Below, piece by piece: positions 1 through 64,000 of a stretch of 64,000 nt of DNA. The notes under the pieces are model-generated. The model was given only the letters and a program-made list of their open reading frames with translations, searched no databases and was not told where the DNA came from. Position 1 is the first letter of the stretch. Each line of letters begins with the position of its first letter. This DNA is from Planctomycetaceae bacterium (GTDB lineage Bacteria; Planctomycetota; Planctomycetia; Pirellulales; UBA1268), in assembly GCA_902629495.1 (NCBI GenBank), contig CACORA010000008.1, positions 7,265 through 71,264 on the forward strand, given 5' to 3'. The translations under genes were made by a program, and so were the position numbers.

Positions 1-960
1 GCTGCCACCAACGGTAGCGAGCGAAATATATTCAATCCCATCATTTGGGTCACTTCGCATGCGATGAATATGACCAGCGAAAACGGCGGTGACGTTACCT
101 GCCTCAATAAGAAGGGGATGGACACGTTTCTTCCAATCATCTCCGTATTTACCACCAAGCCATCTGGGGTGATGGAGAAACACAAACTGGTGCTGACAAT
201 CTTTTCCGCGTTCAAGAGCCTCTTGCAAAAATGCACGCTGTTGGTCACTCATCTTCTGGAGGCGCGGAAGAGAAAAACTTTTTTCGCCAGTTTCTAAATC
301 ACCCTCATCTGAGTAGAGAACAATAAATGAACATTCCTTGTGTTGAAACGAATACCAGAGGGGCCCGAAGTACATCTCGTAATTACCTTGGTGCTGAAAC
401 TTGGGCATCTCCGGGTCATTGAGAGGTCTCCAGTACACGTCATGGTTTCCAGCCACTGGAAACCATGGGCAAAGTAATGTGTTCATGATCGCCTTAAACT
501 CGCGCATCTGCATGAGCCAGTCAGCTGTCTGGTTGTAACCGTTGACTAGATCACCAACCGTCATAACAAGATCTGGCTCAAGCAAATTGACGTCCCGAAC
601 AGCATCCGCCAGTACATCCACCCCTTCTGGCTGGCCTCCTGTTCGGTCTCCAAATACAGCAAACGTAAATGCATCTTCTTCAGAGGGAAGCGGTAAAACG
701 ATTTCACTTGAACGCGTGGTAAAAAAACGTTGTGCAGTTGGCTTGACTGTCTGATGAGGACTACCATAGCGATGCACGTGTCTATCGTGGGACAAATGCG
801 GTGTTTCTTCGTCGTTCTGAGTATTGTCTCCTGAAATGACTCTGTCATTTGCCAGCGCATACGCATTCACGACCAGACATGGAATACTGATGAATACACT
901 GGTAGCAACGACTTGGAAAACGGTTTGGAAAACAAAGGCATATCGGGGTTTTTTTGCCAC
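1..960 (-). CDS. calcineurin-like metallophosphoesterase, partial at the left edge
   Basis: A reading frame of 320 codons runs off the left end of the window, so the C-terminus is missing. It starts at GTG 960 with an AGGAGG ribosome site six bases upstream. The N-terminus is lysine/arginine-containing followed by a hydrophobic stretch, which suggests a signal peptide or anchor. Metallophosphoesterase motifs appear in order: GDRTGG, GDLVNG, GNHDVYW, HHPRW and FAGHIH. These bind the two-metal centre that hydrolyses phosphomono- or diesters. The substrate cannot be told from sequence. It is divergent from the PfkB kinase across a 182-base gap. Family certain, substrate unknown. Confidence 0.9.
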   Translation of the reverse strand, partial: MAKKPRYAFVFQTVFQVVATSVFISIPCLVVNAYALANDRVISGDNTQNDEETPHLSHDRHVHRYGSPHQTVKPTAQRFFTTRSSEIVLPLPSEEDAFTFAVFGDRTGGQPEGVDVLADAVRDVNLLEPDLVMTVGDLVNGYNQTADWLMQMREFKAIMNTLLCPWFPVAGNHDVYWRPLNDPEMPKFQHQGNYEMYFGPLWYSFQHKECSFIVLYSDEGDLETGEKSFSLPRLQKMSDQQRAFLQEALERGKDCQHQFVFLHHPRWLGGKYGDDWKKRVHPLLIEAGNVTAVFAGHIHRMRSDPNDGIEYISLATVGGS

Positions 961-1142
961 GGGAAACCTCCTGTCCTTACTTCGAATGAGAATGCTCATG
1001 ATCCCCAAACATCAATTTTAATAATGCCTGCTACAGACCAACAGACCGATCTTTGGGCATACACTCGATCAAGTTACTCTTTATAACCGATGACCAAGGA
1101 CTTTGACATGATTGTCTTTCAGAAATTTTCAATCCAAACGTC

Positions 1143-2057
1143 ATGCATGTGAATACACCAAAAATTGTTTCCATCGGTGAAGTCCTATGGGATGTATTTC
1201 CTGATAGAAAGTGTTTTGGTGGCGCACCTGCGAACTTTGCTTGTCATGCTGCGATTCAAGGTGCACATGTTGCAGTCGTTAGTGCTGTTGGTGCAGATCA
1301 GCACGGACGCGATGCAATCGAGATGATGAGGCGTTTTGATATTGATATACGATGTGTTGATACAGTTCGAAATGCGCCAACAGGAACGGTGAGTGTGAAC
1401 GTCGATTCGGCAGGGAAACCAAGTTTCATAATCCACGAAAATTCAGCTTGGGATTACATCAAATGGACTTCTCAAGTAGAGACTTTGGTGGAAGCCACTG
1501 ATGCCATCTATTTTGGGACTCTTGGTCAGCGATCTAAACTATCAAGAGACACTCTTTCCCAATCACTTGAAATTGCACGAACAACAAACACCCTTCGGTT
1601 TGTCGACATCAATCTACGAGAGCCTTTCTATGACCGTGAGATCATCCGCCAGTCTCTAGGGTTTGCGAATCTTTTGAAACTCAGCAATGACGAATTACCG
1701 ACGGTCCTTTCTGCTTGTGGTATCGCGTCTGATACATCAATTGAAAAACAACTTTGTTGTCTTCGTGATCAATATAGTCTTGACCTTATCGTGATGACAT
1801 CTGGTAAAGAAGGCGCTATCTTAATAACTCCAGATGCCGTCATGTCACAACACGCTACACCAACAACCCTCAAGGATACCGTCGGAGCTGGAGACTCTTT
1901 TGCAGCAGCATTTTTATTAGGTGTGCTGCGTGGTCACTCATACGAACAAGTCTTAAGAAAGGCATGCGATGTAGCAGCTGCCACCTGTTCCCATGTCGGT
2001 GCGGTGCCAAAAATTGAAAGCAAGGGATTGGGACGCCCTGCGAGTGTCACTGATTAA
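1143..2057 (+). CDS. PfkB-family carbohydrate kinase, fructokinase-like
   Basis: A 304-residue cytoplasmic kinase of the ribokinase/PfkB family, which phosphorylates a sugar hydroxyl using ATP. The N-terminal substrate region GGAPAN lies at residues 26-31. The C-terminal anion-hole signature DTVGAGDSF lies at 245-253, with Asp251 as the expected catalytic base. Length is normal for fructokinase (about 300). The gene converges on a secreted sulfatase, which is compatible with use of liberated sugars, but this is only context. Fructose is the likeliest substrate from the overall resemblance; other ketoses or nucleosides are possible. Confidence 0.9.
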   Translation: MHVNTPKIVSIGEVLWDVFPDRKCFGGAPANFACHAAIQGAHVAVVSAVGADQHGRDAIEMMRRFDIDIRCVDTVRNAPTGTVSVNVDSAGKPSFIIHENSAWDYIKWTSQVETLVEATDAIYFGTLGQRSKLSRDTLSQSLEIARTTNTLRFVDINLREPFYDREIIRQSLGFANLLKLSNDELPTVLSACGIASDTSIEKQLCCLRDQYSLDLIVMTSGKEGAILITPDAVMSQHATPTTLKDTVGAGDSFAAAFLLGVLRGHSYEQVLRKACDVAAATCSHVGAVPKIESKGLGRPASVTD

Positions 2058-2083
2058 TTCTTCAAACACATCCGATGACCTGA

Positions 2084-3697
2084 TTATGGTTTGGTTGAAT
2101 CAACCCAAGGCAATCGATCGAAGGAGTCTGTCAGGCGTGGATCGTCCGTTTCATTCATCACCTTCATAACACGACCACGCAAAGAACTCAGAACGGCGGC
2201 GTATGCTGTGTCAGCAGCACGATTGATTAGTTGATCAGGATCATTTCTTAAGTCATAGAGTTCTTCACTCGGGCGAGGCTCCATCGTCAGAGAGAAGAGT
2301 TCCTTATCGTGAGAACGTTCCCGCTGAGACATCATCCACGCCTTCGTAAGACTACCATCGAGATCACGATAAGCCGGTGTTGTTGACAAACCCATTTTGT
2401 ACAGCGCATCTGGGTTTGTAAGGAAGGCCGCGTCATACGGATCACCCATGGGCCATCGTTCCGACTTGAAGTTACGAATGTAGAGATGGTCTTTTGTGCG
2501 GATAGCACGCATCGGATAAGGCACATTTCCTGGACGGGCATTGTGGACGTGAAGCTCACGACCGATGATGACCGAGTCCCGCTCTGGATCAATCCAACCA
2601 CTCTTGTTGCTTGTGAGTTGAGGAAAGAAGGTGCGGCCATCCATACTGGCGGGCACTTTGCTTCCCGTGAGATCAAGCAGCGTTGGCCCCACATCCATGG
2701 TGCTTACAAAATCATTGACTCGTCTGCCAGCAAGAATCCCGTTAGGCCATCGGACCAGTAACGGCACACGCGTGGCGAGATCATAGCAGTTCGTCTTCCC
2801 ACGGGGGATTCCGGGAATGCCATGGTCACCAGAAAGAATGACCACGGTATTGTCGAGTTCACCAGAAGACTCTAACTCCTCAAGCATCGCTCCAAGCATC
2901 AGATCAAGGGCCAGCACTTCGCCCAGATAATCTGAAAAGTCGCGCCTCACATCATGGGCATCGGGAAGAAACTTTGGTAACAGTCCCTTGAGATCATCTG
3001 GTTCAATGCCCCAAAGATTCTTTCCCGAATCAGGAGTGTAAGGACGGTGGGTGTTGATGCTGCCAAAAACAAAGAAAAAGGGCTGCTCTTGAGATCTGCC
3101 AGCAAGCACCTGCTGTATTTCCTTGCGGCAGTTTTCAACAATCTCGTTGTGTCTCCGTTGCCTTTCAACCTGATCATCCGCCGTTCCAACATAGAGCCCA
3201 TACCGTTCATACCCAACTGTACCCAAAGACCGCACACTCTTCGGCCGTGCACTTGGATTGAAGGCGAATGTTTTTCGCGAACGCTGTGTGTAGTAACCAC
3301 TTTCGCGTATAAGATCACCGAACTTGGGCAGGTTCTTCATGGGATTATCGTACCCCTCCCAACTGCTTCCCTTACTATTCAGGAACGCATTAGAACCACA
3401 GTTCCAGAAGTAACGTCCCGTTGCCAGCGAAGCACGACACGGTGAACACGACGCAACGGGAACAAAGGCATTTTCGAAGACCACTCCTTCCCGACCAATC
3501 CGATCAATGTTGGGTGTTGAGATTACGTCGTTGAGCGAAGGCTTGTCTTTATCAGCATAGATACTGGCATAGCGGCCCCAATCATCTGCAAAGAAGAACA
3601 GAATATTGGGGCGTCTATTCTCCGCATGAGCGTAGCTACCAATGACCACACAAATGAAGATGAAGCCTCCCACCATGAAATTGAATTGGATTCTCAT
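2084..3697 (-). CDS. secreted sulfatase, iduronate-2-sulfatase-like
   Basis: A type I sulfatase that would remove sulfate esters from a polysaccharide outside the cytoplasm. I chose the ATG at 3697 because AAAGGA precedes it and a signal peptide (hydrophobic core ending near SYAHA) follows; the frame stays open upstream to 3751. The metal-binding FFADDWG segment is followed by CSPCRAS, the C-x-P-x-R motif whose first Cys (about residue 84 from this start) is converted to formylglycine. GDHG further down is the usual second metal site. The length of 537 residues is normal. No maturase gene is in the window. It converges with the PfkB kinase gene. Confidence 0.93.
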   Translation of the reverse strand: MRIQFNFMVGGFIFICVVIGSYAHAENRRPNILFFFADDWGRYASIYADKDKPSLNDVISTPNIDRIGREGVVFENAFVPVASCSPCRASLATGRYFWNCGSNAFLNSKGSSWEGYDNPMKNLPKFGDLIRESGYYTQRSRKTFAFNPSARPKSVRSLGTVGYERYGLYVGTADDQVERQRRHNEIVENCRKEIQQVLAGRSQEQPFFFVFGSINTHRPYTPDSGKNLWGIEPDDLKGLLPKFLPDAHDVRRDFSDYLGEVLALDLMLGAMLEELESSGELDNTVVILSGDHGIPGIPRGKTNCYDLATRVPLLVRWPNGILAGRRVNDFVSTMDVGPTLLDLTGSKVPASMDGRTFFPQLTSNKSGWIDPERDSVIIGRELHVHNARPGNVPYPMRAIRTKDHLYIRNFKSERWPMGDPYDAAFLTNPDALYKMGLSTTPAYRDLDGSLTKAWMMSQRERSHDKELFSLTMEPRPSEELYDLRNDPDQLINRAADTAYAAVLSSLRGRVMKVMNETDDPRLTDSFDRLPWVDSTKP

Positions 3698-4235
3698 CGT
3701 TGTCCTTTGGGCTATGATCTCGATAATTGAAAGAAGCACTTGGTAAAACACACTTGGGAGTTTAGGACCTCAGAATACCGTTGCAACTTGGAGCAGTATT
3801 CCATCATGTCGTGAAAAGCATGAGAAAAAGTAACTATCTATTCTCTCACATTCGACATTAGTGTTGATATGTGTTGTGTAGTCTCACTCATTTTGCTACA
3901 GGGACTATTGCCTGAGATCATTATTCACTGCGACTGAGACAGTTTGCACATATGGCTGCGGTAAGCGAATACCTCCTTATGCAGATCGACGTCTTCTACG
4001 ACGAGTGGAATTGCTTCATCGACCGTCTACATGGAAGGCTGCTTTGCTTCTTGCTTTTGCCCGAATGATCCAGGCAGAGAAAAAGGGAAATGTCATGGCC
4101 AATCGGAAGGGAAAAATCACCAACAACACAGGAATATCAAATCACATGAGACAGAAACAGTGTGTCAAAACTATTGTCAGCAATATGCGTTGAGGGGCAC
4201 GTTCTTCGAATCGTTTCTACGAAGGAGATGTACTG
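3698..4235. other. intergenic region, no convincing gene
   Basis: Some 540 bases separate the divergent sulfatase and Popeye-like genes. Short frames of 60-126 codons exist (for example from 4005 and 4031), but they have no recognisable domain and poor start sites. The end of the region carries the AAGGAG ribosome site for the gene at 4236. Promoters for both flanking genes presumably lie here; I could not assign them. Confidence 0.5.
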
Positions 4236-4931
4236 ATGGATCCAGCGTTGTTATTCATGGTCGTGATATATTGCCCATGCGTAGAAGACATGGTTCATGT
4301 TGCCAATGTTCTTTATCTTATTTCCTACCTCGTTCGCGATATTCTCTGGCTACGTGTGCTGACGATTTTTGCAGGTCTCTCACTTCTCCCGTTCTATTGT
4401 CACTGCAGTGATCATATTCTATGGGCACCAATCGGATGGAATGCACTATTTATCAGTGTGAACCTTATACAGATTGGTATCCTGCTGAGGGAACGTCGGC
4501 CGCGTCGACTCGATGGTCCTGAGCAAGAACTGTACGACAATGTCTTTTCTGAATTGACACCAGGTGAGTTTCGCCAGCTTCTCAAAGTCGGTGAGTGGCG
4601 CAAGATTGAAACTGGAACGACGGTTGTACAACGTGATACAGTCGTTCGCGATATTCAGGTGCTTCAGCGGGGTGCTTTGGAAGTACGTTCAGCCGGGGGT
4701 GTCATAGACCGTGATACCCCAGGACAATTTGTTGGTGAGATGAGTTTTCTTTCAGGCGAAAAGGCAACGGCAGATGTTGTCGCCATTGAGCCCAGCCTGG
4801 TGTTTGTCTGGCCTCAAGAGAGCCTGAATAAGTTGCTCGACAAAAAGCCGGCTCTCGCCTTTAAGATTCGCGGTATTCTTAGCCTGGATGTTGTGGCCAA
4901 ACTCCGGAACCATGGGCAACCGGTTCGATAA
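4236..4931 (+). CDS. membrane cyclic-nucleotide-binding protein, Popeye-like
   Basis: A 231-residue protein with about three hydrophobic segments (residues 20-85, including the VLYLISYLVRDILWLRVLT region) followed by a cNMP-binding-type beta roll at about 105-215. This order matches bacterial relatives of animal Popeye (POPDC) proteins. The phosphate-binding cassette is recognisable as VGEMSFLSGEKATAD, but the usual Arg before the Ala-Thr pair is Lys176. AAGGAG lies 8-9 bases before the ATG. It is probably a membrane sensor without its own catalytic domain; ligand and partner are unknown. A start at Met19 is also possible. Confidence 0.85.
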   Translation: MDPALLFMVVIYCPCVEDMVHVANVLYLISYLVRDILWLRVLTIFAGLSLLPFYCHCSDHILWAPIGWNALFISVNLIQIGILLRERRPRRLDGPEQELYDNVFSELTPGEFRQLLKVGEWRKIETGTTVVQRDTVVRDIQVLQRGALEVRSAGGVIDRDTPGQFVGEMSFLSGEKATADVVAIEPSLVFVWPQESLNKLLDKKPALAFKIRGILSLDVVAKLRNHGQPVR

Positions 4932-5158
4932 AACGTGACATCCAACATGCGAATCGTCGTGGCACTCCACTAACGCGACCATCGTGAATACAGATATCCG
5001 GTGCTTGGTCGAGGGAAAAACGGTTTAGATAAATCGGCAAGGATTCCAGCTTTTCTATTTTTTCTAAACGTCCTTCTGAATGAATGCAAGAATATCACTA
5101 TCCATATACATTTTATGGATCTGGTAATTCGTGCCAAAAACGATCCTGAAGGAACATC

Positions 5159-6223
5159 ATGATGAAAAAACTGAGTCGACGGCATGCAATGAAATCAGGA
5201 CTTCTTGTTCCAGTCGCATCCACACTCCGCCCTCTTCAAACAGATGTCGTTGAAGCTGCTTCAACAGAGCAGGATGAAAAACCTGGCGCACCCACGAAAA
5301 ACGAAAAAGATAGTTTTACGATTGCCGTTCTCCCCGACACTCAGAACTACTGCCAAATGTCCCCCGAAGGTTTTTATGCCCAGACTCAATGGCTTGTAGA
5401 CAATAAAGAATCATGGAATATCAAAGCTATCCTTCACCTTGGTGATATCACAAATCGTAATTCCCCAGCTCAATGGGACATTGCTCTTCAAGCCATGTCG
5501 CATTTGGATGGCCATGTGCCATACTGCATGGTTCCAGGAAACCACGACTACAGTATCAATGGGAACGGGAAGGACCGAACGACATTACTCAATAAGTATT
5601 TTCCCGTGGAAAAAGCACGTGCAGAATCGTGCTTTGGAGGCACCTATGACAAGGAACCCTCTCATATGGAGAATACCTATCATCTTTTCACTGTGGGCAA
5701 CCGGTCTTTTATTGTTTTAGCATTAGAGTTTGGACCGCGTGCAGATGTTGTTCGCTGGGCAAATGAAATCGTTACAAAGTATTCTGATCGAGAAGCCATT
5801 CTTATTACACATGCCTATGTCTATTACGATGAAACTCGTTATGACTGGAAGCAGTATGGCAGCAAGCAGAAGTGGAACCCTCATTCCTATGGCATGGCTC
5901 GCACCACAGGCAATGATGTGATGGACGGGGAAGAACTTTGGAAAAACCTTATATGCCAACATGAAAACTTCATCCTGACGCTTAATGGCCATGTCCTAGG
6001 TGATGGTTTGGGGCGGCTTTCGACGAAGACCCCTGGCGGCAGAGACGTTCATCAAATGCTTGTCAATTTTCAAATGAAGCCAAATGGAGGAGATGGATGG
6101 TTACGTCTTTTGGAGTTTAGACGTGATCGTATCGTTTCAGTCACTGACTACTCTCCGACACTTCATCAAGTCAACACGTCGCCACAGAATCAATTTAACC
6201 TCACACTTGCTCCGGTTGGTTAA
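5159..6223 (+). CDS. Tat-exported calcineurin-like metallophosphoesterase
   Basis: A 354-residue protein starting LSRRHAMKSG, a plausible twin-arginine signal, with AAGGA five bases before the ATG. Metallophosphoesterase motifs follow: LPDTQNY, HLGDIT, PGNHDY and ITHAY. The last motif reads NGHVLGDG, without the second His of the usual GHxH. The C-terminal part has an HQMLVNFQ segment, which I associate with a secreted phosphoesterase subgroup. It likely acts in the periplasm on phosphoesters; the substrate is unknown. The gene converges on the EF-hand gene with a 41-base gap. Confidence 0.9.
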   Translation: MMKKLSRRHAMKSGLLVPVASTLRPLQTDVVEAASTEQDEKPGAPTKNEKDSFTIAVLPDTQNYCQMSPEGFYAQTQWLVDNKESWNIKAILHLGDITNRNSPAQWDIALQAMSHLDGHVPYCMVPGNHDYSINGNGKDRTTLLNKYFPVEKARAESCFGGTYDKEPSHMENTYHLFTVGNRSFIVLALEFGPRADVVRWANEIVTKYSDREAILITHAYVYYDETRYDWKQYGSKQKWNPHSYGMARTTGNDVMDGEELWKNLICQHENFILTLNGHVLGDGLGRLSTKTPGGRDVHQMLVNFQMKPNGGDGWLRLLEFRRDRIVSVTDYSPTLHQVNTSPQNQFNLTLAPVG

Positions 6224-6264
6224 GGCTGTTCCCATACGTGACGGACCGTTCGTAGAACACTCAG

Positions 6265-6816
6265 TCACTGTTGTATTCTCGCCCAACGCCCCCAAACCTG
6301 CAGATACCGCGGTAGCGATACTTCTTCAACACCATCCCGATCAAACGCCTCAAAGACACGTTCTGCAAGACTTCTGTCCTTGATTCTACCACTATCGAGA
6401 AACTCCCTCTTCGACAATATGCCATTGTTATTGGCATCAAGCGAGACAAAAATCTCCTTTGCCTCATCTGTAATAATGCGATTCTCAATGTATTCCTTCT
6501 TCGTAACCAGTCCATCATTATTCGAATCAGCTGCACGAAAAATACCCTGCCTTGCCTGAGGGGTCAGGTAGGTTCCATCATCGACAAACTCTTTCTGAGT
6601 ATGCTGCCCGTCTCCATCGCTATCAATAAAATCGAAAATACGAGTGTATTGTTTGAGTTGCTGGTCTGTTGGGACATGCTGATTCCCACCTCGCATTGCC
6701 ATAAGAAACTGCTGGGATGCGTCTCCCGCTTCCAACGCATATGACTGGAGACAACAAAAGCACAGTGGTATGAGGACAACCATAACGCTCAATCGTGCAT
6801 ATGAAAACATAGCCAT
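6265..6816 (-). CDS. secreted EF-hand calcium-binding protein
   Basis: A 183-residue protein with a signal peptide (hydrophobic residues 9-27) and four EF-hand loops at about residues 65-76, 97-108, 127-138 and 159-170. The first three have good calcium ligands (DSDGDG, DSNNDG, DANNNG plus Glu or Asp at position 12). The fourth (DRDGVEEV) lacks the final Glu and may not bind. GGAGG lies seven bases before the ATG. It has no enzymatic domain, so it is probably an extracytoplasmic calcium-binding or structural protein, a class common in planctomycetes. Confidence 0.88.
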   Translation of the reverse strand: MAMFSYARLSVMVVLIPLCFCCLQSYALEAGDASQQFLMAMRGGNQHVPTDQQLKQYTRIFDFIDSDGDGQHTQKEFVDDGTYLTPQARQGIFRAADSNNDGLVTKKEYIENRIITDEAKEIFVSLDANNNGILSKREFLDSGRIKDRSLAERVFEAFDRDGVEEVSLPRYLQVWGRWARIQQ

Positions 6817-7034
6817 TCATCCACCTCCCAATACACGTAAGTGTACACGCATACGATCGCTCATGCTTTTTGAATCGGTACACAATCACATTCATACACG
6901 TTCAACCGACTCTCAAGCACAACAACACTCAAAAAATCATCTTGGAACAGATGCCATTGAGAGGAGAACAGGTACGGTGATGTCTGTTTGTTACGTAAAA
7001 CGTTTGTTGTATGGGCCCATCGGCTGATCGCTCT

Positions 7035-8186
7035 CTATTCCACGGCCTGTCCATACCATGCTGCCTGAGCCGCAGCTTTACGAGAGGCTTCGGGGTCAAT
7101 ATCACTGAGGTACTCAGCAAGTCTCCTCCACGCTGGCGCATAACTCGGTTCACGAGACAAAATATTCTGAAGAAGCTCGGCAGCTTCTTCCTTTCTTCCC
7201 TGCTGCGCAACCGCTTCTGCAAGAAACTCTTCTAACTCAATTGAGGAGGGATCAAACGATAAGCCCGCACGAAAATACTTCTCGGCGGCCAAGAAGTTGG
7301 ACTTCTGCATTTCAAGCTCACCCTGAGCAAGCAGATCAACTTCTGGATACAACCTAACAAGTTCTCGAATCAATTCTCGAGTCGCAGGGATATTTCCCGA
7401 TTGCTCAGCGATGACAATTTTGTCAAAGATTGCTTGCTTGCTTATCTCACTTGCATGAATCGCTTGTATCCATGGGTCATCAGGCCACGGTTTATCAAAC
7501 GGAAGGCCACGTGCCTTTGTCGCTGCATCTGCAGCTTGTGTGGTATTCCCTCGCATCGCTTCAATGCGTGCAAGATGTTCATGTGCAGCCCGTTGCGTTG
7601 ACGGATGAATGAGTGCTTTTTGTACCTCCTCATAGGCAACTTGTATGTCTCCCTCAGCAAGAAGTACCCGAGACCTGCCAAGAGCAACGATTGCTGCGTC
7701 TGGGTAGTCTTGCATGAGTGCTTCAAATACCTGACGAGCAGCTTCAACCTGGCCAAGGCTCAACAACCAATCAGCCTGTCGGAGTCGGGGCCATATTTCT
7801 GAAGAACTCTTTTGAATTGCTTTTGTGACAGCCGACAACGCAACATCAAGGTCAGACTTTGCATATAAGACAGATTGAAAATAAGGCCATCTCCATTCGT
7901 GCTCATCAAGTGCCCTCGCCTGTTCCAAGCACTCAATCGCTGGATGATCCTCATGATGTGCCGCAAAAAGAAGACCGAGTTGGGCCCAGGCAACAGCGGA
8001 TGTTGGTGATCCAATCACATTGCTTCGAGCCTTCTCGTAAGCTGCCATCACTTGAGGGTCACGAAATGAAATCCCATCTCCGGGGAGATCCATATCTTTC
8101 GGGACCATGAAGACCGTTCTGCAATAAAAAAACAAGACTCCCGCAAAAAGAATGCCGAACACAAAACGTAACCACGGTGATTTCAT
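7035..8186 (-). CDS. membrane-anchored TPR-repeat protein
   Basis: A 383-residue protein with an N-terminal membrane segment (about residues 6-27) and then alpha-helical tetratricopeptide repeats from about residue 45 to the end. Recurring A-W-x-x-L-G-x-L and A-x-x-x-F-x-x-A patterns are visible. Its ATG overlaps the TGA of the upstream FG-GAP lipoprotein gene (8183-8186), so the two are almost certainly translationally coupled and functionally linked. It is probably an extracytoplasmic scaffold for protein interactions. Specific function unknown. Confidence 0.88.
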   Translation of the reverse strand: MKSPWLRFVFGILFAGVLFFYCRTVFMVPKDMDLPGDGISFRDPQVMAAYEKARSNVIGSPTSAVAWAQLGLLFAAHHEDHPAIECLEQARALDEHEWRWPYFQSVLYAKSDLDVALSAVTKAIQKSSSEIWPRLRQADWLLSLGQVEAARQVFEALMQDYPDAAIVALGRSRVLLAEGDIQVAYEEVQKALIHPSTQRAAHEHLARIEAMRGNTTQAADAATKARGLPFDKPWPDDPWIQAIHASEISKQAIFDKIVIAEQSGNIPATRELIRELVRLYPEVDLLAQGELEMQKSNFLAAEKYFRAGLSFDPSSIELEEFLAEAVAQQGRKEEAAELLQNILSREPSYAPAWRRLAEYLSDIDPEASRKAAAQAAWYGQAVE

Positions 8187-9952
8187 TCAGGGCTCCCTTC
8201 TCCCTGAATGAGGGTGATATGTCTATTTACTGTACCTCCTGGAAACTTTTCGCGCTGGCCATTCGGCCACCGAATGGAAATACTCTCAATTTCTTGTATG
8301 GATCCAAGACCAAATACAGCTTTCGGATCATGGCTCGAAAAGTAACTTGATCCTGGTTGTACCAATCGCTGCCATCGTTGCCCCTTCGCAAGCACGGTAA
8401 TGATAGAACCATATGCATCACGGGCTTGTTCTGAGAGCATCGCACGAATGGTCATCCAATGCCCCTGTTGGGAAGCAATGTTCTCAAGCAAGAGTGGATG
8501 ACCATCAGTCAGGCCCACAAGCAGATCGATATCTCCATCATTGTCAATATCACCAGCGCACAATGCTCTTGCAACATTTGCTCTCCCACACAATGCATCA
8601 TTTGAAGATGAAACATCCATGAATTGGCCACTTCCATTATTCATCATCAAACCATTCAACTCGGCATACGGCCTCCAAAACGGGGCAACTGTTGGTTCAT
8701 CAACCGGTTGACCCCGCTGGACGCGTCCATTCACCCACGCCAGATCGAGATCTCCATCCAAGTCAAAATCTGCAAGCACCGTCCCAAATCCTGTTCCTCT
8801 TTGTGCATGCACAATATTCGTTGTCGCAGTCGCATCTTGAAAAAACCCTTGTGGCCCCTGCTTCCACAGTGTGTGAAGTTCTGTTCCAAGGTGGGTGACA
8901 AAAAGATCGTCAAAACCATCCCCATCCACATCCCCCCAAGCAATGCCCATATTTGCCGCCACGTTCCCTACAACATCGGTGGCCACACCTCTTAATAAAC
9001 CCTCCTCTTTAAATGTACCGTCATGTTGATTCATCCATAAGTAATTCGCTTGCTGATCATTTGCGATGAAAATGTCATCCCACGTATCACCATCAAAGTC
9101 TGCACATAAAACCCCAAGCCCCGCACCTGAAAGACTGGCCAGCCCAGAAGACTCACTGACATCGCTGAATCGTGGTTCCCCACGCACCACCGTATCATTA
9201 TGAAAAAGTACAGCCGGCACCTTGGCTAAATTTTTTGGCCCACAAAAATCCCGATCACCATCATTATGAAAACACAGACCTTCTGGCGAAAAGGAGACAT
9301 ACCTCGCCAACACAAGATCTAATCGCCCGTCTCGGTCATAATCAAAAAATGACGCTGATGCACCCCATTCTGAATTCGTAAGTCCACTTTCATGCGTCAC
9401 ATCACGAAATTGACCTTCTCCGATATTGAGAAATAATCGTAATCCGCCATATTCACTCACAAAAATATCAGAGCGTCCATCGTTATCCACATCAGCAATC
9501 GCAACGCCACAAGCAATACCACTGCTATCTGCGTTAGATCCTTTTGTCTTATTCTCAAAATGGCCGCTCTCGGTTTGGATAAACAGCTGATTCGTACTAC
9601 GCGACTCAGGGCCACCGGAATTGAGCAGATAGATATCAAGCTTCCCATCTCCATTGGCATCCAAAAGAGCTGCACCGTTGCCCATGCTCTGTGGCATAAA
9701 AAACGAACCGACTGGCCCAGACGTATTTTTTGCATCAAGGTTCCATGCCTTCCGGACATCGCAAAACCATGGCCGCATGGCAACATTCGCCTGATACACT
9801 CGCGGCGTTGATGGAACTGGTTTCTGAGAAACAAATGAATTGTTTTGGAATTCATCTTTTTCCGAGCAGCCAAAGATTCCACTTAACCAAAGAGCAGCAA
9901 CTACCACTAAACCATGTGTTGCTGCGTTCACGATTCGACCAGAAACGCTCAT
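8183..9952 (-). CDS. CRTAC1-like FG-GAP/VCBS lipoprotein with ASPIC/UnbV domain
   Basis: A 589-residue exported protein. The N-terminus is hydrophobic and ends in a lipobox-like IFGC with Cys29. The body holds many FG-GAP/VCBS-type repeats with calcium-loop patterns such as DANGDGKLD, DVDNDGRSD and DFDGDTWDD, predicting a beta-propeller. The last about 90 residues match an ASPIC/UnbV domain (WMTIRA, FGLG and RWPNGQ). Such proteins are abundant in planctomycetes and thought to mediate surface adhesion or ligand binding. It precedes and overlaps the TPR gene by four bases (ATGA). Confidence 0.92.
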   Translation of the reverse strand: MSVSGRIVNAATHGLVVVAALWLSGIFGCSEKDEFQNNSFVSQKPVPSTPRVYQANVAMRPWFCDVRKAWNLDAKNTSGPVGSFFMPQSMGNGAALLDANGDGKLDIYLLNSGGPESRSTNQLFIQTESGHFENKTKGSNADSSGIACGVAIADVDNDGRSDIFVSEYGGLRLFLNIGEGQFRDVTHESGLTNSEWGASASFFDYDRDGRLDLVLARYVSFSPEGLCFHNDGDRDFCGPKNLAKVPAVLFHNDTVVRGEPRFSDVSESSGLASLSGAGLGVLCADFDGDTWDDIFIANDQQANYLWMNQHDGTFKEEGLLRGVATDVVGNVAANMGIAWGDVDGDGFDDLFVTHLGTELHTLWKQGPQGFFQDATATTNIVHAQRGTGFGTVLADFDLDGDLDLAWVNGRVQRGQPVDEPTVAPFWRPYAELNGLMMNNGSGQFMDVSSSNDALCGRANVARALCAGDIDNDGDIDLLVGLTDGHPLLLENIASQQGHWMTIRAMLSEQARDAYGSIITVLAKGQRWQRLVQPGSSYFSSHDPKAVFGLGSIQEIESISIRWPNGQREKFPGGTVNRHITLIQGEGSPE

Positions 9953-10397
9953 GTGGTAACGCCTATGAATGATTCATACAAAATTCTTTATCGCACGAAA
10001 CAGTTCACGCAGGATACAACCTTAACCGAGTCTGGCGCAACAACGTGACAGATGCGTCATTCTGTATCAACCACGTAAGCCTACCATTCTGGAGGTCCAT
10101 TGCCTCTTTCTTCACACCTTGTTTTCAGTGCGACGGAAGCGTCTCACATACCATGGTGGTCTCAATCTTCATGACCTTGCATGTCGCAATCACCTCAGGG
10201 GAAAAGCTGCCATTCATGCCCACAGCATACGTACACAACAGCATCAGCTGAAATGCATTCCAGCGTGATGGCGTGCACTGATCCTCACAACACTGCACAA
10301 GAATTCAAGGAATCATACCTGAGCGTGTCGCATCCTTGCGAACGCTGCTCAGATACGTCCTTACGTGTGCAGCACACACGAAGACAGGAGAATGAAC
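9953..10397. other. intergenic region, nothing assigned
   Basis: About 445 bases between the small lipoprotein gene and the FG-GAP lipoprotein gene, both on the minus strand. Frames of 68-84 codons on the plus strand have no domain, signal peptide or ribosome site. It probably contains the promoter of the FG-GAP/TPR pair and the 3' end signal of the lipoprotein transcript, but I see no clear hairpin. Confidence 0.45.
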
Positions 10398-10928
10398 TTA
10401 TTTCCCCTCAAACGACGATTCCAACGCAAACGTGAACTCGCCACCACCACTTTCTACCGATGCTGTAAGCCCTGATGTCTTCTGATCACCGTATGCCTGT
10501 GGCACAACATATTCAGGCTCTGCTTCGGCAGCTTCTCTTTCCAGCTTTTCCTGCTCTGGAGTCCCATACCGAGGATCATCCTCAGTAATGTTTGGTGGCT
10601 TCGGAAAAACCTTTTTCTCAACCGTTACAACATACGAACCAGGAACCGTTCCAGCCCCCGGCTTCGCACCGGTTGCACTGAGCGTAAATGAACCGTCTGC
10701 TCCAGTTTTTCCAACTGCAGAAACACCCGATGGATCGTTTGGCGTGAATGCAACAAGTGCATCTGCGACAGGCGAACCATCAAGCGTAACAACGCCCTTC
10801 ACTGCCGATACGGCTGGACCACTCGAACCACCACCGCAACCCACAATAGCTGTAACAGCCAAGGCAGCAAAAAACATGCACACCCGTGAACGATTAACCG
10901 TTTTCTGAAACACAAAAAAAGTAGCCAA
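10398..10928 (-). CDS. small lipoprotein with carboxypeptidase-regulatory-like fold
   Basis: I place the start at TTG 10928, where GAGGAG lies six bases upstream. This gives a 176-residue protein with a proper lipoprotein leader: basic region, hydrophobic core and AIVGC with Cys31, followed by glycines. The frame is open further upstream to 11123, but that part would not look like a leader. The mature part contains a transthyretin/CarboxypepD_reg-like segment (VKGVVTLDGSPVADALV), common in planctomycete surface lipoproteins. It follows the DUF1559 gene on the same strand, so the two may be cotranscribed. Confidence 0.85.
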   Translation of the reverse strand: MATFFVFQKTVNRSRVCMFFAALAVTAIVGCGGGSSGPAVSAVKGVVTLDGSPVADALVAFTPNDPSGVSAVGKTGADGSFTLSATGAKPGAGTVPGSYVVTVEKKVFPKPPNITEDDPRYGTPEQEKLEREAAEAEPEYVVPQAYGDQKTSGLTASVESGGGEFTFALESSFEGK

Positions 10929-11049
10929 GAGACTCTCCTCACATTGAAAAGATATGTTAAGGCCCTGTGCCCGCTTACCCCGGCACTGCGGCAACAGGCA
11001 TAAACCCATTGCCGCAGATACTGGAGCAAACATAGGCAACGAAAAAATC

Positions 11050-12150
11050 CTAAGGAAGGCTGGCAGTCTCACCACCGGCAATGGTGCCCAACCGACCAAT
11101 GACACCGCGAACACTTTGGCCAACGGGATTGTTCGCGTTGTTGTTTTGAGCAGTCGTTACATCACTATCGATATTATCGTTAATGAATTTGACTGATCCA
11201 TCAATCATAGCCATAGAAGCACCACCAGGGTGATAACTACTTGCAGGCTGGCAATTCCAACCTTCATGGTTATTAGCACAACGGGGGTAATTCGGTGGAG
11301 CAGCCGTAAAGAAAGATGTGAAACCTTCCTCTGAATCGAATGCCCGCACACCAGGACCCTGGCCAAAATTCGATGGCGCTGTTCCTGTATAGATGCCATC
11401 ATTGCCAAGCAATGCTCCACACACACTTGGAGCTGAATTTTGATTCAGACCACTCGTGATGGTGTACCCACCCTTACTGTGCATATGAGAGGCATCGGCG
11501 ATCTTTGCCTCACCAAGTGAAATTGTGTTGGAGGTTCCATCCATAATATCGGCCATAAACACAGCCTGATCTCGTGGATTATTGCCCATGTTTCCAGTCT
11601 TGCCGACGCAAAATGGACCCCGCTTCGCGGTATGCCATCTTTCCAAGAAAACATCACCTCGATTACCCCGGTAGTTTGTCCGAGCAGGTGTGTTCCCACC
11701 AGCATTCGAGGCTGTGTTGGGATCCGAAGGACAGTGAAACATCGGCATGTCTTGAACAAGCTCAGGACGCGTACCGGCATTTGAATTCCATGGCCTATAG
11801 CCCTTGCCATTCGTTGAACGAATTTTGCCTATGATGGTGTCATAGCGATTCGTTTCTTCAGCAAATGGAAGAACAAGCAAGGTCCAGCCCCATCGATCCC
11901 ACCCTTGAGAATTTCCAAGGATTGAATAGAGCTCTGGAGAACGTCCCTGTGCAGGGAATCGACTATTCGAACTTTCGTAGTTCAATACTGCTAGCTGCAA
12001 CTGCTTCATCTTATTTGTACAAGCACTTCGGCGAGCTGCCTCACGAGCTGCTTGAACGGCTGGCAGAAGCAAACCAATCAAAACACCAATAATGGCAATC
12101 ACAACTAGTAATTCAACCAGCGTGAAGCCCTTTCTTCCTAGTTTTTTCAT
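11050..12150 (-). CDS. DUF1559 protein with type IV pilin-like leader
   Basis: A 366-residue protein with the prepilin motif KGFTLVELLVVIAII at about residues 7-21. A DUF1559 domain follows, ending with an H-x9-DG motif (HPGGASMAMIDG) near residue 307. DUF1559 proteins are massively expanded in planctomycetes and are predicted pseudopilin-like or surface proteins; their role is not settled. GAAGGA lies upstream of the ATG inside a short palindrome (12159-12170). PilT is present elsewhere in the window, but no pilus assembly genes adjoin this one. Confidence 0.95.
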   Translation of the reverse strand: MKKLGRKGFTLVELLVVIAIIGVLIGLLLPAVQAAREAARRSACTNKMKQLQLAVLNYESSNSRFPAQGRSPELYSILGNSQGWDRWGWTLLVLPFAEETNRYDTIIGKIRSTNGKGYRPWNSNAGTRPELVQDMPMFHCPSDPNTASNAGGNTPARTNYRGNRGDVFLERWHTAKRGPFCVGKTGNMGNNPRDQAVFMADIMDGTSNTISLGEAKIADASHMHSKGGYTITSGLNQNSAPSVCGALLGNDGIYTGTAPSNFGQGPGVRAFDSEEGFTSFFTAAPPNYPRCANNHEGWNCQPASSYHPGGASMAMIDGSVKFINDNIDSDVTTAQNNNANNPVGQSVRGVIGRLGTIAGGETASLP

Positions 12151-12158
12151 CTCTAAAT

Positions 12159-12170
12159 TCCTTCGAAGGA
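12159..12170 (-). promoter_or_regulatory. palindrome covering the ribosome site of the DUF1559 gene
   Basis: TCCTTCGAAGGA is a perfect 12-base palindrome whose minus-strand right half (GAAGGA) is the ribosome-binding site eight bases before the DUF1559 start. A small hairpin could partly mask the site. The palindrome is seen directly; any regulatory role is inference. Confidence 0.35.
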
Positions 12171-12233
12171 TAAATTAAATAGAAAAAAGAATAAGACGCC
12201 TGGTAGACAAACGCCCCTCCCAATTACGACTAA

Positions 12234-12260
12234 ACTATACACTAAATCGGCATGGTTCAA
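12234..12260 (-). promoter_or_regulatory. possible sigma70-like promoter of the DUF1559 gene
   Basis: On the minus strand TTGAAC (12260-12255) is followed after 15 bases by TATAGT (12239-12234), about 85 bases before the DUF1559 start. The spacer is shorter than the usual 17, so this is a weak call. Confidence 0.25.
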
Positions 12261-12693
12261 GCGAATTATTCCTGAGTTTTCATAAAATTTGTCCACATTT
12301 TTCTGGGATATGCGGTAAACAACCATTTCTTTCTGGAAGACGACTTATTTCTTGCTAAAAAAGCAAAAAAATGTGAATAATCGTTATGTTTCGCTGAACC
12401 ACACATGTCTTCGATTGACATTGAATTTCATGCAGTTAATAAGAAACTGTGGTTTGCGCATGTTTCCTCTCTTTTCACTTTCTCGAGTGGACACTCTGCT
12501 CGTGAACACCTCGTGAACACGTTGTTCGATGGTCCCCCATGGCTATTTTGTCCGGGGTGCCGCAAGCACATTCATTCTCTTGCCATGACCTTCATTGCTG
12601 TTTTGGCCACTGCTGACATTCCTTATCAAACAGAAGGCCTTGTATAACTACAAAAAGAGTTGCTCTTAAACCGGTACAGTCACTCGCTTCACC

Positions 12694-13581
12694 ATGTATC
12701 AACTTCACCGACATCTTATTAGTATTGTTGCACTTGCATGCCTGTTCCACACACAGGGGGCAACTGCCTCCGAACCGTTCACATGTATTACCTACAACAT
12801 TCGTTTTGCAAATCCCAAGGATGGAAAAGATGCATGGCCTCATCGTGTTGACACGGTTGCAGCATACCTGAGGAAAGGTGACATTCTTGGACTTCAGGAG
12901 GTAACACACGGACAACTTCTTGATCTTGAGCAACGACTCCCGTCTTTCAACTGGTATGGCGTTGGCAGGGATGATGGAAAACAGCAAGGTGAGTATTCAC
13001 CTGTTTTCTACAGAGAACGTCTCTTCGATCGTATTGATGCAGGAACCTTCTGGTTATCAGAGACACCAACGATCGTTGGGAGCACGGGATGGGATGCCGC
13101 GCTCCCACGAGTCTGCAGCTGGGTGATCCTCGAGATCAAAGCAACCGGCCAGATTATGTGGTGTGCCAGCACACATTTTGATCATCGAGGAAAGATGGCA
13201 AGAGAGAACAGTGGGATTGTGCTACACGACAAAGCCAAAGCACTGAATGGCAAAGAAAATCGTATTCTCATGGGTGACTTCAACTGTCTTTCAGGCTCTA
13301 CCCCATATACAAACATTCTTGCTTCAGATAATGCACGTACCATCTTCGAAGATGCTCGCCAGCGCTCACTTTCTCAACCACTCGGACCAAACAGTACATT
13401 CAATGGATTCAACGTTCTCAAGCCTGAGAAGATCATTGATCATGTTTTTATTAGCCCAGATGTTGTTGTCCACGATTACCACATAGAAAATCCAAAAACC
13501 TTAGCTGGGCGCTTTGCGAGTGATCATCTGCCTGTTGCCGTCCGCCTGCAGATCCCGGAGAAATACTCTGGGAAACCATAG
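12694..13581 (+). CDS. secreted endonuclease/exonuclease/phosphatase (EEP) family protein
   Basis: A 295-residue protein with an N-terminal signal peptide (cleavage expected after ATA near residue 25). EEP-family motifs are in the usual order: TYNIRF, GLQEV, MGDFNC, then SDHLPV at the end carrying the catalytic Asp-His pair. The fold hydrolyses phosphodiester or phosphomonoester bonds with a divalent metal. The export signal argues against DNA repair and for phosphate scavenging or a sugar/lipid phosphate substrate. It converges on the large MscS gene with a 14-base gap. Confidence 0.92.
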   Translation: MYQLHRHLISIVALACLFHTQGATASEPFTCITYNIRFANPKDGKDAWPHRVDTVAAYLRKGDILGLQEVTHGQLLDLEQRLPSFNWYGVGRDDGKQQGEYSPVFYRERLFDRIDAGTFWLSETPTIVGSTGWDAALPRVCSWVILEIKATGQIMWCASTHFDHRGKMARENSGIVLHDKAKALNGKENRILMGDFNCLSGSTPYTNILASDNARTIFEDARQRSLSQPLGPNSTFNGFNVLKPEKIIDHVFISPDVVVHDYHIENPKTLAGRFASDHLPVAVRLQIPEKYSGKP

Positions 13582-13595
13582 CGCATGTTTTATCT

Positions 13596-16500
13596 TTAGT
13601 GTGCTGTTTCGTTTTTCATGTGAACATCCATTTGTGGAAATGCGATTTCAATCCCTTCTTCATTGAATCGCTCATGAATACGAGTATGGATTTCACTGAT
13701 CGTTCCAAGACGATGATCGAGATTGGCAAGATAAAAACGAATTGCAATATTCAGTGTCGAATCTGCAAATTCCTCAAACGTGATAACCGGTTTTGGATCT
13801 TTGAGAATATATTGTATGTCTGAACAGATCTCACGGAGCAGCTCACAGACTCGCCGGGTGTCTGTACCGTAGGCAACGCCCACTCGAAGTTCTGCACGAT
13901 TGACTGAGTCTGACAATGTCCAGTTCGTCACGCGCCCAGTAATAAGATCCTTATTTGGAATCACATACTCTTGCCGATCCCACGTCGTCACAGTTGTTGC
14001 TCGCATGCGAATTCGGGAGACGACACCAGATATTGAGTCAACGGTAACAACATCTCCAACCCGAATGGGTTGCTCAAATAAAAGGATGATCCCGCACACA
14101 AAGTTTGCCACAACCTCTTGCAAGCCAAACCCCAGCCCCACGCTCAGACCGGCTGCCATCCATTGAACACTACTCCAACGTAAGCCAAGTATTCCAGCGG
14201 CTAGAATGATTCCACAAATTGCTACCGTATACGTGGTCAGTGATGTAACGGCATAACGAGCAGCATTATCAAGTGGGAGATGCCGAAGCACCGCAGCCTC
14301 AAGCACGCCAGGCGCATTCCGCACAAGAATAAATGTGAGTAAGAGTGTGGGAATAGCGATCAAGAGGTTGTTGAGCGTAACAACACTCGTGACAGTACCG
14401 TCCGGTGCGCGGAGTTCCCATAACACAACAGAATCAAGGAATAACAAGGCTGGGAGAACTGGCGACCAAATCCAATACACCACAATGACTGTTCCAATAA
14501 TGATAATGGCATTGATCAATCGTCTCGTTTGCTGGTCAATTTCTGAAAGTTGCATCTGATTGACGTCAAGGACATCCGAGGTGGTACCAGACGCCTCGGC
14601 ATGCTCACGAAGCTCTGCACGCTCACGTAGTTGCTGACGCGCAATACGCCGCTTCGATACGAGCAGCCACCGCATCGCAATGCCCTGCAGGACTGCAGCA
14701 GCCACGATAGACCAGATTGTTTCATACAATGCCACTGTGAGCTGGATTGCTGCATAGGTATAGCCAGCAAAACTTAGACCAATAAGAGCAATGGGAATAG
14801 CAACAATCAGTGGCCTCCATAGCCAGATAAGTTGTGCAACTGGTCCATGTGGTCGATACGCAAGGAGTGCTGCACTCACGCCTCTTTGAGGGTGAAGTAA
14901 TCTTGCAAGCAAGAACGCAACAAATAGCATCAGGCCAGCAAATGATAGTCGGGCAAGTGATGAAAGCTCTGTGTGAATGCTGCGTTGCAAGAGCAGGAAG
15001 TGGGTTACAAACACCATCGATAGACCAATCCAGGCAGTTCGACGAACAGCCTGCCTCAGTGGATTAATCACAGGTGAAGGCCAATTGAAATGCACAACCG
15101 CAACGCCATGGGGCCGAATTAATTGTCGCAGCATCTCCAGAGGCAAGAAAACGAGACCGGCCGTCGCAGCTGCTTGTGCAACAAACACAGACGTCGACTC
15201 AGGGTCAGCACGTCCTCCTAAGAACCACGAAAATACTTGAATCGGAAGCCACACAGGAAGAGCTGCGCAGATCGTACACCCAATTGCCTGGAGCGTCGGA
15301 CGAAGTTTCATGGCATTACTGCCATTAATGGTTGCACCGATGGCTGTTATCTGAATAACAAACCATCGATTCAGAACAATGACCAAAATAATCGTGATCA
15401 AAAGAACTGCAGCGAGAATGGGCTGTGCTGCAACACCGTTCGAAAAGGACACAAAAATAGACTTCAGCCTTTTTGTCTCAAACCAATCGGAGATACTCCA
15501 GATTGATTGAACGTCATGAAGTCGAAATGGTTTATCAGCACGCACCCATAAAAGATTCTTACTGATGGTTGCATCATATTCCTTGATCATCCGCGCAAAC
15601 GTTTCATACCGCACGCCTAGAGGAATGAGTGTATCGACAAGAGATCTGTCGATATCTGCGCTCATCGCCTGAAGAAGCTTTTTTTCTGATTGGATAACTG
15701 GAGGAATAAGGCTAAGACCTACGTCCTCAACATCTTGGGCTATTTCTTCCAGCCGGGTATCAATATCGGCAAGTTTTTCCTGCGCATTATCCAGCGATAT
15801 CGCTTGAGCATGAGATCCTGCGAGCAACAAGGACTTCTTGGCAAGCATAATTTGCTTGCGTTGGAGAAGTGAACCCACTGAACGACTGAGTCCAGAACTG
15901 ATTGACTTATCAGTTTCTATAAGCTGTTTTGTCTTTTTATAATCTTCCTCAAGGCTTCGTGATTCTTCAACGAGATTCAGTAATTCATCTTTCATTCTAT
16001 GCGATTGCACGATGTAATCTGGCCATGATTCGAGATGCTTGAGACTTACTTCCAGCTGTTTTCTGATGGCTGCATCTGCTCCCTGTACTTCAGAACGAAA
16101 CGATGCAATCTGTGCCACAACGTCTGTCTTTCGTTTATCTGAACTAAGATTTGTGGCCTTCTCTAATACTTTTGTCTTATTTTCAATCTCACGACGAACC
16201 ACCTCCTCTTCTAAAGGCAATACGTTGACCTCTGCCTCATAGGTGATCATCTTTTGTCGACAAAGCTGAATATCTACCTCAACGGCTGCCTGTGATGCCT
16301 GAGACGCTAGAGCCATTGACTCACTGACGACAGGATTAATCTTTGAATCGCCATCATCTGCTTGAAGAACGCTGTCTTTCGTTCCCTCAAGTTCAGCGAT
16401 ACGTGCCGGGAGTTCTTTTGACTCCAGTTTTCTATTGCTTATCTCTTCCTGAATCATCTTGAGTTGTTGATTCAGCGACAGTAATTCCCCCTCAATCTTT

Positions 16501-16994
16501 TTGACTACCTTTGCTATCTCATCTGCCGAAGAGCCTTCATGCACTTCGGTAGAGAGTGACTCAGGAGGACTATCCAAGAGGGTCTGTGCAGCTTCTTTTC
16601 TTTTTGATGCTGAGGCTGCTGATTGCTGAAGTTGCTCAATTCTCTGGCTGGCTTTTTGCCGTCGTTCAATATCTTTGAGCGCAGCAAGCAAGAATTCTTG
16701 GGCTTTCGATTTGATATCTTCCGCTAACGCAGGGTCTTGGGAAACTTTGTCCATCACCTGCCGAATAGCATCTGCCTCAGAGAACGTTTGTTCATTCTGT
16801 AACGCAGGTGTCTCTTCTTGTTTTGCACTCAAGTCGACTAACGTATCATTCTCGTCTTTATTGATATCAGCAGTTTTTGGACCCCCTTTATCATTAACTG
16901 AATCTTGAGCTATGAGTTGAGAAGAAAAAAGTGACACACACAGTGTGACGGTGACAGGAATACAGAAGCCAATTATTCTGCTGAGTTCTCTCAT
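13596..16994 (-). CDS. large MscS/MscK-type mechanosensitive channel
   Basis: About 1132 residues from the preferred ATG at 16994, which gives a clean signal peptide (hydrophobic core, then SQLIAQD). A GTG at 17099 would add 35 polar residues. Residues up to about 530 are exported and rich in heptad-like coiled coil. A multi-helix membrane region follows, and the C-terminus holds the MscS core: pore helix region GLSVGLGFGLQEVVANF and beta domain with VTTWDRQEYVIPNKD. Such MscK-size channels release solutes on hypo-osmotic shock. It is divergent from pilT. Confidence 0.93.
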   Translation of the reverse strand: MRELSRIIGFCIPVTVTLCVSLFSSQLIAQDSVNDKGGPKTADINKDENDTLVDLSAKQEETPALQNEQTFSEADAIRQVMDKVSQDPALAEDIKSKAQEFLLAALKDIERRQKASQRIEQLQQSAASASKRKEAAQTLLDSPPESLSTEVHEGSSADEIAKVVKKIEGELLSLNQQLKMIQEEISNRKLESKELPARIAELEGTKDSVLQADDGDSKINPVVSESMALASQASQAAVEVDIQLCRQKMITYEAEVNVLPLEEEVVRREIENKTKVLEKATNLSSDKRKTDVVAQIASFRSEVQGADAAIRKQLEVSLKHLESWPDYIVQSHRMKDELLNLVEESRSLEEDYKKTKQLIETDKSISSGLSRSVGSLLQRKQIMLAKKSLLLAGSHAQAISLDNAQEKLADIDTRLEEIAQDVEDVGLSLIPPVIQSEKKLLQAMSADIDRSLVDTLIPLGVRYETFARMIKEYDATISKNLLWVRADKPFRLHDVQSIWSISDWFETKRLKSIFVSFSNGVAAQPILAAVLLITIILVIVLNRWFVIQITAIGATINGSNAMKLRPTLQAIGCTICAALPVWLPIQVFSWFLGGRADPESTSVFVAQAAATAGLVFLPLEMLRQLIRPHGVAVVHFNWPSPVINPLRQAVRRTAWIGLSMVFVTHFLLLQRSIHTELSSLARLSFAGLMLFVAFLLARLLHPQRGVSAALLAYRPHGPVAQLIWLWRPLIVAIPIALIGLSFAGYTYAAIQLTVALYETIWSIVAAAVLQGIAMRWLLVSKRRIARQQLRERAELREHAEASGTTSDVLDVNQMQLSEIDQQTRRLINAIIIIGTVIVVYWIWSPVLPALLFLDSVVLWELRAPDGTVTSVVTLNNLLIAIPTLLLTFILVRNAPGVLEAAVLRHLPLDNAARYAVTSLTTYTVAICGIILAAGILGLRWSSVQWMAAGLSVGLGFGLQEVVANFVCGIILLFEQPIRVGDVVTVDSISGVVSRIRMRATTVTTWDRQEYVIPNKDLITGRVTNWTLSDSVNRAELRVGVAYGTDTRRVCELLREICSDIQYILKDPKPVITFEEFADSTLNIAIRFYLANLDHRLGTISEIHTRIHERFNEEGIEIAFPQMDVHMKNETAH

Positions 16995-17410
16995 TGTTTT
17001 AAACTGAGCCCAAATAGAAACGTCCGAATGACTGCCTATGAGGTTCTTCCTGCCACAACACGAATGCAGTGTGTCCTCTCTAGTGTCTGGCTCAGGCACA
17101 CTGTTTCAATGACAAAAAGATTGCCACAACGCATCTACCGCAAAAGTGATTTCTACATTGTAGATTGACAGGCACACGTGAAGAAGAGCATGAAAAATCT
17201 GCTCTGACAAGTCAGTTTTCTGACCCGATCTGTTTCGCACGTCTCGCTTCGCCAGACAACGTTTGCGAATAGATCTTTCTCCAGATTATAGTGTAGCGAC
17301 AGTCTTTGAGTGGTCTTCTCGCCGTATTGGCATCATTCATTGCGTTCTCCTTGATATGCGTACATCAACGATAGTAGAGAGTTCATTGACATCTTTTTGG
17401 AGAGTGAGCC
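16995..17410. other. divergent region between the MscS gene and pilT
   Basis: About 416 bases, of which 16995-17099 could be an N-terminal extension of the channel if the GTG start is used. The rest has no frame with support and presumably holds both promoters. Confidence 0.45.
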
Positions 17411-18502
17411 ATGGCAGAAATCGATGTATATTTCCAAGCGTTACACAAGCACGAAGGTTCTGACCTCCACTTGAGCACCGGTTCTCCACCACTTCTGAGA
17501 GTGCATGGAACCATGTCTTCATTAAAGGCCGATCCTCTGGAGCCAGAGAACGTGCTCAAGATGCTCCATGAAATTATGCCTGAGAATTCTCGCAAGGAAT
17601 TTGATGAGACTGGAGATGCAGACTTTGCTTATGAGCTACCGGGCGTTGCCCGCTTTCGTTGCAATGCCTTTCGAGATCGCCGTGGACCTGGAGGTGTTTT
17701 CAGAATCATTCCAAATGATTTTCTGACGGCTGAGCAACTCAATCTCCCAGATTCGATCTTGGATCTTTGCACATTATCAAAAGGTCTTGTCCTGGTAACT
17801 GGGCCGACTGGTTCCGGAAAAAGTACAACGCTGACCGCAATGATTGACCATATCAATAACAGCCGAAAAGACCACATCATTACAATTGAAGATCCGATTG
17901 AATTTGTTCATAACAATAAAAAATGTCTGATCAATCAACGTGAAGTTCATCATCACACGAAGTCTTTTTCTCGAGCCCTCCGTGCAGCGTTGCGAGAAGA
18001 TCCTGACATCGTCCTCGTAGGTGAAATGCGAGATCTGGAAACAACACACATTGCCATTGAAACAGCTGAGACTGGCCACCTTGTGTTTGGTACATTGCAT
18101 ACAACAACTGCAGCATCCACAGTTGACCGTATTATCGATCAGTTTCCAGCTGATCGACAGTCCCAAATTCGCACCATGCTTGGCAGTAGCCTCAAGGGAG
18201 TCATTGCTCAAACTCTATGTAAAAAAGTTCCAAAAGGACGAATCGCTGCCTTGGAGATTATGATCTGCACGAATGCCATCAGTAATCTTATCCGCGAAGG
18301 CAAGACCTTTCAGATCGATTCCGCTATGCAGGTAGGTGGAAAAGATGGCATGGTACTGCTGAATAAAGCCCTGCTCAAGCATGTGCAGGACGGCCTTATC
18401 GAGCCACAAGAGGCTCTTAATCGCTCCATTAATCGGAGGGATATGATGGAACAGTTGAAGAGCACCGAGATCGATACGTCGACACTTGTTGCTGAAGACT
18501 AA
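17411..18502 (+). CDS. pilT: type IV pilus retraction ATPase PilT
   Basis: A 363-residue hexameric secretion ATPase that powers pilus disassembly at the inner membrane. Walker A GPTGSGKS lies at about residues 131-138. The Asp box (ITIEDPIEF), Walker B region (LREDPDIVLVGEMRD), His box (GTLHTTTA) and the PilT hallmark AISNLIREGK are present. It starts with a short leader ATG after GGAGAG. No pilB, pilC or pilin operon is adjacent, so it acts with genes elsewhere or with pilin-like DUF1559 proteins; that last point is speculation. Confidence 0.95.
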   Translation: MAEIDVYFQALHKHEGSDLHLSTGSPPLLRVHGTMSSLKADPLEPENVLKMLHEIMPENSRKEFDETGDADFAYELPGVARFRCNAFRDRRGPGGVFRIIPNDFLTAEQLNLPDSILDLCTLSKGLVLVTGPTGSGKSTTLTAMIDHINNSRKDHIITIEDPIEFVHNNKKCLINQREVHHHTKSFSRALRAALREDPDIVLVGEMRDLETTHIAIETAETGHLVFGTLHTTTAASTVDRIIDQFPADRQSQIRTMLGSSLKGVIAQTLCKKVPKGRIAALEIMICTNAISNLIREGKTFQIDSAMQVGGKDGMVLLNKALLKHVQDGLIEPQEALNRSINRRDMMEQLKSTEIDTSTLVAED

Positions 18503-18521
18503 GTCCTGTTTCGAATCATCG

Positions 18522-18549
18522 ATGTCTGTGGACATGACATGTGTTTTTT
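18522..18549 (+). terminator. weak candidate terminator after pilT
   Basis: ATGTC-TGTG-GACAT forms a five-base stem at 18522-18535, followed eight bases later by a run of six T (18544-18549). The stem is short and the spacing loose, so this is tentative. Confidence 0.25.
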
Positions 18550-18776
18550 CTGATTCATGCACGCAAAACAAAATCGGAATGGCAACACAAGATGTGGCGT
18601 ATGCTTTGATACTTGCATCGTTTGATGCAGGCTAAAGAAACAGCCTCAACATACACTTATCATCAAGACGATATATCTCCTATTACTGAACCCTCCATAT
18701 TCGAATTCTTTCGAACTCTGACGTGTGACACAGTCTTCAACAAATGAGTTTGTGACCTTCGATCGGCCGGCCTGCC

Positions 18777-20090
18777 ATGAATATCATTGATGTCATTCAT
18801 CAGAAACGTGATGGCAAAGAACTGGATTCCTCACAAATTCAGTGGGTCATCGAATCATACTGCCAGGACAAAATTCCTGATTATCAAATGTCTGCGCTTG
18901 GCATGGCCATTTTCCTCAACGGAATGAGCAATCAAGAAACCATTTACCTCACAGAGAGCATGCTGCATTCAGGCATAATTCTTCAGTGGTCAACTGGCAG
19001 CCCGGTGGTTGACAAGCATTCAACAGGTGGGATTGGTGATAAAACGTCATTGATTCTTGCTCCACTCTTAGCCTGTTGTGGTTTTCGGGTACCGATGATA
19101 TCGGGTCGTGGACTTGGCCCAACCGGAGGGACACTCGACAAACTTGAAGCGATCTCTGGGTTTCGGACCGACCTCGATGAACATGAAATGCAGCACATCG
19201 TCGAAACAGTTGGCTGCGTGATTACTGGGGCAACTCCACGAATAGCACCTGCTGACCGCAAACTCTATGCCCTGCGAGATGTCACTGGCATCGTTGCATC
19301 CGTTCCACTGATTACTGCAAGTATTCTGAGTAAGAAACTTGCTGAAAACATTGATTCATTAGTTCTTGATGTTAAGTATGGAAGTGGTTCATTTATGCAA
19401 AGTACAGATAACGCACGTACTCTTGCTCATTCATTGTGCTCAGTTGGCAAGCACTTTGGCCTCAATACGGCGGCCCTGATTACAAATATGGATCAGCCAT
19501 TAGGTCAAATGATTGGCAATGCAGCTGAAGTCATTGAGTCTTTCGATGTGCTCAAAGGAACCGGTCCACGAGATGTTCGGGAACTCACTCTCTCACTTGG
19601 TGCAGAATTAGTAGTAGCCGCTGATCGTAGCAGGACGTTCGATGAAGCGCAGAAGCAGTTAGCGTCCTATCTTGATGATGGTTCAGCATATGAACGTTTT
19701 CAAAGAATGATCCTTGCGCAAGGAGGAACGCTTCCGCTACCCAAAGAAACTCTTTCGTCACGTGAATTACTCATCCCTCATACCGGATGGATCAAACACA
19801 TCAATTGTCATCACTTTGGACAGGCTATCACCGCATTAGGAGGAGGGAGATCCAAAATAGGTGATACCATTGATCATGCTGTTGGGATTGAGATGCTTGT
19901 CAGGATTGGTGATTACGTTGAAAATAACCAGCCATGGTGTCGAGTCTGGTATCGATCAAAGGAAACGCTACTCAAGGCCCAACATCTTTTGACTAATACC
20001 ATCCTTCTCGACTGCCAACGGCCTCCTACTGCAAATCCAACACCTCTCATTTTTGAGCGAATCAACACTGGTTCTGAGAAAGAGTCATGA
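18777..20090 (+). CDS. pdp: pyrimidine-nucleoside (thymidine) phosphorylase
   Basis: A 437-residue enzyme that cleaves thymidine, deoxyuridine or uridine with phosphate to base plus (deoxy)ribose-1-phosphate. The family signature is present: DKHSTGGIGD at about 79-88 and GRGLGPTGGTLDKLE near 106-120, then ADRKLYALRDVTG. The N-terminal pattern (IIDVIHQKRDGKEL) and KGTGPRDVRELTLSLG resemble the broad-specificity Pdp group more than E. coli DeoA. It is the first gene of a salvage block; the next gene, cdd, overlaps its stop by four bases (ATGA). Confidence 0.95.
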   Translation: MNIIDVIHQKRDGKELDSSQIQWVIESYCQDKIPDYQMSALGMAIFLNGMSNQETIYLTESMLHSGIILQWSTGSPVVDKHSTGGIGDKTSLILAPLLACCGFRVPMISGRGLGPTGGTLDKLEAISGFRTDLDEHEMQHIVETVGCVITGATPRIAPADRKLYALRDVTGIVASVPLITASILSKKLAENIDSLVLDVKYGSGSFMQSTDNARTLAHSLCSVGKHFGLNTAALITNMDQPLGQMIGNAAEVIESFDVLKGTGPRDVRELTLSLGAELVVAADRSRTFDEAQKQLASYLDDGSAYERFQRMILAQGGTLPLPKETLSSRELLIPHTGWIKHINCHHFGQAITALGGGRSKIGDTIDHAVGIEMLVRIGDYVENNQPWCRVWYRSKETLLKAQHLLTNTILLDCQRPPTANPTPLIFERINTGSEKES

Positions 20091-20488
20091 ACGATAACGC
20101 ACTATGCAAACTTGCGTCTGAAGCACGTGAATCAGCGTATGCGCGATATTCACAATTTGCGGTTGGTTCAGCCATTCTCACAACAGATGGCCGCACCTTT
20201 ACTGGATGTAACATTGAGAACGCCTCTTCACGACTGACCATATGCGCCGAACAATCTGCATTGGCAAATGCGGTTGTGGCTGGGAACCGACAATTTCTCG
20301 CGATTGCCATTGCAGCTTCAGGTGGTGTTGCCCCTTGTGGCGCATGCCGTCAAACTCTAGCTGAATTCTGTGATGACTCACTCCGCGTCCTTATTGCCAA
20401 CGCAACCGGGCAACTTGTACGACAAACGACTTTAGGTGTCTTGTTGCCAGACCGGTTCTCTGCAGCGTCTCGTACTCATTCGTCGTAA
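20087..20488 (+). CDS. cdd: cytidine deaminase
   Basis: A 133-residue homotetramer-type enzyme converting (deoxy)cytidine to (deoxy)uridine. The zinc site is complete: Cys53-Ala54-Glu55 (CAEQSA) with Glu55 as proton shuttle, and PCGACRQ supplying Cys84 and Cys87. The substrate loop GCNIENAS lies at 40-47. It overlaps pdp by ATGA, so it is translationally coupled, and it feeds uridine to the phosphorylase. Confidence 0.96.
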   Translation: MNDNALCKLASEARESAYARYSQFAVGSAILTTDGRTFTGCNIENASSRLTICAEQSALANAVVAGNRQFLAIAIAASGGVAPCGACRQTLAEFCDDSLRVLIANATGQLVRQTTLGVLLPDRFSAASRTHSS

Positions 20489-20533
20489 TCATTTTTGCAT
20501 TAAACACTTCTTATGTTTTGACTACGGTATCTC

Positions 20534-21154
20534 ATGTCCATTCACATTCTCGATCATGCCCTTGCGAAGCATCATATTACCACGCTTCGTGACAAGAAGA
20601 CGGAGGCAGATCAGTTTCGGAGGCTTCTTCGCCGCCTCACGACCTTGCTTGTAGCCGAAGCCACCAAAAACCTTGCGAGTGATTCTTATGAGGTAGAAAC
20701 ACCACTGGCTCTATTTCAAGGTAAACAAATCTCTCACTCCATTGGGCTCGTTCCCATTCTGCGTGCTGGTCTGAGTATGGTTGATACGGCCCTTGATCTC
20801 TTGCCCTTTGCTGAAGTCTGGCATCTTGGCATGTATCGAGATGAAGCAACGGCACAACCAGTCGAGTACTACAGCAAAATACCGAAGACTAACCCGATTG
20901 ATGTGGCAATCATTCTTGATCCCATGCTTGCGACGGGTGGCTCTGCATCGGCAGTAATCGACAAACTCAATGCCTGGGGTGTTCAACACCTATATCTCCT
21001 TTCAATTATTGCATCACAGCCAGGAGTTGATGCACTTTGTAAAAACTATCCTGACGTACACTATTTCATCTGTGATGTTGATTCATCTCTCAATGACAAA
21101 AAATTTATTGTCCCAGGGTTAGGAGATGCTGGTGATCGTGCCTTTCAAACATGA
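20534..21154 (+). CDS. upp: uracil phosphoribosyltransferase
   Basis: A 206-residue enzyme making UMP from uracil and PRPP. The N-terminus (HHITTLRDKKT) and the PRPP loop ILDPMLATGGSAS are diagnostic, and GLGDAGDR near the C-terminus forms the uracil pocket. It lies 45 bases after cdd in the same direction and takes up the uracil released by the phosphorylase. Confidence 0.96.
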   Translation: MSIHILDHALAKHHITTLRDKKTEADQFRRLLRRLTTLLVAEATKNLASDSYEVETPLALFQGKQISHSIGLVPILRAGLSMVDTALDLLPFAEVWHLGMYRDEATAQPVEYYSKIPKTNPIDVAIILDPMLATGGSASAVIDKLNAWGVQHLYLLSIIASQPGVDALCKNYPDVHYFICDVDSSLNDKKFIVPGLGDAGDRAFQT

Positions 21155-21190
21155 GAGAGACAAAAGTTTCTTGCGGAGTATGCAATAGCC

Positions 21191-22465
21191 ATGGAACGAC
21201 TTATCAGTGCATGTGGATTATTTGTCTTAGTTGGTCTCGCATGGCTCATGAGTTCATCAAAATCACGTGTCTCATGGCGACTTGTTTTTTCTGGAATAGG
21301 TCTGCAAGTACTCCTTGCTACTCTGATCTTATGGACGACACCAGGACGATTTATTTTTGAGTCACTGGGATTATTTTTTAATTCGATTCTCAGTTTTGTT
21401 GAGGAAGGCACTGGCTTTGTGCTTGGCATACAGCCATTTCCTGGCGATCCACCAATGCCACCAAGAGCGGCACTCCTTCGTACCTTCGCATTCGGCGTCC
21501 TTCCGACTGTAATTTTTTTCTCTTCCCTCATGTCCATTCTTTATTATGTAGGACTCATGCAACGGGTGGTCATTGCAATGGCATGGGTTATGCAAAGAGT
21601 GCTTGGCACGTCTGGCGCCGAAAGTCTCGCCGCGGCTGCAAATGTATTTGTTGGTCACACAGAAGCTCCCCTTGTAGTACGGCCATTCATTCCTCGCATG
21701 ACACAATCTGAGTTGAATGCACTCATGGTTGGGGGCTTCGCAACAATTACAGGAGGACTACTCGCTGTTTTTGTAGGCATGGGTATCGATGCGGCCCATC
21801 TTCTCACAGCTTCTGTTATTTCAGCACCTGCCGCTCTTGTTGTTGCAAAGGTCATGCAGCCGGAGATGGAAACACCTGAAACACTCGGCCGTGTTGAAAT
21901 ACAACTTGAAGAGAACTCTGTAAATGTCATTGATGCAGCAGCCAATGGAGCAAGTGAGGGAATGAAACTCGCTCTCAACATTGCTGCCATGCTTATTGCG
22001 TTTTTAGCACTGCTTGCAATGTTCGATGCATTCATTGGCTGGACAGGGGCTCAGCTTGGATATGTTGACCAATCCGGAAGGCCCATATGGACACTCGCTC
22101 AGGCTCTGGGTTATTTATTCTCACCTGTAGCATTCAGTATGGGGATAGAGTTGTCTGATTGCCTGAAGGCCGGAGAATTACTAGGACTGAAAATGGTTAC
22201 CAATGAAGTGGTTGCTTTTGAACAACTCTCTACATGGCTCAAAGACCCCGATATTACGCTCAGTGCACGGACTGAATACATCCTTACGTACGCACTGAGT
22301 GGTTTTTCAAATTTTGGTGCTATCGGCATTCAACTCGGTGGTATTGGGAGCCTTGCACCAAACCGCAGGCGTGATCTTGCTCGCTTTGGTCTTCGTGCAA
22401 TGTTGGGAGGCGCCATCGCTTGTTGTATGACCGGATGTATAGCCGGAGTACTGTTACCCAAATAA
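21191..22465 (+). CDS. nupC: concentrative nucleoside transporter (CNT/NupC family)
   Basis: A 424-residue inner-membrane nucleoside:cation symporter. It has an N-terminal pair of helices, a gate domain, and the CNT core with GTSGAESLAAAANVFVGHTE, GGFATITGGLLAVFVG and SNFGAIGIQLGGIG. The family length is about 400. It is 36 bases after upp and completes the operon: it imports the nucleosides that Cdd, the phosphorylase and Upp process. It converges on tdk with a 34-base gap. Confidence 0.94.
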   Translation: MERLISACGLFVLVGLAWLMSSSKSRVSWRLVFSGIGLQVLLATLILWTTPGRFIFESLGLFFNSILSFVEEGTGFVLGIQPFPGDPPMPPRAALLRTFAFGVLPTVIFFSSLMSILYYVGLMQRVVIAMAWVMQRVLGTSGAESLAAAANVFVGHTEAPLVVRPFIPRMTQSELNALMVGGFATITGGLLAVFVGMGIDAAHLLTASVISAPAALVVAKVMQPEMETPETLGRVEIQLEENSVNVIDAAANGASEGMKLALNIAAMLIAFLALLAMFDAFIGWTGAQLGYVDQSGRPIWTLAQALGYLFSPVAFSMGIELSDCLKAGELLGLKMVTNEVVAFEQLSTWLKDPDITLSARTEYILTYALSGFSNFGAIGIQLGGIGSLAPNRRRDLARFGLRAMLGGAIACCMTGCIAGVLLPK

Positions 22466-22499
22466 CTGGATGATCAATTCTTTTCTTTCCCAAGCAACA

Positions 22500-23093
22500 C
22501 TACTTAAGATTTTGTCGCACTGGAGAAATCTTTTCTAATCCAAACTCCTTACGGCTCAGTGCTTCATAATGATGCCCTACATCGACCTGATGCCCTTCGA
22601 TAATTCGATTCCCTGATTCATCCAGTCGTGCATTCATTGTTGCTTTTTTTCCACTCCGACAGATTGTTTTGATCTCGATAATATTATCTGCCCAAGCCAG
22701 AAGATACTTACTCCCCTCAAACGGTTCACCTTGAAAATCTGTGCGTATGCCGTAGCAAAGAACTGGAACGGATAATTGATCACATACAAGAGTCAGTTGC
22801 AGTACTTGCTGAGGAGTGAGAAATTGGGCTTCATCAATCAACACGCAATGAACTTTTTCCTTTTCGTCTTCCTGTTTCACAGACTGGAAAAAATCATAAT
22901 CTTGTCTAAAGGCAGTGGCCTCCGCCGTAATGCCAATGCGTGAGTGAATAACTGCACGGCCACTCCTGTCGTCAATGATCGAAGTGTAGAGAAGCGTTCG
23001 CATCCCGCGCTCCTCGTAGTTATGTGCAGACTGCAGGAGTGTTGTACTTTTACCTGCATTCATTGCTGAATAATAAAAATAAAGTTGCGCCAT
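22500..23093 (-). CDS. tdk: thymidine kinase, type II (TK1-like), zinc ligands mostly lost
   Basis: A 197-residue enzyme phosphorylating thymidine to dTMP. The ATG at 23093 follows AGGA and gives the standard start [17 protein letters not shown]; the longer frame to 23213 is not needed. Walker A is at about 9-17 and the catalytic Glu is in DEAQF. In E. coli the zinc-bearing lasso has the pattern TICxCGRKA and CRKHY. Here the equivalents read TICRSGKKA and SRKEF, so only one of the four metal ligands remains. The enzyme is probably active without structural zinc. Confidence 0.95.
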
Positions 23094-23391
23094 CTTTTTT
23101 CCAGGAGAACACGGCAGTGACATCTCACATTGAATCATTAATCTACCATTTCCTGAAACCACCAGAGTAGGATTTTCAGCCGTAGAATTACTCATCCGGT
23201 ACTTGAGGCACACAATTGATCAAATTCGTCCTATTGGCAACGCATGCCATTTCAAGAGATGGCATCGTGTTCGATGTGACCGACAGAACCCATCCTCAAC
23301 AGATATGTTGCACATCAGACTAGGTATGAAAATCGATTTGTGACCGGCTTTCTTTGGATTCGCCTTTTTTGAATGAAAATAAAAGCCGATA

Positions 23392-24972
23392 TTATTTAGC
23401 AGTAGGCAATTCTTTTTGCCTGTCTTTTCTTTGCCGAAGTGATGCCGCAACGGCTTGGTAAGCATCGACGAGGCCAAAACCTGTCTGGTAATCGTACCCC
23501 TCGGCTGCAATATCACAGGCTGTTGAGCCAAGAATCTCTCTCGTCTCCCACGGTTTTAGTTCCGGATTTGCCGATAACATCAACGCAATGGTTCCACAAA
23601 TCATTGGTCCCGCAAATGAGTTTCCACTTGCTCCCTGCTCAATAACCGTTCCGTCTTTTTGGATTGATGGCAAACGAAAATTGAATGCGGAAACAACTGG
23701 CTTCTTAACAGATCCCTCTCGATAGTGATACGTATTCCACTCTACTGGACCCTGGCTTGAAAATGGGGTTCGAGATAAATCACGCTGGACACCAGTTGCT
23801 GCAAAGACTGCCATTGGAATGTCTTCTGGTGTTCTCATCTGACGAGGCACGGGTGCAAATTGGGGTGACTCTTTTTTCGCAAAGTTCCCTGCACCGGAAA
23901 CAAGATGGACTCCACAAAAAGACGCATGTTCACAGGCTTTCCGCCAGTGCGATCGATACTCACCAAGATGCGGAATAGAGAAACTCATGCTGTACGTGTC
24001 AGCGTCATGGTTGATGGCCCACTCAAACGCTTGTTCAAATGACCTAGGCGACGCAAGAACACCCGCCCAACGTGCATTTGGTGCAATGCCAAACTGTTTC
24101 TCTGGCGCACCGGCTGTTCGACCACAAATAATGACGGCACACTGGTGTCCATGTAAGAGTTTCCCACCCACACTACTTCTGTTGTTTTCATAATCATTTC
24201 GGAGCAAGTTTCCTGTACCCCTATCGAAATCAAATCCATGAAGATCATCGATAAGGCCATTTCCGTCATCATCAACACCGTTTCTCTTTTCAAGTGAATT
24301 TCTGTAACGAGTCGGAAGAATTGTTGGCGAGATGATAAAGTTTCCATCGTGAATAACATTGAGCACTCCCGTGCCAGTGACACCAAGCTTTTTCCATGCC
24401 TGATCTACATTTAGGGCTTTGATATACCAGGCGACAGGAATATCCCCATCTTGAAATGGGTGTGACTTGGACAGCTCATCACGTGCACTCACTCGGAAGT
24501 TTTTCCGACGCTCTCTATGTTCCTCACCCGCATAAAAAATGGCTCGTACACCTGGAACACTCGTCAGTTGCTCAACATCGCTCGCGTTTATCGAGCATGA
24601 AAAACCATTTACAATCCAATGAAAAATAATATTTTGGACAATCTTTTTCTTTTCAAGAGTCTGTATGGCATGGCGCGATTGTTGCTGAGACTCATGACTT
24701 ATGCGATGCAACAAGGCGCGTACTTTCTGACGCATCTCACGTCGTCCCATTGAATAAAATTCTTTAATTCGTCGATTGTATGCTTCACCGTCACCTAAAA
24801 ACTGCTCATCAAACCATGCGGTGATTTTTATGGAGCCCTGCCGGGCCTGCTCCAGTCGAGGGTCTATCCAGCAAGTGGTACCATCAATCCTCTCAGGTGT
24901 AACTTCTTCTGCTAAGCCATAACAACCTATGAAGACCGTGAGGATTGCGAAAGCATGCGAGATGTGTTTCAT
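23392..24972 (-). CDS. secreted subtilisin-family (S8) serine protease
   Basis: A 526-residue protease with a signal peptide ending near GLAEE. Residues 50-160 look like an I9-type propeptide. The triad is readable: Asp209 in NVIHDGN, His274 in LLHGHQCA and Ser452 in GASGNSFAGP, with Asn363 (SGAGNFA) as the oxyanion residue. The Asp motif is HDG rather than the usual DTG, and His is followed by GHQ rather than GT. The DDDGNGLIDD calcium-type segment is common in planctomycete subtilases. The downstream neighbour on the same strand is tdk; no shared role is apparent. Confidence 0.9.
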   Translation of the reverse strand: MKHISHAFAILTVFIGCYGLAEEVTPERIDGTTCWIDPRLEQARQGSIKITAWFDEQFLGDGEAYNRRIKEFYSMGRREMRQKVRALLHRISHESQQQSRHAIQTLEKKKIVQNIIFHWIVNGFSCSINASDVEQLTSVPGVRAIFYAGEEHRERRKNFRVSARDELSKSHPFQDGDIPVAWYIKALNVDQAWKKLGVTGTGVLNVIHDGNFIISPTILPTRYRNSLEKRNGVDDDGNGLIDDLHGFDFDRGTGNLLRNDYENNRSSVGGKLLHGHQCAVIICGRTAGAPEKQFGIAPNARWAGVLASPRSFEQAFEWAINHDADTYSMSFSIPHLGEYRSHWRKACEHASFCGVHLVSGAGNFAKKESPQFAPVPRQMRTPEDIPMAVFAATGVQRDLSRTPFSSQGPVEWNTYHYREGSVKKPVVSAFNFRLPSIQKDGTVIEQGASGNSFAGPMICGTIALMLSANPELKPWETREILGSTACDIAAEGYDYQTGFGLVDAYQAVAASLRQRKDRQKELPTAK

Positions 24973-25043
24973 GTCATTCTCTGACCTAGGAATAACCTAT
25001 ATGCACAGCAAATATATCTCTCAGTGGAGGACAGTCGCACCAT

Positions 25044-26252
25044 CTACTTGCTGACTTCATTTGCATCCCATACTACATGTGCGCCCTGAGATGGTCGACT
25101 TGTAAACCAATATGGCTTTATACCTGTCTCCTGTTGATACTGGATTGCCGTAGCCTCAGCTACAGACCTGAGATGATCCGTTGCCACAAGCGAGACCGTA
25201 CAGCCCCCAAAGCCAGCGCCTGTCATCCGAGAGCCATACACACCAGCTCGGCCACCTTTTTCTCTGGCAATACTCACAAGTAAATCTAACTCTGCACAAC
25301 TGACTTCGAAATTGTTGCTGAGGGAATCATGGCTGGCAAACATCAGATTACCAGCACATGCCCAATCACGAGAACGAACTGCTTCAGCCATCTTTTTCGT
25401 TCGGATGATTTCAGAAACGACATGACAAGCTCGTCTTGACTCAACGGCAGTTAACCGTTTAGATGCACTATCGATATCTTGCTGGGACACATTCCTCCAG
25501 GTCTGTCGGCCAATTTTTTGCAAGGCATCATGGCACTGCACACGTCGTGATGCATATTCCCCTTGGTTGAGCTCATGCCTGACATTACTGTGAATAATCA
25601 GTATGGAAACATCACGAGTATCAAATGGAACATGAGTGACTTTTTGTGTTTGGCAATCGATAAGCATTAGCTCATCCTCGACACCGAAAACACTACTAAA
25701 CTGATCCATAAAACCACATGGGACGCCTGCAAATTTATGCTCTGCTCTCTGACATAAAAGAGCCTTTTCAGTCAAATCACATTGGTATTTTGTCAGCCAT
25801 TCAAGTAACGTTGCAGTTGCTACTTCGAGAGCAGCACTGCTCGAGAGCCCTCCACCCATAGGAACTGTCGACTGAACAACTGCGTTGAGCGATGGTATTA
25901 TAAAACCACGATCAATCCATTCTTGAATGACTCCATTGACATAGTCTGTCCATTCGCCAGTTTTTGGAAGAAGACCCTCGGTCAATGAAAATCGTTTTGT
26001 TGATGCCACTTCACTACTATGAATAGTAATGGTCTGTGGCTTGAGCTCATCGGCACCAAGACCTGCTGCAATGAGTACATATCTTTCTAATGCGAGAGGT
26101 AAAACAAGTCCATCATTGTAATCAATGTGCTCACCAATCAGATTGACTCGACCTGGTGCCGCAACGATAACGGATGGCATGCAACCGAATTGCTGAGAGA
26201 AACTCTTCTCAATAAGGGAACGTTGTGCACGAAGTGATGTATCTACATTCAT
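25044..26252 (-). CDS. galK: galactokinase
   Basis: A 402-residue GHMP kinase phosphorylating galactose at C1, the entry step of the Leloir pathway. The galactokinase signature APGRVNLIGEHIDYN is at about 32-46. The ATP loop PMGGGLSSSAALE and the C-terminal SRMTGAGFGGC are intact. It is divergent from the sulfatase-hydrolase fusion, so a role in using galactose from sulfated galactans is plausible. No galT or galE is in view. Confidence 0.95.
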   Translation of the reverse strand: MNVDTSLRAQRSLIEKSFSQQFGCMPSVIVAAPGRVNLIGEHIDYNDGLVLPLALERYVLIAAGLGADELKPQTITIHSSEVASTKRFSLTEGLLPKTGEWTDYVNGVIQEWIDRGFIIPSLNAVVQSTVPMGGGLSSSAALEVATATLLEWLTKYQCDLTEKALLCQRAEHKFAGVPCGFMDQFSSVFGVEDELMLIDCQTQKVTHVPFDTRDVSILIIHSNVRHELNQGEYASRRVQCHDALQKIGRQTWRNVSQQDIDSASKRLTAVESRRACHVVSEIIRTKKMAEAVRSRDWACAGNLMFASHDSLSNNFEVSCAELDLLVSIAREKGGRAGVYGSRMTGAGFGGCTVSLVATDHLRSVAEATAIQYQQETGIKPYWFTSRPSQGAHVVWDANEVSK

Positions 26253-26350
26253 GAATAGTCATTCTGAGAGAGACCCTTAAGCAGACATGTATCGCATGCC
26301 TGTACGCATGAGTAAGCACACGCGATTCGCATTGTTTTGGTGTACAGTGA

Positions 26351-26356
26351 TATAAT
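26351..26356 (+). promoter_or_regulatory. candidate -10 element upstream of the sulfatase fusion
   Basis: TATAAT occurs 97 bases before the fusion gene start within the divergent galK/sulfatase gap. No good -35 is seen at 17 bases, so the call rests on the hexamer alone. Confidence 0.25.
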
Positions 26357-26452
26357 CTATACTTAATCCTTTGGGGAATTAAACCTGATGAAGGCCAGCC
26401 CTGCCGTTCTCTCACTCCTCTGAAAACTCTAGAAGTATTTCTTTCTCCTGAC

Positions 26453-29400
26453 ATGCAAACAATACCACTCAATACGTATCGTCATGCACTCACTCTGTCA
26501 TCAGACACCGTGCACACCACATCAATAAGACAATACTCTCTACCTGTTCTTGTTTTTCTTTTTTCCTTTTGTCCATCCCTTTTTGCTGCAGATACGCATC
26601 ATTCCAAACAGCCAAATATCATCCTCATTCTTGCAGACGACCTTGGGTATTCTGATCTTGGTTGTTATGGCAGCGAGATCGAAACTCCCCGTCTGAACGA
26701 TCTCGCAGAGAACGGTATTCGTTTTACACAGATGTACAATGCCGCACGTTGCTGCCCTTCTCGCGCCAGCCTGCTCACCGGACTCTACCAACACCAGGTA
26801 GGCGTCGGTTTCATGGTCTATGGCAATTGGGGCACGGGCTATGAGGGTTCACTCAATGAAAACGGAGTCACGCTGGGCGAAGCGCTACGAGAAGCTGGCT
26901 ACACCACTTTTACGAGTGGCAAGTGGCATGCAGCAGCGCACCGCGATCCTCCAGACCACTCACTTCCTGAACACCGCGGATTCGATCGATCAACAGTCGT
27001 GCGCACCCATATCGATAGCTATTGGAAAGTGCTCAAAGGCTGTGACATTTACCAGGACGGCAAACTTCTGATTCCCGGAAATAACGACAATACCGAACTA
27101 AAGAACCCGTACCAACGAGATAAGGACTTTTATACGACTGACTACTTCACTGATGTCGCACTGGAATACATTGACGGCGCCGTCAATGACGGCAGCAAAC
27201 CATTTTTTCTGTACCTCACGTACAACGCACCACACTTCCCGCTTGAGGCTCCGGATGAAACGATCGCTAAATATGAGTCAAAGCTCAAAGATCCAGATTG
27301 GCTTGCTGAATTTGGCGACGGATGGGACCAAATGCGACAAAAAAAACTTGTACGCCAGAAAGCGATGGGTATCGTTCCGAAGGGACAGCAGCTGCCGGTG
27401 GTTCACTATTTCAACAACGTTCGTGTCATGCCCGGCATGCAGACCGGCACGAATCATAACCCGCTACCGAAATGGAAGGATCTACCCGAAGACGTCAAGT
27501 CGGAGGCCTGTTTTCGCCGTGCAATCTACAACGCTCAGATCGACAAGATGGACGAAAACATCGGACGTGTTATTGACAAGTTGAAAGCTGAAGGCGTCTA
27601 TGAAAACACACTGATATTGTTTGTTTCAGACAATGGCTGCTCGGGTGAGATGGGGGTTTTTGGAACCCACTTTGAGGGCGGAAAATACGACTACGCCGAG
27701 GGTGAATTCCGCAACGGCGAGTTCACCCGAAGAGGATCCAGAGAGGAAGGTGGATGGTCATACAAGGACAGGCTTGAGGGTGCCGGTTATAAAAAATCAA
27801 ATTACACGCAATGGAAGAAGTTCAGTGGCTGGGCCACGTCCCAAGGTCAGGGTTGGGCATCCTATTCAAACTCACCGTTTCGTAAGTTCAAAAAGTTTAC
27901 GCATGAGGGCGGCATTGCTTCTCCTCTGATTGTCCACTGGCCGAATGGTTTTCGTGCAAAAGGTGAGGTATCCAGCCAGCCCTATTTTCATTTCATCGAC
28001 GTCATGCCGACGTTGCTCGATGCTGCCGGTGCGACGTACCCAAAAAACTATAGCGGCAAGTCTCGACTCCCTCTCGAGGGAGTCAGCATGCTTCCTTATC
28101 TCCGAGAGCCCGATCGAGAAATGCACGATCGCCCGATCTTCTGGCAACATGAGACGCACGCTGCGGTTCGTCGCGGAAGATGGAAGCTAGTCACTGATAA
28201 TGATCGTACCGAGCCAATCGTTTGGGAGCTTTACGACCTTGCCGACGATCGCAGTGAAACAAACAATGTCTCCACTCAACACCCGAACATCGTCAATGAG
28301 TTATCCACCAAATGGAATCACTTTGCCAACCGAGCCAACGTCAAACCCTTTCCCGAAACACGAAATGGCCCTCGGGTCACTTCATCGGTTCAGGGTGCTA
28401 ACGTCGCCGCTTTGATCGACGGAATCGAGCCTACATCCTCTTCCGACTATCGCATTCCGCGTCTTAGCTTTCATCCAAAACGGGGAAGTCGAGAGTGGGT
28501 TCAATTCGAATATCCAGAACCCAGATCATTTGAGAATGCCGAAGTCTACTGGTTTGATGAGGCTCAGGCCGCGGCTTCTTTCCGTAACGAACGTCAGGAA
28601 ATCCTCCCCAGGTCCTGGAAAGTGCTGCACTGGACTAACGGGAAATGGAAGGGCGTCGGCCACACGGAGAAAAATCCAGGCATTCAGCGAGATCAATTTA
28701 ATAAGGTGACGTTCACCCAACCAATCACGACGTCGAAAATTCGCATTGAAATTGAACTCCACAAAGAGCTCTCTGGCGCAATGCTTGCCTGTCGCTTTGA
28801 TACTGACGATTCCTCCAAGCTATCCCAACCTATCAGTAACCCTGACAAAGAACTGATGCGGATAAAAAAGGAAGCACAACGAACCCTCAAAGCAGATGTG
28901 GACGAGTTCAACGGATATTCCCACCTCAACGGCAACCGCCCCGAGTTCGATGGCTGGTTAGAAAAATATAACAACGAGGAATTTCTGCAAAAAAACATCC
29001 CTAAGTTCTTATGCTCCCACGAAGATTACACCGAGGTCTTTAACTATCGCTGGTGGATGATCAGCAAGCATCTCAAGGAATGGGAGGAGGATGGTAATCG
29101 CTTTTTTGTGTTCACTGAGTTTCCTGGCTTTCCTGGCTGGGCTTCCAACAGTGGAGCTATCCCAGCTCCAGCTGGCCACCAGTTTTATGATCTTCGGTGG
29201 ATGCGGGATCCGAAATATCTGAAGTCGTATGCGGAGTATTGGCTTGCAGGACCTCCATCCCACAAGATGCAGCATCAGAACAATACCTGGCTTTCCACGC
29301 TACCACGACCCCAGAGCCATCACTACACCAGCTGGATGATCGACGCTTCCGAAGCCATGCTCAAAATTCATCCTGATGCACAGTGGCGAGATCGACTGCT

Positions 29401-30844
29401 GCCTGCAATGGAGCGTCACCAGAAGATCTGGGATCTCATCTTCCAAGTGAAAGCTCCAGGGAAAACCACGGACGGCCTCTATAAGTGTCTCGACATGTAC
29501 GACGCTAATGAGTTCACCATCTCCACGACACTGGCTCTGATTGCATCGGAAGGTGCTTTCTCTCGCTATACGGCTGAGATCAATCAGGAAGAACCCTACA
29601 AGGGGCAGGAACGCTGGCGTCGTTATTTTACAGATGGCAAAGGATGGCAAGCAGCCTTTATCGACGGCTTGAAGAATGATCCGCTTGTCTATCCGCAGCC
29701 ATTCGATCTCGAAAACTACAACACCATTCCTCAACCATTCGGAGGCAATCACGACTGGTATATCGACAGGAATGGAGAACGGAAGACCAAGCGGCCGAAC
29801 AGCTATCCAAATTGTTTTACAGTCCGCCCGTCACTCAATTGTTATATGTATGGGAACTATGCTTCCCTCGGCAGACTCTACGATCAACAGGCCCAAGCAG
29901 TTCAGGGCGGCAAGGCAAGCGCAAGAGCCAAGCAGTACTCCGAGCGAGCTCGACGGCTTCAACAGCAGATCATCCGAGCCCTATGGCATCACCCAACGAA
30001 GAACGATAAGCAACTGTTTTACAGCAAGCGAGGCGCTATCGACGATCCCTTCTTCTATTCTCGTATTGCCGGTGACAACCTGCATACAGGAAACGTGATC
30101 GATCAACTCAGCATCATTCGAGAGACCGTCGGCTACACGCCTTGGTACTTCAATCTGTTGCCTACGAAGGATGACCAGTTCGATAGTGCCTGGAAACAGT
30201 TCAACGACGAAATGGGGTTCAAACAACCCTTCGGTATGTCAACGGCCGAGTATCGCCATGATTTTTTCAACGAAATGTCCTACGGCTGGAACGGACGTGG
30301 CTGGCCCTTTCAGAACTCTATCGTCTACAAAGCCTATGCCAACTATCTGCGGAACTACAAAGCGACACGAGATGAGATTAACGATCAGGATCGCCAATTG
30401 CTCTATGATCACATGACGCAATATGTCGAACTCCATGGCCGTCGCCGGACAATTGGCGAGTGGTATCTACCCCGAACTGGTGGATACCGAATGCCTGGTG
30501 GTGGAGAAGTTGTTCAAAGCTTGCCTGCGATGGGCAAAGGATTTGGTGATGTTCAGGATTACTTTCACTCGACCTTTCCGGATATGCTCATCGAAGATCT
30601 TGTTGGCTTTCAAAGCAGCCATGACGACAGTTTTGAAATTCATCCTCTCCTGCCAAACAAAGAATGGACATTCTTTTACCTTGGGGATCTCCGATATCAT
30701 GGCTGTGATATCGATATTCTGTGGAAAGACGATTGGTCTGTGACAACCCCTGGCAAACAAAGCAAACTCTTTGTCTGGGTTAATGGGAAACGGGTTGCGG
30801 AAAGCGATGACCTCAATAGCCCTCTTAGGCTATCACTTCATTGA
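26453..30844 (+). CDS. arylsulfatase fused to a sugar-binding-like domain and a six-hairpin glycoside hydrolase
   Basis: A 1463-residue secreted protein. Residues 1-46 are a long signal peptide (hydrophobic core, then LFAAD). Residues 53-640 are a full sulfatase: ILADDLGYSDLG metal site, ARCCPSRAS with Cys100 as the formylglycine precursor, and VSDNGCSG. Residues 645-775 form a discoidin-like beta domain (NVAALIDGIEP, VYWFDEA, FNKVTF) of the type found attached to GH127-family proteins. Residues 800-1400 form an alpha-barrel resembling MGH1/GH63-like hydrolases (YGWNGRGWPFQNS near 1277). It likely desulfates and cleaves the same glycan. The reading frame is uninterrupted across the junctions. 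Confidence 0.9.
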   Translation: MQTIPLNTYRHALTLSSDTVHTTSIRQYSLPVLVFLFSFCPSLFAADTHHSKQPNIILILADDLGYSDLGCYGSEIETPRLNDLAENGIRFTQMYNAARCCPSRASLLTGLYQHQVGVGFMVYGNWGTGYEGSLNENGVTLGEALREAGYTTFTSGKWHAAAHRDPPDHSLPEHRGFDRSTVVRTHIDSYWKVLKGCDIYQDGKLLIPGNNDNTELKNPYQRDKDFYTTDYFTDVALEYIDGAVNDGSKPFFLYLTYNAPHFPLEAPDETIAKYESKLKDPDWLAEFGDGWDQMRQKKLVRQKAMGIVPKGQQLPVVHYFNNVRVMPGMQTGTNHNPLPKWKDLPEDVKSEACFRRAIYNAQIDKMDENIGRVIDKLKAEGVYENTLILFVSDNGCSGEMGVFGTHFEGGKYDYAEGEFRNGEFTRRGSREEGGWSYKDRLEGAGYKKSNYTQWKKFSGWATSQGQGWASYSNSPFRKFKKFTHEGGIASPLIVHWPNGFRAKGEVSSQPYFHFIDVMPTLLDAAGATYPKNYSGKSRLPLEGVSMLPYLREPDREMHDRPIFWQHETHAAVRRGRWKLVTDNDRTEPIVWELYDLADDRSETNNVSTQHPNIVNELSTKWNHFANRANVKPFPETRNGPRVTSSVQGANVAALIDGIEPTSSSDYRIPRLSFHPKRGSREWVQFEYPEPRSFENAEVYWFDEAQAAASFRNERQEILPRSWKVLHWTNGKWKGVGHTEKNPGIQRDQFNKVTFTQPITTSKIRIEIELHKELSGAMLACRFDTDDSSKLSQPISNPDKELMRIKKEAQRTLKADVDEFNGYSHLNGNRPEFDGWLEKYNNEEFLQKNIPKFLCSHEDYTEVFNYRWWMISKHLKEWEEDGNRFFVFTEFPGFPGWASNSGAIPAPAGHQFYDLRWMRDPKYLKSYAEYWLAGPPSHKMQHQNNTWLSTLPRPQSHHYTSWMIDASEAMLKIHPDAQWRDRLLPAMERHQKIWDLIFQVKAPGKTTDGLYKCLDMYDANEFTISTTLALIASEGAFSRYTAEINQEEPYKGQERWRRYFTDGKGWQAAFIDGLKNDPLVYPQPFDLENYNTIPQPFGGNHDWYIDRNGERKTKRPNSYPNCFTVRPSLNCYMYGNYASLGRLYDQQAQAVQGGKASARAKQYSERARRLQQQIIRALWHHPTKNDKQLFYSKRGAIDDPFFYSRIAGDNLHTGNVIDQLSIIRETVGYTPWYFNLLPTKDDQFDSAWKQFNDEMGFKQPFGMSTAEYRHDFFNEMSYGWNGRGWPFQNSIVYKAYANYLRNYKATRDEINDQDRQLLYDHMTQYVELHGRRRTIGEWYLPRTGGYRMPGGGEVVQSLPAMGKGFGDVQDYFHSTFPDMLIEDLVGFQSSHDDSFEIHPLLPNKEWTFFYLGDLRYHGCDIDILWKDDWSVTTPGKQSKLFVWVNGKRVAESDDLNSPLRLSLH

Positions 30845-30882
30845 TCCTCCATACTCGAGTACCTCCAACACGCCATTTCGCT

Positions 30883-33084
30883 ATGCCCCCTCTCAAATTG
30901 CCACAGAACTTCTGCCTAACGACACTTTTTTTTATTCTGTGCTGCACCTGTCACCTAACAGGCACCACAAAACTATTCGCACATCAGAAGCCTGCATTCA
31001 CGGACTATTGCAAGCGGCTCGAACACGATATTCAGGGACGTAAACATGGTTTCCTTGCAGGCAATCTCACCTATTATGTTGGTGGATTTCACGCCAGTTG
31101 GAACCCTATCGAAGATGAAACTATTGGCCTCACCCATCCTTTCTATCACGACCTTCGAGCTCGTGGTTCTGCTCTCTTGAGCAGTGAGATCACTGGCACA
31201 GAAAATACTGGCATTGGCAATGATTATCTCGGCTGGGAATTTTACAAAGACACACGAGTCCTCTATGGAAGTGTTATTGCGAATGGGAAAACCTATCCAA
31301 CACCTCAACCACAAATCATGCATTGGCGACCAGATCAGATCATCTGTGAGTATGAACTTGACGGCATTCGGATTCGAGAGCAAAAGTTTATAAATAGTAA
31401 CGATGCAATAGCCTCCATCATTACATCCTCTAAGCCGATTGTTCTCAGATTTGAGGGGCACAGTCTTTACACACGAAACAGCGTGTCATCCAAAGCAACT
31501 GCCAGACTGGATGATTCAAAAACATCTATCCTCATTACTGAGGCTGGCACTATGAAATCACGCCCAGACCCAAATGGTCCTGAGCGTATTGGGCCTTCTC
31601 TCTACACTGGCATGACGACCGCGATCAGTATCTCATCGGATATTTCAACAAGCCTCAAGTTTGAGACCGATTCCGACGGAGTACTGCATTACACCTTTTC
31701 AGTTCCTTGTGATTCAACAGGCGCTGTTGTCTCCTGGTCAATGAGTGATGATGCAGCTGAAGCCTTAAGAGCAGGCCGTAATATCATCACGCATCACAAG
31801 AAAGATCTCGCAGAGAAAACAGCGTTTATTAATCAACTTCTCAATGATGAAATTCCCTGGTTTCGTTGTCCGGACCAAAAAATTGTTGATGTTTATTACT
31901 ATCTCTGGTCACTCTACCTTTTGTATTCCATTGATGTTGGTAGCGGTTGGGAAATGGAGAATCACACACAAACCGCTGTTAATAATTTCCTTGGTCTTCA
32001 CCGTTATGATGCAACCTTCCAGATAAAAGTTGGTGCCTGGACAACTGATAAAGCTCGCTATGCCTATGGCAATGTCCTGACATGGAAGCACCTCACCGAG
32101 AATGACCGGTTCCGTGAATTGCCTAATGGCATCCGCATGCTCTCTGATAATAAAGGTATCTCATGGCACAGCGGTGCATACGGTGGTGAAACATCCGAAC
32201 ACGTGTTAGGAGCCTGGCAGATTTATGAGCATACTGGCGATGTTGAGTTTCTACGCGCAAGTTATGAGGGTCATTTTGATAAGCTTTTTCGCAAGCGCCT
32301 TACAACCTTTGCGATGAATGAATTTGAAGTCATCGACACCCTTATTCGCATTGCGCACATTCTCGGACACGACGATGATAAAGAGCATTGGCAATCGTTG
32401 ATACGTCGTGACCCTGAACATATTCAACACATGTTTGATCAACGGTGGGAAGTCAATAACGTCAAAAACTTTTTTAATGCTCCAAAGAGCGGGTTGCTTG
32501 GAACAAACTCTTTTTGGGCTATGCGTTCACCCTTCTTTCCCAAAATATACGCTGAGAAAATGGTGCAGCACTGGGCAGTGGATCATGAAAAGGGTTTCTT
32601 TGGTGCGTTTTTCCCACTCGCCATGTCGAAGCAATCCATGAAAACATTCAAGACCAAAGTTGATCAGTCTTTTGGTTACACACCAGACACTGCCTATTTC
32701 ATGCTCGACGGAATGTTTTGTCAGGGACTTCCAGTCGCACCAGAACTGACACTCAATCACCTTACTCACTACAACTGGCACCCTGAGTGGAACATTCCTG
32801 TTGCACCAGAAGCGTACCAACGTGATGGCTCACTTTTTGGAGATCAATATTCGAATTTTAATGCAGGAAAAATTCTTCTTTACCTTGAAGGCCTCGGCGG
32901 CCTCACGTATTCCATTCCAGACAATACGTTATCTGTTCGTCCTGCATTGCCAAAAGAATGGAAATGGATGGAAATACGTCTTCCTATCAAGGATCAGTGG
33001 ACAACAATTCGCTACGAAAAAGATAGGACAGAGGTTGTTGGATCACCACTCCCATGGGAGGTCATGTCAGCAAGTTCAAAATAA
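30883..33084 (+). CDS. secreted six-hairpin glycosidase-like protein
   Basis: About 733 residues from the ATG at 30883, giving a signal peptide (LTTLFFILCCTCHL). The frame extends to a TTG at 30841 that overlaps the previous stop; neither start has a clear ribosome site. An N-terminal beta region is followed from about residue 300 by an alpha/alpha-barrel with WEMENHTQTAVNNF (near 356) and SWHSGAYGGETSEHVLG (near 426). This resembles the (alpha/alpha)6 glycosidases of the MGH1/GH-15-like clans. It directly follows the sulfatase fusion, so it probably acts on the same polysaccharide. Exact family and linkage unknown. Confidence 0.82.
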   Translation: MPPLKLPQNFCLTTLFFILCCTCHLTGTTKLFAHQKPAFTDYCKRLEHDIQGRKHGFLAGNLTYYVGGFHASWNPIEDETIGLTHPFYHDLRARGSALLSSEITGTENTGIGNDYLGWEFYKDTRVLYGSVIANGKTYPTPQPQIMHWRPDQIICEYELDGIRIREQKFINSNDAIASIITSSKPIVLRFEGHSLYTRNSVSSKATARLDDSKTSILITEAGTMKSRPDPNGPERIGPSLYTGMTTAISISSDISTSLKFETDSDGVLHYTFSVPCDSTGAVVSWSMSDDAAEALRAGRNIITHHKKDLAEKTAFINQLLNDEIPWFRCPDQKIVDVYYYLWSLYLLYSIDVGSGWEMENHTQTAVNNFLGLHRYDATFQIKVGAWTTDKARYAYGNVLTWKHLTENDRFRELPNGIRMLSDNKGISWHSGAYGGETSEHVLGAWQIYEHTGDVEFLRASYEGHFDKLFRKRLTTFAMNEFEVIDTLIRIAHILGHDDDKEHWQSLIRRDPEHIQHMFDQRWEVNNVKNFFNAPKSGLLGTNSFWAMRSPFFPKIYAEKMVQHWAVDHEKGFFGAFFPLAMSKQSMKTFKTKVDQSFGYTPDTAYFMLDGMFCQGLPVAPELTLNHLTHYNWHPEWNIPVAPEAYQRDGSLFGDQYSNFNAGKILLYLEGLGGLTYSIPDNTLSVRPALPKEWKWMEIRLPIKDQWTTIRYEKDRTEVVGSPLPWEVMSASSK

Positions 33085-33204
33085 TATGTTGATACCTTTG
33101 GAAACGTCTGAGATATCCGTGGTACACTTCTCCGGATTGTTTGAAACACACAATGCTTCATATCCTGAGTGATGTGGCATCACATAGATGAGGAAAAGTA
33201 ATAC

Positions 33205-33462
33205 ATGGGACTTATCGCATGGGTGGTTTTTGGTCTAATCGCGGGTGCCGTAGCCCGTACCCTTGTCCCGGGAAGTGGAGTTTACGGGCTGGTTGTGACC
33301 GCAGTCATTGGTGTGGTAGGCGCCCTGATTGGGGGGTTCATTGGAACACAGCTTGGTTTTGGTGAAGTAACTGGTTTTAATATTGGAAGTTTCGCAATTG
33401 CCGTAATGGGTAGTGTGCTCCTCCTTCTTGGATACCGAGCAGTCAATCGCAGAAATCCCTAG
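33205..33462 (+). CDS. GlsB/YeaQ/YmgE-family small membrane protein
   Basis: An 85-residue protein with three glycine-rich membrane segments (GLIAWVVFGLIAGAVAR and later ones). It matches the transglycosylase-associated/YeaQ family, usually linked to general stress response. GAGGA lies about ten bases upstream of the ATG. Family call is good; biochemical function is not known for the family. Confidence 0.88.
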   Translation: MGLIAWVVFGLIAGAVARTLVPGSGVYGLVVTAVIGVVGALIGGFIGTQLGFGEVTGFNIGSFAIAVMGSVLLLLGYRAVNRRNP

Positions 33463-33534
33463 CTTTTTTCATTGGTCAGTCTTTGTCTCTTCGAGTGGTG
33501 AGGACTGTCATCAATCTCCCATTACGACGGTTAT

Positions 33535-33567
33535 ATCAATTAGGCAACTGCGGTTGACTTAATTGAT
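33535..33567. repeat. imperfect 33-base inverted repeat upstream of the small secreted protein
   Basis: Arms ATCAATTA (33535-33542) and TAATTGAT (33560-33567) are perfect complements, and CAAC (33545-33548)/GTTG (33553-33556) pair inside around TGCG. It lies 82 bases before the 33650 gene. It could be a repressor site or an RNA hairpin at the end of the GlsB-like transcript; there is no T run. Confidence 0.4.
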
Positions 33568-33649
33568 TAAATATTGGGTGTGCCGTCGATCTTTACGCAA
33601 GCGGCAAGGATGACCCAGGCCGTACACACCCCCACCAAAGGAGATTCTT

Positions 33650-33838
33650 ATGCGTCGTATGTGCCTTATTGCCGCTGTCGTGGCAACCATGTTTATCGCT
33701 TCCTCAGGGGAAGCCTCTGCAGCCCGATATTCGCAGCAGGGACGATCAGTTTCAACGCGTCAGTTCCGACCCTTCGCTCGACTAATCGAACTTGAGCGAA
33801 GAAAGAATGAATGGCTTCGAAGCGTCTTTAGTCGCTAA
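33650..33838 (+). CDS. very small secreted protein, unknown function
   Basis: A 62-residue protein with a strong ribosome site (AAAGGAG, six bases before ATG). A clean signal peptide covers residues 1-24 (RRMCLIAAVVATMFIASSGEASA), leaving about 38 mostly basic residues including ELERRKNEW. A strong hairpin follows the stop at 33882, so the gene looks like a discrete monocistronic unit. I do not recognise the family. Confidence 0.7.
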   Translation: MRRMCLIAAVVATMFIASSGEASAARYSQQGRSVSTRQFRPFARLIELERRKNEWLRSVFSR

Positions 33839-33881
33839 AAACTTTCCATTTTTCATTCGTTTCATTCTGTAAATAAATATC

Positions 33882-33916
33882 CCGGGCTGGGAGAGATGAA
33901 TTCTCTCTCAGCCCGG
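33882..33916 (+). terminator. strong hairpin terminator after the small secreted protein
   Basis: A 15-base stem, CCGGGCTGGGAGAGA (33882-33896) with TCTCTCTCAGCCCGG (33902-33916), one G-T wobble and a five-base loop. It lies 44 bases after the stop at 33838. The T tract after it is poor (TGTTCGTT), so it may be a terminator or an mRNA-stabilising 3' structure. Confidence 0.6.
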
Positions 33917-34020
33917 TGTTCGTTCGAAACACCATGATATCGTAGCAGACTTGACAACGATGCTGTTTCACGGGCTACTCATCCTCAAAGCAATGAATTC
34001 ATTTTTTCATTTACCGAATT

Positions 34021-35466
34021 ATGAACCGTCCACTCTCAACTGATATTCATATTACCGGCGCAGCACTTTTTCTCCTCCCGGTCACCACGCGTATTCCATT
34101 GAAATTTGGTGCTCAGGTTGTTGACGAAGTCACCGTAGCCCGCATTGCTGTAGAAGTTCGAACGATCGATGGTCGTCACGGTATTGGATGGGGCGAAACA
34201 CCACTCAACGTGCAGTGGGGCTGGCCAGCAGAGCTTTCGTACCAGAGTCGTTACGATGCAATGGTCCGTGTTGCAACTGCGAGTACACAAGCACTCTGTG
34301 AGATCTCTGAACCGGGTCATCCCATGGAGCTGGGTGTTTTTTTCCGTCATGAATATCTTGATGATATCGCTCGAAAAGCAGGTGACGAAGAAACAGGACC
34401 AGTTCCCGAATTGGCAGCACTCATTGCAGCCAGTGCATCAGACCTTGCTGTGCATGATGCATATGGCAATGCACTTGGTCTTGATACGTATACAACATAT
34501 GGCCAAGACCATATGCGTAGCGACCTGGTTGATCTCTTTGGGCCAGAATTACATCCTGAAGATCGGACATTGTTTGCAGGTCTTCGACCAGCTGATTTTC
34601 TTGAATTGTCACCATCGACAACACTCTCCGCTTGGCATCTTGTTGGTGGGCTTGATCCATTAGACACAGCGGAACTTACTGGTACGGAGCCTGAGGATGG
34701 ATGCCCTGTTTTACTTGCAGATTGGATCCGTCAGGACGGCCTTCAGTGCCTGAAGATAAAACTCCGCGGCAATGACATCTCTTGGGATATCGAAAGGCTC
34801 CAACGTGTTGGTCGCATTGGGCTTGCGAATGGAGTACAGCAATTTTGTGCTGACTTTAATTGTATGGTCACTGATCCGTCATATGTCCATGCTGCACTAG
34901 ATGCACTCCTGAAATCAGACCCGCATATTGCCTCTCGCCTGCTTTATGTTGAACAACCTTTTCCATATGATCTCGAAGCGAATCCAATTGATGTCCATTC
35001 TCTCAGCACACGCACAAAACTTTTCCTTGATGAAAGTGCACACGACTGGAGGCAAATTACTCGTGGATTTAGTCTTGGATGGAATGGTGTTGCGTTAAAA
35101 ACCTGCAAGACTCAAACCGGTGCGCTCTTATCTCTCGCATGGGCTCGTGCTCATGGAATGGATATTATGGTTCAGGATCTCACAAACCCTATGCTTGCAG
35201 CCATCCCCCACGTGCGTCTTGCCGCTCATGCGAATACTCTCGCTGGTGTTGAGACAAATGCCATGCAGTTCTATCCAGCTGCTTCTCAGCTTGAGGCTAC
35301 TGTTCATCCAGGGCTTTATAAGCGGCATCAGGGCGTGGTACATCTTGACTCATTGTCTGGGTCAGGATTTGGAATGCGGGTGGATGAAATTAATAGACTG
35401 CTCCCGAAATCTCATGCTGTCTTTGGCAGTCTTGATCGAGACACCTGGAAACCCAATGCCGTCTAG
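34021..35466 (+). CDS. enolase-superfamily (mandelate racemase/muconate cycloisomerase-like) protein
   Basis: A 481-residue cytoplasmic protein, longer than typical members (350-400). The barrel residues are visible in order: KIK at 245-247, Asp near 278 (CADFNC), Glu near 310 (VEQPF), Asp/Glu near 337 (LDES) and Lys near 359 (ALKTCKT). These support metal-assisted proton abstraction alpha to a carboxylate. Substrate is unknown; sugar-acid dehydration or epimerisation would fit a polysaccharide-degrading bacterium. Confidence 0.85.
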   Translation: MNRPLSTDIHITGAALFLLPVTTRIPLKFGAQVVDEVTVARIAVEVRTIDGRHGIGWGETPLNVQWGWPAELSYQSRYDAMVRVATASTQALCEISEPGHPMELGVFFRHEYLDDIARKAGDEETGPVPELAALIAASASDLAVHDAYGNALGLDTYTTYGQDHMRSDLVDLFGPELHPEDRTLFAGLRPADFLELSPSTTLSAWHLVGGLDPLDTAELTGTEPEDGCPVLLADWIRQDGLQCLKIKLRGNDISWDIERLQRVGRIGLANGVQQFCADFNCMVTDPSYVHAALDALLKSDPHIASRLLYVEQPFPYDLEANPIDVHSLSTRTKLFLDESAHDWRQITRGFSLGWNGVALKTCKTQTGALLSLAWARAHGMDIMVQDLTNPMLAAIPHVRLAAHANTLAGVETNAMQFYPAASQLEATVHPGLYKRHQGVVHLDSLSGSGFGMRVDEINRLLPKSHAVFGSLDRDTWKPNAV

Positions 35467-35925
35467 AGTGCCCACCAGATACCACTGAAAATGGTTTTCC
35501 AAGAGCATTCACACTGTCACATTCTAGCGAAGTGAATACGCTCTCGATTTTCTGACGTTTTTTACGTTGTACATCTAATGGCATTGCACCATCCGAACCA
35601 AAGTATTTTGGTCATGACATCTACTTTTTAATCGATTCAGGCTTCGGACTCGTATCAATGGCTCATCCCGGCATGCCTCCCCTATGCATAGAAGCATCAA
35701 AAGGTCAAAATTCTGTCACGTCGGCGTAGAGGATCGGCGTAGAAGAATAGAAAGAGCCAACACCTCCCTGTGGCTATATTGATCACTCAATCACATGTTT
35801 TTGGTTTCTATCAGGCATGTCGTCCATCGGAGCCCAACTGCTTACTCATCCCTCTCACATAATTATCTACCCTTAGTTTCTAAAGCTGGCAAACACTTGT
35901 TATTCCCTAAGGCACTCGTGAAATC
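35467..35925. other. intergenic region, no gene seen
   Basis: About 460 bases between two plus-strand genes. No tRNA-like fold, supported frame or strong hairpin is visible. A short imperfect direct repeat (GTCGGCGTAGA / ATCGGCGTAGA) occurs near 35720-35745. The promoter of the PQQ-like gene is expected here. Confidence 0.45.
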
Positions 35926-37299
35926 ATGCTGTTGACACTGACAATATCACGTATGGTTATTCTGTCGCTTGTCCTCTTAGCGCCCGCTCTTTATGCAGAT
36001 GATTGGCCTTCTTTCCTTGGTCCTCAGGGCAATGGTATCTCCCGTGAAACTGGTCTTCTAAACGAATGGCCAGCCGATGGTCCCCCTGTGTTATGGAAGA
36101 AAAAAGTTGGGGAAGGGTATGCCGCTCCAGCAGTCCTTGGACAACGTCTCATTTTCTTTCATCGCAAAGACGACCAGGAGATTATTGAGTGCGTCCACCC
36201 AGAGACAGGTGTAACACTCTGGACACATGCATATGAAACGCACTTTGTTGACCCCTATGGCTACAATGGTGGTCCGCGAGCGGCCCCCGTACTGACCCCA
36301 ACACACTGTTACACCCTCGGTGCTGAAGGGGTTCTTACGTGTGTTGCAATCGATTCAGGCCATCTTCATTGGAAACGTGATCTCACTGTCGATTTCGATA
36401 TACCAGCTGGCTTTTTTGGCATCGGTTCAACCCCTCTGGTAGATAACAACAAGGTGTTTGTCATGGTAGGAGGTCATCCTCAGGAAGGGGTTGCCGCTTT
36501 TGATGCCATGACCGGCAAAACACTGTGGACGTCTGTCTGCTTTGATGATTTCCCAGACGCTCCTGTTCGTATACAAAGAGATCGTCCACCAGAAAAACTG
36601 GCGAGCTACTCATCTCCAGTACTCACGACAATCCATGATACACAGCATCTTTTATGTTTCATGCGACCTGGCATTATCTCATTAGATCCCATCAACGGTA
36701 AAAAACGCTTTGCTTTTTGGTTTCGCTCCCAACTCCATGATTCTGTGAATGCTGCCCAGCCCGTCGTGATAGGCAATCGTATCTTTCTTTCTGCCGCCTA
36801 CGACACAGGTGCTGTCATGCTAGAAGTTTCACCTGACAACACGTCGACCAACGTTGTCTGGCAAGATGAGTTTGCCATGGAAAATCATTGGTCAACTTCT
36901 ATTTATCGTGATGGTTATATTTATGGCTTTTCTGGTCGACATGAGTACGGCTCGGACTTTCGTTGCATCGATGCAAAAAACGGCAAGTTAATCTGGCGCG
37001 TACCAGATGCATCATCTTCCTCTGAAGAGGTTTTTTATGGACGTGGATCTGCTGTTTGTGCAGATGGAAGATTTATTATCTTGGGAGAACGAGGAACACT
37101 TTCATTGGCTGATGTACATCACAAGTATTTCCAAGAAATCCACCGCATGCAGATTCCTGAATTTGAATATCCGTGCTGGACAGCACCAGTGTTGTCTCAT
37201 GGCAGATTATTCATTACCGGGTGCCGACCAGTGGGAGGATCGACTCGCCAAAACCGAGAGGAATACCATCTCATCTGCCTCAATCTTTCAAAAAACTAA
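35926..37299 (+). CDS. secreted PQQ-like beta-propeller protein
   Basis: A 457-residue protein with a signal peptide (residues 1-23, ending ALYAD). It opens with DWPSFLGPQGNG, the usual start of planctomycete PQQ-like propellers. Repeated blade motifs follow, such as ETGVTLWTH, GHLHWKR, GKTLWTS and GKLIWRV. No catalytic residues of quinoprotein dehydrogenases are evident, so binding or scaffold function is more likely than enzymatic. A second such protein is encoded at 43958. Confidence 0.9.
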   Translation: MLLTLTISRMVILSLVLLAPALYADDWPSFLGPQGNGISRETGLLNEWPADGPPVLWKKKVGEGYAAPAVLGQRLIFFHRKDDQEIIECVHPETGVTLWTHAYETHFVDPYGYNGGPRAAPVLTPTHCYTLGAEGVLTCVAIDSGHLHWKRDLTVDFDIPAGFFGIGSTPLVDNNKVFVMVGGHPQEGVAAFDAMTGKTLWTSVCFDDFPDAPVRIQRDRPPEKLASYSSPVLTTIHDTQHLLCFMRPGIISLDPINGKKRFAFWFRSQLHDSVNAAQPVVIGNRIFLSAAYDTGAVMLEVSPDNTSTNVVWQDEFAMENHWSTSIYRDGYIYGFSGRHEYGSDFRCIDAKNGKLIWRVPDASSSSEEVFYGRGSAVCADGRFIILGERGTLSLADVHHKYFQEIHRMQIPEFEYPCWTAPVLSHGRLFITGCRPVGGSTRQNREEYHLICLNLSKN

Positions 37300-37482
37300 A
37301 TGGATTTCGTTCTAACTGAGCACACCGCTCTCCTACATTTTTTCTCTTCCACAACTATCGCTTCTGTCGAAAAAGATTATAGAAATTCATGTATACACAT
37401 TACCCCTATCCATCGTTACAGTCCTAAGGCCACATTTCACACACCACTTTCGGCATAACGGATTGTTGTTTAGGTTTCATTC

Positions 37483-38748
37483 ATGAGCACATCGCGAGAA
37501 CGAGAAATTGTTATTACGGGCATTGGTATTGTGAGCCCGATTGGCATTGGTGCCGACCGCTTTTGGCAGGCACTGGTTACAGGAGAGAGTGGCATTCGTC
37601 CTGTTGATCTTTTCGATGCAAGTTCACTGAAGGTTCGATTTGGTGGTCAGATCCCGGACTTCAATCCAAAACTGTATGTGCGACCACGAAAAAGCCTCAA
37701 AGTAATGAGTCGAGAAATTCAACTCGGTTTTGCGGCTGCAGACCTCGCCATACAAGATTCAAAAATATCTGAGAGTGACCTTAATCCAGATCGATTTGGT
37801 GTCGTGTTTGGTAACGACATGATTTATGCCGACCTTGAGGATCTCGAGGTTACATATCGTCGCTCAACGGCTGATGGACATTTTAACTTCCTATCGTGGT
37901 CAGAAGCGATACACGAAGAACTTCACCCTCTTTGGCTGCTCAAACATCTGCCAAATATGACTGCCTCACATATTGCTATCGCACATGATGCCCGCGGGCC
38001 CAACAACTCAATTGTGCTTGGAGATGTTTCGGGATTACTTGCACTGTGTGAAGCGGCAAGCATGATTCGTCGCGGTTGGGCTGACGTCATGCTCGTAGGA
38101 GGCACTGGGTGCCGGCTCCACCCAACGGCATTAGTGGCTCGCGGAGACTCACTTCTTTCTCACCGCACAGATGATTTCACAAAAGCATGTCGACCTTTTG
38201 ATCGCGATCGTGATGGCTTAGTCAATGGAGAGGGAGCTGCAACAATTGTGCTTGAGTCGCGAGAGCATGCTGAAAGACGTAACGCCAACATCCGGGGCAG
38301 AGTACTCACAACCGCCGCTCGCTGTGAGTCAGCAACTCTTCGTACGTTTACTGGTAAATCCCTTCAGCTTGCCCTTGAGGCGATTCTGGCTTCTACCGAA
38401 CTCACTCCTCATGATATTGGGCACATAAATGCTCATGGCGTTGGCACCATTGAAATGGATTCCGCCGAGGCAGGAGCAATTTCAAAGGTCCTTGGTGATA
38501 CACCCGTGACCGCTCCAAAAAGTTCATTTGGTCATCTCGGTGCTGGAGGCGGAGTGGTAGAACTTGCAGCAAGTGTTTTGAGCATTGAACATGGCCTTGT
38601 TCCAGCAACACTCAACTATGAGACACCTGATCCATCGTGCCCAGTAAACGTCGTTCATGGGCAAGCTCTGGATGGACGACCACCGACAGCGATTTCTATT
38701 AACCTCTGCTCAACTGGCCAAGCTGTTGCCGTGGCAATTGCACGATGA
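37483..38748 (+). CDS. beta-ketoacyl-ACP synthase-like protein with Asp at the active-site Cys
   Basis: A 421-residue FabF/KAS-II-type thiolase fold. The two active-site His motifs are intact: HINAHGVGT (His318) and SSFGHLGAGGG (His351). The nucleophile elbow, normally TACASG, reads LGDVSG, so Asp181 replaces Cys. Flanking segments GPNNS and EAASMIRRGWADVMLVGG align without gaps. Without Cys it should not form an acyl-enzyme; it may act as a decarboxylase or a chain-length-factor-like partner of another ketosynthase. No ACP or fatty-acid genes adjoin it. Confidence 0.88.
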   Translation: MSTSREREIVITGIGIVSPIGIGADRFWQALVTGESGIRPVDLFDASSLKVRFGGQIPDFNPKLYVRPRKSLKVMSREIQLGFAAADLAIQDSKISESDLNPDRFGVVFGNDMIYADLEDLEVTYRRSTADGHFNFLSWSEAIHEELHPLWLLKHLPNMTASHIAIAHDARGPNNSIVLGDVSGLLALCEAASMIRRGWADVMLVGGTGCRLHPTALVARGDSLLSHRTDDFTKACRPFDRDRDGLVNGEGAATIVLESREHAERRNANIRGRVLTTAARCESATLRTFTGKSLQLALEAILASTELTPHDIGHINAHGVGTIEMDSAEAGAISKVLGDTPVTAPKSSFGHLGAGGGVVELAASVLSIEHGLVPATLNYETPDPSCPVNVVHGQALDGRPPTAISINLCSTGQAVAVAIAR

Positions 38749-38865
38749 GTCTGCGCCTAACTGGTCGACAGTCCATTCTCCTTTTTGAGACACTGAACAA
38801 CCTCTCCAATCGTTACAATCTGCCTCGATTACAGGTAATGAGGGGACCTACTCGATACTATTTCT

Positions 38866-39135
38866 ATGAGACGACACCACCTGCTTCTCGTGGGATTACT
38901 TTTGTTTTTGGCGGGCCTACAGTTCCGCCTTGTCGAGTCGTTTACACTCAGCGAAAAATCAAGCCATTTTGTGGCTGCACAAGTCAGTCGTTCGTCACCA
39001 GCTCAGACTGAAATGCTGCAGAGTGCCCTTGGTCGAAAAGTGGTTCAACCACCGAGATGGCTTGGATTGGCACTCATGTCTGTCGGCTCTGTTTTTGCGC
39101 TGAAGAGTCTTTCCATGAGGAAACAAGCTGCCTGA
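38866..39135 (+). CDS. small membrane protein, unknown
   Basis: An 89-residue protein with a membrane segment near each end (LLLVGLLLFLAGLQF and LGLALMSVGSVFALKSL) and a basic C-terminus. The ribosome site is weak. An alternative frame at 38745 overlaps the ketosynthase stop by ATGA but has no hydrophobic pattern, so I prefer this one. Function unknown. Confidence 0.5.
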   Translation: MRRHHLLLVGLLLFLAGLQFRLVESFTLSEKSSHFVAAQVSRSSPAQTEMLQSALGRKVVQPPRWLGLALMSVGSVFALKSLSMRKQAA

Positions 39136-39216
39136 GGACGTGCCCTGAGAATATCTCTTCTCATATACGTCATGTTTTCGAAATTCCATGTGCGCACAAC
39201 TCAAAGTGAAAGCACA

Positions 39217-40668
39217 CTATACGATAGCTTCTTGGATCACATGTCCATGCACATCGGTAAGCCGCATGTCACGCCCACTAAAGCGGTATGTCAACTTTTC
39301 ATGATCAATGCCCAAAAGGTGCAACATCGTGGCATGAAGATCATGGATCCTAAACTTTTTTTCAACTACTCGATACCCAAAATCATCCGTTGAACCTATC
39401 ACCACTCCCCCCTTAACTCCTCCACCTGCCATCCACATTGAAAATGCTTGAGGATTGTGATCTCGCCCATCTTTTCCCTGAGCAAACGGCGTGCGGCCAA
39501 ATTCACTACTGCAAACAACAAGGGTGGAATCAAGTAATCCTCTGACGCGAAGATCGCGTATGAGTGCCGCAATCGGTTGGTCAACAGCACGAGCATTGTT
39601 TTCATGGCCCTCGCGCAGATTGCGATGCTGATCCCATCGATCACCTTGCACTTTCGGACACGTTAACTCGACAAATCTTACCCCTTTTTCAATCATCCTT
39701 CTGGCAAGCAAACATTCGGTTCCAAAAGTTTGTGTTGGCTTGAAGTCACTCTCCAAACCGTACTCACGCTTTGTTTCCACTGTCTCATCAGCAATATCCA
39801 GCAACCCAGGAACCTCTGTTTGCATGCGAAACGCAAGCTCTTGATTTGCAATCGCACTTTCAAGTTGATCTGATCGTGTTCCCTGCATCGCCAAGCGATC
39901 TGCAAAACCACGATCGAGTTCACGTGACAAATTTACTTTTGACAACTGATGGGCAGAGGATGCCTCTTTGGCTTTCACATTGGCAAAACCAATGGCATTT
40001 GGCTTCACAATCGATCCTTGGAATGTTGCAGGCAAAAAACCATTTGTAAAATTATCGAGGCCGCCAGGAGGAACAAGGCCTCCGTTAATGACCATGTAGC
40101 CAGGCAAATCTTGATTTTCACTGCCAAGCCCATAATTGGTCCACGCCCCCATGCTTGGTCGCCCCTGAAGGCCACTGCCAGTATGAAGAAAGTAGTTCGC
40201 ATTTGTATGTTCTGGAAACTCACTGGTCATGGAACGAATAATTGTTAATTCGTCAACGACGGTTCCAATATGAGGAAATAGATCACTGACTGGAATCCCG
40301 CTCTTTCCGTACTCTTTAAACTTCCATGGGCTAGGAAGGAGTGTGCCAATGTTATTGAATTGCGTTGCATCAACCTTGAAGAGCGAGTGTGGATCTTTGC
40401 CGACATCCTTTTCCAAACGAGGCTTTGGATCATAGGAGTCAACTTGAGATATTCCCCCGTCCATATAAAGAAAAATAATACTTCTTGCCCGAGCGCGATG
40501 ATGCAGACCTGTTTGCCAACCTGAGGACAAAGCGTGTGCGGATTGTTGATGCAATAAGAACGAAGACGCAATCCCACCAAACCCACACGAAGCCTGCAGA
40601 AGGAGTTCACGGCGCGATACAGGCAATGGACGAAATCGCTGACAGTGATATCCTGATCTCCGTGTCAT
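39217..40668 (-). CDS. DUF1501 protein (Tat-exported, sulfatase-like fold)
   Basis: A 483-residue protein with a twin-arginine leader (VSRRELLLQASCG) and AAGGA before the ATG. DUF1501 has an alkaline-phosphatase/sulfatase-like fold; FLYMDGGISQVDSYDPKP, SSEFGRTPFAQG and RDHNPQAFSMW are its typical segments. It is the last gene of a minus-strand operon after the PSD1 cytochrome gene. This pair recurs throughout planctomycetes, but its substrate is not established. Confidence 0.95.
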   Translation of the reverse strand: MTRRSGYHCQRFRPLPVSRRELLLQASCGFGGIASSFLLHQQSAHALSSGWQTGLHHRARARSIIFLYMDGGISQVDSYDPKPRLEKDVGKDPHSLFKVDATQFNNIGTLLPSPWKFKEYGKSGIPVSDLFPHIGTVVDELTIIRSMTSEFPEHTNANYFLHTGSGLQGRPSMGAWTNYGLGSENQDLPGYMVINGGLVPPGGLDNFTNGFLPATFQGSIVKPNAIGFANVKAKEASSAHQLSKVNLSRELDRGFADRLAMQGTRSDQLESAIANQELAFRMQTEVPGLLDIADETVETKREYGLESDFKPTQTFGTECLLARRMIEKGVRFVELTCPKVQGDRWDQHRNLREGHENNARAVDQPIAALIRDLRVRGLLDSTLVVCSSEFGRTPFAQGKDGRDHNPQAFSMWMAGGGVKGGVVIGSTDDFGYRVVEKKFRIHDLHATMLHLLGIDHEKLTYRFSGRDMRLTDVHGHVIQEAIV

Positions 40669-40762
40669 ATCCTATCCTTGAGTTAACATACGTTTTTGGA
40701 AATCACTTTGGACTGATCGGATTCGTGTACCTATAGCCATCATAGAATCACATTTCATCGAT

Positions 40763-43700
40763 TCACGGAACAAAAATAAATTCTTTTGTATTGATCAGCG
40801 CATGAGCAAAATCGGCCCATGCAGCTTCAAACTTTGGTTCATCGTCTATGTCCTTACCATACCGTTTCGCCTGCTCGGACAAAAACTGAAGACCCGCAGT
40901 TACCTCACTTGCATCTGGCCCTCGGGAAAATGCCTCATGATACATACGATCAATACACTGCTCTGAGGTCGCTGATAAATCAGAAAGTGTTTTCTTTGCC
41001 CACAGTGTCGCTTGCTCACTAACGAACGGATCATTCATGAGCGTAAGAGCCTGCGCTGGGACATTTGTCACATTTCGACGCCCCATCGCCTGAAAAGGAA
41101 CAGGCATATCAAATGCCAGCAGAAACTCAGGCAAGAAGTTCCGTCGAATTTTCGTGTAGACACTGCGACGACCGTTCCCATCTCGTGGCCCTGGCTTGGG
41201 ACGACCACGCCCCTCATGAAACTCAGTCAAAAACACCTCAACACTCGCTCCACCGACAGATCGATCCAACCGTCCACTGACCGCAAGAATTTTATCTCGA
41301 ATAGCCTCCCCCTCAAGACGACGAAGAGGAAAATGATGGAACAAGATGTTGCGCGGGTCTTTTTCACTTGCTAATGAGCCAGGAGTCGAACTCATGCGCC
41401 ACGTACTACTGGTGACGATTTGTCTGATGAGTTTCTTGATACTCCAACCTTCGTTTACAAATCGCACGGCAAGTGTGTCAAGTAAAGCCTGAGCCTCTGC
41501 ATCAGCTGCTTGCTCACCGAGTTTCCCAAAATTGTCTGTTGTCGGAATAATTCCACGGCCAAATAAATGATGCCAGATTCGATTGACAATCACACGACTT
41601 GTAAGTGGATTCGAAGGAGCAAGCACACAATCTGCAAGCTTCTGTCTACCAGATGAATCCCGTGGCCACTCGGGTTGATCTGGACCATCGATAGCTTCAA
41701 GAAAACGCCTGGGCGAGAGATCGCCAGGCCGAGCCGCTGAACCCTTTTGAAGGACATATTGATCAATACCATTCCCATCAAGCAGACTTGGAGCAGTGGC
41801 CGATTCAAGCTGAACCTCTGACGTGAGGGATTCTCGCTCAAGAATAAATTGATGCATTCGATTGAGCAGTTGTTTTGCTTGGATGGAATCCCAACTCAAA
41901 TCCGTGGATGCCAGTGCAGCATTCATACGCACTGGCCATGCTGCATCAATGCGCTGCGGCTGTTCCAATGACGCTACTGCTTCCGCCACTCCTACAGCAC
42001 CTTCGATAGCAGCATATTCGACATGAATAATATGTCCGGTAGACCAATCCTTGATATCGCGGCGCAAATCCTGCTTGACCCACGTCCACTGCCCCTTGGT
42101 ATCGATCGTCTTTACATGTGAGCCATACAGTGGACCAGAAAACATGACATGGCCATCCACCACTGCCACTATCTGCACATGCCCACGCACTCGATGCCAC
42201 AGCACTCCGCTTGCAACCCTCTTTTTTGGTGTCCGGAGGACTCGTCCTGCTCGATCAACTTTACCTAGCACGCCATGTTCTTTGTCTCCCGTTGATCGTG
42301 TTTTTGACCAAATCTCATCGGAATGCGCATAACTTATGGTCTCCACTTGCACCCGCTCAACGGAATCCCCATCACGCTTTGAAAGGAGTGGAAAACCCAC
42401 TTCGAATTGTTCCCACGCTACACCATCACACAGCAACGCCGTTGCCTGAGTAACCTTTGTATAGTCAGCTAATATTGTTTCATTTGAAACTTCATCTGGT
42501 GGCTTTTTCAGATGTTCTGCACCCTCTTCAATACCCGCTTGAATGCTTATCAATACTTCCAGCTGCGGCAAGACGTCCTGCCTAATCTTTTTATTTGTAG
42601 TTGCCAGACGTTTTGCCACACCTCGATTGTGCTCAATCGTCTCAAAGGGCACTTGCCGACAGCTGCTCGACATCACCATGCCGGCGATAGCGTAGTAATC
42701 TTCATCAGAAATTGCATCAAATTTGTGGTCGTGACAGCGTGCACAACCTAACGCCAATCCAAGAAATGCTTTTCCAAATGTATCGATCCTGTTGTCAATA
42801 CGATCAGCCTCATCCTGCCGTATATCAACCGGCGAGTGCACTTCTTCACCTAACAGCCAAAAACCTGTACCCACAACTGACTCATTTGCTCCCTGAGAAC
42901 TCAATCGTGGGTCATCCAGAAGATCTCCTGCAATCTGCTCACGAACAAATTGGTTATAGGGAACGTCAGCATTCAGTGTGCGAATTACCCAATCACGATA
43001 TTGCCAGGCATTGGGAATCGGAAAATCAAACTCATGCCCCCGTGATTCACAATAGCGAGTCACATCAAGCCAATGACGCGCGAAACGTTCTCCATAATGC
43101 GGCGATGCAAGAAGTTTGTCTACATATTGCTCAAAAGCATATGGATCTGAATCTTGCAGCACTCGTAAGACATCAGCCGGATCTGCCGGCAAGCCCGTGA
43201 GAATCTCACTTGCTCTCCGAACAAGTGTTTCTTTTGATGCTTCAGCAACCGGGACGATTCCTGCAGATTCAAGCCTCGATAAGACAAATCTATCGATATC
43301 GGTACGACACCATTTTTGATCTTTTACTATTGGCACCGTTGATTCTTGAGGGGCGTGCCAACACCAGTGATCTGCTTTTCTTGATGCAATATCGAAGGCA
43401 GTCATTTCAGAACGTTTACCATCATCTGGCCAAGGCAAACCACGACGCACCCATTCTTCAAGAGTATGAATAACCTCGATGGGTAACTTTCCATCTGGGG
43501 GCATTTGAAGATCACTGTCATACCGAACTGCCGCTACGAGCAAACTGTCATCTGGTTTTCCGGCTACAGCAACATCAGCGGATGAAAAGAATGCTGCACG
43601 TGAATCAAACGAAAGACCACCTTCAGGATCTCCATCTTTCGCTGTGTGACACTCACTGCAGTGTCTGATCAGCACAGGCCTTACACGAGACTCAAAAAAA

Positions 43701-43882
43701 ATAACATCTTCAGACGAGAGAGATGGGCTTTCTCCGCGAACGGGAACAGCAAGCATACTAACCAGAAGGATCCCAACAGCAAGCGTCCGTGGGCCCAATG
43801 CAATCGAAATAGTTAAAGATATCTCTCGCATGAGAACTTTATTATATCGCATGCTATCCGGTGACGTCATGAAATAATTCAT
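40763..43882 (-). CDS. PSD1 planctomycete cytochrome c protein (DUF1549/DUF1553)
   Basis: A 1039-residue exported protein. The real start may be Met18 (43831), which gives a better signal peptide; no start has a clear ribosome site. A planctomycete cytochrome C domain holds HCSECH, a single heme-binding motif near residue 75. DUF1549 follows (with GCARCHDHKFD near 385, a second CxxCH), then a beta-rich middle, then DUF1553 at the C-terminus (LTSRVIVNRIWHHLFGRG). It is cotranscribed with the downstream DUF1501 gene, 94 bases away. Probably a periplasmic redox or carbohydrate-binding partner; function not proven. Confidence 0.95.
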   Translation of the reverse strand: MNYFMTSPDSMRYNKVLMREISLTISIALGPRTLAVGILLVSMLAVPVRGESPSLSSEDVIFFESRVRPVLIRHCSECHTAKDGDPEGGLSFDSRAAFFSSADVAVAGKPDDSLLVAAVRYDSDLQMPPDGKLPIEVIHTLEEWVRRGLPWPDDGKRSEMTAFDIASRKADHWCWHAPQESTVPIVKDQKWCRTDIDRFVLSRLESAGIVPVAEASKETLVRRASEILTGLPADPADVLRVLQDSDPYAFEQYVDKLLASPHYGERFARHWLDVTRYCESRGHEFDFPIPNAWQYRDWVIRTLNADVPYNQFVREQIAGDLLDDPRLSSQGANESVVGTGFWLLGEEVHSPVDIRQDEADRIDNRIDTFGKAFLGLALGCARCHDHKFDAISDEDYYAIAGMVMSSSCRQVPFETIEHNRGVAKRLATTNKKIRQDVLPQLEVLISIQAGIEEGAEHLKKPPDEVSNETILADYTKVTQATALLCDGVAWEQFEVGFPLLSKRDGDSVERVQVETISYAHSDEIWSKTRSTGDKEHGVLGKVDRAGRVLRTPKKRVASGVLWHRVRGHVQIVAVVDGHVMFSGPLYGSHVKTIDTKGQWTWVKQDLRRDIKDWSTGHIIHVEYAAIEGAVGVAEAVASLEQPQRIDAAWPVRMNAALASTDLSWDSIQAKQLLNRMHQFILERESLTSEVQLESATAPSLLDGNGIDQYVLQKGSAARPGDLSPRRFLEAIDGPDQPEWPRDSSGRQKLADCVLAPSNPLTSRVIVNRIWHHLFGRGIIPTTDNFGKLGEQAADAEAQALLDTLAVRFVNEGWSIKKLIRQIVTSSTWRMSSTPGSLASEKDPRNILFHHFPLRRLEGEAIRDKILAVSGRLDRSVGGASVEVFLTEFHEGRGRPKPGPRDGNGRRSVYTKIRRNFLPEFLLAFDMPVPFQAMGRRNVTNVPAQALTLMNDPFVSEQATLWAKKTLSDLSATSEQCIDRMYHEAFSRGPDASEVTAGLQFLSEQAKRYGKDIDDEPKFEAAWADFAHALINTKEFIFVP

Positions 43883-43957
43883 TGAAAATTATGGTGAATA
43901 TGACGTCTCAAAGAACCAAATGATTTAGGACACGGTCTTTACATTGACAAAACGCTT

Positions 43958-45226
43958 TCATGGATTTGACAACTTAAGTGCCCACAGATGACTCCCGCTT
44001 CGAAAAACAAGATGGCCTCCGGCAACAGCTGGTGTTGCCCGGGTCTCTTCACCAAGGTTGGTTCTGCCAAGAATTTCAAGTGTGTCACTATCTGCTATGA
44101 CGACGATCTCTCCGTCACTGGAAACATTTATGATGCGCTCGCCAATGGCAATTGGCGAGGATGAAAAATTACCGCCCACTCGTCCCTTCCAAAGAAGGTT
44201 TCCGTCTTTGGCTTGAACACATGTTACAACCCCACGATCACCCCACAAATACAAACGACCATTTGATTCCAGTGGTGTTGGCACATACGGAGCTGTGCTT
44301 GTATCAATTTGGTAAGCAATTTCTGCTTTTTGATCCGGACGTTTCGGTGGTCGAATGGCAACTAGAAGATTGTTGCCTCCACCGTTACCACTTGTTCCGA
44401 TAAACAGTCCTGCCGCCTCGATTGGGGATGCCACTGTGCGTCTTGGAAAACAACGGTTCTCCCAGAGAACTTTTCCTGTTCGAGGATCAATTTCATACAC
44501 ACCGTAAACATTACTTGTGCATATCACTCTCGGATTTTCTGGTGACCTAAGCACGAGAGGCGTTGAATAGCCAGCTTTTTCTGCACCTTCACGCGGAAGC
44601 CTCCACTGCTCCTGACCAGTTGTTTTATGAATACCAATGACACATCCTGGTCCAGCCTGTTCGAGTGGAACAATGACAGTATCTTCACAAATTGAAGGAG
44701 TACTACAAAATCCATGCTGCGCTACAAAGGGACCCAGATCCATATGCCATCGACGTTTTCCCTCATGTGAAACCGCCTCAAGCCGGACGTTCTTCCTCGT
44801 TCCCCACAGCCAATAAATACCGCTTTCATCTACCGCAACCGAACCGGATGCCGAGCTATTTTGAACGTGGTGCCTCTCGATCGGACCGGGAATTTCACAC
44901 CTCCATAATTCTCTACCGGTCTTGAGGTCGTAAGAAAGCAAATATCTCACCTGAGAGGACTCATCTGCAGAAGCGAGGTAGATATGGTCATCCCAAACAA
45001 CAGGAGACGCATGGCCGACACCTGGCAATTCAGCACTCCATTTCCAATCTTTTTCTGTCCATTCCACAGGAAATGATGCTTCACCACCCTGACCAGCTCC
45101 ATTCCAACCTCTCCAACGTGACCATGTATTTTGAGATTGAACGTCAGCCGCGTTGGTGACAAGAGGTGCTCCTGCAACCAGAAAAAGGCTCAGACAACAC
45201 ATGTTTCGAATCACATTTGGCTGCAT
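43958..45226 (-). CDS. secreted PQQ-like beta-propeller protein
   Basis: A 422-residue protein from the ATG at 45226, which follows AGAGGA and gives a signal peptide ending VTNAAD. Blade motifs (GRELWRCE, GKRRWHM, GQEQWRL, GKVLWENR, GNLLWKG) indicate a PQQ-like propeller. It is the first gene of a minus-strand unit with the PSD1 cytochrome and DUF1501, 75 bases from the next gene. It is a paralogue of the protein at 35926. Confidence 0.9.
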   Translation of the reverse strand: MQPNVIRNMCCLSLFLVAGAPLVTNAADVQSQNTWSRWRGWNGAGQGGEASFPVEWTEKDWKWSAELPGVGHASPVVWDDHIYLASADESSQVRYLLSYDLKTGRELWRCEIPGPIERHHVQNSSASGSVAVDESGIYWLWGTRKNVRLEAVSHEGKRRWHMDLGPFVAQHGFCSTPSICEDTVIVPLEQAGPGCVIGIHKTTGQEQWRLPREGAEKAGYSTPLVLRSPENPRVICTSNVYGVYEIDPRTGKVLWENRCFPRRTVASPIEAAGLFIGTSGNGGGNNLLVAIRPPKRPDQKAEIAYQIDTSTAPYVPTPLESNGRLYLWGDRGVVTCVQAKDGNLLWKGRVGGNFSSSPIAIGERIINVSSDGEIVVIADSDTLEILGRTNLGEETRATPAVAGGHLVFRSGSHLWALKLSNP

Positions 45227-45349
45227 GTATTTCCTCTCTTTCTCACTTTTGAGAACCAACGGCTGCAGACAGAACCGCTCTGCCGCTTTATCCGTATACC
45301 TAACAGGGGCAAGGAATATTTCTAAGCAACATCAAGGATTTCACCCACC

Positions 45350-45571
45350 ATGATATCCAAAGCAAAAGCCTTGCAAAAAGTGTCTCACGCATCAAATCTT
45401 TCCCTTTTTGTCTGCTGCCTCGCCATTACGCCCCTTGCGGGCATGATTGCCGGCCCAATACTTGGCATGGGACGGATTGAAGCAGTTTTCTTTGCCTATG
45501 TTCTTGCTCTTGGCATCTGCTTTGCGACAGCCCTTTTTGAGTCTCTTCTGTCGTGGCAACACCAAAAATAG
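45350..45571 (+). CDS. small two-helix membrane protein
   Basis: A 73-residue protein with two hydrophobic segments (LSLFVCCLAITPLAGMIAG and VFFAYVLALGICFATALF) joined by a short loop. An AAGGA is about 12 bases upstream, a weak match. I do not recognise the family. Glycine-rich packing suggests a small integral membrane subunit. Confidence 0.6.
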   Translation: MISKAKALQKVSHASNLSLFVCCLAITPLAGMIAGPILGMGRIEAVFFAYVLALGICFATALFESLLSWQHQK

Positions 45572-45643
45572 GTATGCACGTAGCCCGTGCCTCACGTAGT
45601 AATCCCATTAATAATACAATACAAATTTAATCAAAAAGTGAAG

Positions 45644-46378
45644 TCACGCAGCTTCAATGCCTGGGCTTTCACCAAAATAATACTTTTTAGCATCCGGGTT
45701 ATTCAAAACTTCCTCGGCTGTTCCATGGCATAGAACTTTTCCAGCACGAACGACATAACTTCTGTCAGTGATTGCAAGCGTTTCTCGCTCACGATGATCT
45801 GTAATCAAAATCGAGATGCCGTCATCTCGAAGACTCTTAATGATTTTTTGAATGGAATGAATGGTCACAGGATCAATTCCTGTGAATGGCTCATCCAGCA
45901 AGATAATTCGTGGCTCTGTCACGAGACATCTGGCAATCTCAAGACGTCGTTTCTCACCACCAGAGATATAGTGCGCTTTTGACTTGCGAATTTTTACGAT
46001 ATCGAACTGCTCGAGAAGTTCTTCACATCTTCGGCGACGATCTTTTGGTCCCATGCCAATCAATTCCATGATTGCTAAAAGATTCTGTTCCACCGTAAGT
46101 TTTCGAAAGACACTCTGCTCCTGTGCAAGGTAGCCCATACCGCCATCACGAGAACGCTTAAACATCGGCCAATCCGTGATATCCTCGTCATCCAGCAATA
46201 CTCGACCATCATCTGGAATGACAAGCCCGCATGTCATGCGAAAACTTGTTGTTTTGCCAGCCCCATTTGGGCCAAGCAATCCAACAATCTCGCCTTGATG
46301 AACATGGAACTCCACGCCATCAACAACACGACGACGACCGTAGATTTTCACAAGTCCTTCAGCCGATAAAAGAGACAT
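45644..46378 (-). CDS. lptB: LPS export ABC transporter ATPase LptB
   Basis: A 244-residue ATPase (family about 240) that powers lipopolysaccharide extraction with LptFGC. The ATG at 46378 has GGAGG four bases upstream; the longer frame to 46459 is cysteine-rich and unlike the family. Walker A GPNGAGKTTS, signature SGGEKRRLEIAR and Walker B ILLDEPFTGID are present, and the PDDGRVLLDDEDITDWP region is LptB-like. It lies 25 bases after the signal peptidase gene in the same direction. Confidence 0.92.
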   Translation of the reverse strand: MSLLSAEGLVKIYGRRRVVDGVEFHVHQGEIVGLLGPNGAGKTTSFRMTCGLVIPDDGRVLLDDEDITDWPMFKRSRDGGMGYLAQEQSVFRKLTVEQNLLAIMELIGMGPKDRRRRCEELLEQFDIVKIRKSKAHYISGGEKRRLEIARCLVTEPRIILLDEPFTGIDPVTIHSIQKIIKSLRDDGISILITDHRERETLAITDRSYVVRAGKVLCHGTAEEVLNNPDAKKYYFGESPGIEAA

Positions 46379-46403
46379 GCATCCTCCTTGAGTCGTACAA
46401 CCG

Positions 46404-48260
46404 CTACCTGACTTTCCGCATCCTCGCGAAGTTTGGCCATGAGGGCAATCGCAACTCAAAGCGACCTATTTTTACAGGGAAAGCCCAAGACGCTGGCACA
46501 GCATGGGGCCAGAAAACAACCATTGCCTCACCAATGAGGAGATGGCGATCAACATGGTGACCATCCATCCATAGACGACTGTCCTTGCTTGCTGCAGAAT
46601 TATCGCCGAGCATAAAAAACTGACCTTGTTCAAGCGGAAAATCCAAACGCTCTTTCTCATAAAATTCTCCGAGACGCACGCCCATGACAGTTGTGAGGTA
46701 ATACACATCCCGGAGCACCCGCATCCCCGCAACTGTCACGTGAGCACCGCTCGACATGATTCCAGCTGGTGATACATCACTGAGTGTTGCATTCCCCGGT
46801 TCGACAAGAGTTTCCACAGGCTTAGACCGCAGAGCATCCTGAATATCCTGTTCAAGATCCACAGATGTTCCAATATCAATCCTATTTCCGTCGACATAAA
46901 GCGATAGCTGATCATCAATATTTGCAAAAAGGACGGTCCACGTTCCTTCTCCTTTTATTGATGATCGAACCATTGAAGCATCGGTTGGCGACTGTCCTGC
47001 ACGTACAACTGCAACTTCTCCATTCGAGAAATCAAATGTACATCGATGTGCCTCACCTGCTTCAATAAGCTCAAGCGTTATCTGCCCAGTCTCGGAATGA
47101 CTCGTTACTACTGTCTCCACCGCAAGATCACTCACCCAATGGGGACGGCTTGGCAATGCGTTATAAGGCTGAAAATCTGTAATCAGAGAAGGCTGTGCCA
47201 TTCCATCCACTGACTCTCCATCACGAACGCTTTCCCACTGTTCTGCTGTAGGCACCATGTGCCGAAAACGCATGGTGGCTGTCTGCTCTCCCTGACAATC
47301 CACTGTATAGGACCGTCCATCATCATCGGCTTGCCATCGCTTTTTGTCTTTCGGAAGAAACCAATCTGACCATGCTGAAGGCCATCCAGACTGAATAAGT
47401 TTTTCAGGAATATGATCAGCGTCATGAACGCACTGAAGCATTGCCACAAGTTTGTCATCAGGCTTCCTTGCAATGCGCGGCGCGGCACCTTCTCGGCTTG
47501 TCCAAATATCTCCTGCTGCAATTGACACTGTTTCACCCGGAAGCCCAATTAAGCGTTTTATGTAATTGACTTTGGCATCTTCTGGATAACGAAATACCAC
47601 AACATCCCAGCGATCGGGATCTGAAAAATCATAGGCCACCTTATTCACAAGAATCCGATCACCATTGAACGACGGATACCGTGGATTGTATGCAAGTCCC
47701 TCGCCCTGTTCCTCTAAAAACTCTACAGGCAATCCACAGTTTGGACATGTTCCAACAGCTACAAGTTTACTCTCGAGTCGACTGCGCCGTTGCGATATGG
47801 GGCCTCCCTCTCGCTCTAGATCGGTCAGCCTTCTTCGGGCATCGTCTTTCTCACGAGGTGAACTCCGTGAACTATCAACTATTGATCTGAGTCGCTCTCC
47901 TTCTTGCTCAAGTCTCGATAGTTCCATGCGCAAGCCCTGCGACTGATCATCCTCTTCCGCGCTACAGCCAACACGATACGCCACTCCACAAGAATCACAC
48001 ACCAGATCCTTATGCCGCCCCATGAGCGTTGGGGCCATTGATCCTGTTGGTATGACGAATGCCTCTGCTTCAAAAGCCCGAAATAACAATGCCATCGCAA
48101 ATGCCACAACAATCGACTCAATTGTTTCACGACCGAAGACAAGAGGTTGTCGCACGCGATCACCAGACTGTGGTCCGCTTTCATTATTCACTAACGCTGT
48201 TTTTTCTTTACCAAGACCACGACTATTTGCAGCATCAGGTTGACCAGGCTTTGATGTCAT
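46404..48260 (-). CDS. lepB: signal peptidase I with zinc-ribbon and beta-sandwich insertions
   Basis: A 618-residue enzyme, far above the usual 200-320. The membrane helix is at about 45-62. Catalytic Ser74 is in PTGSMAPT and Lys235 in YIKRLIGLPGE; the C-terminal box is GDNSAASKDSR. Two insertions are visible. Residues 85-176 hold CDSCG and CPNCG (a zinc-ribbon pair) separated by a coiled coil at about 107-166. Residues 250-540 hold a beta-rich domain with a LamG-like DDQLSLYVDGNRID stretch. It removes signal peptides of Sec substrates. lptB follows directly. Confidence 0.92.
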   Translation of the reverse strand: MTSKPGQPDAANSRGLGKEKTALVNNESGPQSGDRVRQPLVFGRETIESIVVAFAMALLFRAFEAEAFVIPTGSMAPTLMGRHKDLVCDSCGVAYRVGCSAEEDDQSQGLRMELSRLEQEGERLRSIVDSSRSSPREKDDARRRLTDLEREGGPISQRRSRLESKLVAVGTCPNCGLPVEFLEEQGEGLAYNPRYPSFNGDRILVNKVAYDFSDPDRWDVVVFRYPEDAKVNYIKRLIGLPGETVSIAAGDIWTSREGAAPRIARKPDDKLVAMLQCVHDADHIPEKLIQSGWPSAWSDWFLPKDKKRWQADDDGRSYTVDCQGEQTATMRFRHMVPTAEQWESVRDGESVDGMAQPSLITDFQPYNALPSRPHWVSDLAVETVVTSHSETGQITLELIEAGEAHRCTFDFSNGEVAVVRAGQSPTDASMVRSSIKGEGTWTVLFANIDDQLSLYVDGNRIDIGTSVDLEQDIQDALRSKPVETLVEPGNATLSDVSPAGIMSSGAHVTVAGMRVLRDVYYLTTVMGVRLGEFYEKERLDFPLEQGQFFMLGDNSAASKDSRLWMDGHHVDRHLLIGEAMVVFWPHAVPASWAFPVKIGRFELRLPSWPNFARMRKVR

Positions 48261-48315
48261 ATCTGGGAATATCTTTCTGCTTCAAAGAACGAAATGGTTG
48301 TTTTTGGATCTCGAA

Positions 48316-48909
48316 TTACTGCACAAGGCCACTCACAACGGCTGTTACATCATCATACGTAAATGGTCGACCCAATTCTTTTGTAGCCATATCATCATCA
48401 AATTTCTTGGCTATATTCCCTTGAGTATCCCAGATAAAGATAGCTGGGACGCTGACAAGGTCCATTTTTTTATACAGTACATCTGCATCTTCTCTTGAAA
48501 CGAAATTTATTATTTTCTGGGCACCCACCTTATTCAAGAACTGTTCAATGGTTGGTATCGTGTCTTCCGGCTGACCAAATCCCTCGTAGTCAAATGAGAG
48601 TGACAAACAAACAATCTTTTCACCAAATGTTTTTTTGAGGTTCACAAGTCCCGGAAACTCTTTAACGCATGGTGGACACGATGTGCTCCAACAATCAAGT
48701 ACGATGACCTTTCCGTGATGCTTTGAGCGTTCTGCTTGGATTTCCTCATAATCAGCAACTCGCACCGTGACGCGTGGTAAATTTTTTTCAGATGCGACTT
48801 GTGTTTCTTGCGTTTCTTGTGCGTCTGATAACTGCTGGCTGTTACAACCATGACTCAGCGTGACAAATACCATTATAAATAACCACACTATGCCTCGCTT
48901 CTTACACAT
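48316..48909 (-). CDS. TlpA-like thioredoxin-fold lipoprotein
   Basis: A 197-residue protein with a lipoprotein leader (VTLSHGC) and a thioredoxin fold carrying the active site CPPC (TSCPPCVKEF). The ATG at 48909 follows GGAGG at ten bases; a TTG three codons earlier is too close to that site. It is likely a periplasmic thiol-disulfide reductase for cytochrome maturation or oxidative defence. Its 5' end overlaps the divergent methyltransferase gene. Confidence 0.87.
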   Translation of the reverse strand: MCKKRGIVWLFIMVFVTLSHGCNSQQLSDAQETQETQVASEKNLPRVTVRVADYEEIQAERSKHHGKVIVLDCWSTSCPPCVKEFPGLVNLKKTFGEKIVCLSLSFDYEGFGQPEDTIPTIEQFLNKVGAQKIINFVSREDADVLYKKMDLVSVPAIFIWDTQGNIAKKFDDDMATKELGRPFTYDDVTAVVSGLVQ

Positions 48910-49405
48910 CCGACACAAGCCTCCAGAAACACTTCCTCAACCACGGGAATTGATCGTGGCGTGTGCACCGATGCGAAGCCACATCAACCTGTCACATATC
49001 GTACGAACGTGCGGCTGTTTTGGCATCCACCATGTCATTGCCTGCGGTACTGCCCGTCTTCACGAGCGAATTGCCCGTGATGGAGCTGACGCGGTACACC
49101 TAGAAGTACACCGAAGCTTGCCTCCAGTGCTCGATCGCCTCAAAGCCAACGGGTATGAACTTGTTGGCCTTGAGCAGACAACAAACTCTGAAAACCTTTA
49201 CTCTTTTTCATTTGCACCAAGGACAATACTTATTGTTGGCAATGAGCGGACGGGCTTGGATGATACTATTCTTGAACGGCTTGATCGTGTTGCAGAAATT
49301 CCTATGGCCGGCGTACCCCATAGCCTCAACGCTGCAACTTCAACGTCCATTGCAATCTACGAATATTGTCGCCAACATCCTCGCACACCAGGTACAGTAG
49401 AATGA
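48890..49405 (+). CDS. SPOUT-family (TrmH/SpoU) RNA 2'-O-methyltransferase
   Basis: About 171 residues from the ATG at 48890; a GTG at 48860 would add ten residues. The knotted AdoMet site is visible: NERTGLDDTIL, IPMAGVPHSLNAATS. The N-terminal motif HINLSHIVRTCGCFG with Asn and Arg matches the catalytic arginine motif. It modifies a tRNA or rRNA ribose; the exact nucleotide is not determinable. Its stop overlaps the next start by ATGA. Confidence 0.88.
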   Translation: MPRFLHIRHKPPETLPQPRELIVACAPMRSHINLSHIVRTCGCFGIHHVIACGTARLHERIARDGADAVHLEVHRSLPPVLDRLKANGYELVGLEQTTNSENLYSFSFAPRTILIVGNERTGLDDTILERLDRVAEIPMAGVPHSLNAATSTSIAIYEYCRQHPRTPGTVE

Positions 49406-50370
49406 CGCTTGTCATTGGAACCGATGAGGCGGGATATGGACCAAACCTGGGTCCGTTAGTTGTAGCTGCTTCAGCATGGCACGTTGCATCAACACCCGAC
49501 TGTACAGAATCCGTTCTCGAGGATGCTGTTGCCGAAGCCTCTGCCATTTCTACCACCACGCACCATGGATCTCTTTGGGCGGATTCAAAATTGGTTTATA
49601 AAAGTGGACGTAAGTCTTCTGGACATATCGGGGCACTTGAGCATGGTGTCCTTTCCGCAATGGCCATCACCACCGGTGCCGTTCCGTGTGACTGGGAATC
49701 GATAGCTCATGCAACAGGAATCCACTGTGAGACTCCTCCATTAGAATGGACTCTCCTGTCCGATTTCCAACTCCCTCATGCCATCGATGCCAGTGACTGT
49801 TTTAATCACAGCCGTCATATCGCATCCATCTTCGAAAATTACAATGTCGCTCTCTCTCATATCGCTTGCCACGTTATTCACCCCAGCGAGTTCAACAAGC
49901 AGCTTTCACTCGGACTCAATAAATCGGACATTCTCTCAAAGGTCACTCTCACACTTGCTGCTAACCTTCAATCTCTTCGAAACACGCATGAACCTGTCCT
50001 GATTTGGTGTGATCGCCATGGGGGGCGAAAACATTATGCGTCGATAATTTCTCAATACTTTGATTGCCCATTGGTCTTCCCCATCGAAGAAACACAAAGA
50101 CGCTCTGCGTACAAGTTGCCATCTTCTCACTGTCAAATCGAATTTTGCGTGGGAGGAGAGCATCGAAGCCCAGTTGCTCTTGCAAGCATGACTGCAAAAT
50201 ATGTGCGTGAATTAAGTATGAAAGCCTTTAACACATTCTGGTCAACACGTTCGTCTGGTCTTTCACCAACTGCCGGCTATCCCGTTGACGCCAAACGCTG
50301 GCGACATGAAGCACAGGATGTGATTCAGGCAGAGGGTGTTGTTGACGATGACATCTGGCGCAGATGTTAA
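49402..50370 (+). CDS. RNase HII-like protein
   Basis: A 322-residue protein whose N-terminus MTLVIGTDEAGYGPNLGPLVV matches the RNase HII DEAGxGP motif. Acidic positions correspond to the RNase HII quartet: Asp8, Glu9, Asp204 (WCDRHGGRK) and Glu253 (GGEHRSPVALASMTAKYVRE). The last is Asp in classic enzymes. DSKLV at 61-65 and the late GYPVDAKRW segment also fit. It is about 110 residues longer than RNase HII. Removal of ribonucleotides from DNA is the likeliest role, but a changed activity is possible. Coupled to the methyltransferase gene by ATGA. Confidence 0.8.
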   Translation: MTLVIGTDEAGYGPNLGPLVVAASAWHVASTPDCTESVLEDAVAEASAISTTTHHGSLWADSKLVYKSGRKSSGHIGALEHGVLSAMAITTGAVPCDWESIAHATGIHCETPPLEWTLLSDFQLPHAIDASDCFNHSRHIASIFENYNVALSHIACHVIHPSEFNKQLSLGLNKSDILSKVTLTLAANLQSLRNTHEPVLIWCDRHGGRKHYASIISQYFDCPLVFPIEETQRRSAYKLPSSHCQIEFCVGGEHRSPVALASMTAKYVRELSMKAFNTFWSTRSSGLSPTAGYPVDAKRWRHEAQDVIQAEGVVDDDIWRRC

Positions 50371-50408
50371 CTCTTGTCACTTCTTAATAAAGCGGTCACA
50401 ATCACCTC

Positions 50409-50903
50409 ATGCCTTCAATCTCTCATCTCTATATAGTTCGTCATGCATGGGCCGAAGACGTTGGGCCTCACGGTGAGGATTTTTCACGACCACTCACAAA
50501 AAAAGGGAAAAAGCGATTTGAGAAAATAATAGCGCATCTCCACAACGCAGGAATGTTGGTGGATTCTATCGCCACAAGCCCTCTGGTTCGCACTCGAGAA
50601 ACTGCCGATATCATGGCCAAGCAGTTTGGCATTCAGTCGAACGTCACCGAGGTAGATGCACTCGCTCCAGGGGCAGACATGCAGGAAATAGCCTCCTGGT
50701 CGATGAATCAGCATGTGAGTCGTGTTGCGTGGGTTGGACATGCTCCCTGTGTTGGACGTCTTGTTGCCTGTGTGCTTGGCACCCAATCTCTTGCAATCCG
50801 CATGCGAAAAGGAGCCATAGCCTCGATCCAGTTAGCGAACGGACTAAGCCAGCCTGGAGAGCTGGAATGGCTTGTTACAGCCAACGTGGTTGAGCGTCAT
50901 TAA
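50409..50903 (+). CDS. sixA: SixA-type phosphohistidine phosphatase
   Basis: A 164-residue member of the histidine phosphatase superfamily with the catalytic LYIVRHAWAED and the second arginine region TSPLVRTRETADIM. The second His is in AWVGHAPCVGR. Length matches SixA (about 160). It dephosphorylates phosphohistidine on signalling or PTS-type proteins in E. coli; the target here is unknown. Confidence 0.88.
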   Translation: MPSISHLYIVRHAWAEDVGPHGEDFSRPLTKKGKKRFEKIIAHLHNAGMLVDSIATSPLVRTRETADIMAKQFGIQSNVTEVDALAPGADMQEIASWSMNQHVSRVAWVGHAPCVGRLVACVLGTQSLAIRMRKGAIASIQLANGLSQPGELEWLVTANVVERH

Positions 50904-50957
50904 GCCGACTACTATAAAATAGTGGAGAACTACCTACACCTTTCGAAGAGGCACGCC

Positions 50958-52397
50958 ATGTATTGCAAGCCAATAGACTTTCTAAAAGCTTTTCGAATCA
51001 CAATAGTTCTTCTTGTACCCTCTTTGTTTATTGCAAGTGGTTGTGCTCCAGCAGATAAAGGCATACCAAAAGGAAAAGTGGTTGAGGTTGAGGTCATCGA
51101 AACCATGCCACCAAATAATTCAATAGATACTTCATCGACGGCTCCTGCTGAATCAGCAGCTGCAACAAAGACAGCAGATGAAGCCAAAGCCAAAGCCGAT
51201 GCCACAATCGATGCAGCAGATAAATCGATTCGTCTGAATTCAAAAAAACCTGCACGGGAACAGGTCAGATTGGGTGATCCATTGCTTACGTCTGGTATTC
51301 CTGGAAAAGGAGCTCTCACACTCAAGCAGATCGATGAGTGGCTGGACAATCCAAAAAACTTTATTGAACTTGATCCGATTCTCCCTTTTGGACTTTCGCA
51401 GGGCACGGCACAGATTACCGGCTTAGAGCAGAATCCTCTGACACGTTCAAAAATAGAACTTGGACGGCAACTCTATTTCGATACAAGACTTTCTCTTGAT
51501 TCTACGGTGAGTTGTGCATCATGCCATGATCCATCAATGGGATACACTGCCCACACGAAAACAGGAGTTGGCATCAAGGGACAAAAAGGTGGTCGGAACT
51601 CCCCTGTTTCATACAATAGAATTCTTTCTGGACCACAGTTTTGGGATGGACGTGCCGATTCACTTGAAGATCAGGCAATCGGCCCAATTGCAAATCCCAT
51701 TGAAATGGGATTTACACATGAAGGCGTTGTAAAACGGCTAGGAGAAAACGCCGTCTACGAGCGACAATTTGAAAAAATATTTGGTGGATTAACGATTGAG
51801 CATGTTGGTCAGGCCATCGCCGCCTTTGAACGTGTGATTGTGACATCACCATCCCCATATGACTACAACGAACAACTTCGTTCGTTTGAGGGATTGGATG
51901 AAGAAGATATCGCTGACGATCCTGAATTATCAGAGAAGTTTGCGGAGACAAAAGCATTTCTTGAGAAACACCCAATGTCTGATGCTGCAAAACGTGGACG
52001 AGAGATCTTCTTTTCAGAAAAAGGGAATTGCACGGCCTGCCACGTGGGTGCGAATCTAGCTGATGAAAAATATCATAACCTTGGAGTTGGAATGGATCAG
52101 GATGATCCAGATCTCGGGCGCTTTGCCGTAACAAAAAATGAAAAAGACACTGGCGCATTTAAAACGCCAACGATTCGTAACGTAGCACTCACTGCTCCTT
52201 ACATGCATGATGGTTCGGTGGCCACCCTTGAGGAAGTGGTGGAATGGTACGATAAAGGTGGGCATCAGAATGCTCACCTCAGCGATAAAATTCGACCCTT
52301 GAAATTATCTGAACAAGACCAGATTGATCTTGTTGAATTCATGAAGGCGTGCACCGGCTCAACACCAACTGTTGAGACTGGCCGCCTACCGGAGTAA
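50958..52397 (+). CDS. di-heme cytochrome c peroxidase (CcpA/MauG family) lipoprotein
   Basis: About 479 residues from the ATG at 50958, which follows GAGG and begins a lipoprotein leader ending IASGC. A GTG at 50922 is less likely. An alanine/lysine-rich linker (SAAATKTADEAKAKADAT) separates the lipid anchor from the enzyme. Two heme motifs are visible, CASCH and CTACH, and PYMHDGS near the C-terminus supplies a distal residue. The enzyme reduces hydrogen peroxide in the periplasm or oxidises protein side chains. Confidence 0.92.
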   Translation: MYCKPIDFLKAFRITIVLLVPSLFIASGCAPADKGIPKGKVVEVEVIETMPPNNSIDTSSTAPAESAAATKTADEAKAKADATIDAADKSIRLNSKKPAREQVRLGDPLLTSGIPGKGALTLKQIDEWLDNPKNFIELDPILPFGLSQGTAQITGLEQNPLTRSKIELGRQLYFDTRLSLDSTVSCASCHDPSMGYTAHTKTGVGIKGQKGGRNSPVSYNRILSGPQFWDGRADSLEDQAIGPIANPIEMGFTHEGVVKRLGENAVYERQFEKIFGGLTIEHVGQAIAAFERVIVTSPSPYDYNEQLRSFEGLDEEDIADDPELSEKFAETKAFLEKHPMSDAAKRGREIFFSEKGNCTACHVGANLADEKYHNLGVGMDQDDPDLGRFAVTKNEKDTGAFKTPTIRNVALTAPYMHDGSVATLEEVVEWYDKGGHQNAHLSDKIRPLKLSEQDQIDLVEFMKACTGSTPTVETGRLPE

Positions 52398-52409
52398 GGT
52401 TGCTCAGGC

Positions 52410-53435
52410 ATGGCAAGTCGACCAGGTCTCACTCCGATTAAAGAGGCGATACCTCCGCTCTATGCTGGTGTTGATCTTGGAGGAACGAATATCAAGGCGG
52501 CATTAGTAGATAAACAAGGTGATTGCCTTGCCTTTCACTCAGAACCGACTCATGCGAAAAGAGGGCCGGAGGATGCCGCACGACGGATGGGTCAGATCGT
52601 CCTTCAACTTGCACGTGATGCCACGGCGACTCCAGACATGATTGCTCGAGTGGGGCTAGGGTCACCCGGACCACTTGACCTTGATCGAGGATGCATTGTT
52701 CGTGCTGGCAATCTTCCAGGATGGGATAACTTTCCACTTCGTGATCGTGTTCACGAAAACTGTGGCCTGCCCGTTACCCTTGCAAATGATGCCAATGCCG
52801 CTGCGTTTGGTGAATTCTGGGTTGGTTCAGGCAAGGAGTACGAAAGTCTTATTCTTCTCACACTTGGAACCGGGGTCGGTGGTGGCATCATCATTGGAAA
52901 TCTCAGTGTCCAAGGCGCACACAGCCATGGTTCTGAATGTGGTCACATGATCGTTGACACATCTGAGTCAGCTCGAATGTGCCCCTGTGGGCATGCAGGT
53001 CATCTTGAGGCGTATTGCAGTGCCACGTCACTTGTAAAGGCTGCTCGTCATTCCATAGAAAACGGTGCATCAGGATCACTCGCAGATGCCGTTCGGGCGG
53101 GTGCAGTGCTCGATCCGATTCTCATTGCCCGAGAGGCGGAATCAGGAGACCAGCATGCGTATGATCTCATTATGGAAGTGGCGCAGTGGCTTGGCATTGG
53201 GATTGTGTCCCTCATGCATATCATTGACCCGGAAGCTGTGATCATTGGTGGAGCAATGACATTTGGTCAAACAAACAATCCTATTGGTCAATCATTTTTG
53301 GAGCGAATTCAATCAGAAGTCCGCCATCGTACATTTCCAACGCTTGCAGATCATACGGTGCTCCGCTATGCCAGTCTCGGTGGTGACGCCGGATCCATCG
53401 GAGCCGCCGGCCTTGCGCGCCTTGCTCACAACTAG
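52410..53435 (+). CDS. ROK-family glucokinase-like sugar kinase
   Basis: A 341-residue ATP-dependent sugar kinase. The phosphate loop DLGGTN lies at about 22-27, the catalytic Asp in LANDANAAAFGE near 128, and the ROK zinc site as CGHM...CPCGHAGHLEAYCS. It feeds glucose or another hexose into glycolysis; ROK specificity cannot be fixed from sequence. It precedes lepA by only nine bases in the same direction. Confidence 0.92.
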   Translation: MASRPGLTPIKEAIPPLYAGVDLGGTNIKAALVDKQGDCLAFHSEPTHAKRGPEDAARRMGQIVLQLARDATATPDMIARVGLGSPGPLDLDRGCIVRAGNLPGWDNFPLRDRVHENCGLPVTLANDANAAAFGEFWVGSGKEYESLILLTLGTGVGGGIIIGNLSVQGAHSHGSECGHMIVDTSESARMCPCGHAGHLEAYCSATSLVKAARHSIENGASGSLADAVRAGAVLDPILIAREAESGDQHAYDLIMEVAQWLGIGIVSLMHIIDPEAVIIGGAMTFGQTNNPIGQSFLERIQSEVRHRTFPTLADHTVLRYASLGGDAGSIGAAGLARLAHN

Positions 53436-53444
53436 AAAATAAAC

Positions 53445-55256
53445 ATGCCCATTGACTGTCAACATATCCGAAATTTTTCAATCGTCGCCCATATCGACCA
53501 TGGCAAAAGTACCCTTGCCGATCGATTACTTGAGCACACAGGAACAGTTCAAAAGAGACAACTCAAAGAGCAGATGCTCGATGACATGGAACTTGAGCGC
53601 CAGCGTGGTATTACGATCAAGGCTCGGGCTGTTCGAATGGAGTGCATGCATAAGGGTGAACGTTATGAACTGAATCTCATTGATACTCCCGGGCATGTTG
53701 ACTTCCACTATGAAGTTTCGAGAAGTCTTGCGTGCTGTGAAGGCGCTGTTTTACTCGTCGATGCCTTTCAGGGAGTTGAGGCTCAAACCGTAGCCAATGC
53801 GTATGCCGCAATAAATGCTGATTTGACAATCGTCCCAGTCATTAACAAGATCGATCTTACTTACGCGCGTGTCGATGAAGTACTCACCGAAATGGAGCAA
53901 AGCCTTGGCCTGGGTGCTGAAGAAGTCATCAAGGCAAGTGCCAAATCTGGCATTGGTATTGATGAATTACTGAATGCCATTGTTGAACGAATCCCTCCAC
54001 CACAAGGTGATCCTCATGCAGCCCTCCAAGCAATGGTTTTTGATAGCCACTATGACAGTTACCGGGGGGCCATCACTTATATTCGAATTATTGACGGTAC
54101 GATTCGGAAAGGACAAAAAATACGCTTTCTCCGAACAGGCACGTCACACGAAGTCATAGAACTTGGTCAATTCATCCCGCAAAGAAGAGCGTCTGAGGAA
54201 CTCACAGCGGGGCAAGTCGGCTATCTTGTCTGTAACATCAAAGATGTCAAACAAGTTCATATTGGTGATACCGTAACGATTCCGGGTGATCATGCAGCTG
54301 AGGCGCTGTCGGGCTACAAACCGCCACAGCGCATGGTGTATTGTGGCCTTTATCCAAGCGAAGGTGAAAACTTTGAAGAGCTTCGTGACTCCCTTGAAAA
54401 ACTTGCGATCAACGACCCCTCTTTCGAATATCAACCTGAAAGTAGTGAAGCGCTTGGTTTTGGTTTTCGTTGTGGTTTTCTTGGCCTTCTACACATGGAG
54501 ATCATTCAGCAACGGCTTGAAAAAGAATCTGATCTGGATCTTGTTCAGACCGCACCGAATGTGACGTATCAAATACTGAAGACCAACGGTGAGATACTGG
54601 AGATCACAAATCCGCAAGATGTGCCGGACTCGGGTAACATTGAAGAATTTCGACAGCCCATTGTACGCACCAGTTTTATTGTGCCTGCAGAGTATATTGG
54701 TCCTGTCATGCAATTATGTACCGATCGCAGAGGAACCTATCTCAAAACAGAATACCTCTCTCCCACTCGGGCCATGCTTTGCTTCGACCTTCCTCTAGGA
54801 GAAGTTATTTATGACCTTCATGACAAAATCAAAAGTGTCACAAAGGGATATGGCACCATGGATTACGAGATGCTTGGCTATTTTACGGCCGATCTTGTTC
54901 GGCTTGATATCCTCGTTGGTGGGAAAAAAGTAGATGCCCTGTCTATTATCTGTGATCGCCGTGATGCTGACCGCCGCGGAAGGGCCATTGTCAAAAAACT
55001 CAGAAGTGAAATAGACCGCCATATGTTTGAAGTCGCTCTTCAGGCAGCCATTGGTACACGCATTATTGCGCGTGAGACAATTTCTGCACTCAAGAAAAAC
55101 GTGACGGCAAAGTGTTATGGAGGGGATATTTCCAGAAAAAAGAAATTGTGGGCGAAGCAAAAAGAGGGGAAGAAGCGTATGAAAAGTATCGGCAGTGTCG
55201 ATATTCCTCAAAAAGCTTTTATGGCTGTCCTCGACACTGGTGCTGAACGGCAGTAG
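53445..55256 (+). CDS. lepA: elongation factor 4 (LepA)
   Basis: A 603-residue translational GTPase that back-translocates or assists ribosomes under stress. The GTPase motifs are AHIDHGKST, DTPGHVDF and NKID, and ERQRGITIKA is the switch I region. The C-terminal domain with AIGTRIIARETISALKKNVTAKCYGGDISRKKK is diagnostic of LepA. Length is normal (about 600). Confidence 0.98.
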   Translation: MPIDCQHIRNFSIVAHIDHGKSTLADRLLEHTGTVQKRQLKEQMLDDMELERQRGITIKARAVRMECMHKGERYELNLIDTPGHVDFHYEVSRSLACCEGAVLLVDAFQGVEAQTVANAYAAINADLTIVPVINKIDLTYARVDEVLTEMEQSLGLGAEEVIKASAKSGIGIDELLNAIVERIPPPQGDPHAALQAMVFDSHYDSYRGAITYIRIIDGTIRKGQKIRFLRTGTSHEVIELGQFIPQRRASEELTAGQVGYLVCNIKDVKQVHIGDTVTIPGDHAAEALSGYKPPQRMVYCGLYPSEGENFEELRDSLEKLAINDPSFEYQPESSEALGFGFRCGFLGLLHMEIIQQRLEKESDLDLVQTAPNVTYQILKTNGEILEITNPQDVPDSGNIEEFRQPIVRTSFIVPAEYIGPVMQLCTDRRGTYLKTEYLSPTRAMLCFDLPLGEVIYDLHDKIKSVTKGYGTMDYEMLGYFTADLVRLDILVGGKKVDALSIICDRRDADRRGRAIVKKLRSEIDRHMFEVALQAAIGTRIIARETISALKKNVTAKCYGGDISRKKKLWAKQKEGKKRMKSIGSVDIPQKAFMAVLDTGAERQ

Positions 55257-55291
55257 AACGTCACTCACCGTCATGCGAGGACGTCCTCTTT

Positions 55292-57091
55292 ATGGAAGAT
55301 ATTGCTCTAAAACTTGCTGTCATCGCCGGAGGCGGTATCCTCGCCCAATGGATAGCATGGCGAACGAGGCTTCCTGCAATCGTTCTGCTTCTTCTTGGTG
55401 GATGTATCATTGGTCCATGCACAGGATGGATTCAACCAGCTGATGATTTTGGTGCCATCTACCGCCCTTTCGTTTCAATTGCTGTAGCGATCATCCTGTT
55501 TGAGGGAGGATTAACCCTCAATGTTGCTGAAATCCGAGAAACCTCCACGGCCGTACGGCGACTCATTCTTCTAGGAGGTCCACTCGTCTGGATCATGACC
55601 ACATTCGCGGCTCATTTTGTTGCTGGCCTATCGTGGCCAACAGCATCTGTGCTTGGTGCTATTCTCGTGGTAACTGGACCGACGGTGGTTATGCCGCTTC
55701 TGCGCGAGGCACACCTTGCTGCTCGACCAGCTTCACTTCTTCGATGGGAAGCAATCGTCAATGATGCATTGGGTGCGCTGTGTGCAGTCATTGCCTTTGA
55801 AGTATTTCTTGTGCTCAATGGCGCCTATGAAGCAAATCATCTTGTTGTGACACTCTTGATCGGAATGGGGGTTGCTACCTGTGGCGGCTATCTTGCTGGT
55901 TCAATGATTGAGTGGTCCTTCACACGCGGATATGTACCGGAATATCTCAAAGCACCTGTTCTGCTTGCTGCCGTGATCATGACCAGCACATTCACCAACA
56001 TGTTGCTTGAAGAGGCTGGTTTACTAACCGTTACGGTGATGGGAATTCGTCTGGCAAACTCTCGTATTGCAAGCCTCACTGAAATTCGGCGGTTCAAAGA
56101 AACGATCACTATTCTTCTCGTCTCAAGCTTATTTTTATTGCTCGTAGCTGCTCTTGATGTAGAAGCCATACGCTCACTTGATGTACATGTGCTTGCTTTT
56201 GTGATTCTCGTCATGTTTGTTATTCGACCACTTGCCGTCTTCATTGCCACATGGGGCGCTGGGGTCTCTTTTCAAGAGCAGCTTTTTGTTGGCTGGATTG
56301 CCCCTCGAGGGATTGTTGCTGTTGCCGTTTCAAGCCTTTTTGGTGCCGCCTTGTTGGACAACGGTGTTGAAGATGCTCCCCGAATGATTGCCTCCACATT
56401 TGCTGTGGTGGTTGCTACGGTATGTGCTCATGGCTTTACACTAGATCCACTTGCACGGTTTCTAAGACTGACTACCGCAACCAAGCCCGGCGTGCTCATT
56501 GTTGGTGGATCACCTGTACTGACGGCACTAGCTGAGACACTCAAAGAAGCTGAGATACCGGTAATGTTGGCGGATACTGCATGGAGTCGACTCCGAGAAG
56601 CTCGTCTCGCTGGAATACCAATCTATTTTGGAGAGGTCTTGTCTGAGGATGCTCACTATGATCTGGATGTAAAGCGATTTGCCGCTGTCATTGCGGCAAC
56701 ATCAAATGACGCCTACAACGCATTGGTATGCACAAATCTTGGCCCCGAGATTGGTAGAGCAAGCGTCTTTGAAGTGCCCACCATTCGTGAACAGACCGAA
56801 CGAAAGTCACTGAGTTTCACTCTTGGTGGTCGTCAACTAACGAGCGATCCTGAACTTCGTATTCTTGATTTTCAGTTTGATCACATTCGCGGATGGGTCT
56901 TCCAAGCAACTCGAATTACGGATGAATTCACGTACACCAATTATATTGAAAACAGAGTCGAGGGAGCTCGAGTCCTGTTCTGGCAAAAACCCTCAGGAAA
57001 GCTTTTTTTTCGAACAACTACTGAAAAAAGCCATCCAGAACCTGGTGATCTCATTATTTCATTTACTCCACCTCGGCAAGAAAAAAAATAG
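55292..57091 (+). CDS. CPA1-type Na+/H+ antiporter with TrkA-N domain
   Basis: A 599-residue protein. About 12 membrane segments (residues 1-395) include the NhaP-like motifs GPTVVMPLL and the conserved WEAIVNDALGAL, where the ND pair carries the ion-binding Asp. From about 400 a TrkA-N/RCK-like Rossmann domain follows (GVLIVGGSPVLTALAETL, then IAATSNDAYNALV), indicating nucleotide-gated control of transport. It regulates sodium, potassium or proton balance. The next gene starts 15 bases later. Confidence 0.92.
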   Translation: MEDIALKLAVIAGGGILAQWIAWRTRLPAIVLLLLGGCIIGPCTGWIQPADDFGAIYRPFVSIAVAIILFEGGLTLNVAEIRETSTAVRRLILLGGPLVWIMTTFAAHFVAGLSWPTASVLGAILVVTGPTVVMPLLREAHLAARPASLLRWEAIVNDALGALCAVIAFEVFLVLNGAYEANHLVVTLLIGMGVATCGGYLAGSMIEWSFTRGYVPEYLKAPVLLAAVIMTSTFTNMLLEEAGLLTVTVMGIRLANSRIASLTEIRRFKETITILLVSSLFLLLVAALDVEAIRSLDVHVLAFVILVMFVIRPLAVFIATWGAGVSFQEQLFVGWIAPRGIVAVAVSSLFGAALLDNGVEDAPRMIASTFAVVVATVCAHGFTLDPLARFLRLTTATKPGVLIVGGSPVLTALAETLKEAEIPVMLADTAWSRLREARLAGIPIYFGEVLSEDAHYDLDVKRFAAVIAATSNDAYNALVCTNLGPEIGRASVFEVPTIREQTERKSLSFTLGGRQLTSDPELRILDFQFDHIRGWVFQATRITDEFTYTNYIENRVEGARVLFWQKPSGKLFFRTTTEKSHPEPGDLIISFTPPRQEKK

Positions 57092-57106
57092 TGAAGTATT
57101 CTTTTC

Positions 57107-59803
57107 TTGTTCTTCCAAAAAGAAAGTTTTCTTGTGTTCTTTATAAATAGAATTTTTTGGTCGATTGTCTGGCTCATTCTTCGTCTGAGGTACACCATTT
57201 CAGCCGATGGGGCAAAAGCTCTCAAGCACCTTAAGGGACCGGTTCTTGTTCTTCCTAATCATTCTGCATTCATTGACCCGCCGATCGTCATGTCCCATAT
57301 CAACCTTGGGCAGCCTGTACGTCCGCTAGTTCACTCTGGTACTTACCGTATTCCCTTCTTGTTTCCGCTGATGAAACTTGTGCAAGCATTTGAGGTGCCT
57401 GAAATGTCTGCACAAAGCCGTGAAGCAGCTTCACGAACAAAAGACCTTATTGATAAAGTAGTCCACGGTGTCCTTCAGCATGAAAGTTTTTTGATTTATC
57501 CTTCTGGCCGTCTTCAACGAGGCAACCGAGAAGTTATTGGATCAGCACGCGTGGTGTATGAGATTCTGACGCAGTGTCCCGACCTTACAGTCGTGCTCAT
57601 TCGCACTCGTGGAATCTGGGGGAGTCTCTTTTCCTGTGCTGAATCTGGTTCACTCCCAAATCTCCCGCGAGTTGTCTTGCGCGCTTTGGGTTGGCTTTGT
57701 GCTGCATGTTTCTTTTTTCTTCCGCGTCGCAAGGTACACCTGCATGTCGAGATAAAACATCGAAGTCATTTTCCCCTAGACTCACGAGAGGTATTCAATG
57801 CATTTCTAGAGAACTGGTTCAATACGAATACAGCCACAGATAATGATGGTGAAGAACCCACATTCGTTCGCTATAGCTATTTCTGTGGTCCCAAAGAAGG
57901 ACATTTTAAGTCAGCCGATTCGGTTCAGATCGATGAGTCACAGATACATGACAATACGATCCTGCTCGTCAATGATCTGGTTGCCTCATTTCTTAAGCGA
58001 GATCTTTCTGAGAGCGAAAAGTCTGCTAGCACTGAACTTGAGGACTTAGGCCTGGATAGTCTCGATCGCATGGAATTGGCTCTTCGGATCGAGCAACAAT
58101 TTGGATTTCAGTCAACTTCTGTTGCCAGTACGTTAGGTCAATTATGGGCTCTTGCTGACGGAAAGCTTCCTGCTGGAGACGAAACGTCCTCGAAGCTTGC
58201 CGTACCACAACACTGGTTTTCGGTTTGTGCAAAAGAAATAGGCGCTCCGAATAACCCAAACAAACCCTGGCTCCTTGGAAACACCGTTGCCAAGGCATTT
58301 GTGCAACGCGTGATTGAACGACCAAATCAAATTGCCACAGCTGATCAGGTTTCTGGGGCGCTGACCTATCGTCGGCTTTTAGTTGGAGCCGATCTCATGG
58401 CAAGGCGTTTTTCTTCATACAAAGAAAAAAATATTGGTGTCATGTTACCAGCCAGCGCTGTTGCTGATCTTGTGTTTTTTGGACTTCATCTTGCAGGAAA
58501 AATCCCAGTCATGATGAATTGGACGACAGGTCCAGCCAATATGGCTCATGGGATTCAAGTCACTGATACACAGAGGATCATTACATCAAGAAAACTTATC
58601 GATCGTCTTGGAATTGACTCCGCAGGAGCAGAGTATATTTTTCTTGAAGACCTGAAGAAGACCATCGGAAAGTTTGAGGCCCTTCGACGTCTCGTTTCGC
58701 TGATGTTCTTTCCGAGACAAAAACTACACGCATTGCCGGTTCAATGTGAAGATGATCCAGCTGTTTTTCTTTTTACGTCCGGATCAGAAAGTACACCTAA
58801 GACCGTTCCATTATCGCATCGCAATCTACTTACAAATATTATTGATAGCCTTGATGTACTCCAACCAAATCGACACGACTCTCTGCTCGGTTTTTTACCC
58901 CCGTTTCATTCCTTCGGACTCACGGGCAATGTCTTGTTGCCCCAACTCGCTGGGATTCGTAGTGTCCGTCATGCGGACCCAACGGATGCAACTGGTCTCG
59001 TTCACCTCATTCAGACATATCAACCATCCCTGCTTTTTACAACACCGACCTTTCTCAGTTACATCCTGACGAAATGCCAAGGTAATGAATTAGCAAGTCT
59101 TCGGAAGATCATCACTGGTGCTGAGGCATGTCCCGAGAAGATTTTTGATCTCTGCAAAGAGAAAGCTCCTGAAGCCGTGATCTTAGAGGGCTATGGTATT
59201 ACTGAGTGCTCACCTGTTGTTGCAGCAAACAGACTTGAAAAAACAAAACGTGGAAGTATCGGCTTGCCTGTTGGACATGTAGAGGCACGACTTGTTCATC
59301 AGGAGACACATGAGTTGACTGCGAAGGGTGAGACAGGAATGCTCCTTGTTCGTGGTCCTTCAATTTTCAATGGATATCATCGCTATGACGGACCGTCACC
59401 ATTTATAGAATCTGATGGGAAAACATGGTATCGAACAGGAGATCTTGTATCTGAGGAAGAGGACGGCTATCTCCGTTTTCGTGGACGACTCAAACGCTTT
59501 CTCAAAGCTGGTGGGGAAATGATCTCACTCCCGGCACTTGAGGCCCCTTTCCAACAACGATTTCCTGCTGATGAAAATGGACCTCAGGTAGCTGTTGAAG
59601 GCATTGAGACTGAAAATGGCCGACATGTTGTTCTCTTTACAACACAGCAGCTGTCTCTTCGTGAGGCCTCGGAAATACTCTTGTCAGATGGGCTACGTGG
59701 GGTCATGCGGCTTGATGAGGTTCGTCACCTCGACACAATTCCGATTCTTGGAACTGGAAAGACTGACTACACAACACTTCGTAGTATGTGCCGTACAGAC
59801 TAA
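57107..59803 (+). CDS. acyltransferase-ACP-acyl-ligase fusion (Aas-like)
   Basis: An 898-residue protein with three parts. Residues 1-230 are a PlsC-type acyltransferase with NHSAFID (His52, Asp57) and YPSGR. Residues about 270-345 are an acyl carrier domain with GLDSLDRME, the Ser near 317 being the phosphopantetheine site. Residues about 380-898 are an AMP-dependent acyl ligase with FTSGSESTPKT, YGITECSP and YRTGDL. The start is uncertain: TTG at 57107 or GTG at 57134, both without a clear ribosome site. It could activate a fatty acid, load it on its own carrier and acylate a lysolipid. Confidence 0.88.
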   Translation: MFFQKESFLVFFINRIFWSIVWLILRLRYTISADGAKALKHLKGPVLVLPNHSAFIDPPIVMSHINLGQPVRPLVHSGTYRIPFLFPLMKLVQAFEVPEMSAQSREAASRTKDLIDKVVHGVLQHESFLIYPSGRLQRGNREVIGSARVVYEILTQCPDLTVVLIRTRGIWGSLFSCAESGSLPNLPRVVLRALGWLCAACFFFLPRRKVHLHVEIKHRSHFPLDSREVFNAFLENWFNTNTATDNDGEEPTFVRYSYFCGPKEGHFKSADSVQIDESQIHDNTILLVNDLVASFLKRDLSESEKSASTELEDLGLDSLDRMELALRIEQQFGFQSTSVASTLGQLWALADGKLPAGDETSSKLAVPQHWFSVCAKEIGAPNNPNKPWLLGNTVAKAFVQRVIERPNQIATADQVSGALTYRRLLVGADLMARRFSSYKEKNIGVMLPASAVADLVFFGLHLAGKIPVMMNWTTGPANMAHGIQVTDTQRIITSRKLIDRLGIDSAGAEYIFLEDLKKTIGKFEALRRLVSLMFFPRQKLHALPVQCEDDPAVFLFTSGSESTPKTVPLSHRNLLTNIIDSLDVLQPNRHDSLLGFLPPFHSFGLTGNVLLPQLAGIRSVRHADPTDATGLVHLIQTYQPSLLFTTPTFLSYILTKCQGNELASLRKIITGAEACPEKIFDLCKEKAPEAVILEGYGITECSPVVAANRLEKTKRGSIGLPVGHVEARLVHQETHELTAKGETGMLLVRGPSIFNGYHRYDGPSPFIESDGKTWYRTGDLVSEEEDGYLRFRGRLKRFLKAGGEMISLPALEAPFQQRFPADENGPQVAVEGIETENGRHVVLFTTQQLSLREASEILLSDGLRGVMRLDEVRHLDTIPILGTGKTDYTTLRSMCRTD

Positions 59804-59823
59804 GTTGCTTTCTTCACTTGAAC

Positions 59824-61704
59824 CTACTCAATCTCACCTGCTTTGATCGCCAAGGCGAGACTCGCCACGGTACCACTCATAGCCGTTACAAGTAACTCCG
59901 ATATTGGACTGTCATCATAAATCGTCAATACACCTACCGGCTGATCCGCAATGAGGAGGGGATACCCAACAAAACTTACTATGCCATTGTGATTCAGTAG
60001 TTTTGTAATGCTGAGGTTTTCCCATTCTGGACTGCTCTTCTCCACATGCAGCGGCTGACGGAACTGAGCAATTTTTCCTATCGTTCCCTGCCCAAATCTC
60101 ACATCGTTGCACCTCACATGCGATGCTTTCGTCAGGCCCTCAGACGCTAACAGTTGCAGCACTGCCCCATTGTCATTCAGATTCCAAACTTCCATGGCCA
60201 CAACATCTAGTTGTGAAACCCCTTCTTCAACAACGCTTTGAATACGCTCCTGTAGTGCGCCATGCGATGTAAGAAATAATCCAATGGCTGCTCCAAACGC
60301 TGCAAGTTTTGCTCGCTCCTGCTCCATTGCTTTTCTGAGTTCAATTGCCGCAATTCTGTCACTCACATCACGGCCAGCTACATAGATTTCTCCTTCATCA
60401 AAAGCTTTACGAACATTCCACTCAAGCCATGTATATCCTCCAGAGGCACACATGAAGCGACTTGTAAAAACATGTGATACACCTGAGTCAAAAGGCTTTT
60501 CAAATTCCGTACGTGTTTGCAATTGATCATCTGGATGAACAAAATCAATAAATTTTCCAGATGTGAGGATATCTTGGTTAAGTCCTGTCTGTTGAAGGAA
60601 ATTTTCATTTGTTCGCTTCAAACGTCCATCTACCGTTGTGATGCAAAAGAGATCCACCGAAAGATCAAAAAACTGAAGTAGCTCATATTCGGCTTTTCTT
60701 CGACCGGACTCAAAATACTCTGATAACCTATCAACCACAGCACGTGCATCCGCTGGACGATCGTGTGGATCAACAGACAAACAGTGTTTTGCAAGTGTGA
60801 TGAGAGCTGTAGGAGCTTCGCAACGATCTAAACGATTGCATGCATCTGTTGTATCCCCATTTTTTGCAAGTTGCCATCGAGCATCCGAATCTGGAGCAAC
60901 AAATGTCGCAGAGCCTGTAAGGATTTCACACAGAATACTGCCAAGACCAAACACATCAGCACGGCAGTCCACCTTCCCCAACTCACCACGGGCCTGTTCT
61001 GGAGCCAAATATGATGGCGTACCAAAGACCGTCCCTGCCCTTGTCTGTGTTTTCACTGAGGTATCATCAACACTGGCACGTGTCACTGGGGCTGTTGTGT
61101 CCTCATTATCCTGCACATCATTTTCGGCTGTCTTTGCCACTCCCCAGTCCATGACAGTGACAACTCCAAACGGAGCCACCATGATGTTGGATGGCTTTAG
61201 ATCTCGGTGGATAACTCCAGCATCATGCGCGCTTGCGATGGCCTGGCACACGTCATAGAACAGTGAGACAAGTGACGGAAGTGCATTATTTCGATCCTGT
61301 ATCTCTGCTAAAACCTGTCGGAACGTTTGTCCTGTGAGTAACTGCATGACAATAAATGCCTCATGCTTTGACGTCACACCAAATTCATAGATCGGCACTA
61401 TCCCTGGGTGTTCTATACGACTTGCGATTCGGGCTTCTCGAAAAAAACGCTGCACTCCTCCAGAACGCTCGCGCTGCGCCTCGTCCATAAGTTTGATTGC
61501 CACAGACCTCTGCAGGTGCAAATCCCAAGCCTCATACACTACACCCATCCCACCGCGGCCAATTTCATGACCAATGTAGTATCGTTGCTCAAGCCCTTCC
61601 CCCAACTTGGTATCTAATGGCACCCATCCTGGATCACTCTCTCCACGGGCAAAATGGAAAGCAGTGACGTCACTACTTGATGACTGCCTTTTGTTTGACA
61701 TCAT
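59824..61704 (-). CDS. PknB-type Ser/Thr kinase with PAS and GAF domains
   Basis: A 626-residue protein without an obvious membrane segment. Residues about 42-320 are a Ser/Thr kinase: GRGGMG (49-54), Lys71, HRDLKPSN with Asp168, and DWG in place of DFG at 186-188, as common in bacterial kinases. PAS (about 340-460, WLEWNVRKAF) and GAF (about 480-620, GQGTIGKIAQF) sensor domains follow. It would be a cytoplasmic signal-responsive kinase; ligand and targets are unknown. It converges with the ligase gene. Confidence 0.92.
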   Translation of the reverse strand: MMSNKRQSSSSDVTAFHFARGESDPGWVPLDTKLGEGLEQRYYIGHEIGRGGMGVVYEAWDLHLQRSVAIKLMDEAQRERSGGVQRFFREARIASRIEHPGIVPIYEFGVTSKHEAFIVMQLLTGQTFRQVLAEIQDRNNALPSLVSLFYDVCQAIASAHDAGVIHRDLKPSNIMVAPFGVVTVMDWGVAKTAENDVQDNEDTTAPVTRASVDDTSVKTQTRAGTVFGTPSYLAPEQARGELGKVDCRADVFGLGSILCEILTGSATFVAPDSDARWQLAKNGDTTDACNRLDRCEAPTALITLAKHCLSVDPHDRPADARAVVDRLSEYFESGRRKAEYELLQFFDLSVDLFCITTVDGRLKRTNENFLQQTGLNQDILTSGKFIDFVHPDDQLQTRTEFEKPFDSGVSHVFTSRFMCASGGYTWLEWNVRKAFDEGEIYVAGRDVSDRIAAIELRKAMEQERAKLAAFGAAIGLFLTSHGALQERIQSVVEEGVSQLDVVAMEVWNLNDNGAVLQLLASEGLTKASHVRCNDVRFGQGTIGKIAQFRQPLHVEKSSPEWENLSITKLLNHNGIVSFVGYPLLIADQPVGVLTIYDDSPISELLVTAMSGTVASLALAIKAGEIE

Positions 61705-61784
61705 TCGACCCCAACATTTTAAGCACTATTCACACACGAAGAGTCTCATGACTTCGAGCCCCTGTCTCCATATCATGATACTCC

Positions 61785-62411
61785 CTACGAGGAGGTTATT
61801 GCGATTGAATGAGCATGCCAGCCGGCCTTGCGCGCCGCCGCAATATCCAGTTCTGGATCATCACCAACAAGAGTGAGTTCCTCAGGCCGTCGGCCGAGTC
61901 GGTGCTCAATGGCACGAAAAAAATTGATGGCGGGCTTTCTCCATCCTAACTCAGAAGAAGTGAAAACATACTTCGCGCTCGTTAGTGGATACATGGACTT
62001 CGCAATCTGAAACAATCGATAATCGAAATTGCTTGCCAAAGCAATTAACCCACCGGCGTGCTCTACCTCTGACACTTTCTGCATGCCCTCTTCGAGCGGA
62101 CGCCACGAACAGGGGTCGGCAAAGTGACACCACAATTCATCAAAAATCAATCGACTGGAAGGGTGGCCATCAAAAACATCCTCAACAATAAGACGCCAGC
62201 GTTCCCGTTCACGATGTTCAGATGTTTTGAAGGGGAGTTCCGCAAGCGAGTCAATGATGTCCTGTTGACGCCACGCGGCTGAAAATTTTTCTGCAATCTC
62301 ACTTTCTGCGATATCGATGCCATGTCGTTTGCCACATTCCATGTAGACATGACTCACCTGAGGACATGGAACAATGAGTGTGCCAACAACATCAAAAACA
62401 GTAATATCCAA
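61785..62411 (-). CDS. HAD-superfamily hydrolase
   Basis: A 208-residue protein with a TTG start at 62411 just after the RseP stop. Motif I is FDVVGTL: nucleophile Asp8 is present but the usual second Asp at +2 is Val10, as in haloacid dehalogenase/REG-2-like branches. LVGDDPELDIAAARKAGW near the C-terminus is motif IV. It probably hydrolyses a small phospho- or halo-compound; phosphatase efficiency may be reduced. Likely cotranscribed with rseP. Confidence 0.86.
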   Translation of the reverse strand: MDITVFDVVGTLIVPCPQVSHVYMECGKRHGIDIAESEIAEKFSAAWRQQDIIDSLAELPFKTSEHRERERWRLIVEDVFDGHPSSRLIFDELWCHFADPCSWRPLEEGMQKVSEVEHAGGLIALASNFDYRLFQIAKSMYPLTSAKYVFTSSELGWRKPAINFFRAIEHRLGRRPEELTLVGDDPELDIAAARKAGWHAHSIAITSS

Positions 62412-62413
62412 TG

Positions 62414-64000
62414 CTAACGCCTTGGAATGAGGCCCAGATCAAGTCCAAAAACAAAGAACATGAGCGAGAGAATCAAGGCAAGGCCAAGATATGACAGGAC
62501 GGCAACGACATTCTCACTTGGAGGCTTTCCTCTCACAAACTCATACACTAAGAACACCATATGCCCTCCATCAAGAACGGGGATAGGCAAAAAATTTACA
62601 ACTGCGAGATTTGCGCTGAGCATCGTCAAAAAGAGCAAAAGTCTCCCAAAGCCTTCTTCTGCCGATCGGCCGGCCTGCTTTGCAATTTCGATTGGTCCAC
62701 CAAGCAACCGTGGACTAATTTGACTTCTCGTCAATTTACCCAAAAAGCGATACACCAAAGATAGGTCCTCCTTTGTCTTGCGTGCACCACTCGCAAGAGC
62801 AACACCCCATGAACTCGCTTGTACTCGCTTGTAAACTGGCTTGAAAACGAGCCCTCTGTCGACAACAAACTGGTCTTCTAGTAGCGCTGGATCCAATTCT
62901 ACATCTCGTGCCAGCCCATCTGTTCCCTCTACCACCAATTGAATCCGTGCATCTGAAGTAACCTGTTGGAGAACTGCCATCACGTACGGCCAACTTGGTG
63001 ATTCCTCCGATAGTTCAAGGCCTGATTGCTCGGATTCGGAGTCCTCATCTGGTTCGATGAATCGTGCACGAATCACTTTTTCACCTGCTTTGACCCCAGC
63101 CGCCTCAGCCGGACTATCCGATTGCACATGTGCAATTGTTGTTTCTACAGATAGGGCTAGGCCAAGAGATGAAATAGCTACTGGGCTGGCTGGCCAACGT
63201 GGTTCCTCAATCCATGTGACAGTACGAGGACTGATTGTGAGAGAGGATGACTCTGCTCCATCCCGAGTCACATCAAGCGTTACCTCTTCGCCAGTCATAT
63301 TTCTCAGCATGCTATCCAGTGCCAGCACATCCACAATGGGTTTCCCATTGAGTGCCGTAATACGATCACCTGAGCGGATGCCTGCCTCAGCAGCTGGAGA
63401 CCCAGCCTGCACGGCTTGAACCGGACCAGCAACCATTACAATTCCAAGAGAACGTCTTTGCTGTGGAGGAATGGTTATATCCACTTCTGAGGCACCACGT
63501 GCATCACGCCCTACCGTCACCGTAACATCTTCTGATGGTGTTTGAGAGAGTTCTGCAATTAGTTCTGCGTACGTAGAAATAGACTTTCCATTCACTGCAC
63601 GAATGGTATCTGAAGCAGCAAGAGGTGGTTTTGCCTCTGCAGCCATTCCTGGCAGCCGGGGTGAAATATCATCTGGCAAGGAAACTGAAAAAGGGCTGGT
63701 CACTCCAACCGTTGGAACACCAAGATCTGTGTCTGGGTGCAAGACGACAGATTGTGTTGTGTCATCAGAAGGTCTGTGAATTTTGAAGGCTACACCTTTC
63801 TCAACATTGCCCAACGTAACCCCATTCCGAAGATCTGAAAAAATCGGGTTTTTACGATTCCCAATCTCAGTAATGACATCGCCTGTACGAAGACCGGCTC
63901 TCCACGCTGCCCCCCCAGGACGTACGCTCGAAATCTCGCAGGTCATCTCCTCAACCCCAAGACCAAATGCAAGTGCTGCCATGAATACCGCAAAGATGAC
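62414..64000 (-). CDS. rseP: site-2 protease RseP-like, partial at the right edge
   Basis: The frame runs off the right end, so the N-terminus with the HExxH metal site is outside the window; at least 528 residues are seen. Three clear PDZ units (RPGGAAWRAGLRTGDVI, GSPAAEAGIRSGDRI, SPAEAAGVKAGEKV) and a possible fourth precede the final membrane part with NFLPIPVLDGGH, whose Asp is the third zinc ligand. It cleaves membrane-spanning anti-sigma factors or remnant signal peptides. The HAD gene follows immediately. Confidence 0.92.
   Translation of the reverse strand, partial: VIFAVFMAALAFGLGVEEMTCEISSVRPGGAAWRAGLRTGDVITEIGNRKNPIFSDLRNGVTLGNVEKGVAFKIHRPSDDTTQSVVLHPDTDLGVPTVGVTSPFSVSLPDDISPRLPGMAAEAKPPLAASDTIRAVNGKSISTYAELIAELSQTPSEDVTVTVGRDARGASEVDITIPPQQRRSLGIVMVAGPVQAVQAGSPAAEAGIRSGDRITALNGKPIVDVLALDSMLRNMTGEEVTLDVTRDGAESSSLTISPRTVTWIEEPRWPASPVAISSLGLALSVETTIAHVQSDSPAEAAGVKAGEKVIRARFIEPDEDSESEQSGLELSEESPSWPYVMAVLQQVTSDARIQLVVEGTDGLARDVELDPALLEDQFVVDRGLVFKPVYKRVQASSWGVALASGARKTKEDLSLVYRFLGKLTRSQISPRLLGGPIEIAKQAGRSAEEGFGRLLLFLTMLSANLAVVNFLPIPVLDGGHMVFLVYEFVRGKPPSENVVAVLSYLGLALILSLMFFVFGLDLGLIPRR

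What the first reader, a model, noticed from the sequence alone, without database searches (positions are those of the whole stretch)
26453..30844. One polypeptide joins an intact sulfatase, a sugar-binding-like domain and a six-hairpin hydrolase
The frame shows a complete sulfatase with its Cys-x-Pro-x-Arg motif (Cys100), a discoidin-like domain (about 645-775), and an alpha-barrel like MGH1/GH63 enzymes (about 800-1400). Sulfatases and hydrolases usually sit on separate genes in polysaccharide loci. A fusion suggests coupled desulfation and cleavage of one glycan.
Basis: partly seen in the sequence, partly recalled or inferred. Interest (0 to 1): 0.72.

Follow-up and report, generated by a model that had tools for sequence, protein, structure and literature searches.

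The report
Fused sulfatase and GH142-like sugar hydrolase
A marine-type bacterium encodes one secreted protein that probably both strips sulfate from an algal-type sugar chain and cuts a sugar off it; joining a sulfatase to a sugar-cutting enzyme is already known in such bacteria, but this particular pairing seems undescribed.

The parts
26453..26590 (+). N-terminal stretch with a hydrophobic segment like a Sec signal peptide (residues 1-46)
   Evidence: read by eye; not aligned among relatives
26603..28363 (+). S1-type sulfatase domain, residues 51-637
   Evidence: Pfam PF00884 and PF16347; best solved match 7all, E 2.2e-86
26750..26752 (+). Cys100, predicted formylglycine precursor in RCCPSR
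   Evidence: invariant in 16 of 16; role from family knowledge
28370..28807 (+). beta-sandwich domain, residues 640-785, that also precedes the barrel in stand-alone relatives
   Evidence: model; stand-alone relatives match from 641-642; F5/8C below cut-off
28850..30622 (+). GH142-like (alpha/alpha)6 barrel, residues 800-1390
   Evidence: Pfam PF22422; profile and fold match to BT_1020
29117..29119 (+). Glu889, aligned with Glu694 of GH142 BT_1020 and Glu383 of GH121 HypBA2
   Evidence: alignments; 99 of 99; numbers from PMC7263609
29501..29503 (+). Asp1017, candidate general acid
   Evidence: aligned with an Asp of BT_1020; 99 of 99; role inferred
30458..30460 (+). Glu1336, candidate general base, aligned with Glu713 of HypBA2
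   Evidence: alignment; 99 of 99; role inferred
30623..30841 (+). C-terminal beta domain, residues 1391-1463
   Evidence: model strands; aligned with the C-terminal end of BT_1020
30883..33084 (+). downstream gene, 733 aa from the ATG shared with relatives; unclassified six-hairpin-like protein, probable partner
25044..26252 (-). galactokinase gene, divergent neighbour
   Evidence: TIGR00131 318.6 bits, cut-off 226.65

Best explanation
A secreted bifunctional enzyme. Shown here: a sulfatase domain and a GH142-like (alpha/alpha)6 glycosidase domain with its own beta-sandwich sit in one conserved polypeptide, with active-site residues of both kept. Inferred: Cys100 is matured to formylglycine; the sulfatase removes an O-sulfate, most likely at O3 of a galactose-configured sugar as its S1_4-type relative does; the barrel then cuts a glycosidic bond at the chain end with Asp1017 as acid and Glu1336 as base. 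The released sugar is most likely galactose or a sugar of galacto/arabino configuration from a sulfated arabinogalactan-type algal glycan; galactose would be mutarotated and phosphorylated by the linked galactokinase, and the downstream six-hairpin-like protein would act on another linkage of the same glycan. The tether keeps both steps at one place on the chain. Within the stated confidence: bifunctional about 0.8, galactose as the released sugar about 0.45.
Against: No activity data. Four of 15 carriers (G001, G002, G003, G005) have no galactokinase over the cut-off, and the neighbourhoods of fused genes with PSCyt2/DUF1501 (6 of 13 fused loci) show none, so galactose is not supported there. 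The characterised relatives GH142 and GH121 act on beta-L-arabinofuranosides (PMC7263609, passages). Stand-alone hydrolases exist without a close sulfatase next to them (L014, L015, L020), so the sulfatase is not always needed. The window's own surroundings are not a classical polysaccharide locus.
Confidence: 0.6

Rival explanations
1. The barrel is a true beta-L-arabinofuranosidase (the known GH142 activity) and the sulfatase desulfates arabinose or galactose of a sulfated arabinogalactan; galactokinase serves the galactose part only.
For: Nearest relatives are GH142 and GH121, both beta-L-Araf enzymes (PMC7263609, passages). Related sulfatases are fused to GH127, also a beta-L-Araf family: P0039 in reverse order and P0078; P0039 pairs with the L022 sulfatase next to the fused clade in the sulfatase tree (91/87).
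Against: No L-arabinose isomerase in 15 of 15 carriers, though its background is low, 12 of 119 and 7 of 117, so about one was expected; other arabinose routes were not searched. Galactokinase linkage.
Confidence: 0.28
2. The two domains are merely tethered for co-secretion and act on different glycans or different sugars without order.
For: Sulfatases of this kind are fused to many partners: GH43 (13), GH127 (2), GH2 (2), pectate-lyase-like (1), apiosidase-like (1) among 120 listed; dual sulfatases also exist (P0031, P0032; by eye).
Against: The pair has stayed together across lineages with congruent distances.
Confidence: 0.15
3. The barrel is no hydrolase in practice but a phosphorylase or a binding module.
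Against: The three acids of GH142/GH121 are kept; GH142 and GH121 score far above GH94.
Confidence: 0.04
4. Assembly or annotation artefact joining two genes.
For: No genome is held for the window, and its last 70-85 residues resemble another lineage.
Against: 13 of 22 loci fused, one in a 7.1 Mb chromosome record; P0001 is full length with 16 scattered differences.
Confidence: 0.01

Closest known systems
GH142 beta-L-arabinofuranosidase BT_1020 (5mqr)
   Different: BT_1020 is listed as a sialidase-named, two-part protein, its other domain being GH33 (recalled); no sulfatase. Substrate of the window's barrel unknown.
GH121 beta-L-arabinobiosidase HypBA2 (6m5a)
   Different: About 18% identity over the aligned part; releases a disaccharide; retaining (PMC7263609, passages).
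S1_4 sulfatase BT4683 (7all; identity of the entry recalled)
   Same: Best solved match of the sulfatase part; Arg/Glu pair for galactose O2 conserved.
   Different: BT4683 is a separate gene acting on mucin (PMC10154612, passages).
Published sulfatase-hydrolase fusions of Planctomycetes and Kiritimatiellales
   Same: Sulfatase and glycoside hydrolase in one polypeptide (PMC4807772, PMC6388578; passages).
   Different: Named partners there are GH10, GH29, GH32 (and an amylopullulanase annotation); no GH142-like partner is named in the passages seen.
GH78 alpha-L-rhamnosidase/sulfatase (molecule name of 6hr5)
   Same: By its name a sulfatase joined to an (alpha/alpha)6 glycosidase family.
   Different: GH78 rather than GH142; sulfatase match weak (E 3.3e-16); ulvan context recalled.

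Membership tests
S1 sulfatases | Cys-x-Pro-x-Arg type motif for formylglycine | tested here: met
   C100, P102, R104 in 16 of 16; Pfam 189.5 bits, cut-off 25
S1 sulfatases | metal and sulfate-pocket residues | tested here: met
   D62, D63, K157, H159, H261, D393, N394, K480 in 16 of 16; roles recalled
S1 sulfatases | formylglycine actually formed, sulfate released | not testable with these tools
   needs protein
SulfAtlas S1_4 | assignment by SulfAtlas models; Arg/Glu contact to galactose O2 | tested here: inconclusive
   R99 and E399 kept and nearest solved match is of this kind, but no SulfAtlas model was available
GH142 | sequence and fold similarity to BT_1020 over the catalytic domain | tested here: met
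GH142 | conserved pocket Glu694 | tested here: met
   aligned with Glu889, 99 of 99
GH142 | assignment by CAZy's own model; beta-L-arabinofuranosidase activity | not testable with these tools
   no CAZy/dbCAN library held; no assay. I therefore say GH142-like
GH121 | Glu383, Asp515, Glu713 | tested here: inconclusive
   Glu383 and Glu713 have counterparts by the printed alignment; Asp515 lies outside the aligned stretches; overall match weaker than GH142
Pfam MGH1-like_GH (PF22422) | score over the curated cut-off | tested here: met
   154.7 bits against 27
F5/8 type C (discoidin, CBM32-like) | score over the curated cut-off | tested here: not met
   17.4 bits against 28.2; among the 16 full-length relatives the precomputed column lists it for P0010 only
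Sulfatase-glycoside hydrolase fusion proteins | both domains in one frame in independent genomes | tested here: met

The most novel reading that the evidence does not exclude
The barrel founds a distinct GH142-related specificity that releases galactose (perhaps a furanose form) only after 3-O-desulfation by the fused sulfatase: a two-step enzyme for a sulfated arabinogalactan-type glycan, spread between Planctomycetes and Verrucomicrobia with a second, unclassified six-hairpin hydrolase and galactokinase, and split again in some lineages.
Probability: 0.25. Interest if true: 0.6.

Novelty: new variant of a known kind. Interest (0 to 1): 0.42.

Why it matters
Marine Planctomycetes carry many sulfatases, most without a known substrate (established knowledge). 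Here a sulfatase is tied to a glycosidase with an intact active site and, in several lineages, to galactokinase, which turns it into a direct, testable prediction of the sulfated sugar being attacked. Fused and split versions in related genomes, and even in one genome, are natural controls for what the fusion does. It also singles out an unclassified hydrolase-like family found in 13 of 15 carrier genomes.

Tried and rejected
Assembly join: rejected. MGH1/GH63 as closest family: rejected in favour of GH142. CBM32 call for 645-775: below cut-off. L-arabinose isomerase as a discriminator: absent in 15 of 15 carriers, but background is only 12 of 119 and 7 of 117, so it says little. First structure model (17 similar sequences; mean pLDDT 62.7, pTM 0.63) was poor and replaced by one from 99 chosen sequences (79.1, 0.84); both give BT_1020 then HypBA2 first. 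The downstream protein has no convincing solved relative: 4 chance-level rows alone, none as a profile. Plasmid collection: no match. Literature: nine searches; six papers were read in passages only (PMC6388578, PMC4807772, PMC7263609, PMC10154612, PMC8406133; for PMC10154612 also a fruitless look for residue numbers), that is five papers; all others were seen as listings. Mostly open-licence papers are held, so absence from print is not shown.

Limits of the counts: one search lists 120 of 336 hits, 120 of 171, 120 of 729 (and only the best candidates were scored). Alignment A4 left out fused proteins and five fragments. In one search, 114 candidates were taken, 53 passed a length filter, 33 were used; several outgroup branches are long. 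In one search the 13 kb limit was set after seeing the data, and which kin to drop was my choice (G013; then also G004 and G007). The background for the downstream gene comes from one family only, while the 15 carriers span several groups.

Full report
The frame. ORF 26453-30844 encodes 1463 aa without an internal stop. Pfam finds a sulfatase (54-527, 1.2e-55) with its C-terminal subdomain, PF22422 (902-1351, 6.5e-45) and, below cut-off, F5/8 type C (650-769). The first 46 residues hold a hydrophobic stretch like a signal peptide (by eye).

Is it real? A search of 5.8 billion proteins gave 336 hits, 120 listed. Of these 120, 16 (P0001-P0016) are full length with both domains, one (P0017) is a shorter protein with both, and 11 are the hydrolase without the sulfatase, one of them with an extra lectin-like domain. 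A scan of species genomes gave 22 loci: 13 fused (L001-L013, L008 cut by its contig end), 7 hydrolase-only matching from residue 641-642 (L014-L020, L020 cut by its contig end) and 2 with separate genes (L021, L022). P0001 has the window's length with 16 scattered differences. An assembly join is excluded. The gene is rare: 1 of 392 and 1 of 387 genomes in even samples of two phyla, in both cases the centre genome itself; 5 of 241 (one a partial match, four already known) and 5 of 117 genomes in two families. The window's protein is 80-83% identical to loci titled Planctomycetes, Rubripirellula, Blastopirellula and Rhodopirellula (L001-L003, L005) and 76-81% to loci titled Verrucomicrobia groups (L006-L008, L013), yet only 71-72% to three other Planctomycetes loci (L009-L011); this suggests lateral transfer, which I did not test against housekeeping genes.

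Sulfatase. The best solved match is 7all (2.2e-86), then 1hdh, an arylsulfatase. Fourteen checked positions, among them Cys100, Asp62, Asp63, Lys157, His159, His261, Asp393, Asn394 and Lys480, are invariant in 16 of 16 (roles recalled). Arg99 and Glu399 align with Arg72 and Glu335 of 7all (counted on the alignment). The review PMC10154612 (passages) says that BT4683, an endo-acting S1_4 sulfatase for 3-O-sulfated galactose, touches O2 of galactose by a Glu and an N-terminal Arg. That 7all is BT4683 and that these are the residues is recalled.

History. In the hydrolase tree (43 rows) the fused rows need three changes of state (two forced by well-supported branches), and eight stand-alone rows, mostly Akkermansiaceae where a title is known, join fused P0013 at 100/98. 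In the sulfatase tree (33 rows) the 16 fused rows and three truncated ones (P0017, P0018, P0023) form one clade at 100/100. Domain distances correlate, r 0.87, 0 of 2000 permutations as high. One fusion followed by loss of the sulfatase part is the simplest reading; separate fusions are not excluded, and P0024's place is weak. One assembly carries a fused copy (L004) and a stand-alone copy (L015).

Neighbours. Two kinds of surroundings: PSCyt2 and DUF1501 genes downstream (L001, L002, L004, L006, L007, L013; 6 of 13 fused loci), or a homologue of the downstream ORF (L009-L012, L014-L019, L021; 11 of 22 loci, as in the window). Loci differ in length and several are cut. Galactokinase is in 5 of 22 loci and next to the gene in the window; aldose 1-epimerase in 5 of 22. 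In whole genomes 11 of 15 carriers have galactokinase over the cut-off; G001, G002, G003 and G005 do not (G003 has a weak match). In 5 of the 11 it lies within 13 kb of the hydrolase gene on the same contig: 0.11 expected, tail 4e-8 for 5 of 11, 1e-6 for 4 of 10 without one close kin, 4e-7 for 4 of 8 with more kin removed. L-arabinose isomerase is absent from 15 of 15 against 12 of 119 and 7 of 117 in two family samples: about one would be expected, so the lack is not telling.

Downstream ORF. From the ATG at 30883 it is 733 aa. It has at least 729 relatives (capped), a Pfam GH65 C-terminal match in 12 of 16 aligned members and a weak six-hairpin rhamnosidase match in 7 of 16, and no convincing solved relative. 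It occurs in 13 of 15 carrier genomes against 14 of 119 in a family sample that includes two carriers.

Mosaic. At sites that separate ten close fused relatives from P0014, residues 1-1378 of the window follow the close relatives at 148 sites and P0014 at 6, while residues 1393-1463 follow P0014 at 6 of 6; identity of 1381-1463 is 80% to P0014 and 54-71% to the other 14. DNA similarity to L009-L011 runs on through the downstream gene, that to L001 stops at the end of the fusion gene. A recombination that brought in the 3' end with the downstream gene fits; P0001 agrees with it at full length.

Known context. PMC4807772 (passages) estimates 34 and 21 multi-domain sulfatase genes in two Planctomycetes, most often with glycoside hydrolase and hypothetical domains. 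PMC6388578 (passages) reports fusions with GH10, GH32 and GH29. In one search, besides the 17 with PF22422, 19 of 120 listed proteins join a sulfatase to GH43 (13), GH127 (2), GH2 (2), a pectate-lyase-like (1) or an apiosidase-like (1) domain; six of the 19 were rescanned. PMC8406133 (passages) describes an arabinogalactan of the green alga Codium that is sulfated on galactose and arabinose, the kind of substrate I have in mind. No paper on the present pairing came up.

Verdict. Real, conserved, probably bifunctional; a new variant of a known kind with an open but testable substrate.

Noticed in passing
window 30587-30628: Recombination-like breakpoint near the 3' end of the fusion gene: 148 against 6 informative sites before residue 1379, 0 against 6 after 1392; the last part and the downstream gene resemble an L009-L011 type lineage.
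   Followed up: partly
window 30883-33084 (+): Unclassified six-hairpin-like protein of 733 aa, at least 729 relatives, in 13 of 15 carrier genomes; possibly a glycosidase family without a name.
   Followed up: partly
P0039, P0078: Related sulfatases fused to GH127 (another beta-L-arabinofuranosidase family), in P0039 with the hydrolase first, in P0078 with the sulfatase first: a possibly convergent pairing.
   Followed up: partly
P0031, P0032: Two sulfatases in one protein, joined by a domain that looks like the beta-sandwich of the finding (by eye).
   Followed up: no
L022:1-18665: Lentisphaeria contig with four GH142-like genes in a row and six sulfatase-like genes; the first sulfatase, 51% identical to the fused one, follows the nearest hydrolase after 12 bases.
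   Followed up: partly
L004:10001-14320 and L015:9848-12451: Fused and stand-alone copies in one assembly.
   Followed up: no
L012:16638-20813, L014:10555-14712, L015:17073-21230: Large lamin-tail/CotH-domain proteins near the hydrolase, galactokinase or the downstream-type gene; role unknown.
   Followed up: no
window 2084-3751 (-): A second, ordinary sulfatase gene of 555 aa.
   Followed up: no
window 46404-48260 (-): Signal peptidase S26 matches in three stretches of one 618-aa protein.
   Followed up: no
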